From contig JAFGJO010000029.1 in NCBI GenBank assembly GCA_016929065.1, forward strand, positions 1-53,312: a DNA stretch of 53,312 nucleotides, in the 5' to 3' direction. How positions within the stretch are numbered: position 1 is the first letter of the stretch; each line of letters begins with the position of its first letter. This document shows positions 1 to 53,312 of the stretch, one piece after another. Source of the DNA: Spirochaetales bacterium (GTDB lineage Bacteria; Spirochaetota; Spirochaetia; SZUA-6; RPPD01). Position numbers and translations under genes: made by a program. The notes below the pieces were generated by a model, which was not told the origin of the DNA, did not search any database, and saw only the letters and a list, made by a program, of their open reading frames with translations.

Positions 1-315
1 CATTATAAATTCTTCTACCTGAGTTCTTGCTTTCATTATAAATTCTTCTTCCTGAGTTCCTGTTTTCATTATAAATTCTTCTACCTGAGTTCCTGCTTTC
101 ATTATAAATTCTTCTTCCTGAGTTCCTGCTTTCATTATAAATTCTTCTTCCTCAATTCCTGCGCTCCTGCTTACATAATAAATTCTTCTTCCTGAGTTCC
201 TGCTTTCATTATAAATTCTTCTACATCAATTCCTGCGCTCCTGCTTACATAATAAATTCTTCTTCCTGAGTTCCTGTTTTCATTATAAATTCTTCTACAT
301 CAATTCCTGCGCTCC
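1..315. repeat. 33/41-bp tandem repeat array
   Basis: Nine abutting units start at 1, 34, 67, 100, 133, 174, 207, 248 and 281. Most are exactly 33 bp, beginning CATTATAAATTCTTC and ending in a CTGAGTTCCTG-like half. Units at 133 and 207 are 41 bp because GCGCTCCT is added, and the last is cut off at about 315. There are no spacers, so it is not CRISPR. On the minus strand the 33-bp unit reads KAGTQEEEFIM per repeat, but the 41-bp units break the frame. The array runs off the left edge, so its true length is unknown. Related pyrimidine-rich sequence recurs at 14941-15165 and 39245-39300. Confidence 0.9.
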
Positions 316-411
316 TTATAAATATTTTATATTTTTCCTTATACCATTTTACAATTCTTTTGTTTTTTTATACATTATAACCTGTACAATTACAGATAAA
401 AAGGAGCATCC

Positions 412-1617
412 ATGCCTGCTATAAATCTTACACCCGATATATTCTGGATCGGGGTGAATGACAGAACGACCGACCTTTTTGAAGGGATATGGCCCATCAG
501 CAAGGAAGGGGTTTCATACAATGCCTATCTTGTCCGCGACAAGAAAACCGCCCTTGTTGATCTTGCAAAGTCAATAAAGTCAGACAGCTTTTTCGACCAG
601 ATTGACCAAGTCTGCAAAGTAACCGATATCGATTATGTGGTAATCAACCACATGGAACCGGATCATACAGGACTGATAAATATTTTAAGGAAACTGTCGC
701 CGAACTGCACTATCCTCACTACTCCGAAGGCAAAAAAGATGCTCGCGGATTATTATCAGGTTACCGAAAACATTCAGGAAGTTGCTGACGGCGAAGAAAT
801 ATCTCTTGGGAAAAAAACATTGCAGTTTTTTCATGTTCCGTTTGTCCACTGGCCCGAGACCATGGTGACGTATGAGAAATCAACACAGGTACTTTTTTCG
901 TGCGATGCATTCGGCGGGTACGGAGCATTTCACGGCACGATATTTGATGATGAATGCCGTGAGCTTGAATTCTATAAAAACGAAGCACTCCGCTATTTTG
1001 TCAATATTATCGCCAAGTTTACAACTCCCGTTCTCAAGGCAATTGACAAACTGAAAGATCTGCCTATTAAAATAATTGCCCCGTCACACGGCCTGGTCTT
1101 CCGCAAGGATCCCGGGCTTATTGTTGACCTCTACCGGAAATGGGCCGAGTATGCAGGCCAGCCCGGGGAAAAAGCAGTCACCCTTGTCTATGGATCGATG
1201 TACGGCAATACCGAAACCATGATGAACGCAATCGCGCAGGGCATTGCGAATGAAGGGCTTCCGGTTCACATTTTTGATGCGGCGAGAACGCATGTCAGCT
1301 ATATCCTCCCCTCGTTGTGGACGAACGCCGGTGTCATGCTGGGCGCGCCCACCTACGAGGCAAAACTGTTTCCGCCGATCACCCAGGTACTGGATATGGC
1401 GGTGACAAAAATGATTAGAAACAAGACCGCGGCCATGTTCGGCAGCTTCGGCTGGTCCGGCGGTGCACTGGGAGAAATCCGCCGTATCGTCGAACCGGCA
1501 AAATGGAATCTCGATATGACCATGGAATTCCAGGGCGGAGCCACAGCCGAAGACCTCAAGAAGGGTGTTGCCTTCGGCTCCGAGTTTGCCCGGAAAATCA
1601 AAAAAGGCGACGCTTGA
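412..1617 (+). CDS. fprA: Flavodiiron protein (FprA / rubredoxin:oxygen oxidoreductase type)
   Basis: 401 residues, the standard length of a class A flavodiiron protein: a metallo-beta-lactamase-like diiron domain (about 1-250) followed by a flavodoxin domain (about 254-395). All expected diiron ligands are visible: H80, E82, D84 and H85 in NHMEPDHTG, then H146, D165 and H226. The FMN-binding loop is VYGSMYGNTE (259-268). The family reduces O2 (or NO) to water (or N2O) in the cytoplasm with electrons from rubredoxin, protecting anaerobes. The ATG follows AAGGAG by a good distance. No rubredoxin gene is adjacent, so the electron donor is encoded elsewhere. A hairpin at 1652-1692 probably ends the transcript. 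Confidence 0.95.
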   Translation: MPAINLTPDIFWIGVNDRTTDLFEGIWPISKEGVSYNAYLVRDKKTALVDLAKSIKSDSFFDQIDQVCKVTDIDYVVINHMEPDHTGLINILRKLSPNCTILTTPKAKKMLADYYQVTENIQEVADGEEISLGKKTLQFFHVPFVHWPETMVTYEKSTQVLFSCDAFGGYGAFHGTIFDDECRELEFYKNEALRYFVNIIAKFTTPVLKAIDKLKDLPIKIIAPSHGLVFRKDPGLIVDLYRKWAEYAGQPGEKAVTLVYGSMYGNTETMMNAIAQGIANEGLPVHIFDAARTHVSYILPSLWTNAGVMLGAPTYEAKLFPPITQVLDMAVTKMIRNKTAAMFGSFGWSGGALGEIRRIVEPAKWNLDMTMEFQGGATAEDLKKGVAFGSEFARKIKKGDA

Positions 1618-1651
1618 CAGACAAGTTTCTTTTTCCCTATGATTTTATCAG

Positions 1652-1692
1652 CCTGTACGGCTATATTGCAGTATAGCCCTGCAGGTTTTTTT
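1652..1692 (+). terminator. Intrinsic terminator-like hairpin abutting the RND pump start
   Basis: A 7-bp perfect stem GGCTATA/TATAGCC with a 6-nt loop is extended, after one C/C mismatch, by CCTGTA/TGCAGG (one G-T wobble). Seven T residues follow at once. This is a good terminator for fprA. It ends three bases before the ATG at 1696, and the only Shine-Dalgarno-like bases of that gene (CAGG) lie inside the stem. Confidence 0.7.
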
Positions 1693-1695
1693 ATT

Positions 1696-4600
1696 ATGAA
1701 AAAGATCATCGAATACTTCGCGGGGAAACCCTTATTTACCAACTTCCTCATGATTGTTGTTTTTATCGGGGGAGTTGTTTTCTGGCACCAGACCGGCAAA
1801 GAGGAAATGCCCAACATCACCTATGATTTTGTCCGCGTTGCTGCCTCCTATGCCGGGGCCTCTGCCCAGGAAACCGAGTTTTTTGTCACCACAAAACTCG
1901 AGGACGCGATTTCCGGCATTCAGGGCATCAAGGACTTTGAAAGCCGGACCGGTCCTGGCACAGCGAACCTGTATATTGACCTCGTACCCGGCTATGCAGA
2001 CAGGGACGAAACCATTCAGGAGATCAAGGACTCTGTGGAACGGCTCCGACTGCCCGAAGACGTCAACGACACCCTGAGTGTCCGTGAGTTTAAATCGAGC
2101 AACCGCAGCATTGTCGATGTGATGCTCTATTATAAAAACGAACAGGTCATGAACGAAAAAAGCCGCAGCGAACTGCAGATTACCGGATATATTCTGCAAG
2201 AACGTCTGCAGCAGCTGCCGGCAATCAGTGAAGTAAGTGAATCGTCGTTTCTTGCCGACAAAATTGATATCTATGTCATTCCCTCAAAACTGATAGAATA
2301 TGAAATTACCCTGCCTGAAATAATCAATGAAATAAAAAAGAACAATATCCGTCTGCCGCTGGGGTCTCTGGATGATACCGATACGACAAAGGTTACATTT
2401 ACTGCTGAATTGACAAACCTCGAAGACATCAGGAATGTGATTATCCGCTCAGGTTTCGAGCGCCGAACCCTGTATCTCCGTGATGTTGCCGTAGTCAGCC
2501 GAAAAATGAATGAGCAGGATTCCATTTTCAAGGTAAACGGCCGCGAAGCAATCCGGCTGAATGTCGTGAAAACCAGCAACGCCGGTATTATCGAGGCCGT
2601 GGATGAAGTGCGCGGGGCGATTGCCGTATTCAAGGACACTGTATTAAAAGATACCGGGATGGAAACCGTACTGATGGATGATGAATCAAAAAGTGTTATC
2701 AACCGGCTGAACCTGATTGTCTCAAACGGGTTGTTCGGCTTCATCCTGCTGATCACCCTCTTGTTTTTATTCCTCAACTTTCGAAGCGGATTGTGGGTTG
2801 CGATGGGTGTCCCGTTCTGCTTCGCATTCACCATGATTTTCGCTTCGCTTATGGGGCATACGGTCAACAATATGACGCTTTCCGCGGTAATCATCGTCAT
2901 GGGCATGGTTGTCGATGATGCCATTGTGGTCGCTGAAAATGTCACCCGGCTTAAAAATGACGGTGTTCCCACCATGGAAGCAGTCGTAAAAGGGACAGCG
3001 CAGGTGTTCGTTCCAATCGTTGCAAGTATCACCACCACCTGCGCCGCGTTTCTTCCGCTGTTCTTTTTTCAGGGACGGTTTGCCATGCTCACCTCGTATT
3101 TGCCGCCCATTATCTTTTTGATGCTCGGCGGCAGCCTGTTTGAGGCGGTTATAATACTTCCCTCCCATTTAAAGCACAAAATACCCCGATGGCTCAGGGT
3201 TGTCTTTTCTTTGGGCACTCTGCCATTGATTGAAAAATATTTTGAGAATAAAAAGAAAATAAAAACCGGTGCAAAAGCAACAGTGCAGAAAGAAAAGCCG
3301 AAACACAGGCATTGGTTTTTTCATATTGAGGACGCCTACGGAAAACTGCTTGAAAAAATACTCCCCTGGAAATGGCTGCTTGCGATTGTGTTTGTCGGCC
3401 TGTTTGTATTCTCCTTTTTCCTTTTCAGCAATATGAAATTTGTATTGTTCCCCAACGAGGAAACCACCGATATCACCATGTTCGGAGCAGCAGAGACAGG
3501 ACTGGACAAATACAGGACAGAAGTCCTTGTTCGCCAGATCGAGGAAATCCTTTTGCCGTATCTGGACAGGGAAGTAGTCGGATTCCGGGCATTTATTTCG
3601 CGAGGCAGACGGGGCAGTGTCCGCGAGGAAAACAGGTTTTCGGTAAACATTGAGCTGGTTCCGCTTGAACAGCGTTCAAAAACTTCGAACCAGCTGATCA
3701 GCGAATGGCAGGAAAAGCTTGATTCCGTAACGGGTTTTGAGGAGCTCGAGTTTGCCAAAAACCGTTTCGGCCAGTCAAGCGGCAGCGCCATCGATATTAT
3801 CATTCAGGAAAATGATGATGATGACCGCAATGCAGTAGCCGCCATGCTCCTTGCGGAAATGCAGAAAGTACCCGCCTTGAAAAATCCGGAAATTGAATTC
3901 ATAAAAACAAATCCGGAAATAAATATTCTGGTAAACCGCAACATAAGCGGGGCTTTGGGGATCAGCCCTGAAACGGTTTCCAGTACCATGAAAACAATAT
4001 TAAATGGAAGCAAACTCTTTGAGATTGTCGAACCCGATCAGAATATCGAGGTGCTTTTAAGCATTCATCCGGATACGAAAAAAAACATCGGATCTGTGCT
4101 TGAAATACCGGTCCTCAACTCTTCACGGAACCTTATCCCGATTAGAGCCATCACCTGGTCAACCAGAACAACAACACCGGAATCAATCAACCGGTGGGGA
4201 TCAAAGCGGGTGCTTCATGTGTTCGGCGATTTAACCGAAGAAATTGATCTCGCTGCGGCTGCAGTCGATATGCCGACACAGGACGAAATACAGAAACTGC
4301 AGGAAGACGCGCGGAACGGCAACCCGCAGGCCCGCGACAGGCTTGCACAGCTTCGGGAGGCAGGATTGCTCAAGCGTCCTGGAACAGAGCAGGCAACAGA
4401 CGGGACACAGGCTCCTGCCATCGAAAAAGTCACGACACTCCCGTCCATCATGACACCGCTTGAAATCGCTGATTATTTTGAGAAAAATGTTTTCCCAAAA
4501 ATCCTCAAGGAATATCCAAGGACTCTTTTGAGTTTTGGCGGCGAAGTACGGGAAACACGGGAATCGGGAAATGAGCTCATTATTGCGATCATTTTTGTCA

Positions 4601-5091
4601 TCGTTCTTATCTATCTGATATTGGCACTTTCCCTGAAATCACTCGCCCAGCCGTTTATTATCATGCTTTCCATTCCCTTCGGCTTTATCGGGGTGGTTCT
4701 GGCCCTTCAGGTACACGGCATGGCAGTGTATGGCTTTTTTGCCATTGTCGGCGCCCTGGGGCTGGCTGGCGTCGTGGTCAATGATTCGATTGTCCTGCTG
4801 GACAAACTCATAAATGAATATGACAACATGGATAAGAAGCTTTCTATCGTAACGCGCGTAGCAATGATTACAAAAACCCGCCTGCGCGCAGTTGTGCTCA
4901 CCACCGTCACCACTGTTGCCGGCCTCCTGCCTACTGCGTACGGAGTTTTTGGTTATGATTCCATGCTCTCAGAAATGATGCTCACCCTGGCCTGGGGACT
5001 CATCTTCGGCACCTGCATCACGCTGGTCATTGTCCCGTCAATGTTTTGTTTTATCAAGGAAGCCGGAAACTGGTTTAAAAAAGCATTGTAA
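1696..5091 (+). CDS. RND-superfamily efflux transporter (HAE1/AcrB-like)
   Basis: About 1131 residues, with the two-fold RND layout: a TM helix near the N-terminus (KPLFTNFLMIVVFIGGVVF), a large periplasmic loop, six helices, a second periplasmic loop and six more helices. The proton-relay motif GMVVDDAIVVAENV is in TM4, with the matching GVVVNDSIVLLDKL in the second half. The family exports drugs or lipids using the proton gradient. No membrane-fusion or outer-membrane partner gene is adjacent, so this is an orphan pump. A charged insertion (QDEIQKLQEDARNGNPQARD and following) lies in the second periplasmic loop. ATG 1696 is chosen because it matches family N-termini; the frame stays open to 1639, but no ribosome site is there. 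Start control is unusual because of the hairpin at 1652-1692. Confidence 0.9.
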   Translation: MKKIIEYFAGKPLFTNFLMIVVFIGGVVFWHQTGKEEMPNITYDFVRVAASYAGASAQETEFFVTTKLEDAISGIQGIKDFESRTGPGTANLYIDLVPGYADRDETIQEIKDSVERLRLPEDVNDTLSVREFKSSNRSIVDVMLYYKNEQVMNEKSRSELQITGYILQERLQQLPAISEVSESSFLADKIDIYVIPSKLIEYEITLPEIINEIKKNNIRLPLGSLDDTDTTKVTFTAELTNLEDIRNVIIRSGFERRTLYLRDVAVVSRKMNEQDSIFKVNGREAIRLNVVKTSNAGIIEAVDEVRGAIAVFKDTVLKDTGMETVLMDDESKSVINRLNLIVSNGLFGFILLITLLFLFLNFRSGLWVAMGVPFCFAFTMIFASLMGHTVNNMTLSAVIIVMGMVVDDAIVVAENVTRLKNDGVPTMEAVVKGTAQVFVPIVASITTTCAAFLPLFFFQGRFAMLTSYLPPIIFLMLGGSLFEAVIILPSHLKHKIPRWLRVVFSLGTLPLIEKYFENKKKIKTGAKATVQKEKPKHRHWFFHIEDAYGKLLEKILPWKWLLAIVFVGLFVFSFFLFSNMKFVLFPNEETTDITMFGAAETGLDKYRTEVLVRQIEEILLPYLDREVVGFRAFISRGRRGSVREENRFSVNIELVPLEQRSKTSNQLISEWQEKLDSVTGFEELEFAKNRFGQSSGSAIDIIIQENDDDDRNAVAAMLLAEMQKVPALKNPEIEFIKTNPEINILVNRNISGALGISPETVSSTMKTILNGSKLFEIVEPDQNIEVLLSIHPDTKKNIGSVLEIPVLNSSRNLIPIRAITWSTRTTTPESINRWGSKRVLHVFGDLTEEIDLAAAAVDMPTQDEIQKLQEDARNGNPQARDRLAQLREAGLLKRPGTEQATDGTQAPAIEKVTTLPSIMTPLEIADYFEKNVFPKILKEYPRTLLSFGGEVRETRESGNELIIAIIFVIVLIYLILALSLKSLAQPFIIMLSIPFGFIGVVLALQVHGMAVYGFFAIVGALGLAGVVVNDSIVLLDKLINEYDNMDKKLSIVTRVAMITKTRLRAVVLTTVTTVAGLLPTAYGVFGYDSMLSEMMLTLAWGLIFGTCITLVIVPSMFCFIKEAGNWFKKAL

Positions 5092-5123
5092 CACAATACT
5101 CATATTGTCCTGCCGGGCGCACT

Positions 5124-5158
5124 AAAAAAAGCGCTGCCGAAATACATCGACAGCGCTT
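5124..5158 (-). terminator. Intrinsic terminator of the three-repeat lipoprotein gene
   Basis: Perfect 8-bp stem AAGCGCTG/CAGCGCTT with a 14-nt loop. On the minus strand it is followed by a seven-T run, about 24 bases after the stop codon at 5182. It also separates this gene from the convergent RND gene. Confidence 0.8.
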
Positions 5159-5181
5159 CATATTTTCTATTTATGCTTGAC

Positions 5182-7134
5182 CTATGGTGTAACTGTTACC
5201 GTGTTTACGGTAAAAACAACCGTGTCAAAATATGCTGACATGGTGGTCGGTTCGTGCAATGTGTTTCCCGCCTGAAAGTCGATTTTAGCGGGCATGTCCG
5301 CGTATGCAAGACCAAGGGTGAGCAGCAGGCTTCCGTCGACTGTCACTGAATAGTAGCCGGTCACACGGTCATATTCGATAAATATTTCATGCCATGCATT
5401 CAAAGTAACCGTACCGGCAAGTGTCGCAACTCCCGTGTTGTCATTCACCATCCACACCTGACCTTCCTCGTTTATACATACGGTAAAGAGTGTGTCATTA
5501 TCCATTGTGCGCACTTTGATGAATCCGACATTCTGCATCCCGCTCAGGCCCATATATTGCACTTGCAGCTGCCCGTAGTTGTGTTCGCCGATAATTTTTC
5601 GGACCTGCACTGCCGTCGTTGTTGATGTCTCGCTTAATTGCAAACAATTACTGCCTGATGGAGCCGCCGGTGAGGCATTATTAATCACCTGGGCATTTAA
5701 TGTACTGTCCAACCTTGTGGCGACGAACCCCACAGGGAGCGAGCCGACTGCAACCGAATCAAAGTTTTCGGAAAAACCTGCCGGGGCCGGTGGAGCTGAT
5801 ACCGCAACGGTATTGATCGTTAAATTGACATCGTCTATGTAGAGTGCTGCATTCGATGCACTCGTGCCGCCGGCGACGAATTTTATTCTTTCAATGGCTT
5901 CGGTAGTTTCAGGAAGTGCAAATGTACCATAATACTGATCATTTACCAGAAAGTTAAAATATCCGCTGTTTTTATCCCAATTGATTTGCACCTTATACCA
6001 GGTATCAAATGCATAATTGAGCATCTCGATATTTCTGGAGTTAATATCCCGAATCTCAAAAGTACGGCGCTCCCTCACCCGTAATTCAACAAAATTTACA
6101 GATGAGCCCTTGAGATAAATCGTTGAATCAGATGCAGGTGTCGATGGAATTCTCAAATAAAAGGTAAGCTGTCCAAAATTCGAATCATGAATTCTGGTAT
6201 TCACAACCGATTTGACGGCCGGATCTGCACTTGCATCCTGAAGACACAAATAATTTGGCGATGAATATCCAGGAGCGCCTGCTGTTCCCTGTTTTACCTC
6301 TGCCGGGGTTAGTGAATCTCCCTCGGTCTCGCTGTAGGTCCAGCCAGCCGGAAGTTCGCCAACAGCCGTCGTGTCAAAGTTTTCGGGAAAAGCTGCATAA
6401 ACCGGGAGATCCCCGATTTGTTCTTCATTTGTCGTAAGATTCACATCATCTATGAACAGAGTTCCGCCGGTTGTAGTGGTTGTCCCGGCAATAATTTTGA
6501 TTCGTGAAATCAAAGGAGAAGAGGCAAGCATGGGAAAAATACCGCAATCAACACCATTGATAATGATTTGTGAATTCCCGGTTGCCTTGTCCCATTTTAT
6601 TTCACCGGTATTCCATTCATCATCATTAAAACTGGCGATTACGGTTTCTTCTCCGGTCAACCCCTCAATGGTGACGGTTGATTCATGCTTGACCCGCAGA
6701 TTTACATGAGTTGAATTGGCCCCCCTTATACTTATTACCCCATCCTGGTCCGAATAATCCGGTGTCTGGAATTTGAATGTTAATTGTCCATATCCAGAGT
6801 CATGAATATTCACATTCACTATCGCACGGGCAGCAAGGTCCACGCTTGCATCCTGTAAGTGCAAATAATTCGGGGATGAGGCTGCGGTCATTCCGCCGAT
6901 TTCCTGCATCACCGCTGCCGGCGACTGCACAGCGCCTTCCGACATGCTGTAGATCCAGCCGGCGGGAAGATCTGCAACCGCGGTGGTATCAAAGTTTTCC
7001 GGGAACACCGCGTACACTGTTTCCTCTGGAAGCGGCCCGAAATCACAGCTGCTGAAAAATGCAGTCGTAAGCAGAACAGCGGTCAACAGATATACAGCTG
7101 ATTTCATTCCGCATGATTGTCTTGAATGTTTCAT
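5182..7134 (-). CDS. Surface lipoprotein with three jelly-roll-like repeats
   Basis: 650 residues. An N-terminal signal ends in a lipobox (TTAFFSSC, Cys about residue 30), predicting an acylated envelope protein. The rest is three homologous blocks of about 200 residues (roughly 40-235, 245-435, 450-645). Each starts with an ENFDTTAVADLPAGW-like motif and contains HDSGYGQLTF-, IKIIAGT- and LFIDDVNL-like strands. The pattern resembles concanavalin/LamG-type carbohydrate-binding folds, although I recognise no named family. No catalytic residues are evident, so surface glycan binding is inference. AAAGGAG precedes the ATG by 6 bases, deciding the start. Two CAGGATGTAAA repeats lie about 80-110 bp upstream. 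Confidence 0.8.
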   Translation of the reverse strand: MKHSRQSCGMKSAVYLLTAVLLTTAFFSSCDFGPLPEETVYAVFPENFDTTAVADLPAGWIYSMSEGAVQSPAAVMQEIGGMTAASSPNYLHLQDASVDLAARAIVNVNIHDSGYGQLTFKFQTPDYSDQDGVISIRGANSTHVNLRVKHESTVTIEGLTGEETVIASFNDDEWNTGEIKWDKATGNSQIIINGVDCGIFPMLASSPLISRIKIIAGTTTTTGGTLFIDDVNLTTNEEQIGDLPVYAAFPENFDTTAVGELPAGWTYSETEGDSLTPAEVKQGTAGAPGYSSPNYLCLQDASADPAVKSVVNTRIHDSNFGQLTFYLRIPSTPASDSTIYLKGSSVNFVELRVRERRTFEIRDINSRNIEMLNYAFDTWYKVQINWDKNSGYFNFLVNDQYYGTFALPETTEAIERIKFVAGGTSASNAALYIDDVNLTINTVAVSAPPAPAGFSENFDSVAVGSLPVGFVATRLDSTLNAQVINNASPAAPSGSNCLQLSETSTTTAVQVRKIIGEHNYGQLQVQYMGLSGMQNVGFIKVRTMDNDTLFTVCINEEGQVWMVNDNTGVATLAGTVTLNAWHEIFIEYDRVTGYYSVTVDGSLLLTLGLAYADMPAKIDFQAGNTLHEPTTMSAYFDTVVFTVNTVTVTP

Positions 7135-7211
7135 TGTCTACTCCTTTTACCGGACACCCGGTCTTTCATTCGATTATACTTTTTTAGATGATCTTGACAA
7201 TAGAATACTTA

Positions 7212-7244
7212 CAGGATGTAAATTTTCTGTTTCCAGGATGTAAA
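7212..7244 (-). promoter_or_regulatory. Two direct repeats, candidate activator site
   Basis: CAGGATGTAAA occurs at 7212-7222 and again at 7234-7244, exactly 22 bp apart, so on the same helix face. The pair lies 78-110 bp upstream of the lipoprotein start. Direct repeats about two turns apart are typical of AraC-family sites. A related GGATGTAAGG occurs near 31380, upstream of the PL1/PL9 pectate lyase. The binding protein is unknown. Confidence 0.35.
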
Positions 7245-7559
7245 ATAGTTGTAAACAAATTGGAAATGCAATTCCATGTATTTCTGCACTGGTCTGAATC
7301 CTGATATTTCCGGTTCAGTCAAAGATCTCTATGCCCGGAATGTTCGTGCGTCGAACAAATGATATCGGCCATAAACAGTTCTGTGTGTTTTAGTTTCATC
7401 ATTTTTATCTACATGATGGTTTCTATTATTTTTTCCGTTGAGTATGATGGTTGTGAAAGGCAGTTCATTATGGGATTGAAAATTTAAATCGTACTATTTA
7501 CAATTTGATCAAAGAAAACAAGTTCAGCAGAGGGGTACCGGCATCTACGGTTTCATTAT

Positions 7560-7775
7560 TTACACTGATGGACAGCTGCCCACTGCTTCGGCAAAGTACA
7601 GCCTGAAAGAATAATTTTTCCCCATAAAACTGTCAGGATCATTTTGGTTTGAACAAGCAATCGGGGTTCCCCTGCTGTCCAGGAGATAGCAGACACTCGC
7701 ATTCTTAGAAAGACTGTTGTTATCCATAATTTATTTGAGATATTTCAGGAACGTTTCATTATTGTGCAGCATATT
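7560..7775 (-). pseudogene. Decayed Cache (DctB-like) sensor-domain fragment
   Basis: The 810 bp between genes at 7135-7944 has no intact gene, but the minus strand retains a recognisable sensor stretch. After NMLHNNETFLKYLK there is an in-frame TAA, then NASVCYLLDSRGTPIACSN and PDSFMGKNYSFRLYFAEA, ending at a TAA at 7560. The pattern (vYvlD..G..iAaSN...pdSF.GknysFRpYF..A) is the ligand-binding signature of double-Cache sensors such as DctB histidine kinases. The downstream half and any kinase are missing, and further in-frame stops and shifts surround it. I see it as a dead gene remnant. The rest of 7245-7560 and 7776-7944 shows nothing I can name. Confidence 0.6.
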
Positions 7776-7944
7776 GCAGGCAGGAAATCAATCAATTCTG
7801 CGACATTTTGAACATTGTTCCTTGTTTCAGCTGACAGCCCAAACCAACGCACCATACTCTTTCATCACCTTTTTTAACGGCATTTTCATTACATCCGGTT
7901 GTAAAAAAAACCGGTATTATGATATTGTAGTAAAAAGGAAATAT

Positions 7945-8721
7945 ATGAATCGATATTGGGAAGTAGACGCATTCAGAGGACTTGCTATAGTCAGCATGAT
8001 CATATTTCATGTGTTCTATCTTGTTGTTTTCTTTGCAATCGCAAAGATCGATTTGTGGACCGGCTTTTTCTGGTGGTTTCCAAGAATCATCGCGGGGACA
8101 TTTATTTTTACCGTGGGGCTGTCGCTCACCCTCAGCCACGCACGCGTGAAAGCAGACCATAAAAATACATTTAATAAGTATCTGCTTCGGGGACTCTCGA
8201 TATTCGGTTTCGGCATGATCATCACGATAGTTACCTTTATTGCTTTCCTGATATTGGAGAATATCACCGGAGAGGAACAGCTGTCCCAGGTCGTTTATTT
8301 TGGAATTCTTCATTGCATCGGCATCTCGATTATCATCGGGTCGTTTTTTCTAAGGTTCAGGATTATCAATATCATCATCGGAGTTGCCGTATTGATTGCG
8401 GGAAACCTCCTGAACTCGCTGCGCTTCGATTTTCCATGGCTGTTATGGCTGGGATTCTGGCCGCAAGGCTATTACCCTGTTGATTATGAGCCGCTGTTGC
8501 CGTGGATAGCGTTGTTTTTTTTCGGGCTGGCATTCGGAAATATCGTCTATAAAAACGGCACCCGGCCTTCAATAATTCCGGAATTGGGCAGTGGAATATT
8601 GACGCTGCCGTTCAGGGGCCTGGGTTTTATGGGGAGACATTCGCTTCTCATCTACCTCGTCCACATCCCCGCGCTCGCGGGGATCATCTACGGAATCAAA
8701 TCGCTGATTGAGCTGTTTTAA
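7945..8721 (+). CDS. DUF1624 / heparan-alpha-glucosaminide N-acetyltransferase-like membrane protein
   Basis: 258 residues, multi-pass. It opens with RYWEVDAFRGLAIVSMIIFH, the N-terminal hallmark of the DUF1624/HGSNAT catalytic family (R..DafRGlai..Mi..H), in which a membrane His is thought to relay an acetyl group to a sugar. About seven hydrophobic segments follow, ending with GRHSLLIYLVHIP, also conserved. The frame is open upstream to 7717, but AAAAAGGAA just before ATG 7945 and the family's N-terminus fix this start. The substrate is unknown; modification of an envelope glycan is inference. The gene stands alone, with the Cache-sensor relic upstream on the other strand. Confidence 0.8.
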   Translation: MNRYWEVDAFRGLAIVSMIIFHVFYLVVFFAIAKIDLWTGFFWWFPRIIAGTFIFTVGLSLTLSHARVKADHKNTFNKYLLRGLSIFGFGMIITIVTFIAFLILENITGEEQLSQVVYFGILHCIGISIIIGSFFLRFRIINIIIGVAVLIAGNLLNSLRFDFPWLLWLGFWPQGYYPVDYEPLLPWIALFFFGLAFGNIVYKNGTRPSIIPELGSGILTLPFRGLGFMGRHSLLIYLVHIPALAGIIYGIKSLIELF

Positions 8722-8756
8722 CAGTACCGATATTATGTATTTTACTGCCGAATACA

Positions 8757-9404
8757 TCAAAACCAGAGACTGATTTTAACTGTACCGCCATACAAATCCA
8801 GATCAGTAAAATGTGCATACTCAAATCCGGCCGAGAAAACAAAATGGTCCAGAATATACCCGATTGCAGGCGTCGCCACTACATGAAAAACATTGCCGTC
8901 CGTACTGCAATTTGCGTCCAGGGACAGCATGATATTTTCTGTGATAAATATTCTCGCCTGGGTGCCAAAAGATAATCCCAAACCGTAATTGATTGTTTCA
9001 CCACTCATGCCGCCATAAAAAGCCAACAGGAGATTCCCTGCAGGTATGGCAATCCCCAGATTGACTGTATAAAAAGAATGCCCTACGCCATTTGTATCAA
9101 ACATTTGATGAAGGTATAATTTACTAAATATAAAGAATCCGACAAACGAAGCATCCAATGTGAATCCATATCTAAAGCCATCTGTGCTAAAAAGTAATGG
9201 AGCGCTGACTACAAGTTCAAAAGACAAAGGCTTCCCGGTCCCCGGCGCGTAGGGAAAATTAAATCCGTCCCGTGGTGCTCCATACTCAACCAAATCTATA
9301 GCCGGGGTTCTGTCACTCGAATTGTCTGAAGAGTCATTCGAGCCGGAGGAATCTGAATTATTTGATTCGCTTTCCCAATCCGATTCAGCCAACGCCTGGC
9401 ACAT
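8757..9404 (-). CDS. Beta-rich outer-membrane-like protein, possibly with a broken 5' end
   Basis: 215 residues from the first ATG. A Ser/Asp/Asn-rich linker (SESNNSDSSGSNDSSDNSSD) is followed by about 160 residues of alternating hydrophobic and glycine-rich strands ending in TVKISLWF; a terminal aromatic is typical of outer-membrane barrels. No family is recognised. The ATG has no spaced ribosome site. In the same frame upstream, GTG 9548 (after AGGAG) opens 32 charged residues (KKEQEEQKELSEKKKKN) that end at a TAA at 9450-9452; the frame then continues GLGNCIGAILQGM into this ORF. The gene may therefore carry a nonsense mutation, or the two pieces may be separate. No clear signal peptide is in frame. 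Confidence 0.55.
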   Translation of the reverse strand: MCQALAESDWESESNNSDSSGSNDSSDNSSDRTPAIDLVEYGAPRDGFNFPYAPGTGKPLSFELVVSAPLLFSTDGFRYGFTLDASFVGFFIFSKLYLHQMFDTNGVGHSFYTVNLGIAIPAGNLLLAFYGGMSGETINYGLGLSFGTQARIFITENIMLSLDANCSTDGNVFHVVATPAIGYILDHFVFSAGFEYAHFTDLDLYGGTVKISLWF

Positions 9405-9725
9405 CCCCTGCAGGATGGCTCCGATACAGTTCCCAAGTCCGCTCCCGTCTTATGATGTATTTTTTTTCTTTTTTTCGCTGAGTTCTTTTTGTTCCTCCTG
9501 TTCTTTTTTTGTTCGTTCGCGGTACAATATTTTTCCCTTTACTTTCACGTTCTGAATACTCCTTCAGATTCAAATCCTGAAACAAATATACACAGAAAAA
9601 AAAGGGAATTGTGGCTTCGATCCATTTTATCATTTTTATCAAAGCACAACTTGTCATGAACCAGTCCAGTTGATACATTTAAAATAACAATTCCATGAGT
9701 TCGTACAAGGGATAGGGGGACATAC

Positions 9726-10727
9726 ATGAAAATTCAGAATGATGATAAATTTATTAAACTGGTGGAGAACCTGATTGACCCCGCCGAGGTCTGTGATTTG
9801 TATTTCTTTCAAAGGTTCAAGAACCTTCTGCCAACATGGCTGTTTAAAAAACTATTGATAAAAACATCAAAAAAATCCCCCTATATGGGTTTTGTCATTG
9901 AACCCTATAGCCTCTTCCTGTTTTTCAGGCTCAGGAATTTCGAAAAAGCAAAAGCCCTTCTGCCAACACGATATGAACTTGTCAAAACCCGTATTTTTGC
10001 TGATGAGGAGCCTGATTATTATCATGGCATGGGTATTTTCAATACCAAAGCAAGTACCTTTTGGGGTACCAGGATGGAATCCTACCTTGTTGCAAAAGAC
10101 ACAAAAACAGGCCTGATTTCGTGGATTTTCATTGACATCATCAGCAATACGATAATTGCCCTGCCGACAGAAGGAGTGGTCAGTCGAAACAGCAAACACG
10201 CTGTTCATACCACGAATTCAAAGGGCGATTTTTTTGTGGACATCAAGGAAGACCGGACAGGCCGTCATTTGGTTTGTAAGGGGAACATGACCAGGGGTAT
10301 CAAACGGAAACTTGATCAGCCGTTGTGGGTTTTGGGTAACACCTCGATAGCGCACAGCACCGAGTTGACGGACAAAAGCGAAGATCCCTTTGCGGTCATT
10401 TTTGACCCGGCAGAGGTGGCAACGGCCATTGACATTCCGCTGGCAGACGTGAAACTGCACAAGAACTCATTGTTCACCGATCTGGCAGAGCAGGAACTGT
10501 GCAAGGTACTGTGCTTTCCCTTTGCCCAGCACTACATCGCGGACAGCCCTGGCTGCCGCACCTATATCAAAAATGACCAGGACATGATTGAAAACTATAA
10601 TCGGATTTCAGAATTAAAGGATTTGAAGACTTTTTCCACAAAAAGCATCAAAAGGATGTTTTTTTCAAGCATCATTTTATCATATCTGATTATTGCAGTT
10701 TTATCAGTTCTGCTGCTATTAAAATAA
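9726..10727 (+). CDS. Tail-anchored unknown protein, tandem paralogue A
   Basis: 333 residues, homologous over its full length to the next gene. Shared landmarks in order: PYMGFVIEPYSLFL (about 52-66), a KAKALLPTRYEL block, an arginine/glutamate segment GTRMESYLVAKDTKTGLISW, LWVLGNTSIAH, FAVIFDPAEV, FPFAQHY, and one C-terminal membrane helix (about 310-331). The soluble part vaguely resembles acetoacetate-decarboxylase or DUF2071-like folds, but I see no catalytic lysine and do not assign it. A soluble head with a single terminal helix suggests a tail-anchored cytoplasmic protein. GGGGGA lies 5 bases before the ATG. The spacing of 17 bases to paralogue B suggests co-transcription. Confidence 0.75.
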   Translation: MKIQNDDKFIKLVENLIDPAEVCDLYFFQRFKNLLPTWLFKKLLIKTSKKSPYMGFVIEPYSLFLFFRLRNFEKAKALLPTRYELVKTRIFADEEPDYYHGMGIFNTKASTFWGTRMESYLVAKDTKTGLISWIFIDIISNTIIALPTEGVVSRNSKHAVHTTNSKGDFFVDIKEDRTGRHLVCKGNMTRGIKRKLDQPLWVLGNTSIAHSTELTDKSEDPFAVIFDPAEVATAIDIPLADVKLHKNSLFTDLAEQELCKVLCFPFAQHYIADSPGCRTYIKNDQDMIENYNRISELKDLKTFSTKSIKRMFFSSIILSYLIIAVLSVLLLLK

Positions 10728-10744
10728 GGGAAGGGATTGATTAT

Positions 10745-11758
10745 ATGACAAAAGAAGAAAACCGGGCATTCGTAAAAAAATCTGAATCCCTGATAAAACC
10801 GCGGGATATTACAGCCATAAGTTTTTTGGGGGATTTCAACAAATACCTTCCAAAGAAAGTCCAGCACAAGATCATGCAAAAAGGATCGAGCATGATACCG
10901 TATATGGGTTTTGTTGTTGATCCCTATTGTTTTTTTGTTTCGTATAAAATTACAGACAGAGCTGCTGCCCAGGCGATGCTTCCTGATGGATATGAACTGA
11001 CAGAAACCTCTGTTTTTAACAAAAAGGAAAAACACCCGCTTGTTATTATCAGTGCCTTTACTGCCCGGACCTCCGCATTTACCGGCATGCGTCTTGAGTG
11101 TTATATCATCGCCCGCAATATAAAGACGGGCCTGTTGTCCTGGATTATCGCAGATTATGAAACCAATACAAACAGCCATGATCCCAGGAATGGATTCTGC
11201 GGTTATACCAGTGACCCGGCTGTGTTTGCGACGACGCCGTATGGAGAGCTGCTCGTTGATGTGAAGGGATCGGTCAGCAAGCGAGAATTCTCCGCCAAGG
11301 TGGATTTGAATGCGGGGAAGACAGAGAAACTGGAAGAATCGCTTTGGGTCGAAGGAAATATGTCAGTGGATTATGGCGGAGAACTAAAGCATGAATCATC
11401 TGTTCCCTTCAGCCTGATTTTTGATCCGGTACTCATGAAGGAGGCCCTGAGGATACCATTGAAGAGCATTGATATTGAGAAAAACTCCTTTATGGATACC
11501 ATCATTAATTCAGAGCAGCCGGTGGACGCAGCGGTATTTCCCTACAGCCAGCACTTCATTATCCGGCAGGATCTTCGCGAAGAATCTATCACCAGTGAAA
11601 AAGATCTGTTTTATCAGATCAAAACCTTTCTGGATCGATCAGGATTCAAGACGATGTCCGGAGATGATATAAAAAAGCCCCTGTTTAGAGGAATGATTAT
11701 CAGCACACTGGTGAATATTGCAATCATTCTATTTCTGCTGATACAGTGGCTTTTCTGA
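10745..11758 (+). CDS. Tail-anchored unknown protein, tandem paralogue B
   Basis: 337 residues and a clear tandem duplicate of paralogue A. It repeats PYMGFVVDPYCFFV, AQAMLPDGYELTET, GMRLECYIIARNIKTGLLSW with following TNSHDPRNGF, LWVEGNMSVDYG, FSLIFDPVLM, FPYSQHF and a final hydrophobic helix. The G-x-R-x-E-x-Y-x-x-A-x-x-x-K-T-G-L-x-S-W core is the best-conserved block, so it may form the active or ligand site. No function is recognised. The last 30 bases overlap the 3' end of the convergent FAD oxidoreductase gene, so the two transcripts must overlap. A ribosome site (GAAGGGA) lies about 9 bases upstream. Confidence 0.75.
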   Translation: MTKEENRAFVKKSESLIKPRDITAISFLGDFNKYLPKKVQHKIMQKGSSMIPYMGFVVDPYCFFVSYKITDRAAAQAMLPDGYELTETSVFNKKEKHPLVIISAFTARTSAFTGMRLECYIIARNIKTGLLSWIIADYETNTNSHDPRNGFCGYTSDPAVFATTPYGELLVDVKGSVSKREFSAKVDLNAGKTEKLEESLWVEGNMSVDYGGELKHESSVPFSLIFDPVLMKEALRIPLKSIDIEKNSFMDTIINSEQPVDAAVFPYSQHFIIRQDLREESITSEKDLFYQIKTFLDRSGFKTMSGDDIKKPLFRGMIISTLVNIAIILFLLIQWLF

Positions 11759-13354
11759 TTTTGAGAGGCTTTTTATCATGGCGGCGGCAGCGATGCGGCC
11801 CGTCAGAATGGCGATGGGAACACCAGACGGGCTGTAGCTCCACTGTCCGGCTTTATAGATGCGGGGAATGGCTGTATTTGGCGTAGACAAGATACCTGCC
11901 AGGCTGTCAGGAACAGGAGCCTTTTGTTCCAGGCTCCATCCGGTTATGGCTCCATTTGCCGTATGAAACATCTTCATTACAGTGATCGGCGTCGCTGATT
12001 CCTGGAATATAATTTTCTCTTTCAAGCCAGGATAAATAGAGGACTCCAGCGTATGCAGCATATAGGCAGTGATTTTTTCCCTGAACTCGTCAATCCAGCC
12101 TGCTTGTTCGACCTTTAAAAAGAGTTCACCGTCAAAGAGCAGACTAATTACCAGTCCGGTTTTATTCTTTGGAGCCAGAGACGGGTCTTTTACAACAGGA
12201 ATGGATATTTCGTAGGAATTTCTTTCACAATACTCCCTGAGCCACGCAAAGAGTTCCTGTTTGGTAATGTGCCCAAAATCTCTCTTCAGCGTTGCCAGCC
12301 TTGATCGATGCAAATCCCCCATCCCTGTAGCAAGGGGAGTGTAAATAAAATGACCATTTGATATTTTTTTAAAAACCTCGGGTGTTTCGTTTACCGCAAC
12401 AAACAGGGTAAACACAGACTCCGCCGTATGTGCGGTCAGGTATTTCCGGCGCTCCAGTGAAATTGAACGCCGGAATCCGGGAGCCAGGGATTGGTCATCC
12501 AGCCGCTGATAGAGAGATTTTAAATCTGCCGCCCACAGCAGTTGATCGTAGATGTATTCTTTCCCGTTCTGGTCCAGCAATGTATTCTCGCCTGGATTTA
12601 TTTTTACGATTTCACTGTTTCTTATGATTTCTCCGCCATCATGAATTATCTTTGATTCCAATGCCTGCGGGAGCTTTCCGGTTCCTCCTGGAGGATATTT
12701 ATAATCCTGATAGTTTTCAAAATAGCCGAAAGCAAAATTGGCCGGAGTCCCCTTGAAGAAATGCTGACATACCATATCTTTTAACGCGGTGTTGTCTGTA
12801 ACAGAGTCCAGAACCTCTTCTATGGATTTTTTATGAATAATGTTTTTTACGACCACCCGTAAAAAAAAGGGAAGCCAGGGGAGAAAGTTTTTCCAGAGGT
12901 ATCGATGGTCTTTTACTGCATTCTTGAAAAAAGGATTCGCTACCTTGTTGAGAATATGCGCATCACGGGAGTGTGATCGGATTCGCTTTTCTATTTTTTT
13001 AATCGCACACCGGGATTCAGGAAAAAGTTTATGCAATGATGCTATATAGTCTGAAATCCCCCGGTTTGAATCAAAGTGGACAATTTCCTTCTTGATCCCT
13101 GTAGAAACCAGACCTTTGATCAGGGGAAGATTGATCCCCAAATCCTCCAGCATGGGAACAAGAATCCCCGCGTTGCCGAACGCCCGCGGTCCGGCATCAA
13201 AAAGAAAACCATCTCTGGAAAAAGAGCTGACCAGGCCCCCGCATTGTGAAGTTTTCTCAAGAATGAGCACGCTATGGCCGCTTTGCAGGAGATAGGCTCC
13301 GGCTGTCAATCCCGAGATACCTGCCCCGACAATGACAATTTTTTGGGGCTTCAT
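11729..13354 (-). CDS. CrtI/RetSat-like FAD-dependent oxidoreductase
   Basis: About 541 residues. The N-terminus carries the Rossmann FAD motif KIVIVGAGISGLTAGAYLL with a downstream acidic residue (LILEKTSQCGG) and DAGPRAF. The C-terminus has the second FAD contact YKAGQWSYSPSGVPIAILTG, as in phytoene desaturase, carotenoid isomerase and retinol saturase families. Such enzymes desaturate, saturate or isomerise isoprenoid or other hydrophobic substrates at the membrane. No phytoene synthase is nearby, so a carotenoid role is not supported. ATG 13354 overlaps the SDR stop as ATGA; an in-frame ATG at 13366 is the alternative. It is the last gene of the NTF2-SDR-FAD operon. Confidence 0.85.
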   Translation of the reverse strand: MKPQKIVIVGAGISGLTAGAYLLQSGHSVLILEKTSQCGGLVSSFSRDGFLFDAGPRAFGNAGILVPMLEDLGINLPLIKGLVSTGIKKEIVHFDSNRGISDYIASLHKLFPESRCAIKKIEKRIRSHSRDAHILNKVANPFFKNAVKDHRYLWKNFLPWLPFFLRVVVKNIIHKKSIEEVLDSVTDNTALKDMVCQHFFKGTPANFAFGYFENYQDYKYPPGGTGKLPQALESKIIHDGGEIIRNSEIVKINPGENTLLDQNGKEYIYDQLLWAADLKSLYQRLDDQSLAPGFRRSISLERRKYLTAHTAESVFTLFVAVNETPEVFKKISNGHFIYTPLATGMGDLHRSRLATLKRDFGHITKQELFAWLREYCERNSYEISIPVVKDPSLAPKNKTGLVISLLFDGELFLKVEQAGWIDEFREKITAYMLHTLESSIYPGLKEKIIFQESATPITVMKMFHTANGAITGWSLEQKAPVPDSLAGILSTPNTAIPRIYKAGQWSYSPSGVPIAILTGRIAAAAMIKSLSKSEKPLYQQK

Positions 13355-14295
13355 AACAGGCGGCATAATTCCAGACTCTTTTCCCAGACCATATCCACCC
13401 TGCTATTGTCTCTTCCATGAGGAGCAGGCCGTTCTGGTGTCGTCAGGTTAAAAAACCGGCCCGAGACATATTTGACTTCATCAGCAGCCGATAAATAATA
13501 TAAAGCCTGCGCCGAGATGAGGGGATCTTTTGCTGTGGATAAAATCAGTTTTCTCTTTATCATACGATAGAGCTTGCCGTTGTTCTCGCCGATATTGGAC
13601 TTTACATTTCCCGGATGCATGGCATTGATGGTTATCCGGGAATTTGAGAAATAATCCCTGAATTTGATCATGGTCAGGAGCTGGGCTGTTTTTGCCGCCC
13701 CATAGCTTTTCAAGCCCGAATACCGATGCCATCTCCAGTCCAGATCATTCAGATGGACTCCCGCCAGGGCAAAACGGTGGCCTTCGGAATTGACATAAAT
13801 TATACGAGCCCGGTTTTCATCCAATAATTTTTCTCGTAACAGATAATTCAGACAGAACGGAGCCAGATGATTGACGTGAAAAACCATTTCAATGCCGTCT
13901 TCAGAGTATGCTCTTTTTGTATGGTATACACCTGAATTATGAATAAGAATATCAATGGGAGTTTTCATGTTCAGTAATTCATGGACACACTTTTTGGTCT
14001 GTGTCAGGGAACTAAAATCCGCCTGGATAGTCCGAATTGTGCAGCCATACAGGCCAACAAGCTCTTTTTCGAGTTTTTCTGATTTTTGAAGATTCCGGTT
14101 TAAACAAACAAGATCCGCTCCCTTCGAAGCAAACAGCCGTGCTGTTTCCAGGCCAATTCCCGAAGTGGTTCCCGAGATCACCGCGGTCTTTCCCTTCAAA
14201 TCATTGTCGCAACCCAGAGGGAGCTTTTTTTCATTTCTGATCAGCTCTCCCATATCGCGAAAACGGTATTGAATAAGGTATCGAAAAAGCCCCAT
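13351..14295 (-). CDS. Short-chain dehydrogenase/reductase
   Basis: 314 residues. Classical SDR features: the cofactor motif SGTTSGIGLETA (about 40-51), NSG near 115, catalytic Ser in YVNSEGHR, and catalytic YGAAK. About 30 extra N-terminal residues (LFRYLIQYRFRDMGELIR) form an amphipathic, possibly membrane-associating helix. The layout resembles retinol dehydrogenase/WW-oxidoreductase-like SDRs acting on lipophilic alcohols or ketones with NAD(P)(H). Its ATG overlaps the stop of the NTF2-like gene by one base (TGATG), and its own stop overlaps the FAD gene start, so the three are translationally coupled. GAGG lies 8 bases before the ATG. Confidence 0.9.
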   Translation of the reverse strand: MGLFRYLIQYRFRDMGELIRNEKKLPLGCDNDLKGKTAVISGTTSGIGLETARLFASKGADLVCLNRNLQKSEKLEKELVGLYGCTIRTIQADFSSLTQTKKCVHELLNMKTPIDILIHNSGVYHTKRAYSEDGIEMVFHVNHLAPFCLNYLLREKLLDENRARIIYVNSEGHRFALAGVHLNDLDWRWHRYSGLKSYGAAKTAQLLTMIKFRDYFSNSRITINAMHPGNVKSNIGENNGKLYRMIKRKLILSTAKDPLISAQALYYLSAADEVKYVSGRFFNLTTPERPAPHGRDNSRVDMVWEKSLELCRLL

Positions 14296-14807
14296 CAGCC
14301 GAACCTCTTTTTCATGAACCTGCGGTATCCTTTTGCCAGAAAACCGATATTGTCAAATATATCACCCCATAAATCATAATAATCCCGTTGCTCAATCACC
14401 TTGCCCTCTTTTAAAAGAATCCTGCTGGCACCGTATATGGAAGATTGGGGATACTTTTTATAGGAGATAACCATCTCCCACTCTGCAAAGATCAGGTTTT
14501 CCTGTAGCATACTGTTATGGATTATAAATTTAAGCCCCCTTGACCGTTTTGCCAGGCGCCGGGTCATTTCTGTGAAGCTCTGAATTCCCCTGATTTCCTG
14601 AACAGAATCCTTGAAAAAAATATCCTTGTCATAATACAGGAGCATATGATCCCAACAGGGCCTGCCCTCTTGTGTATAGATGTCTTGCCACAGGGAAAGG
14701 AAATGATCCAGATCCTTTATTTTATAGTTATCCATGGAGTAATCATAATCTACATTGTTTATATCTACAAGAACGTATTTGGCGTAACAATTTCCCGGTA
14801 CAGCCAA
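14295..14807 (-). CDS. NTF2/SnoaL-like small protein
   Basis: About 170 residues from a TTG start (AGGA four bases upstream), or 146 from ATG 14735, which lacks a ribosome site; the choice is open. The body fits the NTF2/SnoaL cone fold: an N-terminal helix (DLDHFLSLWQDIY), a YYDKDIFFKDSVQEIRG strand-turn, FTEMTRRLA, then long antiparallel strands (LIFAEWEMVISY; SRILLKEGKVIEQRDYYD). Fold members bind hydrophobic ligands and include cyclases, isomerases and non-catalytic binders. First gene of the NTF2-SDR-FAD operon, so it may bind or isomerise the same substrate; that role is inference. Confidence 0.7.
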   Translation of the reverse strand: MAVPGNCYAKYVLVDINNVDYDYSMDNYKIKDLDHFLSLWQDIYTQEGRPCWDHMLLYYDKDIFFKDSVQEIRGIQSFTEMTRRLAKRSRGLKFIIHNSMLQENLIFAEWEMVISYKKYPQSSIYGASRILLKEGKVIEQRDYYDLWGDIFDNIGFLAKGYRRFMKKRFG

Positions 14808-14940
14808 TGTATCCTGAACCCTGTCAGGCGGGTCATTTTTTTTAAAAATTCAGGATTTACAATGGAGAGCCTGCTTTTATAGTGCTATAGTGTTTTGTGA
14901 AAAGGAAAAAAAAATGCGGCAACCAGAACAGCACACGCCT

Positions 14941-15165
14941 CTTTTCCTCTTTTCATACTTTCCTTATAAATTCCTCTTCCTGATTTCCTTATAAATTCCT
15001 CTTTTCCTCTTCCTGATTTCCTTATAAATTCCTCCCCAGCTATCAAGTTATGAATGTCCTCCTTTCCTGAATTCCTTGTTAACTCCTTTTCCTGCTTTCA
15101 TGCTTTCCTTATAAATTCCTCTTCCTGAATTCCATCTTTCATGCTTTCCTTATAAATTCCTTTTC
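14941..15165. repeat. Dispersed pyrimidine-rich intergenic repeats
   Basis: The 515 bp between the NTF2 operon and mrfA contains at least five copies of TTCCTTATAAATTCCTCTTC or close variants (near 14960, 14985, 15020, 15106, 15148), interleaved with CTTCCTGATTTCC and CTGCTTTCATGCTTTCC. They are degenerate relatives of the array at 1-315, and spacing is irregular. There is no open frame. The promoter of mrfA must lie downstream, within 15230-15322, but no strong -35/-10 pair is seen. Confidence 0.75.
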
Positions 15166-15202
15166 ATCTGTGTCTGCTATGTGTGGTATTTTTTTCAGAC
15201 AG

Positions 15203-15230
15203 ATTGCCCGGTCAAGCCGGGCAATGACGG
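15203..15230. repeat. GC-rich palindromic element
   Basis: TTGCCCGG, five bases, CCGGGCAA, followed by TGACGG: a perfect 8-bp inverted repeat in an otherwise AT/pyrimidine-rich spacer. The GATTGCCCGGTCAAG form looks like a REP/MITE-type mobile palindrome. A long T run precedes rather than follows the stem on the + strand; on the minus strand the same bases read as A, so terminator function is doubtful. Confidence 0.45.
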
Positions 15231-15322
15231 TTATTCTCCAAGACACGTGCGGAGCCTCTCTTTTCCTGCTTTCATAATGGGGACTATGACAAACTCAACA
15301 TATTCTGATACTATACGCCTGT

Positions 15323-17608
15323 ATGGATAATGACATTAATGCATTGATATCCCAACTTGAACAGGACAAGGCGTTTCTCTCCTGTGTACACAAATGGGAA
15401 AAGATTCCCGCACGCGAAGCAGTGTATTCTCCCCTCCCCCTGGAGCTTCACGAGAACCTGTTTCGCTCTTTGGCGGAAAAAGGCATCTACCAGCTGTACT
15501 CACACCAGCAGGAATGCTACGAGCATGTCCGCCGCGGAAAAAATATTGTGGTGGTCACCCCCACTGCCAGCGGCAAAACACTCTGTTACAATCTACCGGT
15601 GCTCCAGTCCCTGATCGAGGATCCCGATGCCAAGGCCCTGTATCTTTTTCCCACCAAGGCCCTTTCCCAGGACCAGCAGGCAGAGCTCAATGAAGTGGTC
15701 ATGGAAGGAACACTGTCGGTTAAAATCTATACCTATGACGGCGATACACCCAGCTCTATCCGTGTGGCAGCACGGGACGCCGGACGTATCGTTATTTCCA
15801 ACCCGGATATGCTTCACGCAGGCATATTGCCGAACCACCCCAAATGGATCAGGTTTCTGAAAAACCTCAAGTACATTGTCATCGATGAGATCCACACCTA
15901 CCGCGGTGTTTTTGGATCGCACATGACAAATCTCATCAGGCGGTTAAAACGGATCGTCCGCTTCTATGGTGCCGAGCCCCAGTTTATCTGCTGTTCGGCA
16001 ACAATCGGGAACCCGAAGGAACTTGCTGAACGTGTTATCGAGGAACCGATTACCCTCATCGACAATAATGGGGCGCCCTCCGGTGAAAAACATCTGATAT
16101 TCTACAATCCGCCGCTGGTCGACCCGGTTCAGGGAATCCGCCGCGGAGTTGTCAATGAATCACAGCGCCTTGCGGTGCGATTTTTAAAAAACAAAATAAA
16201 GACCATCGTCTTTTCGCGTTCCCGTGTCCGTACCGAACTCATAGCCTCGTATATCAATTCGTCGCTTGCAAACTTTTATAATGACAACAACCGCACACGG
16301 GTAGAATCCTACCGGGGCGGGTATCTCCCGAACGAACGAAGGGCCATTGAAAAGGGCCTTCGTGACGGGAGCATCCAGGGGGTCGTCTCGACGAATGCGC
16401 TTGAACTCGGTATTGATATCGGCGGGCTGGATGCTGCAATCCTCGCAGGATTTCCGGGGTCGATCTCCTCCTGCTGGCAGCAGGCCGGCCGCGCGGGAAG
16501 GCGCCAGACCGTCTCGATTGCCCTCATTATCGCCTCTGCTTCTCCTTTAAACCAGTATGTGATCCAGCATCCGGAATATTTCCTGGGCAAATCCCCTGAA
16601 TCCGGATGGGTCGATCCAAACAACCTGTACATCGAGCTTGACCATTTGAAGTGTGCGGTATTTGAGCTGCCCTTTAAAAACAGCGAACGGTTCAGCGACC
16701 AGACCGCCTCGCTGCTCGCATACCTGGAAGAGAACGGCGTGATCCGGCTTACCGGCGATTCCTATTACTGGTCCGAGCGCGGCTACCCTGCCGAACACAT
16801 CTCCCTGCGGAGCGCCACCAGTGAAAACGTGGTGATCATCGATACGACAAAAGGAAGAAATGCAGTTATCGGAGAGATGGACCGCCCTTCGGCAAAGGAA
16901 CTCATTTTTGAAGATGCCATCTATTTACACCGCGGAAATCAGTATACCGTTAAAAAACTCGATATCGACAACAAGCGCTGCGAGGTTGAAGAATCGGCTG
17001 TCAACTACTATACCGATTCAATCGTTAAAACAGATATAAAGGTGCTGCACCAGGACAGTAAAAAGGAAATCAGCGGGGCCGAACTCATCCTCGGCGATAT
17101 CCTTGTCCGCACCCAGGTGGCAAAATACAAGAAACTCAAATTCCATACCCATGAAAATATCGGATACGGCGAAATTTTTCTTCCCCCCGAGGAAATGCAC
17201 ACCCGCGCGGCTGTGCTTGTTTTTCGGCCGGGAACAAAAGCAGGCCGGGCATTCGAAGCGCTCGAAGAAACACAGAAAACCCCGGTCATCGCGCGGATGG
17301 GTTTTCTCATTAAAAATGTCGCCCCGGTATTTCTGCTCTGCGACCCCTCCGACATCGGGGTCTCCGAAAAACTCAAAGACCCCCATTTCCAGGCACCGGC
17401 GCTTTATATCTATGACAACCACCCGGGGGGCACCGGACTGTCCGAAGGGTTCGCCGAAAACGTGGCCACAATCATCAATGCACTCGAAGAACGGATTCGC
17501 CTGTGCCCCTGCCGCTGCGGATGTCCTTCATGCATCGGCCCGGTCGTTGATATAAGCGAAACAGACAGTAAAAAATCCCTGCGCGATTTTTTAAAAGACG
17601 TTCTGTAA
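15323..17608 (+). CDS. mrfA: MrfA/YprA-family DEAD-box helicase (DUF1998)
   Basis: 761 residues, the family length. Superfamily 2 helicase motifs: Walker A TPTASGKT (79-86), Ia FPTKALSQDQ, DEIH box (188-191), motif III CSATIGNP, and motif VI QQAGRAGRR. The C-terminal DUF1998-type region carries a metal-binding cluster CPCRCGCPSC near residue 730. In Bacillus subtilis MrfA (YprA) is a 3'-5' helicase acting with the MrfB nuclease in a UvrABC-independent repair route for mitomycin C adducts. The partner gene follows 9 bases downstream, so the pair is conserved here. No good ribosome site precedes ATG 15323, so the true start is the least certain part. Confidence 0.92.
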   Translation: MDNDINALISQLEQDKAFLSCVHKWEKIPAREAVYSPLPLELHENLFRSLAEKGIYQLYSHQQECYEHVRRGKNIVVVTPTASGKTLCYNLPVLQSLIEDPDAKALYLFPTKALSQDQQAELNEVVMEGTLSVKIYTYDGDTPSSIRVAARDAGRIVISNPDMLHAGILPNHPKWIRFLKNLKYIVIDEIHTYRGVFGSHMTNLIRRLKRIVRFYGAEPQFICCSATIGNPKELAERVIEEPITLIDNNGAPSGEKHLIFYNPPLVDPVQGIRRGVVNESQRLAVRFLKNKIKTIVFSRSRVRTELIASYINSSLANFYNDNNRTRVESYRGGYLPNERRAIEKGLRDGSIQGVVSTNALELGIDIGGLDAAILAGFPGSISSCWQQAGRAGRRQTVSIALIIASASPLNQYVIQHPEYFLGKSPESGWVDPNNLYIELDHLKCAVFELPFKNSERFSDQTASLLAYLEENGVIRLTGDSYYWSERGYPAEHISLRSATSENVVIIDTTKGRNAVIGEMDRPSAKELIFEDAIYLHRGNQYTVKKLDIDNKRCEVEESAVNYYTDSIVKTDIKVLHQDSKKEISGAELILGDILVRTQVAKYKKLKFHTHENIGYGEIFLPPEEMHTRAAVLVFRPGTKAGRAFEALEETQKTPVIARMGFLIKNVAPVFLLCDPSDIGVSEKLKDPHFQAPALYIYDNHPGGTGLSEGFAENVATIINALEERIRLCPCRCGCPSCIGPVVDISETDSKKSLRDFLKDVL

Positions 17609-17617
17609 GGAGCCCGT

Positions 17618-18799
17618 GTGTCTGCCGAATCTGATTTCAAGCGAAAACTCGACTCCCTGCACAAATACATTCGTAACACAAAACCAGAATTCAGCTCTGA
17701 AGAAAAAACAATAAAAAACACAAAAGGAATTCAGGCGGGAACAGAACTTCCGGGATTCACACGGATAGGCGAATACACGTATCTCCGGGAAAATGCCGAA
17801 CAAAGCCCCTGGAAAGACAAGCCAGCGGATATTGTTCTTGCGACGACCAAAACCCCGCCTTCCTCGCTGGTGTTTTTTGATACAGAGACAACAGGGCTTT
17901 CCGGCGGTGCGGGAACGTTGATCTTCCTGATTGGCCTTGCGCATATAACAGACAGCCAGTTGTGTATTGACCAGTATTTTCTCTCAGACTTTCCGGGTGA
18001 GGCGGAATTCCTTAATATAATAGAAAATAAACTTCCCGAAGACGCAGTGTATGTATCATATAATGGAAAAGCATTCGACTCTCACCTGTTGTTTGGCCGG
18101 TTCCTCATTCATGGAAAAGAAAAATTCCTGAAAAATCAGTATGACCTTTTGTTTCCCTGCAGGCGTTTGTGGAAAGACACTATAGGATCATGTACCTTAA
18201 AGAACATTGAAGCACGGGTGCTTGGCATCCCAAGGGAGAATGACATTGACGGGTTTGAGGTTCCCGAACGGTATTTCCAGTTCCTGCGCACGGGGAACTC
18301 CGGGCTTTTGGAACCGGTTTTTCATCACAATTATCTGGATGTATGGTCACTCGCCAAAATACACTTTCTTATTGAATCAATCATCGCCAGTCCCAATACA
18401 GCCCGCAGCACAGCGCATACATCGCTTGCGAAAATGCTTTTTTCACACAACCAGTCAAAAGCAGAGCAGGTGCTCTATGCCGGGCATGAAAAAGGCGACA
18501 GAAAAAGCAGTATGATGCTCGGCTTTCACCTGAAACGCATGAAAAAGCACGACGAGGCATTTGCAATCTGGAAAACCCTGTTTGAAACATCCAGTACTAT
18601 CCAGGCCGGCATTGAAATGGCAAAACTTTTGGAACACAGGGAACGGAATTATTCAGAAGCAAAGCAAATCATTGGCCGGATGCTGGAGTCGGTGTTTCCT
18701 GTAGATTCACTGCTTCGTGCTGAACTCTTATACCGTTATGAACGGCTTGAACGGAAATTGAGCATCAAAGGTTATCGTAAAGAATGCGAAGAGAGGTAG
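17618..18799 (+). CDS. mrfB: MrfB/YprB-family DEDD exonuclease
   Basis: 393 residues, GTG start 5 bases after AAGGAG. The RNase H-like exonuclease core carries its acidic residues: D88 and E90 in FFDTETTGLSGG, the Asp of YNGKAFDSHL, and HHNYLDVWSL. A C-terminal stretch (about 265-390) is helical and TPR-like. In B. subtilis MrfB is the nuclease partner of MrfA in mitomycin-lesion repair; the tail may mediate partner contacts. The tight spacing implies one transcript and a shared role. No obvious SOS operator was found upstream of the pair. Repeats begin shortly after the stop. Confidence 0.9.
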   Translation: MSAESDFKRKLDSLHKYIRNTKPEFSSEEKTIKNTKGIQAGTELPGFTRIGEYTYLRENAEQSPWKDKPADIVLATTKTPPSSLVFFDTETTGLSGGAGTLIFLIGLAHITDSQLCIDQYFLSDFPGEAEFLNIIENKLPEDAVYVSYNGKAFDSHLLFGRFLIHGKEKFLKNQYDLLFPCRRLWKDTIGSCTLKNIEARVLGIPRENDIDGFEVPERYFQFLRTGNSGLLEPVFHHNYLDVWSLAKIHFLIESIIASPNTARSTAHTSLAKMLFSHNQSKAEQVLYAGHEKGDRKSSMMLGFHLKRMKKHDEAFAIWKTLFETSSTIQAGIEMAKLLEHRERNYSEAKQIIGRMLESVFPVDSLLRAELLYRYERLERKLSIKGYRKECEER

Positions 18800-18870
18800 T
18801 GAAATATTTTTTTCATTTTCTCGATTTCCTTTTATTACTTTTTTCCATTCTTTTTACAGATTATTATTCA

Positions 18871-19070
18871 TGCATTCCTGTTTTCCTGAATTTCCTTGTT
18901 TCCTCATGATTTTCTTCAGCTTCGCGGATTCTGCGTACTCTGCGTGAAATTTCTTCTCTTCTTCATACTTTTCTGTTTTCCTGAATTCCTTGTTTCCTTA
19001 TGATTTTTCTCCCCCTTCGCGTACTCTGTGTACTCTGCGTGAAATTTCTTCTCTTCTTCATGCTTTCTTT
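18871..19070. repeat. Two-copy ~100-bp intergenic direct repeat
   Basis: Two near-identical copies lie head to tail, about 18875-18970 and 18971-19069. Each runs CTGTTTTCCTGAATTCC, CTTGTTTCCT, ATGATTTTTCT, TTCGCG, a doublet of CTCTGCGTG-like words (GTACTCTGCGTGAAATTTC), and CTTCTCTTCTTCAT. The TTCCTGA words tie it to the other pyrimidine repeats. The CTGCGTACTCTGCGTG core resembles short dispersed repeats seen in environmental bacteria. The second copy ends two bases before the tauE stop codon. No coding potential. Confidence 0.85.
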
Positions 19071-19071
19071 G

Positions 19072-19917
19072 CTAAAAATATATTTTGTACAGAGTAAACA
19101 GCCCCAACACAACGGTCGCCACACCGATAATCGCCCGCAATCCAACAGTCTTCATCTTTTTTACCGTCAAAACTGAAATGGGAACAGAAATAACAGCCCC
19201 AATGAAAAGATACGGGAAAAGCACCCAGTCTATTGCCACTGGATGAATAAGATAAACGAGCACACCGACAATACAGGTAAATCCCTCGGCAAGAGAGGTA
19301 ATTCCGATCGCGGATTTATCCTTGACACCGGAAAGAAGCTGTCCTCCGGTGACCACCGGGCCGTACCCCCCGCCGCTCATGCCCTTGTTAAATGATGCAA
19401 TCATACTGAGTGATACTATTTTTTTCCAGGAAAACCTGAAATTCATTTTTAATGTAACCAGAACAACAATCCCTATGAGGAACACAAGAATGCCGATATA
19501 TGTTTTCAGAACAATTGAGGGAAGATTCACCGCCAGAAAAACAGAGGCCACTGTACCGAGCACACTGAACACAGCGATCACGACAACCACTTTAAGGTCA
19601 CGGGACATGTTGTGCCTGAAATGATCAATGAGTCCGGTCTTTTTTTTCTTTTCCTGGTTTATATCATGATCGCTGTTGTTAACAGAAAAATCCACATTAC
19701 CTGCCTTATGATGCAGAAAACCTGCGAGCAATCCGGAAACGAGTTCAGACAGGAGTATTGCTGGAACAATTTGAAGCGGATCAAACCCCATAATCATCAA
19801 AATCGGTGTGAGCATTGTTCCATAGCCCATTCCCAGTGTTGAATCGATGTACTCGGCAAACAAGGCCAGTCCGATAATAAGCAGTCCGAATTCCAAAGGC
19901 AATGTGAATATCTGCAT
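19072..19917 (-). CDS. TauE/SafE-family sulfite/sulfonate exporter
   Basis: 281 residues with 8-9 hydrophobic helices. The two-fold TauE/SafE signature is visible: the first half has AEYIDSTLGMGYGTMLTPIL and the second KGMSGGGYGPVVTGG; both are Gly-rich re-entrant motifs. A hydrophilic charged loop (DINQEKKKKTGLIDHF) separates the halves. The family moves sulfite, sulfoacetate or related organosulfur anions across the inner membrane. GGAGG lies 5 bases before the ATG. An Rrf2 regulator gene is immediately upstream on the same strand, which suggests sulfur- or redox-dependent control; the cargo is inferred from the family only. Confidence 0.88.
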   Translation of the reverse strand: MQIFTLPLEFGLLIIGLALFAEYIDSTLGMGYGTMLTPILMIMGFDPLQIVPAILLSELVSGLLAGFLHHKAGNVDFSVNNSDHDINQEKKKKTGLIDHFRHNMSRDLKVVVVIAVFSVLGTVASVFLAVNLPSIVLKTYIGILVFLIGIVVLVTLKMNFRFSWKKIVSLSMIASFNKGMSGGGYGPVVTGGQLLSGVKDKSAIGITSLAEGFTCIVGVLVYLIHPVAIDWVLFPYLFIGAVISVPISVLTVKKMKTVGLRAIIGVATVVLGLFTLYKIYF

Positions 19918-19943
19918 ATTTTCCTCCGTTTTTTATCTATTTT

Positions 19944-19970
19944 GTCTATAGACTTAATCGTCTTTAGTCT
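19944..19970 (-). promoter_or_regulatory. Candidate Rrf2 operator upstream of the exporter
   Basis: The 63-bp gap between the Rrf2 gene and the exporter has the perfect 10-bp palindrome GTCTATAGAC at 19944-19953, with a degenerate GTCTTTAGTC following at 19960-19969. The word TATAGACT also sits in the Rrf2 gene's own upstream region, at 20408-20415 within 20399-20416. Shared sites near both starts support autoregulation plus exporter control. Confidence 0.45.
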
Positions 19971-19980
19971 GCAAAAAAAA

Positions 19981-20382
19981 TCATATCAACATATCAATAG
20001 TTGTCTTTTCCATCTTTTCTGAAAGGTAATCCCGTATTTCCCTGAACACATGCAGGAGTTTCTCATTTTTTTCGATTGGTGTGTTTTTATAAAAATATTG
20101 GCTCACCGATCCCACCGAGGCAAGCGCTCCGTCGAGCAGCCGCACCACCTGCGCAAGGGAAATCTGTGACGGTTTTTTGGCCAAACGGTACCCGCCGTCA
20201 AGCCCCCGCCTGCTCTCCACGTACCCTGCATGTTTCAGCGACAAAAGAATTTGCTCCAGAAACTTTTTTGGTATCGACTTTCGTTTGCAGATATCGATGA
20301 TCCGCACAAACCCATCCTGTTCATGTTCACATAAATCTATCAGAGCCAACAGGGCATATTCACTCTTCACCGACAATTTCAT
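19981..20382 (-). CDS. Rrf2-family transcriptional regulator
   Basis: 133 residues. The N-terminal winged helix matches Rrf2 (KLSVKSEYALLALIDL; IPKKFLEQILLSLKHAGYV; SRRGLDGGYRLAKKP) and the dimer helix includes ISLAQVVRLLDG. Fe-S members such as IscR and NsrR have three Cys near residues 90-106; none are here, the region reading SVGSVSQYFYKN. It is therefore probably a CymR-like, cluster-free member, which in Bacillus senses cysteine metabolism through a partner. That would fit the sulfur-anion exporter downstream. The 5' flank at 20399-20416 contains TAGAC/TATAGACTATA words. Confidence 0.88.
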   Translation of the reverse strand: MKLSVKSEYALLALIDLCEHEQDGFVRIIDICKRKSIPKKFLEQILLSLKHAGYVESRRGLDGGYRLAKKPSQISLAQVVRLLDGALASVGSVSQYFYKNTPIEKNEKLLHVFREIRDYLSEKMEKTTIDMLI

Positions 20383-20398
20383 TTCTCTACCAACATAA

Positions 20399-20416
20399 TA
20401 GACAATATAGACTATA
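20399..20416 (-). promoter_or_regulatory. Candidate autoregulatory Rrf2 site
   Basis: Just upstream of the Rrf2 start, TAGAC recurs as TAGACAATATAGACTATA (20399-20416). TATAGACTATA is nearly symmetric and shares TATAGACT with the operator-like sequence ahead of the exporter. Confidence 0.4.
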
Positions 20417-20496
20417 AAGTTATATTCGTCAATTTATTTTTACAATTCATGGTCAATCAATTATACTTTAAAACAGACCAAAAAAGGAGGACCTTG

Positions 20497-21585
20497 ATGA
20501 AATCTGCTTTTGCCTCACTATTTGTAGCGCTTTTTGTGTTTCTCTTTTTTCTTTTCAGCTGCTTATCCAGCCCCCTGCCCAAAGAAATCCGGACCTCACC
20601 CCGGGCTACTGGGCTCTTGGTCGCTGAAAATCTGCTCGCCAGGAAGTATGAAAGCGGCGATAACGGGCTCCGCTATCAGGAAGTGTGTACTGCCTATGGA
20701 GCAGTCAAATTTGCAGGCATAACGGAAAACAAACCCCTGCTTGACCGTCTGGTAAAGCGCTATGAAATTTTCCTTGATCCGGTTGAAGCAAGAAAACTGA
20801 TGCCGAAACGTGAACATGTTGATGACTATGTCTTTGGGGCTCTTCCCCTTGAAATATACCTTCAAACCGGAGATCAGCGTTTTCTGGATCTGGGAATCGG
20901 GTTCGCCGACCGTCAATGGAATAATCCCTTACCGAACGGCTTGACTTCCCAAACCCGTTACTGGATCGACGACATGTACATGGTCGGGATCCTGCAGATT
21001 CAGGCGTACCGCGCAACCGGCAAGACAATCTATGCCGATCGGATTGTGCAGTTTCTGTCACAATACCTCGACAAGCTGCAACAGCCGAACGGCCTTTTCC
21101 GCCACGGCGAAATTTCCCCCTTTTACTGGGGCCGGGGTAACGGCTGGGTTGCGGCCTCTCTCACCGAAGTGTTATTGTCAATTCCGGAAAGCAATCCCGG
21201 CAGGAAAAACCTGATGGAAGGGTATAAAAAAATGATGGATTGCCTCGTATCATTTCAGGCCGAAAACGGCACGTGGCGCCAGATTATCGATAAAACCAGT
21301 TTCTGGTATGAAAGCTCCTGTACAGCCATGTTTACCTTTGCCCTGCACACCGGGATTTCCAAAGGCTGGCTTGCCGGTGAAAAATACCAAAACGCGGCAA
21401 AAAGGGGATATGAGGGAATTCTCGATTTTCTTGATGATAAGGGCAATATCAGGGATGTCTGTCAGGGAACCGGCCAAAGCAAAACCGCCCAGTATTACTA
21501 CGATCGCAAACGGGTGAATGGCGACCTGCACGGCCAGGCCCCGGTATTGTGGACAATCAACAGCCTTTTAAGCAAAGACCGATAG
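20497..21585 (+). CDS. GH105 unsaturated rhamnogalacturonyl hydrolase-like lipoprotein
   Basis: 362 residues. Signal with lipobox-like FLFSC (Cys about 22) predicts a lipoprotein; many GH105 enzymes are cytoplasmic, so export is notable. The (alpha/alpha)6 barrel features are visible: WIDDMYMVGILQ with the catalytic Asp, GLFRHGE, FYWGRGNGWVAASLTEVL, and FWYESSCTAMFTFAL. The family (YteR/RhiN) hydrates and removes the 4,5-unsaturated uronic acid left at chain ends by pectate or rhamnogalacturonan lyases, which fits the two pectate lyases in this window. AGGAGG precedes ATG 20497; the frame opens earlier (20449) without a ribosome site. The LacI-sensor/AraC regulator lies 101 bp downstream. Confidence 0.88.
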   Translation: MKSAFASLFVALFVFLFFLFSCLSSPLPKEIRTSPRATGLLVAENLLARKYESGDNGLRYQEVCTAYGAVKFAGITENKPLLDRLVKRYEIFLDPVEARKLMPKREHVDDYVFGALPLEIYLQTGDQRFLDLGIGFADRQWNNPLPNGLTSQTRYWIDDMYMVGILQIQAYRATGKTIYADRIVQFLSQYLDKLQQPNGLFRHGEISPFYWGRGNGWVAASLTEVLLSIPESNPGRKNLMEGYKKMMDCLVSFQAENGTWRQIIDKTSFWYESSCTAMFTFALHTGISKGWLAGEKYQNAAKRGYEGILDFLDDKGNIRDVCQGTGQSKTAQYYYDRKRVNGDLHGQAPVLWTINSLLSKDR

Positions 21586-21651
21586 CAATGTCAGCTGCTG
21601 TTTATTGACAGGATACACGTCCTTCATTCATACTATAATAAAGAGAATACT

Positions 21652-21690
21652 ATGAATTTGCCATTCAATTCCGGCAAGAGTAACAGATGA
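21652..21690 (+). CDS. 12-codon leader ORF overlapping the regulator start
   Basis: ATG 21652 opens MNLPFNSGKSNR and stops with TGA at 21688-21690, overlapping the ATG of the large regulator as ATGA. A weak AAAGAG precedes it. The regulator has no ribosome site of its own beyond AAGAG in this leader, so coupled re-initiation is plausible. Conservation is untested. Confidence 0.3.
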   Translation: MNLPFNSGKSNR

Positions 21691-23897
21691 CTTCTCAAAA
21701 CAGACACCAATCCGAAAAAAGACCCACCATTGGATTTGTTGCCATTGCTGATTTCCGCAGCAGTCTGGCTCAGGAACTCGTGGCAGGTATAGATTCCGCA
21801 GCAAAAGAACTTGATGTCAACCTGGTCGCCTTCTCCTTCGGGTTCAATTATACGCTCGCGAACAATTACACCCTGGCAGCCTACTATAAAAATCTGTTTC
21901 CCTTTATCAATAAATACAATATCGACGCACTCGTCACCTGGGGATCGACCCTGTCGTACATCATGCCCTTTGAGGATGTTGAAAAATTTCACCATGATAT
22001 GAGTATTATGCCCATTGCCTGTATGGGGATGCAGATAGAAGGGGTCCCGTCTCTCGTCATCGACAATGAGCACGGAATCGAACTGCTCATGTCCCATCTT
22101 GTGGATGTCCATAAAATTGACAAGATCGGATTTATCGGCGACATGAGAGGATACAATCACCGGTTCTGCAATGAGGAACGCTTTCGTGCTTACACCCGTT
22201 TTCTGGATTCCAGGGAAATTAACGGTAATGATAAATTGACCTATATCTGCAAAAGCCTTGATGTCAAAAGCATTGGAAAAGCAGTCCATGAACTGTTTGT
22301 AGAACGGAAACTGAAACCGGGCAAGGATATTCAGGCGATCCTGACTGTCAGTGATGTTGTCTCAAACCGTGTTTCCGACCTTCTGAGAAAAATGGGAATT
22401 CAAGTACCGCAGGATATTGCCGTGCTGGGATTCAACAATACCTTCGAGGGTATCCGCGCTGCCCCGCCTTTAACCACAGTCGATCCGCTGTATTACCGGT
22501 ATGGCAGAACAGCAATCGAGATGCTGCTAAAACAGCTCAATGGCGAAAAAGTTGAAATGGAAATACGGATGCCGGTGGAATTTCTTGTGCGCGAATCATG
22601 CGGCTGCTTTGAAAACTCGATTCTCGAAATAAGCCCCGCAAAGAAAAAATCTGTTCATCGAAAAAAGGATACAACGGAACCTGTCAGCCCGGGAAACGGT
22701 CAAACGGAATTCATGGAAAAGCTGACCGCCATTCTGCGGGAATATGACGAATCATTTACTCCCGAACTGGTAAATGATTTTTACAACAGCTTCATGAATG
22801 ATGTGAAAAAAAAGACAACTGCAGGATTCGTGAGTATTTTAAAAAAATACTTTTTCGGGTATAAATATCCGCTCGAAAAAATAACCACGCTTCATACCAT
22901 CATCACCGAAATGAGAAGACTTATTCTTCCCAGATTTTCACAGCATACAGTTAATTTGTTATCAGCGGAAAATATTTTTCACCAGGCGAGGGTAATGATC
23001 AATATATCAACCAATTATCTGACAATGACCCGCATGAAAAACACCTATCAGCTCGGAAAGCTCGCATTAATCGCTGCTGATTTCAGTTCCGTCGAAAATC
23101 TTCATGAACTTGGGGATCTGTTTAAAAAGACAATCGAGGAATTTGAGATACCAGGGGCCTGCGTGATCATTCCAAAAGGATTCGGCAATATTCACGAAGG
23201 CGGCAGAATCATCATGCTCCACCACACAAAACGGATGCCTCCCCTGCGCCGCAATGAATCGGGTGTTGCGGCAAATGTCATTCTGCCGAAAAGATATCTT
23301 CCTGCTGACCGGTACTCTGTCATGCTACAGCTGTGCAATTACCGCGAGGAATTTGCAGGATATATTGTATTTTTCATGGGACATGCCGACATCCCCATGT
23401 ATGACACGCTGCGGACGATTATGAGCCCGTCCCTGTTGCGAATTCTCAAGTCTCGTGCAATGTCCGGGAGTGAGCAAAAATTCCGGCTGCTGAACAAAAT
23501 CCTTGCCGATGATCAGCAAAACGCCATGCAAACCGACCATCAGGAAGACAGAGTCAATGCGGGGAAAAAAGCCGGCAATCTGTCTGCAAAAAAAATTATA
23601 GATTGTCTGTATCACTACGTGGACGAAGTCGCCGACATCGATAAATTCTCGGCCTATCTTGATGTGAGCCCGAGCACCCTCATGCGGAAGACAAAACTGT
23701 TGACCAACTCCACTGTACAAAAACTACATGAAAAACTGAAAATGGAAAAGGCGATGATCCTGCTTGAGAGCGGAGAATATTCAATTTCGGAGATTGCAGA
23801 AAAGCTCGGATTCAGCACCCAATTCTATTTTTCAAATGTATTTAAAAAATATACCGGTATTTCACCGACTCGATGGATAGAAGTTCGGCACGTATGA
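21687..23897 (+). CDS. LacI-type sensor / AraC-type DNA-binding hybrid regulator
   Basis: 736 residues in three parts. Residues about 11-310 form a periplasmic-binding-protein-like sensor of the LacI/GalR C-terminal type (TIGFVAIADFRSSLAQELV; GVPSLVIDNEHG; IAVLGFNNTFEG; TTVDPLYYRYGRTAIEMLL), without the usual N-terminal HTH. A long helical middle (about 345-620) follows. Residues about 632-735 are an AraC/XylS double HTH (DKFSAYLDVSPSTLMRKTK; ISEIAEKLGFSTQFYFSNVF). This swap is common in spirochaetes and some Firmicutes. It probably binds a sugar and activates catabolic genes; the adjacent GH105 gene makes pectin fragments a candidate ligand (inference). Start is coupled to a short leader ORF. 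Confidence 0.88.
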   Translation: MTSQNRHQSEKRPTIGFVAIADFRSSLAQELVAGIDSAAKELDVNLVAFSFGFNYTLANNYTLAAYYKNLFPFINKYNIDALVTWGSTLSYIMPFEDVEKFHHDMSIMPIACMGMQIEGVPSLVIDNEHGIELLMSHLVDVHKIDKIGFIGDMRGYNHRFCNEERFRAYTRFLDSREINGNDKLTYICKSLDVKSIGKAVHELFVERKLKPGKDIQAILTVSDVVSNRVSDLLRKMGIQVPQDIAVLGFNNTFEGIRAAPPLTTVDPLYYRYGRTAIEMLLKQLNGEKVEMEIRMPVEFLVRESCGCFENSILEISPAKKKSVHRKKDTTEPVSPGNGQTEFMEKLTAILREYDESFTPELVNDFYNSFMNDVKKKTTAGFVSILKKYFFGYKYPLEKITTLHTIITEMRRLILPRFSQHTVNLLSAENIFHQARVMINISTNYLTMTRMKNTYQLGKLALIAADFSSVENLHELGDLFKKTIEEFEIPGACVIIPKGFGNIHEGGRIIMLHHTKRMPPLRRNESGVAANVILPKRYLPADRYSVMLQLCNYREEFAGYIVFFMGHADIPMYDTLRTIMSPSLLRILKSRAMSGSEQKFRLLNKILADDQQNAMQTDHQEDRVNAGKKAGNLSAKKIIDCLYHYVDEVADIDKFSAYLDVSPSTLMRKTKLLTNSTVQKLHEKLKMEKAMILLESGEYSISEIAEKLGFSTQFYFSNVFKKYTGISPTRWIEVRHV

Positions 23898-23930
23898 GAA
23901 TTTCGTATCGCGAAAACAGAACATTAATTT

Positions 23931-24344
23931 TCAGGTAAACACAAAAAGCCTGCTGCCGACAAAAAAAACTGCCGTGTACACTGCCATTGAAATTAAAAAA
24001 GCCCATTCAACATGAAATTTGTAGAATTTGAATTCCGCTTTAAAACTAAAAATATGATAGAGCAGCCGGAACAGTCCAAGCTTGATCAGCAGAGAAACAA
24101 GAAATACTGCCAGAAAAAAGATGAGCTGAATGATATCCATTGCCGCCGTATCCGAGAATGTCCATATTTTATTCCAAAAAAAACTATTGCCAAAAGCGAT
24201 AATATAGGCCAATATAATAGACAGTTCCTTTGGAAAATGAAGTTTTTTATTGAATACAAAATAAAAGACAGTGCAGATTGCGGTATTCGCAACCCCCACT
24301 ATGCCGAATTTTATTATTTGATAAAAAAGTTCTTCTAAATTCAC
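23931..24344 (-). CDS. GtrA-family polyprenyl-phosphate-sugar flippase
   Basis: 137 residues with four membrane helices in the GtrA layout (IKFGIVGVANTAICTVFYF; LAYIIAFGNSFFWNKIWTF). The GTG start at 24344 is preceded by GGGGGAG at 8 bases; an open frame reaches 24395 without support. GtrA proteins are thought to flip undecaprenyl-phosphate-linked sugars to the outer face of the inner membrane. It is divergent from, and 128 bp away from, the mannosyltransferase-PA14-GtrB operon, whose GT2 enzyme would make such a lipid-linked sugar, so the four genes form a plausible pathway. Confidence 0.85.
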   Translation of the reverse strand: MNLEELFYQIIKFGIVGVANTAICTVFYFVFNKKLHFPKELSIILAYIIAFGNSFFWNKIWTFSDTAAMDIIQLIFFLAVFLVSLLIKLGLFRLLYHIFSFKAEFKFYKFHVEWAFLISMAVYTAVFFVGSRLFVFT

Positions 24345-24472
24345 GATATAGTCTCCCCCGCACAGAGTATACCATAGATGGTAAAGAAATATCATTATAG
24401 CAGTAAAAAAATATCAAAATTATTGTTGCAGTTGATTTTTTTGAATACCATATTACCAGGAGGATCGTGTTG

Positions 24473-26017
24473 ATGAATTTATTACCCAAGGTCAGAAACA
24501 TGCTTTTTTCCGATAAAAAACATGTCACCGCCGGCTTTGCCCTGGTGATTCTGATCATTTCATTTTTTACATTCTTTGTCGGATATGAAAGGCCGGCCGC
24601 CCTTTTTTGGGATGAAAACTATCATATTCCGTCAGCTGAAAAATACATTCAGGGAAAAATGTTTATGGAGTGCCACCCTCCATTGGGCAAACTTCTGATC
24701 GCGTTCGGAGAGGTGCTCTTGTCGCCGAACAAAACTATAGACAAAAGCGCATTGGCGCAAACAGATTACACGGCCTCTGTTCCCGGCAATTTGTCTTTTG
24801 CCGGATACCGGTTTTTCCCGGTTCTCTTTGCAATGTCCGGCGCAGTTTTTTTCTTCCTGATCCTGTTTTTTATTTCAAAAAACAATATCCTCTCGTTTGC
24901 CGGGAGCTTTTTATACCTGTTCGATAACGCATTAATTGTTCATTTCAGGGGGGCAATGCTCGACGGCATTCAACTGTTTTTTATTTTGGCGGCAATCGTC
25001 TGTTTTTTATATTCATTACAAACAGAAAAAAAACTGAAATGGGTGAATTACGCGGTGATGGGTATTTTTACCGGCCTGGCAATCTCTGTCAAACTCAACA
25101 GCGCGATAATTATTCCGCTTTTTGTTTTTTTATTCGGGTATGAATACAGAACAAAACTGCATGAACTGTATCAGCATCTTTTCATTGACAAATCAATCAA
25201 AAAGGCTTTTGGAAAATTCTTTTTCCTGTGCAGAAAATCACTAATACGGATTGCGCAAAGTGTTCCCGCGGTGATTGTTGTCTTCCTGCTCGTTTTCTTT
25301 ATACACACAAGCCTGGGACAGACCCTGCTGCCGGGAAACACCTACAAGGCAAGTCCGGCATACAAAGAGGCAGTAGCAAAAAAAGAACCCCTCTCTCTGC
25401 TGAATTTTCCGGTTATGCTGTTTGATAATTTGTATTATATCAGCACGTATCACGAGGGGGTACCGAAACTTGACGGCACCAATCCCAATGAAAACGGCAG
25501 CCATCCCTTTAGCTGGCCTTTGGGTGGAAAAACAATAAATTACCGCTGGGAGAAATCCGCCGGCACAGTAAAATATCTGTACCTTGCCGGAAACCCGGTG
25601 ATCTGGACAGTCGGGCTTGTCGGACTTCTTCTGGGGTTTATACTCGTAGCCGGCAAATTTATTTTCAAAACACCAATAACGCACAGAAAATTATTCTTCC
25701 TCATTTCTGTTTTTTTGTTTCTCTACATTTCATATATGGCCGCGATGGCAGGGATCGACAGGGTCATGTATCTGTATCACTACCTGATCCCGCTGCAATT
25801 TTCCACGATCCTGTCTTTTTTAATTTTCTTTTATATTTATCGGGAAAATATTAAAGAGAAAAATTTGAAAGTCTTTGTCTCAATAATACTGATATGTTTT
25901 ATGATCGTAAAAACCTTTTTATTTTTCAGTCCCTTGACCTATTACAAGGGACTTACCACCACACAATTTAAAGCTCGGGAATGGAGCGAATACTGGAGGA
26001 TGAAACATGTTGAATAA
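24473..26017 (+). CDS. Protein O-mannosyltransferase-like (GT39/PMT) membrane glycosyltransferase
   Basis: About 514 residues and 10-12 membrane helices. After the first helix lies FWDENYHIPSAEKYI, the acidic DE motif of GT-C enzymes, then MECHPPLGKLLI, the hallmark of PMT/GT39 proteins. A periplasmic loop GTNPNENGSHPFSWPLGG precedes the later helices. PMT enzymes move mannose (or another hexose) from a polyprenyl phosphate to Ser/Thr of exported proteins. AGGAGG precedes the start; ATG 24473 and GTG 24467 are both possible. The stop overlaps the PA14 gene by 11 bases. Sugar and target are unknown. Confidence 0.87.
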   Translation: MNLLPKVRNMLFSDKKHVTAGFALVILIISFFTFFVGYERPAALFWDENYHIPSAEKYIQGKMFMECHPPLGKLLIAFGEVLLSPNKTIDKSALAQTDYTASVPGNLSFAGYRFFPVLFAMSGAVFFFLILFFISKNNILSFAGSFLYLFDNALIVHFRGAMLDGIQLFFILAAIVCFLYSLQTEKKLKWVNYAVMGIFTGLAISVKLNSAIIIPLFVFLFGYEYRTKLHELYQHLFIDKSIKKAFGKFFFLCRKSLIRIAQSVPAVIVVFLLVFFIHTSLGQTLLPGNTYKASPAYKEAVAKKEPLSLLNFPVMLFDNLYYISTYHEGVPKLDGTNPNENGSHPFSWPLGGKTINYRWEKSAGTVKYLYLAGNPVIWTVGLVGLLLGFILVAGKFIFKTPITHRKLFFLISVFLFLYISYMAAMAGIDRVMYLYHYLIPLQFSTILSFLIFFYIYRENIKEKNLKVFVSIILICFMIVKTFLFFSPLTYYKGLTTTQFKAREWSEYWRMKHVE

Positions 26018-26609
26018 ACGGAATATACTTATTGTCGCTACCGCAATAATCGCCATAATTATTGTGATTATCACCATAGAGGTGGGTATACAGACTGGAA
26101 GCAAAAAGGAATTCGGCGAAAAGCACGGCAACACATTGGTCATGAAGGCCTACAAACAATCAGATTACATTACAAATTTTGAATCATTCTCTGATGAAGG
26201 CGACCAGGTAGTTACCTATCTGAACAGTATTCGATTCGGAAACCACGAAAATCCAAAAGAGTCGCCATTTGCCCAATACGGTCTGACTGAAAAATTTTTT
26301 GCTGAATTCACGGGAAAATTTTCAGTGGATGATCAGAAAGAGGTCATGTTCTCTGTGTATTCTGATGACGGCTTTATCCTGTATATTGACGGCGAATCGG
26401 TTTCGAGATTTTCAGGCAACAGGGGCTACGCGGAAACAAAAATATCGGTCCCGGTCTCCCCGGGGGAGCATTCATTGAAGCTCCGGTATTACCAAAGCGG
26501 CGGCCATATCGGTCTGGATGCATACTATCTTCTGCCGGAAGGGGGAGACTGGTTTCCGATTGGAACTGACGCACCATTTTTGAAATTCAAGGAACTGGTA
26601 GATGATTAA
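26007..26609 (+). CDS. Membrane-anchored PA14-domain protein
   Basis: 200 residues. One N-terminal membrane helix (about 6-25, ILIVATAIIAIIIVIITIEV) anchors an extracytoplasmic PA14 beta-barrel (about 60-195). The diagnostic PA14 strand is YSDDGFILYIDGE, followed by GEHSLKLRYYQSGGHIGLD. PA14 domains bind carbohydrates and occur in glycosidases, adhesins and toxins. It overlaps the mannosyltransferase by 11 bases and the GT2 gene by 8, so it is translationally tied to the glycosylation machinery. It could be an acceptor- or glycan-binding subunit, or the substrate itself. I know of no assigned role for such a stand-alone protein. Confidence 0.85.
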   Translation: MLNKRNILIVATAIIAIIIVIITIEVGIQTGSKKEFGEKHGNTLVMKAYKQSDYITNFESFSDEGDQVVTYLNSIRFGNHENPKESPFAQYGLTEKFFAEFTGKFSVDDQKEVMFSVYSDDGFILYIDGESVSRFSGNRGYAETKISVPVSPGEHSLKLRYYQSGGHIGLDAYYLLPEGGDWFPIGTDAPFLKFKELVDD

Positions 26610-27558
26610 AACAAAAAAATTCCTGCTGTCACTTATTGTACCTGTTTTCAATGAAGAGGCCAATATTCTGCCCTTTTACATGGATACAATAAAAGTAATT
26701 GATAAAATCAAAATGGATTATGAAATTATTTTCATAAATGACGGAAGCAGAGACCGCAGCCTTGACGGTATGGCGCAGCTAAGGAAGAAAGATCCCCGGG
26801 TAAAGATAATTGATCTTTCAAGAAATTTCGGAAAAGAAGCCGCACTCTCTGCCGGACTTGATTTCTGCAGCGGGGACGCCGCGATCCCCATCGATGTCGA
26901 CCTTCAGGATCCGCCGGAAATCATGCTGGAACTCATCGAAAAATGGAAGGAAGGATGGGATGTTGTCTATGCAACCAGAGCCCGGAGACTGGGTGAATCC
27001 TGGCTGAAAAAACTGACCGCCAGTCTGTTTTACCGGTTCATGGGGCGAATAACCGATATTCATATTCCGCCGGATACCGGCGATTTCCGCATCATGGACC
27101 GCAAGGTGGTCGAAGCAATCAGAAAGCTGCCGGAAAAAACCAGATTTATGAAAGGACTTTTCAGTTGGGTCGGATTCAGACAGATTGGTGTAAAATACCA
27201 GCGAAATCCCCGGTTTAAAGGAAAAACCAAATATAGTTACGGAAAGCTGTTTAACTTTGCCGCGCTGGGCATTACCTCGTTTACGACCAGTCCCCTGCGG
27301 ATTGCCACCTGGCTCGGCGGACTTATCTCTGTTTCGTCTGTCCTGTATGCGCTGTTCCTGTTCATCAGAACAATGATTTATGGAAGTGATCTGGCAGGAT
27401 ACCCGTCAACGATGATCAGCATCCTTATTTTGGGAGGTATTCAACTATTGACAATCGGTATCCTTGGCGAGTATGTCGGCCATATTTACAAAGAATCAAA
27501 AAAGCGGCCGTTATATCTGGTGCGTGAACATGCCGGCTTTAAAAAACCAAAAAAATAA
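26602..27558 (+). CDS. GT2 polyprenyl-phosphate glycosyltransferase (GtrB/DPM1-like)
   Basis: 318 residues. GT-A domain (about 8-230) with LIVPVFNEEANI, IFINDGSRDRS, NFGKEAALSAG and the metal motif IDVDLQDPPE. Two C-terminal helices (about 235-255 and 270-295) mark the GtrB/dolichol-phosphate-mannose-synthase class, which loads a nucleotide sugar onto polyprenyl phosphate at the cytoplasmic face. The product would be flipped by GtrA and used by the mannosyltransferase in this operon. Start overlaps the PA14 stop. A strong terminator follows at 27581. Which sugar is used cannot be read from the sequence. Confidence 0.9.
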   Translation: MIKTKKFLLSLIVPVFNEEANILPFYMDTIKVIDKIKMDYEIIFINDGSRDRSLDGMAQLRKKDPRVKIIDLSRNFGKEAALSAGLDFCSGDAAIPIDVDLQDPPEIMLELIEKWKEGWDVVYATRARRLGESWLKKLTASLFYRFMGRITDIHIPPDTGDFRIMDRKVVEAIRKLPEKTRFMKGLFSWVGFRQIGVKYQRNPRFKGKTKYSYGKLFNFAALGITSFTTSPLRIATWLGGLISVSSVLYALFLFIRTMIYGSDLAGYPSTMISILILGGIQLLTIGILGEYVGHIYKESKKRPLYLVREHAGFKKPKK

Positions 27559-27580
27559 ATCTGTTATCAAACGAAATTTA

Positions 27581-27618
27581 AAACGGCCTTCCGGGATAAC
27601 CCGGAAGGCCGTTTTTTT
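27581..27618 (+). terminator. Strong intrinsic terminator after the glycosylation operon
   Basis: 15-bp perfect stem AAACGGCCTTCCGGG / CCCGGAAGGCCGTTT with an ATAA tetraloop, followed by T residues. It sits between convergent genes; the minus-strand side has only a short U tract, so it may also help the pectate lyase transcript end. Confidence 0.93.
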
Positions 27619-27641
27619 AGTTCACGATATAGTGCTGTCCC

Positions 27642-30600
27642 TTATCTGGCTCCCATGTTGACGCCGCCTGACCCGGTACCAATTAAATCGCTCCCGGATG
27701 CCGGAATCAAATAATTTCCAAGATTCACCTTTCCGTCGGAAGTGTATGTGACACTGCCGGCTGTCAGAGACTGGAAATCTGCTGTGGTCACGGTCACGCC
27801 GTTTCCGCTTACAGCTGCATTGTCTGTCCACCATGCATTGTAGGCTGGATTCAGGCTTGAGCCGACAATCCGGTCATCTGATTTGGACAATAATGACACG
27901 TTATTCAGAAATGTCGAATTCCCGCCGTCAAAATTGAAATTGCGGTTCCCGTCTCCGTTGGAATATCCGGTATTATTGGAAAACTTGATGTTCCCCAGAT
28001 TTCTGTTGTAGGTGAAACCGTGTTTTCCGTTTTCTGCGGCAATGTTGAACCGAACAGTGTGGTCGACCGCAATGTCCTCGCCGCCGAGCTTGAAGCCGTT
28101 TCTGTCGCCGGAGCTGAGTACCTGGCCGTTGGTCAACGTACCGTTTCTGTATGCAATACAATATTCAATAGTGACTTTTCCGATAGGTCCGGTATCACTT
28201 TTGGTGTACAAGTCCCACCCGTCATCTGAATTGTTGTGTGCATAACAGCCGCGGAAAATATTTCCTTCACCGCAGGTGAGTTTTGCCGCAAAGCCGTCAG
28301 CGTTTTCACCACTGTCGTCACAGTTGTCGTATGATTCACACTGCAGAATCAGGTTATTTGAAGGCCACTGTGCAATACTGTTATAGCTTGTATTGTATCT
28401 TGACAACTGAAGACCTGTGTCCCGGTTTGCTATAAACGTACAGCGTTCGACAGTATTGTTATGTCCTGCCAGAAGTATTCCATTGTCGCCGGCTTCTCTT
28501 ACCGTAACTCCCTTGATCGTCCAGTAATTCCCTGCGAGGACGATTCCACGGGCAGATGTATTTGCTGATGTTGAGTTCCAGTCAAGAACAACCGTTCCGT
28601 TTCCGGCCGCAGCAATTGTTTTGCGTGCCGAGGAAGTTCCGTTATTGCCTTCGGCAATCAGAATTGTTGAAGAAATGTTGTATGTGCCCGCATTCAGCCA
28701 GATAGTTCTTCCGGCTGAGATTGAATTCACCGCTGTCTGAATATTGCCGCCGGATGAAAGGGTGATATCACCGGATGCCGAAGAACTGCTTGATGAAGAA
28801 CTCGAAGAGGAACTTGATGAAGAACTGCTCGATGAAGAACTTGAAGATGAGCTGCCCGCTGTAACCGCCGGACCGTAAATATCCATTCTGTCGATGTTGG
28901 CAAGTCCGCCGCTCTGTGTTGCGGTGAACCGGATTGCATGGGTTCCTGCAGACAGATTGACGTTCACCCCCGAGGTGGTAATCCAGGTTGTCCATGCGCC
29001 GCTTGACGGACAGTTAAGCGTACTTGCGACTGTCGAACCGTCTACCGTGAGTCTTCCGTACCGGTCGCCCGAACTGAGCGCATAACGGAAGCTGATCTGA
29101 TAACTCGCCGATGCACTTGCATTGACTGTCCATTCAACATAGTTGCCGGATGCGTTATCGGTATTGGCATATCCGCTGCCGGTGTAACCGGCATGATCTG
29201 CTTCAGCTGCGCCGTTGACAATAACAGCAACCGCACCGTCAAATGTTGAAGTCACATTTGAAGGAGTTGAACTTGAAGAACTGCTGCTTGAAGAAACAGA
29301 ACTTGATGAGCTTGAAGAAGTGGATGATGAGCTGCTGGTAGAACCGCTATTGGTCAAGCTTATGTAGTAAAGATTTGCCACATCGCCCTTGGTAAGTGTG
29401 TGACTGCCTGCGGCAAGGTTTATAGAAAGAATGCCGCCGGAAACGCTTTGGCTTGATCCGTCAACAACAAAACCGCCGCTCCAGCCTTCGTTGAATACAA
29501 GGGTGAGAACACCACTGGCAGTAGAAGTAAAGGATATGGATGTGCTCGATTCAATTTTCAAACACTGGGTGAGTGTGAGTCCATTATAGCTTACAGTGCC
29601 TTTCGTAGTGGAAAGATTCCCGGATATATTATAGAAAGAACTGTTCAAACCTGATGTGGTAAAATTGTGAATTTGAGTCCCGGAAGGAATTGAAGAAGTT
29701 GAGCTGCTTGATGAGCTTGAAGAACTGCTGCTCGATGAACTTGAGGATGAACTGCTGCTTGAACTTGAAGCGGTGACGAGGGTGAGCACAACATTATCGA
29801 TATTGGCCAGACCACCCGATTGTGTTGCAGTAAGTCTTAATGAAACGCCGCCTGCCGGCAGGGTAATCTGACGCGCTGCAGTAGTGTTCCATGTTGTCCA
29901 TGATCCGGTAGCAGGAAAATTGAATGTACTGATAACCGTTGCGCCATTTACTGCCAGGCTGCCGTACCGGTCGCCTGAACTTAATGCATACCGGAACGCT
30001 ACGTTATAGGTTCCTGCCTGTGCCACGTTCAACGCCCACTGAACATAATTGCCGCTGGCATTGTCAGTGTTGGCAAACCCTGCGCCGGTATAGCCGGCGT
30101 TATTGGTATCAATTGATCCGTTTACAACAGTTGCAAGAGCACCGTCAACTGTTGTTGTCCCTGATCCAATATAAGTCCCGCTTGCTGTTGAGCTGGAAGA
30201 GCTGCTGCTTGAAGAAGAACTTGAAGTAGAACTTGAAGTAGAACTGTAACTGGACTGGGTTCCGCCTGCTCCGGCGTTTTCAGCAACCAACTGCGGAACA
30301 GTTGATGCTGCATCCAGGGAATAGCTGTACGGAGGAGTAAAAGAAAAACTGCTTGTATTTGGATCTCCGGCAGTTGAATTATCAAAAATGTTGCCTTCGC
30401 TCTTAAGATATCCGGGAGGATCGTTTGATAAAATATCAGCCGCCCAGGAGCCTGCGATAGAATTAACAATTGTGTGATTTGTGCAGTTTTTAAAATAGTT
30501 ATTCTGAACAAGTGCGGATGCAGAACAGGTAACACCAACACCGTAGAGACCGATATTTTCATAAAAGTTGTTGTAAATATGGGCTGAACCGTATCTCATT

Positions 30601-31280
30601 CGCGGCATTCTTGAATTTGCACCAAGAAAATAGTTATGATGATAGGTTGTCCGCATCACTGTATCGCCGGTTTCGCTTCTTGAATGTCCGAATAGACAGC
30701 TCTTCTGGGTGTTTTCAAACCTGTTCCAGGAAACGGTCACGTTATAAGAACCCTTTTTCACGTCACAGGAGCCGTCATACCCCTCCAAAAAGGTGTTTCT
30801 TGTCACCCAGACATTATTACTACTGTCCACTGTAACGCCGTCATCACTGTAATCATCGAAAGTGATGTTTTGAACAATAATATTGCTGGATTCTACAATA
30901 TTTAATCCAAACCCTCTTAGTACCGCATTGTTGCGGCCGATAAAAGAAATATCCTTGGTCCTTTTTACATCCAGCATATCGCTGCCGGAAACTGTTCCGT
31001 CGATGTAAACAATAAGTTTTTCTGTTACCGGTGAAGACTTTTCATTGTCTCTTAATGCCATCAAAGCTTGCATATCAGAAACAGTAGTAAAAGTCATCTC
31101 CCTGCCGCCGGCCCCGCCAGTCGTTCCCCCGTTTAACGTAGCAAATCCCGTCATGCTAAAATCAGCAGCCCGGGACAGAGAAGAACCATCGCCACCCGAT
31201 GATACGCCTTCAAGGCTGCATCCGGCGGCTATTATAGAAAGCATTGCAATAATGCCTATTAATAATTTCCCTTGTTTCAT
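27642..31280 (-). CDS. Two-headed pectate lyase lipoprotein (PL1 - CBM35 - X - CBM35 - PL9)
   Basis: About 1212 residues; lipobox IIAAGC near residue 21. Order: PL1 beta-helix (about 40-340; GFGLNIVESSNIIVQNITF, YHHNYFLGANSRMPRMRYG with the catalytic-Arg region); Ser linker; CBM35 (about 375-510, SGNYVQWALNVAQAGTYNVA...); Ser linker; a domain beginning IHNFTTSGLNSSF (about 545-655), seen in pectinolytic enzymes but not named here; linker; second CBM35 (about 690-820); linker; PL9 beta-helix (about 855-1212; ENADGFAAKLTCGEGN, NNSDDGWDLYTK, SGDRNGFKLGGE). The two catalytic units cleave polygalacturonate by beta-elimination. ATG 31280 has GGGG upstream; an in-frame ATG at 31292 has nothing. Poly-Ser linkers are pure coding repeats. 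Confidence 0.9.
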   Translation of the reverse strand: MKQGKLLIGIIAMLSIIAAGCSLEGVSSGGDGSSLSRAADFSMTGFATLNGGTTGGAGGREMTFTTVSDMQALMALRDNEKSSPVTEKLIVYIDGTVSGSDMLDVKRTKDISFIGRNNAVLRGFGLNIVESSNIIVQNITFDDYSDDGVTVDSSNNVWVTRNTFLEGYDGSCDVKKGSYNVTVSWNRFENTQKSCLFGHSRSETGDTVMRTTYHHNYFLGANSRMPRMRYGSAHIYNNFYENIGLYGVGVTCSASALVQNNYFKNCTNHTIVNSIAGSWAADILSNDPPGYLKSEGNIFDNSTAGDPNTSSFSFTPPYSYSLDAASTVPQLVAENAGAGGTQSSYSSTSSSTSSSSSSSSSSSSTASGTYIGSGTTTVDGALATVVNGSIDTNNAGYTGAGFANTDNASGNYVQWALNVAQAGTYNVAFRYALSSGDRYGSLAVNGATVISTFNFPATGSWTTWNTTAARQITLPAGGVSLRLTATQSGGLANIDNVVLTLVTASSSSSSSSSSSSSSSSSSSSSSSTSSIPSGTQIHNFTTSGLNSSFYNISGNLSTTKGTVSYNGLTLTQCLKIESSTSISFTSTASGVLTLVFNEGWSGGFVVDGSSQSVSGGILSINLAAGSHTLTKGDVANLYYISLTNSGSTSSSSSTSSSSSSSVSSSSSSSSSTPSNVTSTFDGAVAVIVNGAAEADHAGYTGSGYANTDNASGNYVEWTVNASASASYQISFRYALSSGDRYGRLTVDGSTVASTLNCPSSGAWTTWITTSGVNVNLSAGTHAIRFTATQSGGLANIDRMDIYGPAVTAGSSSSSSSSSSSSSSSSSSSSSSSSSASGDITLSSGGNIQTAVNSISAGRTIWLNAGTYNISSTILIAEGNNGTSSARKTIAAAGNGTVVLDWNSTSANTSARGIVLAGNYWTIKGVTVREAGDNGILLAGHNNTVERCTFIANRDTGLQLSRYNTSYNSIAQWPSNNLILQCESYDNCDDSGENADGFAAKLTCGEGNIFRGCYAHNNSDDGWDLYTKSDTGPIGKVTIEYCIAYRNGTLTNGQVLSSGDRNGFKLGGEDIAVDHTVRFNIAAENGKHGFTYNRNLGNIKFSNNTGYSNGDGNRNFNFDGGNSTFLNNVSLLSKSDDRIVGSSLNPAYNAWWTDNAAVSGNGVTVTTADFQSLTAGSVTYTSDGKVNLGNYLIPASGSDLIGTGSGGVNMGAR

Positions 31281-31292
31281 ATAAAACCCCAT

Positions 31293-31827
31293 TCAATTTT
31301 TATTTTCACGGAAACCCTTTCATCCTCAGTGTATAAATCACACAACTTTTTTTATGTGGATGAGGTTTTTGTGTTATGATGGATGTAAGGTAATGTCCTT
31401 GAAGATGTGAGATTTACACTGAAAGAAAAGAATCTCCATTGATTCCTCTTTATAAGTTTGGTCCTGATAAAAACTTTAGAATAATCTCATTTATATATAC
31501 AGGACTGTTTGCTATAAGATTCCGCAGTATTTTTTCTGCCAAATCCCCACAGTGCCTGTATAAATAGTACTGAAATATAAAATATTTCCCATATAAAATA
31601 CAAGAATAATATATAATATACTATCACTTTTAAAATCTAAATATCCCCTGTGAATTTCACTGCCCGTGCAAGTCTGATCACTGATTTTAAAAGCAATATA
31701 TATAATGCTGTATTTGATGGTCTCTCTCATGATGTGCTGACAATATCAGGGTAATCATGGTCATGTTATTATTTTAATTGAGGAAACCCTTCAAACAACA
31801 AAAGACGATCGGCAGGTATAAACAAAC
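31293..31827. other. AT-rich intergenic region upstream of the PL1/PL9 gene
   Basis: This 535-bp spacer holds the pectate lyase promoter and the 3' flank of the MFS gene. It is strongly AT-rich (31560-31720), with an ACACAA...TTGTGT inverted repeat at about 31340-31375 and GGATGTAAGG near 31380, similar to the CAGGATGTAAA sites before the 5182-7134 lipoprotein gene. No gene or RNA was recognised. Confidence 0.5.
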
Positions 31828-33072
31828 CTATCGCATTTTTCTCACCAGGGGAACTGCGATCAGCAAAAATAACGCGGCAGCTGCGAGAATCCCGCCGTAT
31901 AAAAACATGGTATGTTCAAGTCCGAATGTATCGGCAAGAATCCCGCTCGTCAATGCACCAAGAGGGTGGCTTCCCAGAAAAATCATCATATACACACTCA
32001 TGACTCTGCCCCGAAATGCATCGTTTACCAGTGACTGTACAATCGCATTCGCACTGTTAAATACAAATAAAATCATGATTCCAAAAACAAAAATTATCCC
32101 GAATGCAAGGAGTGGAATCGTAACAAAAGATAATACAATCATCGTGACCGGGATACCGAACAATCCGATGGTTACCAGGCGGCCGCGTATCCGGAACTGT
32201 GCGGTAAATGCAAGAAACACTGCACTCATCAGAGCCCCAAAACCGCGTGATGACTGGAGAAATCCAAAGGTTGCCGCATCACCCCTCAAAACATCTTTCG
32301 CCCACGCGGGAAACATGGTGATGATCGAAAAGCCGAAAAAACTGAAAATGCCGGTCATAATTATGATCGTGCGTATTCTTTGATGGGATGCGACATAGCG
32401 GAGTCCTTCGGCAAAATCGTGAAACCAGTGCTTTTTTTTATCTACTTCGATTTGTATTTTCGGGAGAATCGACATTAACAGCAAAGCGATTATCACCGCG
32501 ATAAAACTGATCCCATTGATTGCAAAACACCAGCCCGGCCCCACTGCAGCGTAGACTACTCCACCGATCGCCGGGCCGATAAATGTTCCAATATTGAACA
32601 TCGTCGAGTTCAGGGAAATCGCATTGGTTATCGCGGAGTCATCAACAAGGTCACTGACAAATGCATGACGGGCAGGCGTACTGATTGCACTCCCCACGCC
32701 GGTGCACACAGCAAGCACGATAATATGCCAGGGTGCAACAATCTGTAAAAAAGTCAATACACTCAAAACAAAGGCCAGCAGCATCAGCCATACCTGCGTA
32801 AATATTATCAACCGTTTGCGGGAAACACGTTCTGCCAATACTCCGGCAAAGAGCATCAGCACCCATTGAGGAATACCCACAGCCAATGAGACCATGCCCA
32901 ATAATGCCTTTGATTCAGTGAGCTCGTAGACAAGATACCCCTGTGCGGTCGACTGCATCCAGGTGCCCAAAAGGGAAATGATCTGGCCGAAATACCAGAG
33001 CCGGTAATTGGGGTACCGGAGAGCCAGAAATGTATTTTTTATAATTGCCGAAGCAGATGGTTGTTTTTCCAT
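31828..33072 (-). CDS. Major facilitator superfamily transporter (MFS_3 / EntS-like)
   Basis: About 414 residues with 12 predicted helices. The N-terminus (NYRLWYFGQIISLLGTWMQS) and loop 2-3 motif (GVLAERVSRKRLII) match the MFS_3/DUF894 group of exporters, which includes the enterobactin exporter EntS. STPARHAFVSDLV and the C-half LTSGILADTFGLEHTM also fit. The substrate cannot be told. ATG 33072 with GGAA eight bases upstream is preferred over an in-frame TTG at 33087. It stands alone, facing away from the HU-fusion gene. Confidence 0.88.
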   Translation of the reverse strand: MEKQPSASAIIKNTFLALRYPNYRLWYFGQIISLLGTWMQSTAQGYLVYELTESKALLGMVSLAVGIPQWVLMLFAGVLAERVSRKRLIIFTQVWLMLLAFVLSVLTFLQIVAPWHIIVLAVCTGVGSAISTPARHAFVSDLVDDSAITNAISLNSTMFNIGTFIGPAIGGVVYAAVGPGWCFAINGISFIAVIIALLLMSILPKIQIEVDKKKHWFHDFAEGLRYVASHQRIRTIIIMTGIFSFFGFSIITMFPAWAKDVLRGDAATFGFLQSSRGFGALMSAVFLAFTAQFRIRGRLVTIGLFGIPVTMIVLSFVTIPLLAFGIIFVFGIMILFVFNSANAIVQSLVNDAFRGRVMSVYMMIFLGSHPLGALTSGILADTFGLEHTMFLYGGILAAAALFLLIAVPLVRKMR

Positions 33073-33287
33073 ATCAAGTTCCGGCAATTATATCCGCGGA
33101 TTGTTTTTCATACAACAGATTTTGAAAAATCACCTGAAATTATTTAAAACAGCAGTTCCCCCATATGCTTTTTGGCATGTTTTTGGGAAATCCCTTTGAC
33201 AGACACCCTCATATATGAAAACATGGCTTTATAGAAACAAATTGTCATGTAACAAAGTTTTTTTATTTCACAAAAAGGAGAATTAAA

Positions 33288-34145
33288 ATGGAACAAGTTA
33301 TGACGGGACTGCCCGAAAAAATCCAGAAACATTTACAGGGGATATTATCCTCTACCGACCTTCCGCAAAATGATGAATCGCTTAACGTATTGGCCCAGAA
33401 CTGGCTTGGGAAAAAGGAACTCTTCGAATCGATGATCCGCAGCATCAGCATGGATGAAGCCGATCATCTGGGACTCGATGACAAACGGGCTATGCTCGTT
33501 CTCACCTACTCCGGTTCTTTGATCGGAATCGGCCCGAACAGGGGCGAAGGCCGGTGGATGGAATATGCGAGTATTGCACTCCGCAAGGATGTCCCCGGAA
33601 TTGTCACGGTGGAAGCCACGAACCTGCAGGAACCGGTCTCCGTTGATGCCGGTGCCAAGTTTACGCAAGGGTCGGTCAAGAGCACCTCTGCAATTTTCAT
33701 GATCGCAGTCTGTGCACAGGATGTTGATCTTGCTGAACAGGAAAAAAGGGTAAAGGAAGCAATGATCTTTCTCACCAATGCATTCGTAAAACTGAACCAG
33801 AAAAGTTTCGCCGCTGACGGCGAAGCCCCGGAACAGTTCAATATGAAAGCGATGATCAAGTTTCTCTCTGCAAAAAACAATCTCACGCAAAAGCAGGTAA
33901 AAGCACTGGTCACCGATTTTCTCACTCTCGCGGAAACCGGCATACTGCTCGGCGAACGTGTTCCTCTGGGGAAAATAGGCAATATGTCGCTGAAGCTCCG
34001 CCCGCCGAGAAAACCGCGCGTCATGAAAAACCGCTTTACCGGCCAGGAAATGACGATCCCCGCGATGCCTGAACGCTGGGCACCGAAAATCAGTTTTTCA
34101 AAACGGCTGAAAGAGCGCGCCGCAGAGATGAAGACCGGGGAATAG
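33288..34145 (+). CDS. Unknown N-terminal domain fused to an HU-like DNA-binding domain
   Basis: 285 residues. Residues about 186-275 follow the HU/IHF pattern: helices IKFLSAKNNLTQKQVKALV and TDFLTLAETGILLGERV, the LGKIGNMSLKLRPPRKPRVM beta-arm region, then NRFTGQEMTIPAMPERW and SFSKRLKE. In HU these are the GRNPqTGe-iPA and FkpGK motifs. Residues 1-180 match nothing I recognise: a helical start, a strand-rich core (MLVLTYSGSLIGIGP; IASIA-like ASIALRKDVPG; AIFMIAVCA) and a helical end. AAGGAG lies 7 bases upstream. Single-copy, monocistronic, with its own terminator. It probably binds DNA or is nucleoid-associated; the N-terminal role is open. Confidence 0.75.
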   Translation: MEQVMTGLPEKIQKHLQGILSSTDLPQNDESLNVLAQNWLGKKELFESMIRSISMDEADHLGLDDKRAMLVLTYSGSLIGIGPNRGEGRWMEYASIALRKDVPGIVTVEATNLQEPVSVDAGAKFTQGSVKSTSAIFMIAVCAQDVDLAEQEKRVKEAMIFLTNAFVKLNQKSFAADGEAPEQFNMKAMIKFLSAKNNLTQKQVKALVTDFLTLAETGILLGERVPLGKIGNMSLKLRPPRKPRVMKNRFTGQEMTIPAMPERWAPKISFSKRLKERAAEMKTGE

Positions 34146-34170
34146 AGTATTTAATTTAAATAGAGATTAA

Positions 34171-34212
34171 AAAGGGGCTGTCCTGGAAGGAACATTTCAA
34201 GACAGCCTTTTT
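34171..34212 (+). terminator. Intrinsic terminator of the HU-fusion gene
   Basis: AAAGGGGCTGTC (34171-34182) pairs with GACAGCCTTT (34201-34210) across an 18-nt loop, with a T run. It lies 26 bases after the stop codon. Confidence 0.85.
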
Positions 34213-34280
34213 CATCCAAACATTTCCCCAAAAGCTGATTGTTTTATTTATAAAAACAAAATCCCTGCCGTTTTTCCAGG

Positions 34281-34305
34281 CTGTTCATCAACAAGTTCTG
34301 AACAG
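34281..34305. promoter_or_regulatory. Inverted repeat upstream of the ZIP transporter
   Basis: CTGTTCA and TGAACAG form a perfect 7-bp inverted repeat separated by 11 bases, about 86 bp before the ZIP start. T-rich sequence follows, but 10 bases away, so an operator is as likely as a terminator. No known metal-regulator box is recognised. Confidence 0.3.
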
Positions 34306-34390
34306 GCAGTAACTAATTTTTTACGACATCCCCTTTTCACATTTCAAAATACATTGTAAATTCTCTTGATAGCAAATCCAGGAGCATTAC

Positions 34391-35227
34391 ATGAAGATAT
34401 TGGAATGGTTCATTGCCCTGCATCCAATTGCCCAGGCACTTTTGGCTACCCTGTTCACCTGGGGAGTTACTGCCTTTGGCGCCTCAATGGTGTTTTTCTT
34501 CAAATCCCTGAACAGAAGGGTCCTTGACGGAATGCTTGGGTTTGCCGCGGGGGTCATGACCGCGGCAAGTTTCTGGTCTTTGCTTGCGCCCGCAATTGAT
34601 TTGTCAAGGGAATTGGGAATAATTGTCTGGATTCCGCCTGTCGTCGGATTTCTTGCCGGCGGTGTTTTCCTCCGTGTTGTCGACAGGATTCTCCCCCATC
34701 TTCATCTCGGCGAACCTGTTGAACAGGCCGAGGGAATCAAAACCACATGGAAAAAAAGCGTGCTGCTCATCCTTGCTATCACGCTGCACAATATTCCCGA
34801 AGGCCTTGCAGTGGGCGTTGCTTTCGGGGCGGTCGCCGCCAATATTCCCGGCGCCGGCATTCCCGCAGCGATCGCGCTTGCACTCGGCATCGGATTGCAG
34901 AACTTCCCGGAAGGAGCCGCAGTTTCGGTTCCCCTCAGGCGCGAGGGGTTATCCAGAAAAAAAGCGTTCTTTTTTGGCCAGCTTTCGGGAATCGTAGAAC
35001 CCATCGCCGGTGTTGCCGGTGCAGCGCTTGCCCTTTCCATGCGGGATGTGCTCCCCTATGCCCTTTCCTTTGCAGCCGGGGCAATGATCTTTGTTGTTGT
35101 GGAAGAGGTCATTCCGGAATCGCAGGCAAACGGAAATGCGCACATTGCAACCTTGGGCGCCATGCTCGGATTTGCGGTGATGATGGCGCTTGATGTGGGG
35201 CTTGCGGATTTGCCGATTTTTCAATAA
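34391..35227 (+). CDS. ZIP-family divalent metal transporter (ZupT-like)
   Basis: 278 residues with eight membrane helices. The metal-binding motifs in TM4 and TM5 are clear: HNIPEG (133-138) and QNFPEG (170-175). A short His-containing loop LPHLHLGE lies before TM4. Family members import Zn2+ and often Fe2+ or Mn2+ across the inner membrane. AGGAG lies six bases before the ATG. The first of the two motifs is canonical; the second has Gln in place of the first His, as in many ZupT/GufA-type proteins. Metal preference cannot be read from sequence. Confidence 0.93.
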   Translation: MKILEWFIALHPIAQALLATLFTWGVTAFGASMVFFFKSLNRRVLDGMLGFAAGVMTAASFWSLLAPAIDLSRELGIIVWIPPVVGFLAGGVFLRVVDRILPHLHLGEPVEQAEGIKTTWKKSVLLILAITLHNIPEGLAVGVAFGAVAANIPGAGIPAAIALALGIGLQNFPEGAAVSVPLRREGLSRKKAFFFGQLSGIVEPIAGVAGAALALSMRDVLPYALSFAAGAMIFVVVEEVIPESQANGNAHIATLGAMLGFAVMMALDVGLADLPIFQ

Positions 35228-35290
35228 AGCCGAAAGCTGAATTCCCTTATTGTTTTGCATTTATTGGCAAAATAACCGATAATATGAACA

Positions 35291-36316
35291 ATGAAAGACA
35301 GAGATGAAATCACCCAGGATGATCCATCCAGCATTGTGTTTCATATCATCGCTTTTATTACCACATTAACCGTACTGCTCCTTGCGCGGATTGTCTACTC
35401 ATTCCTGCTTTTTCATATCATGGCTGAAATATTTACCATAATAGTATCCATGACCATTTTTCTGTTCGGCTGGAATACCTACAACCGGCTGCCGAACGGA
35501 TTTCTGCGGATCATTCCGGTTTCGTTTCTTTTTTCGGGATTTTTCATTATCCTGCACACTATAACATACAGCGGCATGAATATCATGCCGGGCATCAATG
35601 CAGATGTTCCAACCCAGCTGTGGATTACTGCACAGGTTATACAAGCTTCAAGTTACTGCATCGGGATTATTTTTTTCAACATCAGGCTGAACAAGATTTT
35701 CCTGTTGTTGATCTATGGATTGGTCACGCTTGTATTGTTTCATCTTGTTTTTATCTTCAAACTTTTTCCGGAATGTTTTACACAGGGCGGACTCACACCA
35801 TTTAAAATCATTATGGAATACATAATATGTTTCCTGTTTGCCACGGCACTGATTGCAGTCTATGTAAAACGGCGTGACTTTCACGGTTCAATTTCTGGTT
35901 TGCTTTTTATCTCCATCATACTCTCGATTATCGCTGAACTGTTTTTCACCGTCTATTCCCGCGTCGATGACCATCTCAATGTTGCCGGCCACTTTATCAG
36001 AATCATCTCAATTTACCTTGTCTACTGGGCGGTCTTTGAAACCGGCGTGCGGCAACCATTCTCCATGGTATTTAAAAATATGAAGGAAAATGAACAGAAA
36101 CTCACCGAAGCGTTAGGACGGGTGAAACAACTGCATGGGCTTTTGCCCATCTGTTCATCGTGTAAAAAAATCCGGGATGACAAGGGGTACTGGAATCAAA
36201 TCGAGGAGTATATAAAAGACCATTCAGAGGCGGAGTTCAGCCATGGATTGTGTCCGGAGTGTTATAAAACATATGAAGCAATGATCAAGGATTTGCCGAA
36301 AAAAACAAAAAAATAA
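35291..36316 (+). CDS. MASE3-like membrane sensor with a Cys-rich C-terminal module
   Basis: 341 residues. About seven or eight helices (residues 15-250) resemble the MASE3 sensory domain (GMNIMPGINADVPTQLWITA; VYSRVDDHLNVAGHFIRI). A short coiled helix (KENEQKLTEALGRVKQLHGL) leads to LLPICSSCKKIRDDKGYWNQ...GLCPECYKT, a module with four cysteines in two CxxC pairs (one at CSSC, one at CPEC) common after PAS or receiver domains. There is no histidine kinase, GGDEF or HAMP domain. A metal or redox role for the cysteines is inference. No ribosome site precedes the ATG. The 3' end is 13 bp from the convergent small gene. Confidence 0.8.
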   Translation: MKDRDEITQDDPSSIVFHIIAFITTLTVLLLARIVYSFLLFHIMAEIFTIIVSMTIFLFGWNTYNRLPNGFLRIIPVSFLFSGFFIILHTITYSGMNIMPGINADVPTQLWITAQVIQASSYCIGIIFFNIRLNKIFLLLIYGLVTLVLFHLVFIFKLFPECFTQGGLTPFKIIMEYIICFLFATALIAVYVKRRDFHGSISGLLFISIILSIIAELFFTVYSRVDDHLNVAGHFIRIISIYLVYWAVFETGVRQPFSMVFKNMKENEQKLTEALGRVKQLHGLLPICSSCKKIRDDKGYWNQIEEYIKDHSEAEFSHGLCPECYKTYEAMIKDLPKKTKK

Positions 36317-36329
36317 AATGACAGGCCGG

Positions 36330-36764
36330 TTACATGGCCGGAGCGACAGACAATTTATCTTCAAGTCCCTGTGCAAGCAGGCGTTTATACTCTTCGTTGA
36401 GTTTTGCAAATTCCTTCAGGTTGTGGGGTAATGTATAGGCAATAAACTGACGTGTGACAAATTCATCCTTGTCTTCAACCATATTGCCGGGACTCAGGTA
36501 TGAAATTCCAAGTTTTTCCTTTAATTCCGGAATCATATAGTTATCCACAACATCAAGAAAAGTATCTATAATTCCCGCTTTCTGCGCCAGTTCATTAAGA
36601 TCAAATCGCTGTGTCGATTCACTCGTTAAAAAATCGCGTATCTCCCGGATTTCCTTTAATTCCAGCGGGACGTTGTTGAGCATGCTGTAAAACCATGCAC
36701 GGTCAAAGCTGTGTTCAAATAAATTTCTCATATTTTGAATGACAGGATCCAACATTTTTCTCAT
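36330..36764 (-). CDS. Small soluble protein of unknown function
   Basis: 144 residues, all-helical in appearance, charged and without membrane segments. It begins MRKMLDPVIQNMRNLFEHSF and ends KLSVAPAM. I recognise no family. GGAGG lies upstream of the ATG at a usable distance, so it is probably translated. It is transcribed in the same direction as, and 76 bp downstream of, the MBL/CNBD gene, so it may be co-transcribed with it. Confidence 0.65.
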   Translation of the reverse strand: MRKMLDPVIQNMRNLFEHSFDRAWFYSMLNNVPLELKEIREIRDFLTSESTQRFDLNELAQKAGIIDTFLDVVDNYMIPELKEKLGISYLSPGNMVEDKDEFVTRQFIAYTLPHNLKEFAKLNEEYKRLLAQGLEDKLSVAPAM

Positions 36765-36840
36765 AAAAAGTCCCCTCCGCTGGTAACATTCTGCATGAAA
36801 ACAATAATTTTTTCAAGCATCCTGTATGCAATTCCAGTTG

Positions 36841-38985
36841 TTAGAAATCTACTTTAAATTTCATCACAAGTCCAGGATTTCGGCGTGCGAAATTCAAAAT
36901 ATCCTCCCGCTTGATCATAAAGACAGAAAGGTCCCCGTTGTACCTGAAACTGAATGATGAGGGCAGGTTTTTTTCCACATCATGGAGCTCGCCGACAAAA
37001 TCACCCTTCCCCAGCACAGCCACACGTCGTGCCCCCTTGAACACCTCCACTTCCCCGTCCCGGATAATGAACATGTTCAGAAACGGCTCATTTTCCTGGA
37101 TGAGTGTGCCGGCTCCATGCAGGACAGACCGCGACAATACCGATTCAATCCAGGTCTTTTGATAGGTGGAAAGCCGCTTGAACACCTTGCTTTGCAGCAG
37201 AATATTCCAGCTCTCGGGGTCCCGGTTCTGCACAAGCCGTTTCAGCGTTTCTTCAAATTCGGTCCCGGCAATAAACGATAAAAACTTGTTTTTTTCCATG
37301 GTATAGACAATGACATCCGTTTCTGCGGTGACATCGGCACTCGTCACTGAATCAGTCATCAAAGCCACCTCACCGAAATATTCAAACTCGCTGTAAATCT
37401 TTTTTTCCCGTATTCCCTCGACCGTGATGGCGACATTCCCTGAATAGATAATATAAAACTTGTCGCCCTTCTCTCCCTTCCTTATGATTCTGGTTCCCTT
37501 GCGGTATGTCTCTTCCTTGATGGCAAGAAAAAATTCCTGGACCTTATGAATGGGAAAACTGTGGAAAAAATCCAGATGCTTTAAAATGGAAAGCACTTCG
37601 TATGTTTTTTCAAATGGCGGCGAATGAACTTTAAAATTCACTGTATGTTCCATGCCGAACCGGCACAACGTCAAATTCGAATCGGACGGAAAATCCTTTT
37701 TCGCAATATGATAGACATATATTTTTTTCTGAATATCTTTCGGGAGTGTCGACAGCCAGCTGACCGCAGTATGCAGCGGCGGAATACCTGCTTCATGATA
37801 AATCACCCGGGATTCCCAGGGAAACGAGGAAAACTGCTCATAGCGTTCACGCGAAATAATGTTTTTCTCGAACAATTCCCTGTGTATTTTGGGCTCCCCC
37901 TGATGATCCGAGGAATAGACAAATGACTGCCCGTGAAAACTCATCTTGAATCCAATAGTGGGAATCGAGTGCAATGAATAAAAAGAATTGAACTCGGCCC
38001 CATGGATAAAAAACGGCTTCTCGATATAGACCGGCACAAAATCAAATAGCTGCATCAGGTAGGGAATGGATTCACCAGACAAGGCAGAATATTTGCGCAG
38101 AAAACTGTTCAGAATTGTCTTTGTGGTATAGAGGGTAATCTTCCCCTCTTCCATGATTTTCTGAAACGTGCCCGCATCATGGTCTGCATGGCAATGTGTC
38201 AGAATAATACTGTCAATCAGTTTTGGATTGACATTTGAATCGTTGAGCCACTCGGTTGAGTTGACCGGCGGGTCAATCATAACGCCCCGGTGATTCAGCC
38301 AGATAATAAACCCCGATGTGTTTTCTGTGGAGTCAAATCCATGGCTGGGGCCAAGGCAGGTCACGGCAAAAAGCGGCGGCCGGTAAGGCTCATTCAGCCG
38401 CATACCAATGTCATACCGGGGTTTATATTCGATAAGGCCTGGTACCGATGCAATCTTTATCCCTTTTTCGTGAAAATGAAAACAGCAATCCTCGTCGGAT
38501 ACGATTTCGACATCGTTCACACTGCATCTATTGTTCTCAAAATGGATAAATTGCAGAAGATCACTGAACTCAAATGTCTTGTAGAATTCCATCTCTTTTT
38601 TGATATTCGGGATAAGTGCGTCCGGCGTGGAAATATGAACATCATCTGCAAGATTGACATTTTTGGGCCCGAATACCGCTTCCTGAAGCACCCTCATGAG
38701 CCGCTCGCTCTGCTCATGGGTAGCAATAATCGTTGTCTTCCGTTTCTTGATGAAAAAATTGAAATAGATGGGAAACTCAAGCTCGGCCAGGCTGATTCCC
38801 TTTTCGGGATTGAACAGTCTTTGGGGCAAAACAAATATCTGCGGCACACTGTCCGAAAGCAGCATGGTATCCTTGATGGTCTCGGGCGGTGAACCCACCT
38901 GAATATATCCCTGTGACGTCTGGACAAGTGACCCGCCGCGCGGCAGGCTGGTGACGGTTTCATTCAGCTTCTGTAATGAATACAT
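36841..38985 (-). CDS. MBL-fold hydrolase with two cyclic-nucleotide-binding domains
   Basis: 714 residues. An N-terminal stretch (1-200) of unknown fold precedes a metallo-beta-lactamase core with HCHADHD (H264, H266, D268, H269), later YSSDHQGEP and IYHEAG with the expected metal-ligand positions. Two CNMP-binding domains follow, about 478-600 (GEKGDKFYIIYSGNVAITVE, FGEVALMTDSV) and 605-714 (NEPFLNMFIIRDGEVEVFKG, KGDFVGELHDVEK). This architecture is typical of spirochaetes, where such proteins are annotated as cyclic-nucleotide-activated phosphodiesterases; no assay is known to me for this one. GGGGAG lies 3 bases before the ATG. It probably links cAMP/cGMP level to hydrolysis of a phosphodiester. 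Confidence 0.88.
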   Translation of the reverse strand: MYSLQKLNETVTSLPRGGSLVQTSQGYIQVGSPPETIKDTMLLSDSVPQIFVLPQRLFNPEKGISLAELEFPIYFNFFIKKRKTTIIATHEQSERLMRVLQEAVFGPKNVNLADDVHISTPDALIPNIKKEMEFYKTFEFSDLLQFIHFENNRCSVNDVEIVSDEDCCFHFHEKGIKIASVPGLIEYKPRYDIGMRLNEPYRPPLFAVTCLGPSHGFDSTENTSGFIIWLNHRGVMIDPPVNSTEWLNDSNVNPKLIDSIILTHCHADHDAGTFQKIMEEGKITLYTTKTILNSFLRKYSALSGESIPYLMQLFDFVPVYIEKPFFIHGAEFNSFYSLHSIPTIGFKMSFHGQSFVYSSDHQGEPKIHRELFEKNIISRERYEQFSSFPWESRVIYHEAGIPPLHTAVSWLSTLPKDIQKKIYVYHIAKKDFPSDSNLTLCRFGMEHTVNFKVHSPPFEKTYEVLSILKHLDFFHSFPIHKVQEFFLAIKEETYRKGTRIIRKGEKGDKFYIIYSGNVAITVEGIREKKIYSEFEYFGEVALMTDSVTSADVTAETDVIVYTMEKNKFLSFIAGTEFEETLKRLVQNRDPESWNILLQSKVFKRLSTYQKTWIESVLSRSVLHGAGTLIQENEPFLNMFIIRDGEVEVFKGARRVAVLGKGDFVGELHDVEKNLPSSFSFRYNGDLSVFMIKREDILNFARRNPGLVMKFKVDF

Positions 38986-39330
38986 GTTCTCCCCATATGA
39001 TATTTATTATATAGTATTTCCATCTCTTTTCATTTTCGGTGAAATAAATCGAAAGGTCAAATGGAATTATCAGGCTCAAATAATTCTTTTTAAGTATATT
39101 TTATCACGAATCAATTGTTTTTACCGGAAATATTTTTATAATATTTTATTAAGAGAAATATATTTAAGGAAAGGAAAGGCAGGAAATTAATAATTTACAG
39201 TACCCCTGAGGACACTATAGTAACGGGCCCCTCAGAATATTCTTGTGAAATATATCTTCTTTTCCTGAGTTCCTGTTTTCCTTATATTCACTTTTCTCAC
39301 AGACTTTTTTTCCTTATTTCATGCGAAATA
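38986..39330. repeat. AT-rich spacer with pyrimidine repeat relics
   Basis: 345 bp between the divergently read MBL/CNBD start and the GH57 stop. At about 39250-39300 it holds TTTTCCTGAGTTCCTGTTTTCC, a relative of the 33-bp array unit. A CTGAGG...CCTCAG inverted repeat spans 39206-39235. No coding frame and no tRNA or rRNA seen. Confidence 0.6.
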
Positions 39331-40605
39331 TCAGGAAAGCTCCTGGAGTACTTTCCTCGCCTTGTTATAGCAGAACCTCCGGTGTTCCGGGTGGGGGGTC
39401 CACCCTCTTCCGTCGGAATTATACGCGAGCAGCAGGTCTTTGAGAATCCGGTTGCGGGTTGATAGTTGCATTCCCGCTTCCTTTTCCCGAAATGCAGAAG
39501 CAGCCTCTGTTGATATTTTTTCGAGGATCACATTATCAGGATCTCTTCTCCATAATTCAAAACTCTTGTCGCTCGACCAGCTCCCTGCTTTTACATAGAC
39601 TGAGGTGGGAATATGCGGATTTCCCTGTTCTTTCAAGTCAGCTTCCATGTTTTTACACAGATCTGTCGGGAGTGTACACCGAAAGCTTTGTGATACTGAC
39701 AAATGCTGTAAAAAAGAAACAAGCCGGGAGACCGGGATCGCCCTTTTAATCGTATTTCCGCCTGCCCCGTAAAACTCGACATCTGCTGAATAGGGGAAAA
39801 ACAGGCTGTAGGGTGTCATGTCTTTTTTTTTCAATGTTCGCTGTATTCGTTTTAAAAGATGTTTTTCCCTGAACAGTAAATTTCTGGACAGACAGAGCAG
39901 TGTATAGGTAATCCAGACTGTCTCCAGCTGAAATCCCCAGAGTGACGTTTCCCCCGCCCCCTGCCAAAGCAGCGGTGAATAATCATGCTGTTTGTACAAC
40001 AATGTATCAAGCGACTGCAAAAACAGAAACGCATCGAAGGGATTCCCCTTTGATGCTTCTGCAGTAATTTTGGTGAATACGCGGGGGAACCGGTCAAATT
40101 CATTTGCCTCGTTTAAAAATCCCTTGCCGCTCAACTCCACCAGGTCCCGGTCCAGAAATGACCAGGTATACCCCTGTTCTGAAAGAATGTCCGGCAGTAT
40201 TGGTGACGTTCCCAGCTCCGGGGGGAAAAATCCCTGCGGAGTATATCCAAGCAGACGCTCTGCAGTGCTTTTAAAGAGCCGGATATCCTCGACCTGGAGC
40301 CAGAGCGGCAAAAGCGGCAGTACCGCATGAGCATAACTGGTGCCGGCAAGTTCGATACGGTGCTCGGCAATCCCTTTTTTTATAAGATCGAGAACTTCAG
40401 TGTTCCCCTTGTAAATTTCCGGGTGCTCGCCGGCAAGGACCTCCAGAGTGAACCCGGAAAAATTGAATACAGCCTTGATCCCCGGGACCGTCTCGAGAGC
40501 TTTTATGACCGGGATGTAGCTGTTTTCAACGAGAAAAGGAATTCTTGAAAAGGAAAACTCTGCATAGAGGATATTGGCATGAAACAGAAGCGATACCGAT
40601 ATCAT
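39331..40605 (-). CDS. GH57-family alpha-glycosidase/amylase-like protein
   Basis: 424 residues, consistent with the GH57 barrel. Conserved blocks in order: an N-terminal FHANILYAEFSF (family HQPY-like block), FNFSGFTLEVL, IELAGTSYAHAVLPLLP (GHEiELLgHgYyHPil), and GFFPPELG with the nucleophile Glu near 130. SDGRGWTPHPEHRR near the C-terminus is also typical. GH57 enzymes act on alpha-1,4 glucans as amylases, amylopullulanases or branching enzymes. No signal peptide is evident, so it may be cytoplasmic and act on storage polysaccharide. No ribosome site precedes the ATG. It is downstream of, and same-strand with, the PL1 lipoprotein, 149 bp away. Confidence 0.82.
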   Translation of the reverse strand: MISVSLLFHANILYAEFSFSRIPFLVENSYIPVIKALETVPGIKAVFNFSGFTLEVLAGEHPEIYKGNTEVLDLIKKGIAEHRIELAGTSYAHAVLPLLPLWLQVEDIRLFKSTAERLLGYTPQGFFPPELGTSPILPDILSEQGYTWSFLDRDLVELSGKGFLNEANEFDRFPRVFTKITAEASKGNPFDAFLFLQSLDTLLYKQHDYSPLLWQGAGETSLWGFQLETVWITYTLLCLSRNLLFREKHLLKRIQRTLKKKDMTPYSLFFPYSADVEFYGAGGNTIKRAIPVSRLVSFLQHLSVSQSFRCTLPTDLCKNMEADLKEQGNPHIPTSVYVKAGSWSSDKSFELWRRDPDNVILEKISTEAASAFREKEAGMQLSTRNRILKDLLLAYNSDGRGWTPHPEHRRFCYNKARKVLQELS

Positions 40606-40706
40606 TTTGTAATTGTAAGAAATTATTTTTTTTTAGGCAATACTGATGAAAAAAAGTAAAAAACCGGAGAGAGCATATGTTTTTTCCTCGCGGTGCATAT
40701 AACAAA

Positions 40707-40732
40707 GGCCTGAATGTGAACACACTCAGGCC
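40707..40732 (-). terminator. Hairpin after the PL1 lipoprotein gene
   Basis: GGCCTGA/TCAGGCC closes a stem that continues as TGTG/CACA after one mismatch, 23 bases downstream of the PL1 stop. The U tract on the minus side is weak (TTTGTTATA), so termination may be partial. Confidence 0.5.
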
Positions 40733-40754
40733 GCATATAATCATTTCAACAGCA

Positions 40755-42647
40755 TCAGGGTAAACTCGTCATTATCCCGACACCGGCATAATCGGTGGGC
40801 GTGCCGGACTGAATCGCCGAAGCCAATACCGCACTCCATGAGTAAGTCGGTGTCCAGGCGGCATTGGAAGATGGCAGGCTGTTTGTGCAGCTGTCAGCAG
40901 TATTGTCAAGCAGAGAGTAAGTCCCGGTGCTGTCGGAAGTAAATACCGGTTTTTTCACGTTGAGAAAATAATTGCCCTGAATAAAGAGCACTGCACTGCA
41001 GCGTGAATCAACGCCGTCTGTCTGCGGGGTTCCGTCGACGAGTCCATCATAATAGTTGTTGTAAACGTGTGCCCGGCCGTGACGCAAAAGAGGCAGACGT
41101 GAATTGATATTCTGGAAATAGTTATGATGCAGGGAAATGCGCATACCGGCATCTTCGGTATCACCGTCGCTGTCGCCCCAAAGCAGGGATTTCCAGTGGT
41201 CATGGAAATAGCAGTTGGAGATGGTAATCCACTGGGCTATATCCGAGATATCAATCTGCCCGTCATAAAATTCTTTATAATCATATTCATCGATAAAACC
41301 ATCGGCAACTCCTTCTGTTGGGCCCGAAACATCGGGACAGGCGGCCGGTGCAAGCTGTGAATAGAACTCACAGTGGTCGATCCAGATATGCTTTCCGCCG
41401 TTGATGCTGATATTGTCGTTCCCTGTCCCGCCGAAATCGGGAGCATCACAGCCGATCACTTCCGAGAAAACGAGATTGCGGATTATGTAGTTTTCACCGG
41501 GAAGTTTCAGCTCGATGTTCTTGAGGTGCCCCTGCGTGAGTGTTCCGCCGTCCGGAATGGCTCCGTAAATGGTCTTGTTCGAGGCCACTGTAATACTGTC
41601 GCTGACTTTCGGATCAGGTGTCGTGATGGTGCCGTTCACAATAACGACATGGGGATCGGTACTGGTGAGATATGTCTTTAGATCGGCCAGATTGTCAACG
41701 TATACTGTTGTCCCGCCCAGGCCGCCGGTAAGGGTGTACGGGGTCGCTTCGTCATCCTGGACCGCGCCGTAGCCGATCAGTTCAGACGGCTGGACTGCAG
41801 TATCGGGAATAAACCGGGCTGTCGCAACAACATTACTGTTGATAGTGAAGCTATACTCGCTCAGGCCAGAACTGATACCCCCCTCCCATGTATCGAAAAC
41901 AAATCCGCTGTCGGCCGTTGCGGTGAGGGTTACTTCCGTGCCCGGCAGGTAATATTCCTGAACCGGGTCGACGGCGATAGAACCGGAGCCTGCCTTGACG
42001 CTGGTGTTCAGCGTATATAAAGAGGTAACGCCGCTTCCCGCAGCAAGCGCCAAGCTGCCCGAAACTTCACAAGCCGAAATGTTGGCAAGACCCTTCATGA
42101 AACCGGGACCGGCTGGAGTGCTTCGGGTGTAGCCGATGGTATTCACCGCCACAAGGCGTATTTCATTGTCCCCGACAATAAGGGGAACCAAAACGGCATC
42201 TGTATATGCATAAACCGTTGTAGAACCAGTGTACGCAAATTCGATAATTTCATCGGAATCCACAAGAACCTTTGTGCCGTTTACAATGAGCCAGGCATCG
42301 CGAAGGTTGGTCTGGGTTCCACCGAACGCATAAAAAAACCGCACCTGATAGTTTCCTGCTTCTGAGGCATTCACTGAGTACACGAGCCGGGCAGAGGTGG
42401 CCGGTGTTGTGGCCGTATTGTTTGACATGCCGTTAAAACAGTAATATCCGCCGTTTTGTTGTATATAGGCTGTGTCGGGATAAAAATCCAAAAGCCCGTC
42501 GGGCAAATTGTCTACTGTCGAAGAGCTGTTCAGCTGAATGGTCAGATTATTTGTTGCGCCGCCGCCCGGATTGGTACAGCCGGGGAAAATAATGCTCAGG
42601 ACTGCCAGACAGGCCGTCATAATGAATGACATATACCGGTGAGTCAT
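40755..42647 (-). CDS. PL1 pectate lyase lipoprotein with N-terminal carbohydrate-binding and repeat domains
   Basis: About 630 residues. Lipobox near IFPGC (Cys about 23). Order: a beta-sandwich of CBM35-like or malectin-like type (about 30-195; YYCFNGMSNN, ...NYQVRFFYAFGG), a short repeat domain (about 215-285; EVTLTATADSGFVFDTWEGG, typical InlB-repeat-like), then a PL1 beta-helix (about 290-630). In PL1: DNISINGGKHIWIDHCEF, SLLWGDSDGD with Asp ligands, and HHNYFQNINSRLPLLRHGRA with the catalytic Arg. It cleaves polygalacturonate by beta-elimination at the cell surface. Start is ATG 42647 with AAGGAG 7 bases upstream; an in-frame GTG/TTG-type extension to 42710 is unsupported. Confidence 0.9.
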   Translation of the reverse strand: MTHRYMSFIMTACLAVLSIIFPGCTNPGGGATNNLTIQLNSSSTVDNLPDGLLDFYPDTAYIQQNGGYYCFNGMSNNTATTPATSARLVYSVNASEAGNYQVRFFYAFGGTQTNLRDAWLIVNGTKVLVDSDEIIEFAYTGSTTVYAYTDAVLVPLIVGDNEIRLVAVNTIGYTRSTPAGPGFMKGLANISACEVSGSLALAAGSGVTSLYTLNTSVKAGSGSIAVDPVQEYYLPGTEVTLTATADSGFVFDTWEGGISSGLSEYSFTINSNVVATARFIPDTAVQPSELIGYGAVQDDEATPYTLTGGLGGTTVYVDNLADLKTYLTSTDPHVVIVNGTITTPDPKVSDSITVASNKTIYGAIPDGGTLTQGHLKNIELKLPGENYIIRNLVFSEVIGCDAPDFGGTGNDNISINGGKHIWIDHCEFYSQLAPAACPDVSGPTEGVADGFIDEYDYKEFYDGQIDISDIAQWITISNCYFHDHWKSLLWGDSDGDTEDAGMRISLHHNYFQNINSRLPLLRHGRAHVYNNYYDGLVDGTPQTDGVDSRCSAVLFIQGNYFLNVKKPVFTSDSTGTYSLLDNTADSCTNSLPSSNAAWTPTYSWSAVLASAIQSGTPTDYAGVGIMTSLP

Positions 42648-42681
42648 AATACTGCTCCTTGCAGATAAATATTCTGTCGAT

Positions 42682-42710
42682 ATTTTTACACGAATTGGAT
42701 GCACAGTCAA
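42682..42710 (-). promoter_or_regulatory. Candidate sigma-70 promoter of the PL1 gene
   Basis: On the minus strand TTGACT (42705-42710) is followed by 16 bases and TAAAAA (42683-42688), 36 bp upstream of the start. The -10 is a weak match, so the call is tentative. Confidence 0.35.
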
Positions 42711-42810
42711 GCAAAACTGGGTATGCTGCAGATCAAAGAACCGGAATTTTGGATCGGTTCAAAAAAAAGCAATACACCTGTATTGTCAGAAGGTGATATC
42801 GTACCGCCAA

Positions 42811-42927
42811 TTATTCCCGCGGGTTTTTCTTTTCCTGCCCGGGTCTTGGCCGCGGAACCGGCCGTGTATTCGGCGGGCCATGTCTTGTATTTTTTTTGGA
42901 AACGGGTATTTTGATCACGTGGTTCAT
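42811..42927 (-). CDS. 38-residue Arg/Pro-rich mini-gene overlapping the SLATT-like stop
   Basis: An ATGA overlap joins this ORF to the stop of the upstream gene, and GAAGGAAGG lies 9 bases before its ATG, inside that gene's 3' end. The product (MNHVIKIPVSKKNTRH, then a PRPVPRPRPG-like run) is basic and has about 10 prolines, without a membrane helix. It is a different frame from the longer open frame at 42707-42937. Function unknown; the coupling suggests it belongs with the SLATT-like protein. The reading frame's conservation has not been tested. Confidence 0.45.
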   Translation of the reverse strand: MNHVIKIPVSKKNTRHGPPNTRPVPRPRPGQEKKNPRE

Positions 42928-43472
42928 ACTGCTGCACCTTCCTTCATTTTGCCCGGGATAATCTGGTCGGCAATAATCAAATCAAGCTGTTTTTGAATCC
43001 GCACCTTGAGCCCGCGAAACAACAATACATCAGGCGGTATTTTTGCGCTTGCTTTTTTGTATTTTTCCAGAAGTTTCGTTCGTTTGTCCAGTGTCTTCCT
43101 GACATCAAATTCAGAATCAATTTTCATCCCGGTCCGCAACGATTCACAATCGATGCGGAGAGCGTTGAACTCTGTTTTTACTGTATTCCAGTCCTTTACC
43201 TTTGCGGTTGTGGCAAAAACAATCTGCAGGATGGTAAAGACCGCTGCGATTCCGGCGATACCCGTCCAGAGCATCTGAAAGGGCGGCTGCGCCCAGAATG
43301 CCCATCCTGCAACCGCCGAACTGCCGGCTGTCGCAGCAGCAAGAAATTTTGCAGCTGTATCAAACCGCTGCCAGAAATTGCATCGTGATTCCGCTTCCAT
43401 TTCCTGGTAATAAGAATCATAGAACGTCTCAAAAACCGCCTCCCAGACAAGATCACGTTTATCCTCTGCCAT
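42924..43472 (-). CDS. SLATT-like two-TM membrane protein
   Basis: 182 residues. After a helical start (about 15-30, TFYDSYYQEMEAESRCNFWQ) lie two membrane helices (about 40-85; FLAAATAGSSAVAGWAFWA and GIAGIAAVFTILQIVFA), then a long helical cytoplasmic part (NTVKTEFNALRIDCESLRTG and a charged coiled coil). This is the layout of SLATT/DUF4231 proteins (SMODS- and SLOG-associating 2TM effectors), proposed as pore formers in nucleotide-activated immunity. No SMODS, SLOG, CD-NTase or toxin gene is next to it. ATG 43472 has AAGGAG eight bases upstream; the longer frame to 43508 is unsupported. Family assignment is moderate. Confidence 0.65.
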   Translation of the reverse strand: MAEDKRDLVWEAVFETFYDSYYQEMEAESRCNFWQRFDTAAKFLAAATAGSSAVAGWAFWAQPPFQMLWTGIAGIAAVFTILQIVFATTAKVKDWNTVKTEFNALRIDCESLRTGMKIDSEFDVRKTLDKRTKLLEKYKKASAKIPPDVLLFRGLKVRIQKQLDLIIADQIIPGKMKEGAAV

Positions 43473-43652
43473 ATCCATCGCTCCTTCGCATGAATTGTGC
43501 ATCAGCACCTTGTTCTTGTTACAAACAATTTATTTCATGTGAGGTAACTATTTTTTCCAGCAAAGCACATCTGACGTACGGATATTTATATTTTAAATTG
43601 TTATGAGAGCGGAGTTTGTTTCGAAGAATATGCAATTTATATACCGAGGGGC

Positions 43653-44843
43653 TTAAAAAACCATCCACTCCCTGGAGCATTCGGTAAGACATCTTGCCCC
43701 GGAATCCGTCACCAGAAAGGTATCTTCAATCCCGACGACTCCCACACCGGGGATTGCGACCTTCGGTTCCACGGCGATCGTCATATTGGCCTGGAGGAGC
43801 TGTTCATTCTTCGGCGCCAGATAGGGAGGCTCGTCAAGCTGAAGTCCCACCCCGTGTCCCACGAACCGGACCTTCTCTGAACCAGTTCCCATAAAGATAT
43901 CTGCGAACCCGAGGTCGGCTGCATAATTTTCAGACAGTTCATATATTTCCTGCCACGGAGTACCGGGGAACAGGTTTTTGATTATCGCATCCTCGATTTC
44001 ACACATCGCGTGATACGCTGACAGCACTTCATTTGACACGGTTCCCCGGCTGGCCATCCGTGTCATATCCATATGATACCCGTTCAGGATAAACGCGTAA
44101 TCCATAATGACCGGAACATTCTCTTCTATAATATCCCGGCTTGCGCCGAACGGCATGGAAAGAGACACTCCCCTGCCCGAGCAAATCCCGTCGAACTTGC
44201 TGCCAGTCAGGCTGTTTTTCCCCGCAGAGCAGACACCATAAGCAATGGGAAGGCCTTCCTGTTTTGTATTGATGACTTCATTACCATGCAGCCTGAAATA
44301 TTCCTCTAATTTCAGGCTTAATTCCAACTCTGACATTCCCGGCTGAAAATTCTTTTTCGCGATGCCGGGAAACCCTGCGATAATTTTTCCCGCTTCTGCC
44401 TGTATGCTGATTTCCGCATTTGATTTGCACATTCGAAGGTATTTCAGATCCATGGAAATATCGACCGGCTTCCCGCCGTCAAAAAACCCCATTATGCGTG
44501 TCACCGTCGCAAAGGACGAAGCTTCAAAATTAAAACCGATGTGTTCCGGTGTTCCTCCGGGAGACGCGAAAATCCTTGTCAGATCCCTGCTGTTGGAAAA
44601 TTCCTCGAGAGGGATATGAAACACCTGGAGACGTATCTGTCCTGAAGCTTTCCGGGCCAGCAGAAACGGATCTTTTTTTAACGGGACAACCAGGTAAAGC
44701 GGAAGAACAGAGCCGGTGTAATAGAAGAGATCGACTGCAGCATTCAACACCGCCAGATCTATCTGCCGTTCTTTTAACACCGCCCGGAGCTTCCCCAGCC
44801 GTTCCCGGAATTCCTGTTCGGTAAAATTTGCAGATTCAGCCAT
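43653..44843 (-). CDS. M24-family metallopeptidase (Xaa-Pro aminopeptidase-like)
   Basis: 396 residues: a creatinase-type N-terminal domain (about 10-145) and an M24 pita-bread domain (about 155-390). Metal-ligand positions are visible: Asp in MDYAFI, Asp in YHMDMTRM, His in RFVGHGVGLQLDEPP, Glu in AVEPKV and Glu in GIEDTFLV, i.e. the D, D, H, E, E set. The family removes N-terminal residues before proline (Xaa-Pro) or hydrolyses related amides. No signal peptide. Some M24 proteins lack activity, but no ligand is missing here. It is transcribed toward the SLATT-like gene, from which it is separate. Confidence 0.9.
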   Translation of the reverse strand: MAESANFTEQEFRERLGKLRAVLKERQIDLAVLNAAVDLFYYTGSVLPLYLVVPLKKDPFLLARKASGQIRLQVFHIPLEEFSNSRDLTRIFASPGGTPEHIGFNFEASSFATVTRIMGFFDGGKPVDISMDLKYLRMCKSNAEISIQAEAGKIIAGFPGIAKKNFQPGMSELELSLKLEEYFRLHGNEVINTKQEGLPIAYGVCSAGKNSLTGSKFDGICSGRGVSLSMPFGASRDIIEENVPVIMDYAFILNGYHMDMTRMASRGTVSNEVLSAYHAMCEIEDAIIKNLFPGTPWQEIYELSENYAADLGFADIFMGTGSEKVRFVGHGVGLQLDEPPYLAPKNEQLLQANMTIAVEPKVAIPGVGVVGIEDTFLVTDSGARCLTECSREWMVF

Positions 44844-44881
44844 GCATCATGATAGTAAAAGTTGCAGTTCGCGGCAAGCTC

Positions 44882-45019
44882 TTAAAAGATAAATTTGCTC
44901 CGGCTCACCTTTGTATTTCTGCCTAAAACAAGAAATGAATATGTCCGGCCCATCCCGCCCCTCTTTACAGTGAAGAAATCTCCCGCAATACCGCCGGCAA
45001 TAACGGCTGCATTTTCCAT
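44882..45019 (-). CDS. Doubtful 45-residue ORF, possible gene remnant
   Basis: ATG 45017-45019 opens MENAAVIAGGIAGDFFTVKR and then RTYSFLVLGRNTKVS to a stop at 44882. The frame continues upstream without a stop (LSAAAHMENAAV) to a TAA inside the previous gene's end. Composition looks protein-like, but there is no ribosome site and I recognise no family. It may be the tail of a decayed gene between the M24 and zinc-ribbon genes. Confidence 0.25.
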   Translation of the reverse strand: MENAAVIAGGIAGDFFTVKRGGMGRTYSFLVLGRNTKVSRSKFIF

Positions 45020-45062
45020 ATGAGCAGCTGCTGAAAGTCCCCGGGCTTTTTCCCTTGTCTTT

Positions 45063-45434
45063 TCAAATATCTTTTTCAGTTTTTAAAGAATCACACGTTT
45101 CACATTTTTTTGAATCATAATATATAATTTGATCGAATGATAATAGTTTGCCGCATTTTTCACATCTGATTTTTGTAAAGGGAAACAAATGTTTTCTGAA
45201 AATAACAAAAATCGGGATAATAATGACAAAATAAAGTATCAAATAAAGGTCTTGTATGGTATATGCGGCCAATGCCAGGGCATAAATATACAATAGAAAA
45301 ACTGCTGCTGACAAATACAACATTCCCTTTCTTTTTGCGTGTGATACCCCCCGCTTGCTTCGCATAAGAAATGTAAAAAAAATAAAAGCAAGAAAAACAT
45401 AAAAGAAATAATCAGAAATAAAATGAGAAATCAT
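45063..45434 (-). CDS. Small membrane protein with a C-terminal zinc ribbon
   Basis: 123 residues. Three or four hydrophobic segments (FISDYFFYVFLAFIFFTF; MLYLSAAVFLLYIYALA; YLILYFVIIIPIFVIF) precede a cytoplasmic tail with two CxxC pairs, CEKCGK and CETC, 17-18 residues apart, a zinc-ribbon pattern. ATG 45434 overlaps the preceding gene's stop as ATGA, and GGAG lies 5 bases upstream, so it is translationally coupled to it. An upstream frame to 45485 is unsupported. Function unknown; a membrane-tethered metal- or nucleic-acid-binding role is inference only. Confidence 0.7.
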   Translation of the reverse strand: MISHFISDYFFYVFLAFIFFTFLMRSKRGVSHAKRKGMLYLSAAVFLLYIYALALAAYTIQDLYLILYFVIIIPIFVIFRKHLFPFTKIRCEKCGKLLSFDQIIYYDSKKCETCDSLKTEKDI

Positions 45435-45904
45435 TTGCTCTCCAATGGTCCGGCTTTTCGGCATTCCCTGTGATACGCAGAGCACAGGGACAACAAGTTT
45501 TCAGCAGGGGCAAATCTGATAAGAATCGTTTCACCGCCTTGTTTATACCCGACTGTCAGGTGCTGTGGAAGCAGGCCAAAAAATAATGCGAGCCGCTTTC
45601 CGAATTGTATCCTGAATTTATTCTTCTGTCCGGGATAACACGATACATCGGTGATATATTCATTTTTCAGGCAGAAAGAAACAGGGGTAAAGTTATTTTT
45701 TACCCTGAAAACCTTATCCAGCCAGTGATCCTGCTGGAAGTTTTCAAAATAGATACCATTTTTCATGATATAAAGGAGTCCATTAATCGGCCCCTGAACC
45801 ATTGGATACCCTGTTATGTATTGCGCGGCACTTGCCTTTACCAGGGTGCTTTGATATTTTTTTTCCTTTTCACGCCAGAAGCTTTCAATTTCCTGTTCAT
45901 TCAT
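45431..45904 (-). CDS. Unknown soluble protein, first gene of a two-gene operon
   Basis: 157 residues; helical N-terminus (NEQEIESFWREKEKKYQ), then a strand-rich body (GLLYIMKNGIYFENF; TPVSFCLKNEYITDVSCYPG) that resembles PH/GRAM-type barrels. I do not assign a family. The ATG lies 19 bases after the base of a strong terminator of the upstream operon, with only a weak GTGGG as ribosome site. It overlaps the zinc-ribbon gene by 4 bases. Confidence 0.65.
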   Translation of the reverse strand: MNEQEIESFWREKEKKYQSTLVKASAAQYITGYPMVQGPINGLLYIMKNGIYFENFQQDHWLDKVFRVKNNFTPVSFCLKNEYITDVSCYPGQKNKFRIQFGKRLALFFGLLPQHLTVGYKQGGETILIRFAPAENLLSLCSAYHRECRKAGPLESK

Positions 45905-45914
45905 ATCCCACTTT

Positions 45915-45970
45915 TAATAATAAAAACGTCCTTGTCAACCCTGATAAAAAAAGATCAACAAGGACGTTTT
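45915..45970 (-). terminator. Intrinsic terminator of the gguB transcript
   Basis: Perfect 13-bp stem AAAACGTCCTTGT / ACAAGGACGTTTT (45923-45935 and 45958-45970), with an inner TTGATC-rich loop. On the minus strand it is followed by TTTTTATTATT. It closes the sugar-transport operon 56 bases after its last stop codon. Confidence 0.9.
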
Positions 45971-46025
45971 GGAACACAAAAGCATTCCTTAATATTCAGA
46001 CTGCGATGTATCTGTCTCTTTTCTG

Positions 46026-47252
46026 TTACGCACCCTGTTTGTTCTTGGACAGAACATCAAACGCGACAGCACCCAAAAGCACAAGCCCCTTGACCACAGC
46101 CTGCACGAAAATATTGATACCCATGATCGACATACCCTGGTTGAGGATACCCATGATTAACCCGCCGATAATCGCGCCGACAACCGTACCAACGCCTCCC
46201 TTGGCAGAAGCACCGCCGATAAAGCACGCGGCAATCGCATCAAGTTCGAAACCTTCTCCGGCAAGCGGTGAAAAGGCATTCAGCCGGCCTGCATATGCAA
46301 TACCCGCCACGGCCGCCATAATGCCCATATTCGCGTACACCCAGAACAAAACTTTCCTGGTTTTAATTCCGGACAGGGCAGCGGCCTTCTCATTCCCCCC
46401 AAGAGCATAAATATGTCTTCCTGCCACAGTCTTTGTGGTGAGGAATGCGTAAATAAGAACCAGACCGGTAAGGAGTATTAGTACATTCGGCAGGCCGTTG
46501 GAAGCCGAAAGCCATACGGTGAACAGATTGATGGCCAAAAAAAGGGCGCCTGTTTTAACAGCGAAAAAGCCGAATGATTCAATCGAAAAATTATACTTTT
46601 TCTTGTTTTGCCTGCTTATAAACATACCGAGCACAAGAACCGCTGCTGCAAGAAAACCAATTACAATGGTGGTGAAATGGAGAAACGGCCGCTGTTCTAT
46701 GTTAATGCCGAAGAGAGCGTTAATAATATTCGGGATCTGCACCGGGATGAGATCAGGAAGCGAATCGGAACCGATGGTAATGTAGAGTTCCGGAGAGCCT
46801 ATGGTCTCGCCGTTCAGGATAAGGTTGTTCAATCCCCTGAATATCAGCATACCGGCCAGTGTTGCGATAAACATGGGTATCCTGACATACGCGATTAAAA
46901 ATCCATGCCAGGCTCCGGCGAGCAGTCCCATCCCCAGTCCCAGAAAAACCGCGATGAGAGGCGGGATGCCCAATGTAACGCTGAACAGGGCTGACGAGGC
47001 GCTTACAAATGCCACTACCGAACCGACAGAGAGATCGATATTCCCGCCGGAGAGGATACATAAAATCATTCCGGTAGCCAAAATAAGGATATAGCTGTTC
47101 TGGAAAATGAGATTGTAGAGATTGTCCGGCCGCAGAAGTGTCCCGCCGGTTGTTATTCCGAAGATGATGACAATCGTGATCAGGGCAATCAGAATTGCAT
47201 ATTGTCTCATGTTCTGTTTGAATAATCCTGTTATACTTTCGTTCCGGTTCAT
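46026..47252 (-). CDS. gguB: Monosaccharide ABC transporter permease (GguB/MmsB-like)
   Basis: 408 residues, about ten helices, with the permease signature ILATGMILCILSGGNIDLSVGS and GASAKGGVGTVVGAIIGGLIMG. Length and sequence fit the ChvE-associated GguB permease class more than shorter RbsC types. ATG 47252 is chosen: GAGGAA lies about eight bases upstream; a GTG at 47267 is the alternative. It forms the membrane channel for GguA and the ChvE-like binding protein encoded upstream; the expected cargo is xylose, arabinose, glucose or galactose. Last gene of the operon. Confidence 0.88.
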   Translation of the reverse strand: MNRNESITGLFKQNMRQYAILIALITIVIIFGITTGGTLLRPDNLYNLIFQNSYILILATGMILCILSGGNIDLSVGSVVAFVSASSALFSVTLGIPPLIAVFLGLGMGLLAGAWHGFLIAYVRIPMFIATLAGMLIFRGLNNLILNGETIGSPELYITIGSDSLPDLIPVQIPNIINALFGINIEQRPFLHFTTIVIGFLAAAVLVLGMFISRQNKKKYNFSIESFGFFAVKTGALFLAINLFTVWLSASNGLPNVLILLTGLVLIYAFLTTKTVAGRHIYALGGNEKAAALSGIKTRKVLFWVYANMGIMAAVAGIAYAGRLNAFSPLAGEGFELDAIAACFIGGASAKGGVGTVVGAIIGGLIMGILNQGMSIMGINIFVQAVVKGLVLLGAVAFDVLSKNKQGA

Positions 47253-47315
47253 CCGTCTGTTCCTCACATTTCCGTTAAAATAGTGCTGTTTTTACACACC
47301 CCATATTTTTTAAAA

Positions 47316-48860
47316 TTAGTTTTTTCTGCCGGTTGCGCTTTGTATTATGCATGTCATTATTTTTTCAGGGGTCGCCTCATCCTGCATCATTTCTCCGACA
47401 ATCCGGCCCTCATTCATGACATAAATCCGGTCACAAATCCCGAGAATTTCGGGAAGTTCAGAAGAGATGAAAAGAACGCATTTGCCCTCTTCGGCCAGTT
47501 TGTTGATAATCGTATATATCTCGTATTTCGCACCCACATCAATACCCCTTGTGGGCTCGTCAAGGAGCAATACATCGGGATCGGAAAAGAGCCATTTAGC
47601 GATACAGACTTTCTGCTGATTCCCGCCGGAGAGATTGTCGACCTTTTGGAGAATTCCGGAAGATTTTACATTCAGTTTTTCCCGGTATTCTGTGGCAACA
47701 ATAATTTCTTTACTTGAATCAAGAACATTCCATTTGCTTATTTTTTCCAGGCCGGAAAGCGTAATATTTGTCTTGATATCGTTCATCATGATAAGTCCCG
47801 CGTTCTTTCGGTCTTCCGTGAGATACGCCAATCCGCCGTGAATGGCGTCACCCACATCATGAAAGGCCTGCTCTTTCCCGTCCTTGATGATCGTCCCGCT
47901 TATTTTTTTTCCATACGCATGTCCGAAAACACTCATGGCAAACTCGGTTCTCCCGGCCCCCATCAATCCGGAAATGCCCACGATCTCACCCTTTCGTACA
48001 TTGATACTGACATTATCGACGACCTTTCGGTCATCATCCAGGGGATGGTACACGGTCCAATTCCTGACCTCAAAACCGACGTTTCCGATCTTCGGAGTTC
48101 TTTTCGGAAAACGGTCGACAATATCCCGGCCAACCATGCTTTTAATGATCGCATCTTCCGAAATGGAATCTTTTCCCTTGACGAGGGTTTGAACAGTCAT
48201 CCCGTCCCGCAGAACAGTGATTTTATGCGAGATATCAGTCAACTCATGCAGTTTGTGGGAAATTATGATGCAGGTAATCCCCCGGTTCTTGTTCAGATCG
48301 ACCAGCAGCTTCAGGAGGTTTTTCGAATCCTCATCATTCAATGCGGCAGTGGGTTCATCGAGAATCAAAAGCTGGCAGTCCTTGACAAGAGCTTTGGCGA
48401 TTTCTGTGAGCTGCTGATGCCCGACCCCGATGTCCTTGACAAGGGTGTTATGACTGAGGTTCAGCCCGATTTGTTCCATCAATTGCTTGGCCTTGTCATT
48501 TGTTTCATGCCAATTAATAATCCCGAACGTTTGTCTTTCATTGCCAAGAAAAATGTTTTCCGCAATGGTCATGAAGGGAGAAAGAGCCAGTTCCTGATGA
48601 ATAATGGCAATTCCTGTATGCTCTGAATCCTTGATATTTTTAAATTTGCATATTTTATTATTAAAGAGAATATCACCCTCATACGAGCCAAAAGGATAAA
48701 CGCCGCTGAGTACATTCATCAATGTGGATTTCCCCGCGCCGTTTTCCCCCACCAGTGCGTGAATCTGTCCTTTTTCCACTTCCAGATTGACATTGTCCAG
48801 TGCTTTCACCCCGGGAAATGTTTTGGTGATGTTTTTCATTGATAAAATGTTTTTTGACAT
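47316..48860 (-). CDS. gguA: Monosaccharide ABC transporter ATPase (GguA/MmsA-like)
   Basis: 514 residues, two fused ABC domains. N-terminal Walker [10 protein letters not shown], signature [17 protein letters not shown] (degenerate LSGGQ), Walker [13 protein letters not shown]-terminal domain: GLMGAGRTE in place of a full Walker A (typical of MglA/XylG half), [16 protein letters not shown] and [14 protein letters not shown]. This is the standard sugar ABC ATPase of the XylG/GguA/MglA group. AAGGA lies just before the ATG. A strong hairpin precedes the gene at 48881. Confidence 0.92.
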
Positions 48861-48880
48861 CTTCCTTGAATCCTCTTCTT

Positions 48881-48914
48881 AAAAAAATACTGTAGCGGCA
48901 CTTCGCCGCTACAG
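48881..48914 (-). terminator. Intra-operon hairpin between chvE and gguA
   Basis: Perfect 10-bp stem CTGTAGCGGC / GCCGCTACAG with a 5-nt loop and a minus-strand TATTTTTTT tail. Located 28 bases after the binding-protein stop and 20 before gguA; it probably reduces downstream transcription so the binding protein is made in excess. Confidence 0.85.
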
Positions 48915-48942
48915 ATAATCTTTTTATGAAACCAACCTTTTA

Positions 48943-50022
48943 CTACTTAAGATCTGCTTCTGTGTAATAACCAGTATCGATAAGCAGTTTTTTGTAGTTG
49001 TCTTTATCAGCGAACACCGGTTCACAAAGATAGGAAGGAACAATCTTGACATCATTGTTGTAGCTCTTTGTATCATTCACCGTGACTGTTTTTCCGCTCA
49101 TGATCTCTCCAACCATGGTAACGGTTCTTTCGGCCAGAGTCCGTGTGTCCTTGAATATGGACATGGACTGCTCACCGGCGAGCATCATTTTCACGTTAAT
49201 CTTGTCACAGTCCTGGCCGGTGAGTACCGGAAAGGGTTTCGCGGCAGTGCCGTAACCGGCGGCCTTCAGAGAAGCAACGATTCCCTGTGCGAGACTGTCA
49301 TTGGGTGACAACACAACATCGACCTTCTTGCCGGAATAGAACCCGACCAGCAGGTTGTCCATTCTTGCCTGTGCGGTTTCTGCTTTCCAGGACTGAATGG
49401 CGATCTGTTTCATGTCAGACTGTTTGGAATTGATGACCAGTTTACCGGAATCGATATACGGCTTCAATTGATCCATTGCACCCTGGTTAAACAGGAACGC
49501 GTTATTGTCATCCGGAGATCCGCCGAACACTTCCAGGTTGTACGGGCCCTTCCCGTCTTTTAATCCCAATTTGTTGACAATGTAGTCGCCCTGGATTTTC
49601 CCGACAAGGTAATTGTCGAAGGTGGCATAGTAATCAACATTCGCTGTCCCCTTGATAAGACGGTCATATGCAATAACCTTGATACCGGCTGCACCTGCTT
49701 TCTCCAGCACACCCTTCAATGCAGTTCCGTCGATGGAAGCGATCACAAGAACTTTACAGCCTTTGGTGATCATGTTTTCCAGCTGCGATACCTGAGTCGC
49801 CACCTGGTTGTTTGCGTACTGCAGATCAACCTGATAACCGGCAGCTTCCAGTTTATCTTTCAGATAGGCACCATCCTGGTTCCATCTCTGAAGCGATTGT
49901 GTGGGCATTGCCACTCCAACCATTTGACCTCCGGATCCAGCTGGACATCCCAGCATGAATACTGAAAGTACCAGCCCCAAAACCATGAATCCGGGGAATG
50001 TTTTTTTCAGAATTTCAGACAT
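48943..50022 (-). CDS. chvE: ChvE-like sugar-binding lipoprotein
   Basis: 359 residues; lipobox VFMLGC, so a lipid-anchored binding protein. The family pattern is strong: VGVAMPTQSLQRWNQDGAYL, GCKVLVIASIDGTALKG, YDRLIKGTANVDYYATFDN, FGGSPDDNNAFLFNQGAM, DVVLSPNDSLAQGI, VKIVPSYLCEPV, GYYTEADLK. ChvE-type proteins bind xylose, glucose, galactose and arabinose. Being next to xylose isomerase and kinase genes suggests xylose as a main cargo. ATG 50022 is chosen because AAGGAGG is five bases upstream; an in-frame start at 50049 is not supported. XylF is a near relative and cannot be excluded. Confidence 0.92.
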   Translation of the reverse strand: MSEILKKTFPGFMVLGLVLSVFMLGCPAGSGGQMVGVAMPTQSLQRWNQDGAYLKDKLEAAGYQVDLQYANNQVATQVSQLENMITKGCKVLVIASIDGTALKGVLEKAGAAGIKVIAYDRLIKGTANVDYYATFDNYLVGKIQGDYIVNKLGLKDGKGPYNLEVFGGSPDDNNAFLFNQGAMDQLKPYIDSGKLVINSKQSDMKQIAIQSWKAETAQARMDNLLVGFYSGKKVDVVLSPNDSLAQGIVASLKAAGYGTAAKPFPVLTGQDCDKINVKMMLAGEQSMSIFKDTRTLAERTVTMVGEIMSGKTVTVNDTKSYNNDVKIVPSYLCEPVFADKDNYKKLLIDTGYYTEADLK

Positions 50023-50182
50023 TTCGTCCTCCTTTTGTTTTTTTTTCAATTTATGAAATTTTACTTCTTTTCAGATTCCATTGCAAGAAGAATTCCTGAA
50101 ATATATCTATGAATAGAAAAAACGGTCAATGCCGGGTACAAACATTTTCACACATCTGAAATGTATGAATCATAACGGCATT

Positions 50183-50217
50183 TAAAACTGCAAGCCGCCG
50201 ATATCAAGACGGCCTGC
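50183..50217 (-). terminator. Terminator-like hairpin after xylA
   Basis: A 10-bp stem with two wobble pairs (GCAGGCCGTC / GGCGGCTTGC on the minus strand) and an 8-nt loop, followed by TTTTAAA, 20 bases past the xylA stop. The 213 bp between xylA and chvE therefore likely hold a terminator and possibly a separate chvE promoter. Confidence 0.7.
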
Positions 50218-50235
50218 GTATACGAAATGCAATTA

Positions 50236-51564
50236 TCAGCAAAAAAGATATTGATTAATAATGTTTTCAATAAGTTCCTGCCTGCCGCTGGTGTTGTTTA
50301 TTTCTGCACCAAGTGCATAATCACGCAGATCGGAAAGCGAAAGTTTCCCTCCGGCAAAGTCTTTTCCCTTTCCGGCAGTAAACGATTCATAGCGCTTTTT
50401 CAGAATGTTTGTGAATATCCCGTCTTCCCTGAGCCGTGCTGCGACCTCAAGCCCTCGTGCAAATGCATCCATGCCGCCGATATGGGCAAGGAACAGATCC
50501 TGTGGATCGGTTGAATTCCTCCGGATTTTTGCGTCAAAATTGAGCCCGCCCGGAGCTATCCCGCCTTTGTCCAAAACAATCAGCATCGCATGGGTTGTCT
50601 CGTACACGTCAGTCGGGAACTGGTCGGTGTCCCAGCCGTTCTGCGGATCACCCCGGTTGGCATCGATACTGCCCAGCATTCCCGCGTCAGCGCTTACCTG
50701 AAGGTCATGGGCAAAACTGTGCCCGGCAAGTGTTGCGTGGTTTGCCTCGATGTTCAGCTTGAAGTCATGATACAGCCCGTGTGCTTTCAGAAAGCCGATG
50801 ACCGTAGCCGCATCAGAATCATACTGGTGTTTTGACGGTTCCATTGGTTTTGGTTCGATGAGAAATGTTCCCTTGAACCCAATCTTTCGTCCGTAGTCTC
50901 TGGCCATCGCCAGGAACACTGCCATATGCTCCAATTCCTGTTTCATGTCGGTATTTAAAAGCATTGTATAGCCTTCACGGCCGCCCCAGAACACGTAATT
51001 CTCTCCGCCCAGTTCAACGTTTGATTCGAGTGCGGCCTTGATTTGCACCGCTGCCCTGGCGACAATATTGAAATCGGGATTTGTCGCAGCACCGTTCATA
51101 TAGCGGGGGTGGGAAAACACATTGGCAGTATTCCACAGAAGTTTGATGCCGGTTGCTTTCTGTCTTTCTTTCAGCAGTTTTGTGGTTGCTTTCAGGTTGT
51201 TTTCATATTCAGCAATATCGTCCGCATCCGGTGAAGCATCGATGTCATGGAAACAGTAAAAGGGCGCACCAAGTTTTGAGATGAATTCAAACGCGGCATC
51301 CGCCTTTGCTTTCGCTTTGTCCATACCGGTATACTCATCCCATTTATGGAAGATCGTTGCATTCCCGAACGGATCGCTTCCGTCGGCGCAGAAACTGTGC
51401 CAGTACGCCACGGCAAAACGAAGGTGTTCCTTCATTGATTTGCCGGCAACGATTTTATTTTCATCATAAAATTTGAATGCAAGGGGATTTTTTGAGTCTT
51501 TCCCTTCATAGGTAATTTTTTTGATACCCGGGAAATATTCTTTATCGCCAATAAATACAGACAT
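50236..51564 (-). CDS. xylA: Xylose isomerase
   Basis: 442 residues, the class II length. Family motifs: [19 protein letters not shown], the catalytic FHDIDA with H106 and D109, [37 protein letters not shown] with metal ligands, [18 protein letters not shown], and [17 protein letters not shown]. It interconverts D-xylose and D-xylulose in the cytoplasm, using two divalent metals. GAGGAGG lies six bases before the ATG. The xylulokinase gene ends 17 bases upstream of its start, so the two are co-transcribed. Confidence 0.97.
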
Positions 51565-51581
51565 TAATGACCTCCTCGATT

Positions 51582-53072
51582 TTATTTAAAAATATCAGTC
51601 AATTCATTCACATAGGATTTGTATGTTGCATAAACATCACGGTACATGACACTGTCAGAACCCGGGACTGTTGCAGTTCCCTCTTGCAGGATCACATGCT
51701 CATCGGTAATTTCCGCGATATCGACCGCTTTGCCGCGGCTGATTTCAAGTGCCCACAACGCCTGAAGTGCCGCGCCAAGGGCCGCTGCTTCCTGAAGCTC
51801 TGGCACAACCACCGGCAACTCCAGGATATCCGAAGTGATCTGCCGCCAGACACTGGAATTGGCGCCGCCGCCGATCAGCCTGATTTCTTTTGCCTGGAAT
51901 CCCAGTTTTCGAAACGATTCAAGCCCGCCCTTCAGTCCAAAGATCGCCGCTTCCATCGAAGCCCTGATCATATTGCCCCTGGTGACATTGTTCATATCCA
52001 TGCCCACAAAGCACCCTTTCCCATTCGGAAGATTCGGCGTTCGTTCGCCATTATAAAAAGGCAGATTGACAATCCCGTTGCTTCCAGCCTGAGCCTTTTT
52101 TGCAAATTCATTTATCTCTTCCAAAGACAGTTGAAAAAGATTCTGAACGAGTGTGGTGGAAACAGTGCAGTTCATTGTGCATAAAAGAGGCAGCCAGCCG
52201 CCGGTTGAAGAACAGAATGCTGCAAGGTTTCCCTCCGGATCAATAACCGGTTTTTCTGAAAACCCATACATTGTCCCCGATGTGCCAAGACTCATCGTAA
52301 TCACACCCTCAGCAACAGTCCCTGTGCCAATAGCACCCATCATATTGTCGCCTCCGCCTGATGAAACCGGAATTCCTTCGGGAATGCCGAATTGGGCTGC
52401 AGCCACTGCGGCAACAGTACCGCAGAGTTGATCAGCATTAATAAGTTGAGGAAGCGCCTTTTTTATAGTGCCGGCAGGATCTATAACGGAAAGAAGCGGA
52501 TCAGACCACTTTTTTTCCCGGATATCAAGAAGCCCTGTACCGGACGCGTCGCCGTATTCCATAACCATATTCCCGGTCAGGTAAAAATTAAGGTAATCAT
52601 GCGGCAGAAGTATTTTATTCATTTTACGGTAAACATCAGGATGATTGTCCTTCAGCCAGAATATCTTCGGCAGCGTATAACCGGGAAGAATCAAATTTCC
52701 GACTTCATCCAGAAGTTTTTTTGCTCCGCCGTATTTCTCTGTAATGGTTTTACATTGCTTTACCGTTGCGGTGTCACACCAGAGTTTCACCGGGGTGAGA
52801 ACTTTCCCCTGTTCATCAACAGGAACAAAGCCGTGCTGCTGTCCCGACACGCCGGCGGCCACGGCTGTTTTTTTAATGTCCGGAGAAATTTGATTCATGC
52901 AATGGGAAAGTGCATCGATCCACCATGACGATTCCTGCTCTCTTGTCCCGTCATCGCGGGAAACAAGATCATGCGGGGCTGAGGCCTGGGCCGTGATTTT
53001 TTTCTGTTCAAAATCATAGAAGACCACTTTGGTACTTTGTGTGCCGTTATCAATCCCGATGACTGTTTTCAC
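51582..53072 (-). CDS. xylB: Xylulokinase
   Basis: About 496 residues. FGGY-kinase ATP/sugar fold: the phosphate-binding [36 protein letters not shown]-like [38 protein letters not shown] and [15 protein letters not shown]. It phosphorylates D-xylulose to xylulose-5-phosphate, feeding the pentose phosphate pathway. GTG 53072 with AAGGA eight bases upstream fits the family start; an ATG at 53105 would add non-family residues. It is the first gene of the xylose operon, with a good promoter upstream. Confidence 0.95.
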
Positions 53073-53110
53073 CTCAAGAATCCTTCTATAAAATAAAGTT
53101 GTCAAGATTA

Positions 53111-53139
53111 AATTATGGCTCTTTTCGGCTCACAGTCAA
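53111..53139 (-). promoter_or_regulatory. Sigma-70-type promoter of the xylose operon
   Basis: TTGACT (53134-53139) and ATAATT (53111-53116) are separated by 17 bases on the minus strand, about 40 bp before the GTG start. A second, weaker pair, TTCAAA...TATAAT with a 16-base gap, lies upstream at 53184-53211. The xylose regulator's operator was not identified. Confidence 0.55.
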
Positions 53140-53251
53140 TACCTGCCGATAGATGTTGAAAAATCCTGAAACCTGCCATCATCATTATATATTTTCTTTA
53201 AAATCTTTGAAAATAAAAAAACAATACCTATACCTCACTTTCCGAAGGTCA

Positions 53252-53312
53252 ATGATTAAAAAAATACATTTTCTCGACATGCTTGCCCAGGCACTTGATG
53301 ATGGTAATGTGA
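53252..53312 (+). CDS. Start of a divergent gene, cut by the window edge
   Basis: ATG 53252 with GAAGG upstream opens MIKKIHFLDMLAQALDDGNV and runs past the edge. Being divergent from xylB, it could encode the operon's regulator, but 20 residues are too few to judge. Confidence 0.4.
   Translation, partial: MIKKIHFLDMLAQALDDGNV

Follow-up and report, generated by a model that had tools for sequence, protein, structure and literature searches.

We describe a cluster of five genes from a Spirochaetales bacterium in which two tandem tail-anchored paralogues, TA1 and TA2, converge on an operon encoding an NTF2/SnoaL-like protein, a short-chain dehydrogenase/reductase (SDR) and an FAD flavoprotein (FAD). 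The association of the five genes is well supported. In our view, there is about an even chance that their products form one membrane-surface module which redox-tailors a long hydrophobic substrate, either an acyl or an isoprenoid lipid; we infer the common substrate, its lipid nature and the chemistry of each step. We consider it possible, albeit doubtful when taken as a whole, that the cluster is a pathway for making or remodelling an uncommon membrane lipid that has passed as one block between bacteria and Lokiarchaeota, with the TA proteins as new lipid-handling or lipid-transforming proteins built on a lysine-less acetoacetate decarboxylase (ADC)-like barrel.

All five open reading frames are in place within the window, i.e. 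the whole stretch of 53,312 nucleotides that was analysed (Table 1). The measured overlaps bear out the arrangement described in the original prediction, in which the tandem TA pair faces a tightly coupled NTF2–SDR–FAD operon: the NTF2 stop and the SDR start share a single TGATG, SDR and FAD overlap by 16 nt, a gap of 17 nt separates TA1 from TA2, and TA2 and FAD overlap tail to tail by 30 nt. The ATG of TA1 is preceded by a strong ribosome-binding site (GGATAGGGGG). For NTF2, the likely start codon is the ATG at 14735 and not the TTG at 14807: this is where its homologues start, and the 24 additional residues in front of it lack conservation. A search of plasmid DNA using the whole five-gene region as the query gave zero matches.

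Table 1. Features of the five-gene cluster (positions in the window).
Feature	Position	Strand	Description
TA1	9726-10727	+	333 aa; open reading frame confirmed
TA2	10745-11758	+	337 aa; open reading frame confirmed
FAD	11729-13366	-	545 aa; open reading frame confirmed
SDR	13351-14295	-	314 aa; open reading frame confirmed
NTF2 open reading frame	14295-14807	-	probable protein 14295-14735, 146 aa
TA1 C-terminal hydrophobic helix	10641-10721	+	residues 306-332; model secondary structure and hydropathy
TA2 C-terminal hydrophobic segment	11684-11755	+	residues about 314-337; sequence and alignment

TA1 and TA2 share 33% identity over their full length (E 8e-64), and TA2, which forms a separate clade from TA1 in the tree, is an ancient paralogue of TA1. 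The G-R-E-Y-A-TG-SW core that had been noted in the pair is confirmed; in 106 homologues, Gly114, Arg116 and Glu118 are invariant and Tyr120 and Ala123 are present in 97 and 98%, respectively. Both paralogues also end in a hydrophobic helix, as had been proposed; a C-terminal hydrophobic segment is indicated by hydropathy in 91 of the 106 homologues, and several members of the TA2-like branch are missing the membrane helix. Neither paralogue has a relative in Pfam, NCBIfam or the PDB sequences: a profile search against the PDB sequences returned nothing even at E 10, only chance-level Pfam matches were obtained for 25 members, and none of these 25 matched PF06314 at E values of up to 1. The TA proteins are a new family that is absent from Pfam and NCBIfam.

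Structure prediction, which had been suggested as a check on the paralogues, brought out a fold that was invisible in the original prediction. The model of TA1 (pLDDT 90.1, pTM 0.87) confidently indicates an ADC-like barrel followed by a C-terminal membrane helix. It aligns with PDB entry 3c8w (VIA) with a Z score of 16.6 and an r.m.s. difference of 4.4 over 206 aligned residues, and the best 12 VIA matches are all ADC-family structures (Z 14.7–16.6), with the next row at 6.1. This link was drawn from structure alone because the hhalign comparison of the TA family with a few ADC sequences was insignificant. No alignment column contains lysine in more than 61% of the 106 homologues, and the best such column (residue 50) is N-terminal to the first barrel strand. 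On the evidence of these alignment columns, no lysine is conserved, and the ADC mechanism would therefore be unavailable to these proteins.

The three operon products all have Pfam matches. FAD matches PF01593 (E 5e-21), and its structure model (pLDDT 89.7) has as its best PDB match the gamma-carotenoid desaturase 4rep (Z 29.6, 451 residues aligned; next match 24.8). On the strength of this confident model, FAD is predicted to be a flavoprotein with the CrtI/amine-oxidase fold; Gly14, Gly16 and Gly19 of its FAD-binding GxGxxG motif are invariant in 34 relatives. SDR matches PF00106 (E 1e-27) and by its sequence falls among the PRK06197/retinol-dehydrogenase/POR-like short-chain dehydrogenases/reductases. 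It has a YxxxK motif; among 50 homologues YxxxK is found in 48 and a TGxxxGxG-type motif in 38. The NTF2 protein passes the gathering score of PF12680 (29.4 bits versus 27; E 1e-6) and carries the sequence QRDYYDLWGDI, in which each of the QRDYYD-WGD positions is at least 98% conserved among 49 aligned homologues.

The original prediction had staked itself on the co-occurrence of the paralogues and the operon in other genomes, and on this point the outcome favours it. In a survey that kept 80 loci, beyond which lay 46 further TA-encoding stretches, TA, SDR and NTF2-like genes were found together in about 28 of 84 non-redundant TA-bearing loci, mostly with FAD. The layout is identical to that of the source locus (convergent TA-TA/FAD-SDR-NTF2) in 11 non-redundant loci, seven Bacteroidales loci have a single-TA version and rearranged clusters occur elsewhere, for example as NTF2-SDR-FAD-TA-TA on one strand. 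The hosts of TA-SDR-NTF2 clusters are Spirochaetota, Lokiarchaeota, Bacteroidales (with one TA) and one deltaproteobacterial MAG. Across 297 genomes of the class, TA co-occurs with NTF2 (Fisher p 8e-9) and with FAD (p 1e-6), as does NTF2 with FAD (p 6e-27), all three values being uncorrected for relatedness. TA and triad genes are present but unlinked in genomes G025, G032, G151 and G280 and in Trichococcus collinsii. Co-function is suggested because the layout recurs, because rearranged versions exist and because genomes of the class show co-occurrence that includes unlinked genes.

Each half is also found by itself: NTF2-SDR(-FAD) without TA in many spirochaetes, and TA without NTF2 in Bacillota, Patescibacteria, Actinomycetota and Bathyarchaeota. 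When about 35 genomes with a stand-alone TA gene were searched for an NTF2 gene, only that of Trichococcus was positive. The idea that such genomes are hidden carriers of the triad was rejected, as about 34 of them have no NTF2 gene; the wider TA family must therefore have another or a broader role.

The TA1 proteins of Lokiarchaeota are 65–69% identical to that of the source genome, and archaeal-looking genes neighbour the Lokiarchaeota loci L051 and L060. Acquisition of the cluster by Lokiarchaeota from spirochaetes was considered as a possible direction of transfer: both paralogue trees place the Lokiarchaeota in a single clade near the spirochaetes, but nesting of this clade within the spirochaetes was not significant (AU p 0.44). 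A PlsC-type acyltransferase (L170) and an AMP-binding ligase (L183) neighbour relatives of the operon, and a lipocalin gene adjoins TA at L077; each of these neighbours was seen at one or two loci. A lipoprotein gene adjoins the operon in eight Bacteroidales loci and in the spirochaete loci L037, L166 and L168. It was rejected as a constant sixth part of the cluster: it is absent from the source genome, and only seven of 12 lipoprotein-bearing genomes of the class have NTF2 or TA.

In the proposed module, the CrtI-type flavoprotein would add a C=C bond to the substrate chain or remove one from it, SDR would use NAD(P)H to turn a carbonyl of that molecule into an alcohol or the reverse, and the NTF2/SnoaL-like protein, with its QRDYYD-WGD motif, would isomerize or dehydrate an intermediate. 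The tail-anchored barrels, which lack the Schiff-base lysine, would keep the lipid or a reactive intermediate at the membrane, and their residues Arg116, Glu118 and His269 may act on the polar end of the lipid. A hydrophobic substrate is suggested by the 4rep match of FAD, the membrane helices of the TA proteins and the lipid-enzyme neighbours. It is also suggested by the relatives of the NTF2 protein in furan-fatty-acid operons, taken with a finding on the related pathway of Rhodobacter, whose FAD enzyme, UfaD, desaturates the acyl chains of phospholipids in vitro (PMC7380195). The lipid-modifying pathway of the original prediction is thus plausible in outline, given the CrtI-type fold, the membrane anchors and the lipid-enzyme neighbours in some genomes, but this does not extend to the assignment of a substrate.

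Several other interpretations were considered. The structural match to 4rep, the fact that the best NCBIfam model for FAD is TIGR02734 (crtI_fam) and the existence of carotenoid-type genes in the source genome might point to a carotenoid desaturase or isomerase in a carotenoid or apocarotenoid pathway. We find this unlikely, as FAD scores 80.5 bits against a TIGR02734 cut-off of 238.1, the source genome has its phytoene synthase in a separate cluster on a different contig, along with two further CrtI-like desaturases, and an SQS/PSY gene is absent from 14 of 24 FAD-bearing genomes. The last two observations led us to reject phytoene desaturase as the general role of FAD, and the classical carotenoid route is disfavoured. 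It is quite unlikely that the cluster is an anaerobic variant of the ChrR-regulated furan-fatty-acid (ufa) pathway. The gene order and the homologous NTF2 protein speak for such a variant, and all of the annotated plasmid matches to NTF2 that we inspected lie in gammaproteobacterial NTF2-SDR-FAD operons of the furan-fatty-acid type. However, the source genome (95.8% complete) has no match to DUF1365/UfaO (PF07103), the cluster has no CFA-type methyltransferase (UfaM), the Rhodobacter pathway requires O2 (PMC7380195), and SDR and FAD belong to different subfamilies. In the genome as a whole, the PF02353 matches are all weak, with a best score of 30.7 bits.

A module that degrades or detoxifies an environmental hydrophobic xenobiotic, terpenoid or steroid, instead of building a cell lipid, would be in keeping with the patchy distribution, the exchange across phyla and domains and the frequency of these SDR and FAD types in catabolism. 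Against this, no transporter or CoA-dependent catabolic gene specifically recurs beside the cluster and the membrane anchoring of the TA pair fits a membrane-resident substrate; we therefore regard degradation as fairly unlikely. Despite the 12 leading ADC-family matches of the TA1 model, it is extremely improbable that TA1 and TA2 are true acetoacetate decarboxylases or aldolase-dehydratases acting on a small beta-keto acid, considering the lysine distribution, the unmatched PF06314 and the insignificant hhalign result described above. It is very improbable that the TA pair only happens to lie beside the operon and that the two have unrelated roles: each half does occur alone, but the linkage is repeated in varied orders and phyla and unlinked co-occurrence is seen within the class, and the rearranged yet clustered loci largely refute this view.

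A literature search, which covered few subscription journals, found no description of this cluster, and the proposed five-gene membrane-lipid redox module seems to be previously undescribed. Spirochaetes and Lokiarchaeota share the gene set in the same layout, and Bacteroidales share it too, which suggests that its function is useful on both sides of the domain boundary. Should membrane lipids prove to be its target, the cluster would be relevant to how lipid chemistry came to be common to Asgard archaea and bacteria. A fold and a set of conserved residues are now given for a family missing from Pfam and NCBIfam. Both parts, TA and the triad, are present in at least one cultured isolate, T. 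collinsii DSM 14526, which makes the question testable.

Comparison with known systems shows both likeness and divergence for each component. SDR resembles the group of PRK06197, retinol dehydrogenase and protochlorophyllide reductase: its closest NCBIfam model is NF004846 (E 1e-42), and its PDB relatives are 3rd5 and POR, but its score of 146 is below the model cut-off of 268. FAD has the fold and FAD-binding motif of the CrtI-type carotenoid desaturases (4rep and 4dgk; TIGR02734), but falls far under the curated cut-off, is unlinked to phytoene synthase and is often found in genomes without it. About 200 residues of the TA1 model can be aligned with the ADC-like superfamily (ADC, MppR and Swit_4259; PDB entries such as 3c8w, 3bgt, 4zbt and 5upb). 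The identity is only 6–14%, however, PF06314 is unmatched, lysine is not conserved, and TA1 has additional N-terminal helices and the C-terminal membrane anchor. The resemblance to gammaproteobacterial SnoaL-SDR-FAD operons noted in the original prediction survives in part. The NTF2-SDR-FAD order is that of the operons phrB-NTF2-SDR-FAD-DUF1365-CFA methyltransferase (UfaM/UfaD/UfaO in Rhodobacter), and the NTF2 proteins are remotely homologous (23–29% identity), with an RDYxDL motif included. In contrast, SDR and FAD come from other subfamilies and are related at the superfamily level only, neither DUF1365 nor a methyltransferase, photolyase or ChrR gene was seen in the source cluster, and the source cluster adds the ADC-like TA pair.

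The five open reading frames of the original prediction are all present, with the boundaries that it had assigned, in the window (contig 51; genome size 3.49 Mb). The closest relative found for this genome is a Spirochaetales MAG (G002). The tail-anchored paralogues, TA1 and TA2, share 33% identity over their full length. Coupling of the cluster genes is tight, with TGATG common to the NTF2 and SDR genes, a 16-nt overlap between the SDR and FAD genes and a 30-nt tail-to-tail overlap between the TA2 and FAD genes. The ATG at 14735 appears to be the better placed NTF2 start, since the homologous part starts there.

Features of the cluster, of its surroundings and of the loci compared
Feature	Locus	Coordinates	Match or context
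TA1	Window, +	9726-10727	No Pfam or NCBIfam match
TA2	Window, +	10745-11758	No Pfam or NCBIfam match
FAD protein	Window, opposite strand		Amino_oxidase PF01593, E 5e-21
SDR	Window, opposite strand		PF00106, E 1e-27
NTF2-like protein	Window, opposite strand		SnoaL_2 PF12680, barely over gathering score
650-aa protein	Window	5182-7134	Sialidase-like carbohydrate-binding domain (PF22585, E 1e-6)
Protein	Window	7717-8721	Strong match, heparan-alpha-glucosaminide N-acetyltransferase catalytic domain (PF07786, E 6e-60)
TA2 in two reading frames	L031	6807-7821	Spirochaete MAG
TA2 in two reading frames	L034	8796-9814, 10897-11169	Spirochaete MAG
Complete NTF2-SDR-FAD operon	L204	7261-10304	Trichococcus collinsii DSM 14526, away from TA gene
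Helix-turn-helix + cobalamin-binding-like regulator (by eye)	L043; L044	1502-2389; 7264-8160	Directly upstream of helix-less TA, two spirochaetes
Second FAD protein, 791-798 aa	L053; L082	3239-5635; 2456-4831	Adjoins TA in some Lokiarchaeota
Carotenoid-type cluster	L197 (window genome contig 19, 8000-26000)	~7005-13196	Phytoene-synthase match between two CrtI-like proteins; by eye, neighbouring prenyltransferase, acyltransferase, glycosyltransferase
Lipocalin (PF08212, E 1e-47) and similar-looking protein	L077; L121	8363-8926; 10255-10713	Adjoin TA in a Bacteroidales and a Bathyarchaeota contig, respectively
PlsC-type acyltransferase	L170		Adjoins operon
AMP-binding ligase	L183		Adjoins operon
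DUF2269 membrane protein	L187		Adjoins operon; similar-looking protein in L032
145-aa membrane protein	L162, L167, L171		Adjoins operon; similar-looking in L032 and Lokiarchaeal L052
Lipoprotein	L037, L166, L168, Bacteroidales		Adjoins operon

Co-occurrence of the paralogues with the operon in other genomes, on which the original prediction depended, was found both in class-wide counts and in recurrent clustered layouts. Of 297 genomes from the same class, 18 encode TA, 34 encode NTF2 and 32 encode the FAD protein (E below 1e-40); TA occurs together with NTF2 in 12 (Fisher p 8e-9) and with FAD in ten (p 1e-6), and NTF2 with FAD in 27 (p 6e-27), all with n = 297 and without correction for relatedness. 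Scanning named genomes with the TA alignment yielded 126 encoding stretches, the best 80 loci of which were retained, and 84 non-redundant TA loci were examined in total. The exact layout of the window, TA-TA / FAD-SDR-NTF2, is found in 11 of these 84 and TA / FAD-SDR-NTF2 in seven Bacteroidales loci, while others are rearranged but clustered, as NTF2-SDR-FAD-TA-TA on a single strand (L061, L066) or NTF2-TA-TA / FAD-SDR (L039, L070). Clustering of all neighbouring ORFs returned SDR, FAD and NTF2 as by far the commonest recurring TA partners, the next specific one being a lipoprotein. TA and the NTF2, SDR and FAD genes (the triad) are present on different contigs or distant in G025, G032, G151 and G280. 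In the bacillotal isolate Trichococcus collinsii TA stands alone (L095) and the NTF2-SDR-FAD operon is not linked to it, which is weak support for the link because it is the sole such case among the ~35 stand-alone-TA genomes searched. In our view the five genes very probably form a conserved functional unit, and this reading is well supported. The cluster in L034 may be decaying, as its TA2 is split, its NTF2 gene is broken too and no FAD gene is adjacent.

The AlphaFold2 model of TA1 (25 homologues) is confident, with a mean pLDDT of 90.1 and a pTM of 0.87. Acetoacetate decarboxylase (ADC) was its sole significant Foldseek match in the PDB, and the top 12 VIA-align entries all belong to the ADC family (Z 14.7-16.6, ~200 aligned residues), the following row falling to Z 6.1. 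Compared with that family, TA is predicted to be extended by three helices at the N terminus and by a hydrophobic one at the C terminus; the latter is missing in 15 of 106 homologues, at least two of these through an early contig end. Residues Gly114, Arg116, Glu118 and Trp201 are invariant in the 106 homologues, and Glu14, Asn205, Gln268 and His269 are 99% conserved. No lysine is conserved among them, the best column (residue 50, directly preceding the first strand) reaching 61%, and on this alignment ADC-type Schiff-base chemistry is excluded as a trait of the whole family.

The whole cluster is also found in Lokiarchaeota (L051, L052, L055, L058, L061), whose TA1 proteins share 65-69% identity with that of the window. 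These contigs look archaeal; SRP54-like and Nob1-like proteins were identified by eye in L051, and a CDC48-like protein and a small ARF-like GTPase in L060 (CP070831, a 3.3 Mb chromosome record). A search of CP070831 found no NTF2 gene, although TA genes are present. TA1 and TA2 form separate clades with a deep split, and Lokiarchaeota form one well supported clade within each, as well as single clades in the SDR tree, the NTF2 tree (with lower support) and, for triad-type copies, the FAD tree, so both paralogues would have crossed domains with the operon or been shared very early. A single clade of non-Loki TA1 sequences was not rejected (AU p 0.44), so transfer may have run in either direction. 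The 791-798-aa Lokiarchaeota FAD protein has a very long branch in the FAD tree and apparently belongs to a different family. More distant, stand-alone TA homologues from Bacillota, Coriobacteriia, Microbacteriaceae, Patescibacteria, Bathyarchaeota and Thorarchaeota have no adjoining triad, and the TA family thus extends beyond the triad pathway.

The FAD protein model (pLDDT 89.7) fits best to the gamma-carotenoid desaturase 4rep (Z 29.6, 451 residues; runner-up 24.8), and the sequence scores far below the CrtI family cut-off. As a general function, a carotenoid role is improbable: phytoene synthase and two CrtI-like proteins have their own separate cluster on contig 19 of the window genome, and an SQS/PSY gene is absent from 14 of 24 FAD-bearing genomes. 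The SDR is similar to members of the PRK06197/retinol-dehydrogenase/POR group, with YxxxK retained, and in the NTF2-like protein every residue of the motif QRDYYD-WGD shows a conservation of at least 98% across 49 homologues. A membrane protein of L170 is homologous (32% identity) to one near TA in Enterococcus. The accessory neighbours lean towards lipids, each in few loci. The best explanation, which we hold with moderate confidence, is a unit acting at the membrane to tailor a long-chain hydrophobic compound as its candidate substrate; the lipid-modifying pathway first proposed is retained to that extent.

Searched against all plasmids in translation, the NTF2 protein had 13 matches. Each of the eight annotated matches inspected belongs to a gammaproteobacterial operon with the order phrB-NTF2-SDR-FAD, which continues with DUF1365 and/or a CFA-type methyltransferase wherever the stretch shown extends far enough. 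The original prediction of a partial likeness to such SnoaL-SDR-FAD operons holds for gene order and for NTF2 homology (BLASTP E 2e-14, RDYxDL motif aligned), but the SDR and FAD proteins are related at the superfamily level only and no DUF1365 gene was found in the window genome. In Rhodobacter the corresponding FAD enzyme of the furan-fatty-acid pathway, UfaD, desaturates phospholipid acyl chains and requires O2 in vivo (PMC7380195). We read the likeness of the window operon to the gammaproteobacterial ones as a common organisational principle, with NTF2 and SDR followed by a lipid desaturase of amine-oxidase fold, and not as membership in the furan-fatty-acid-type operons.
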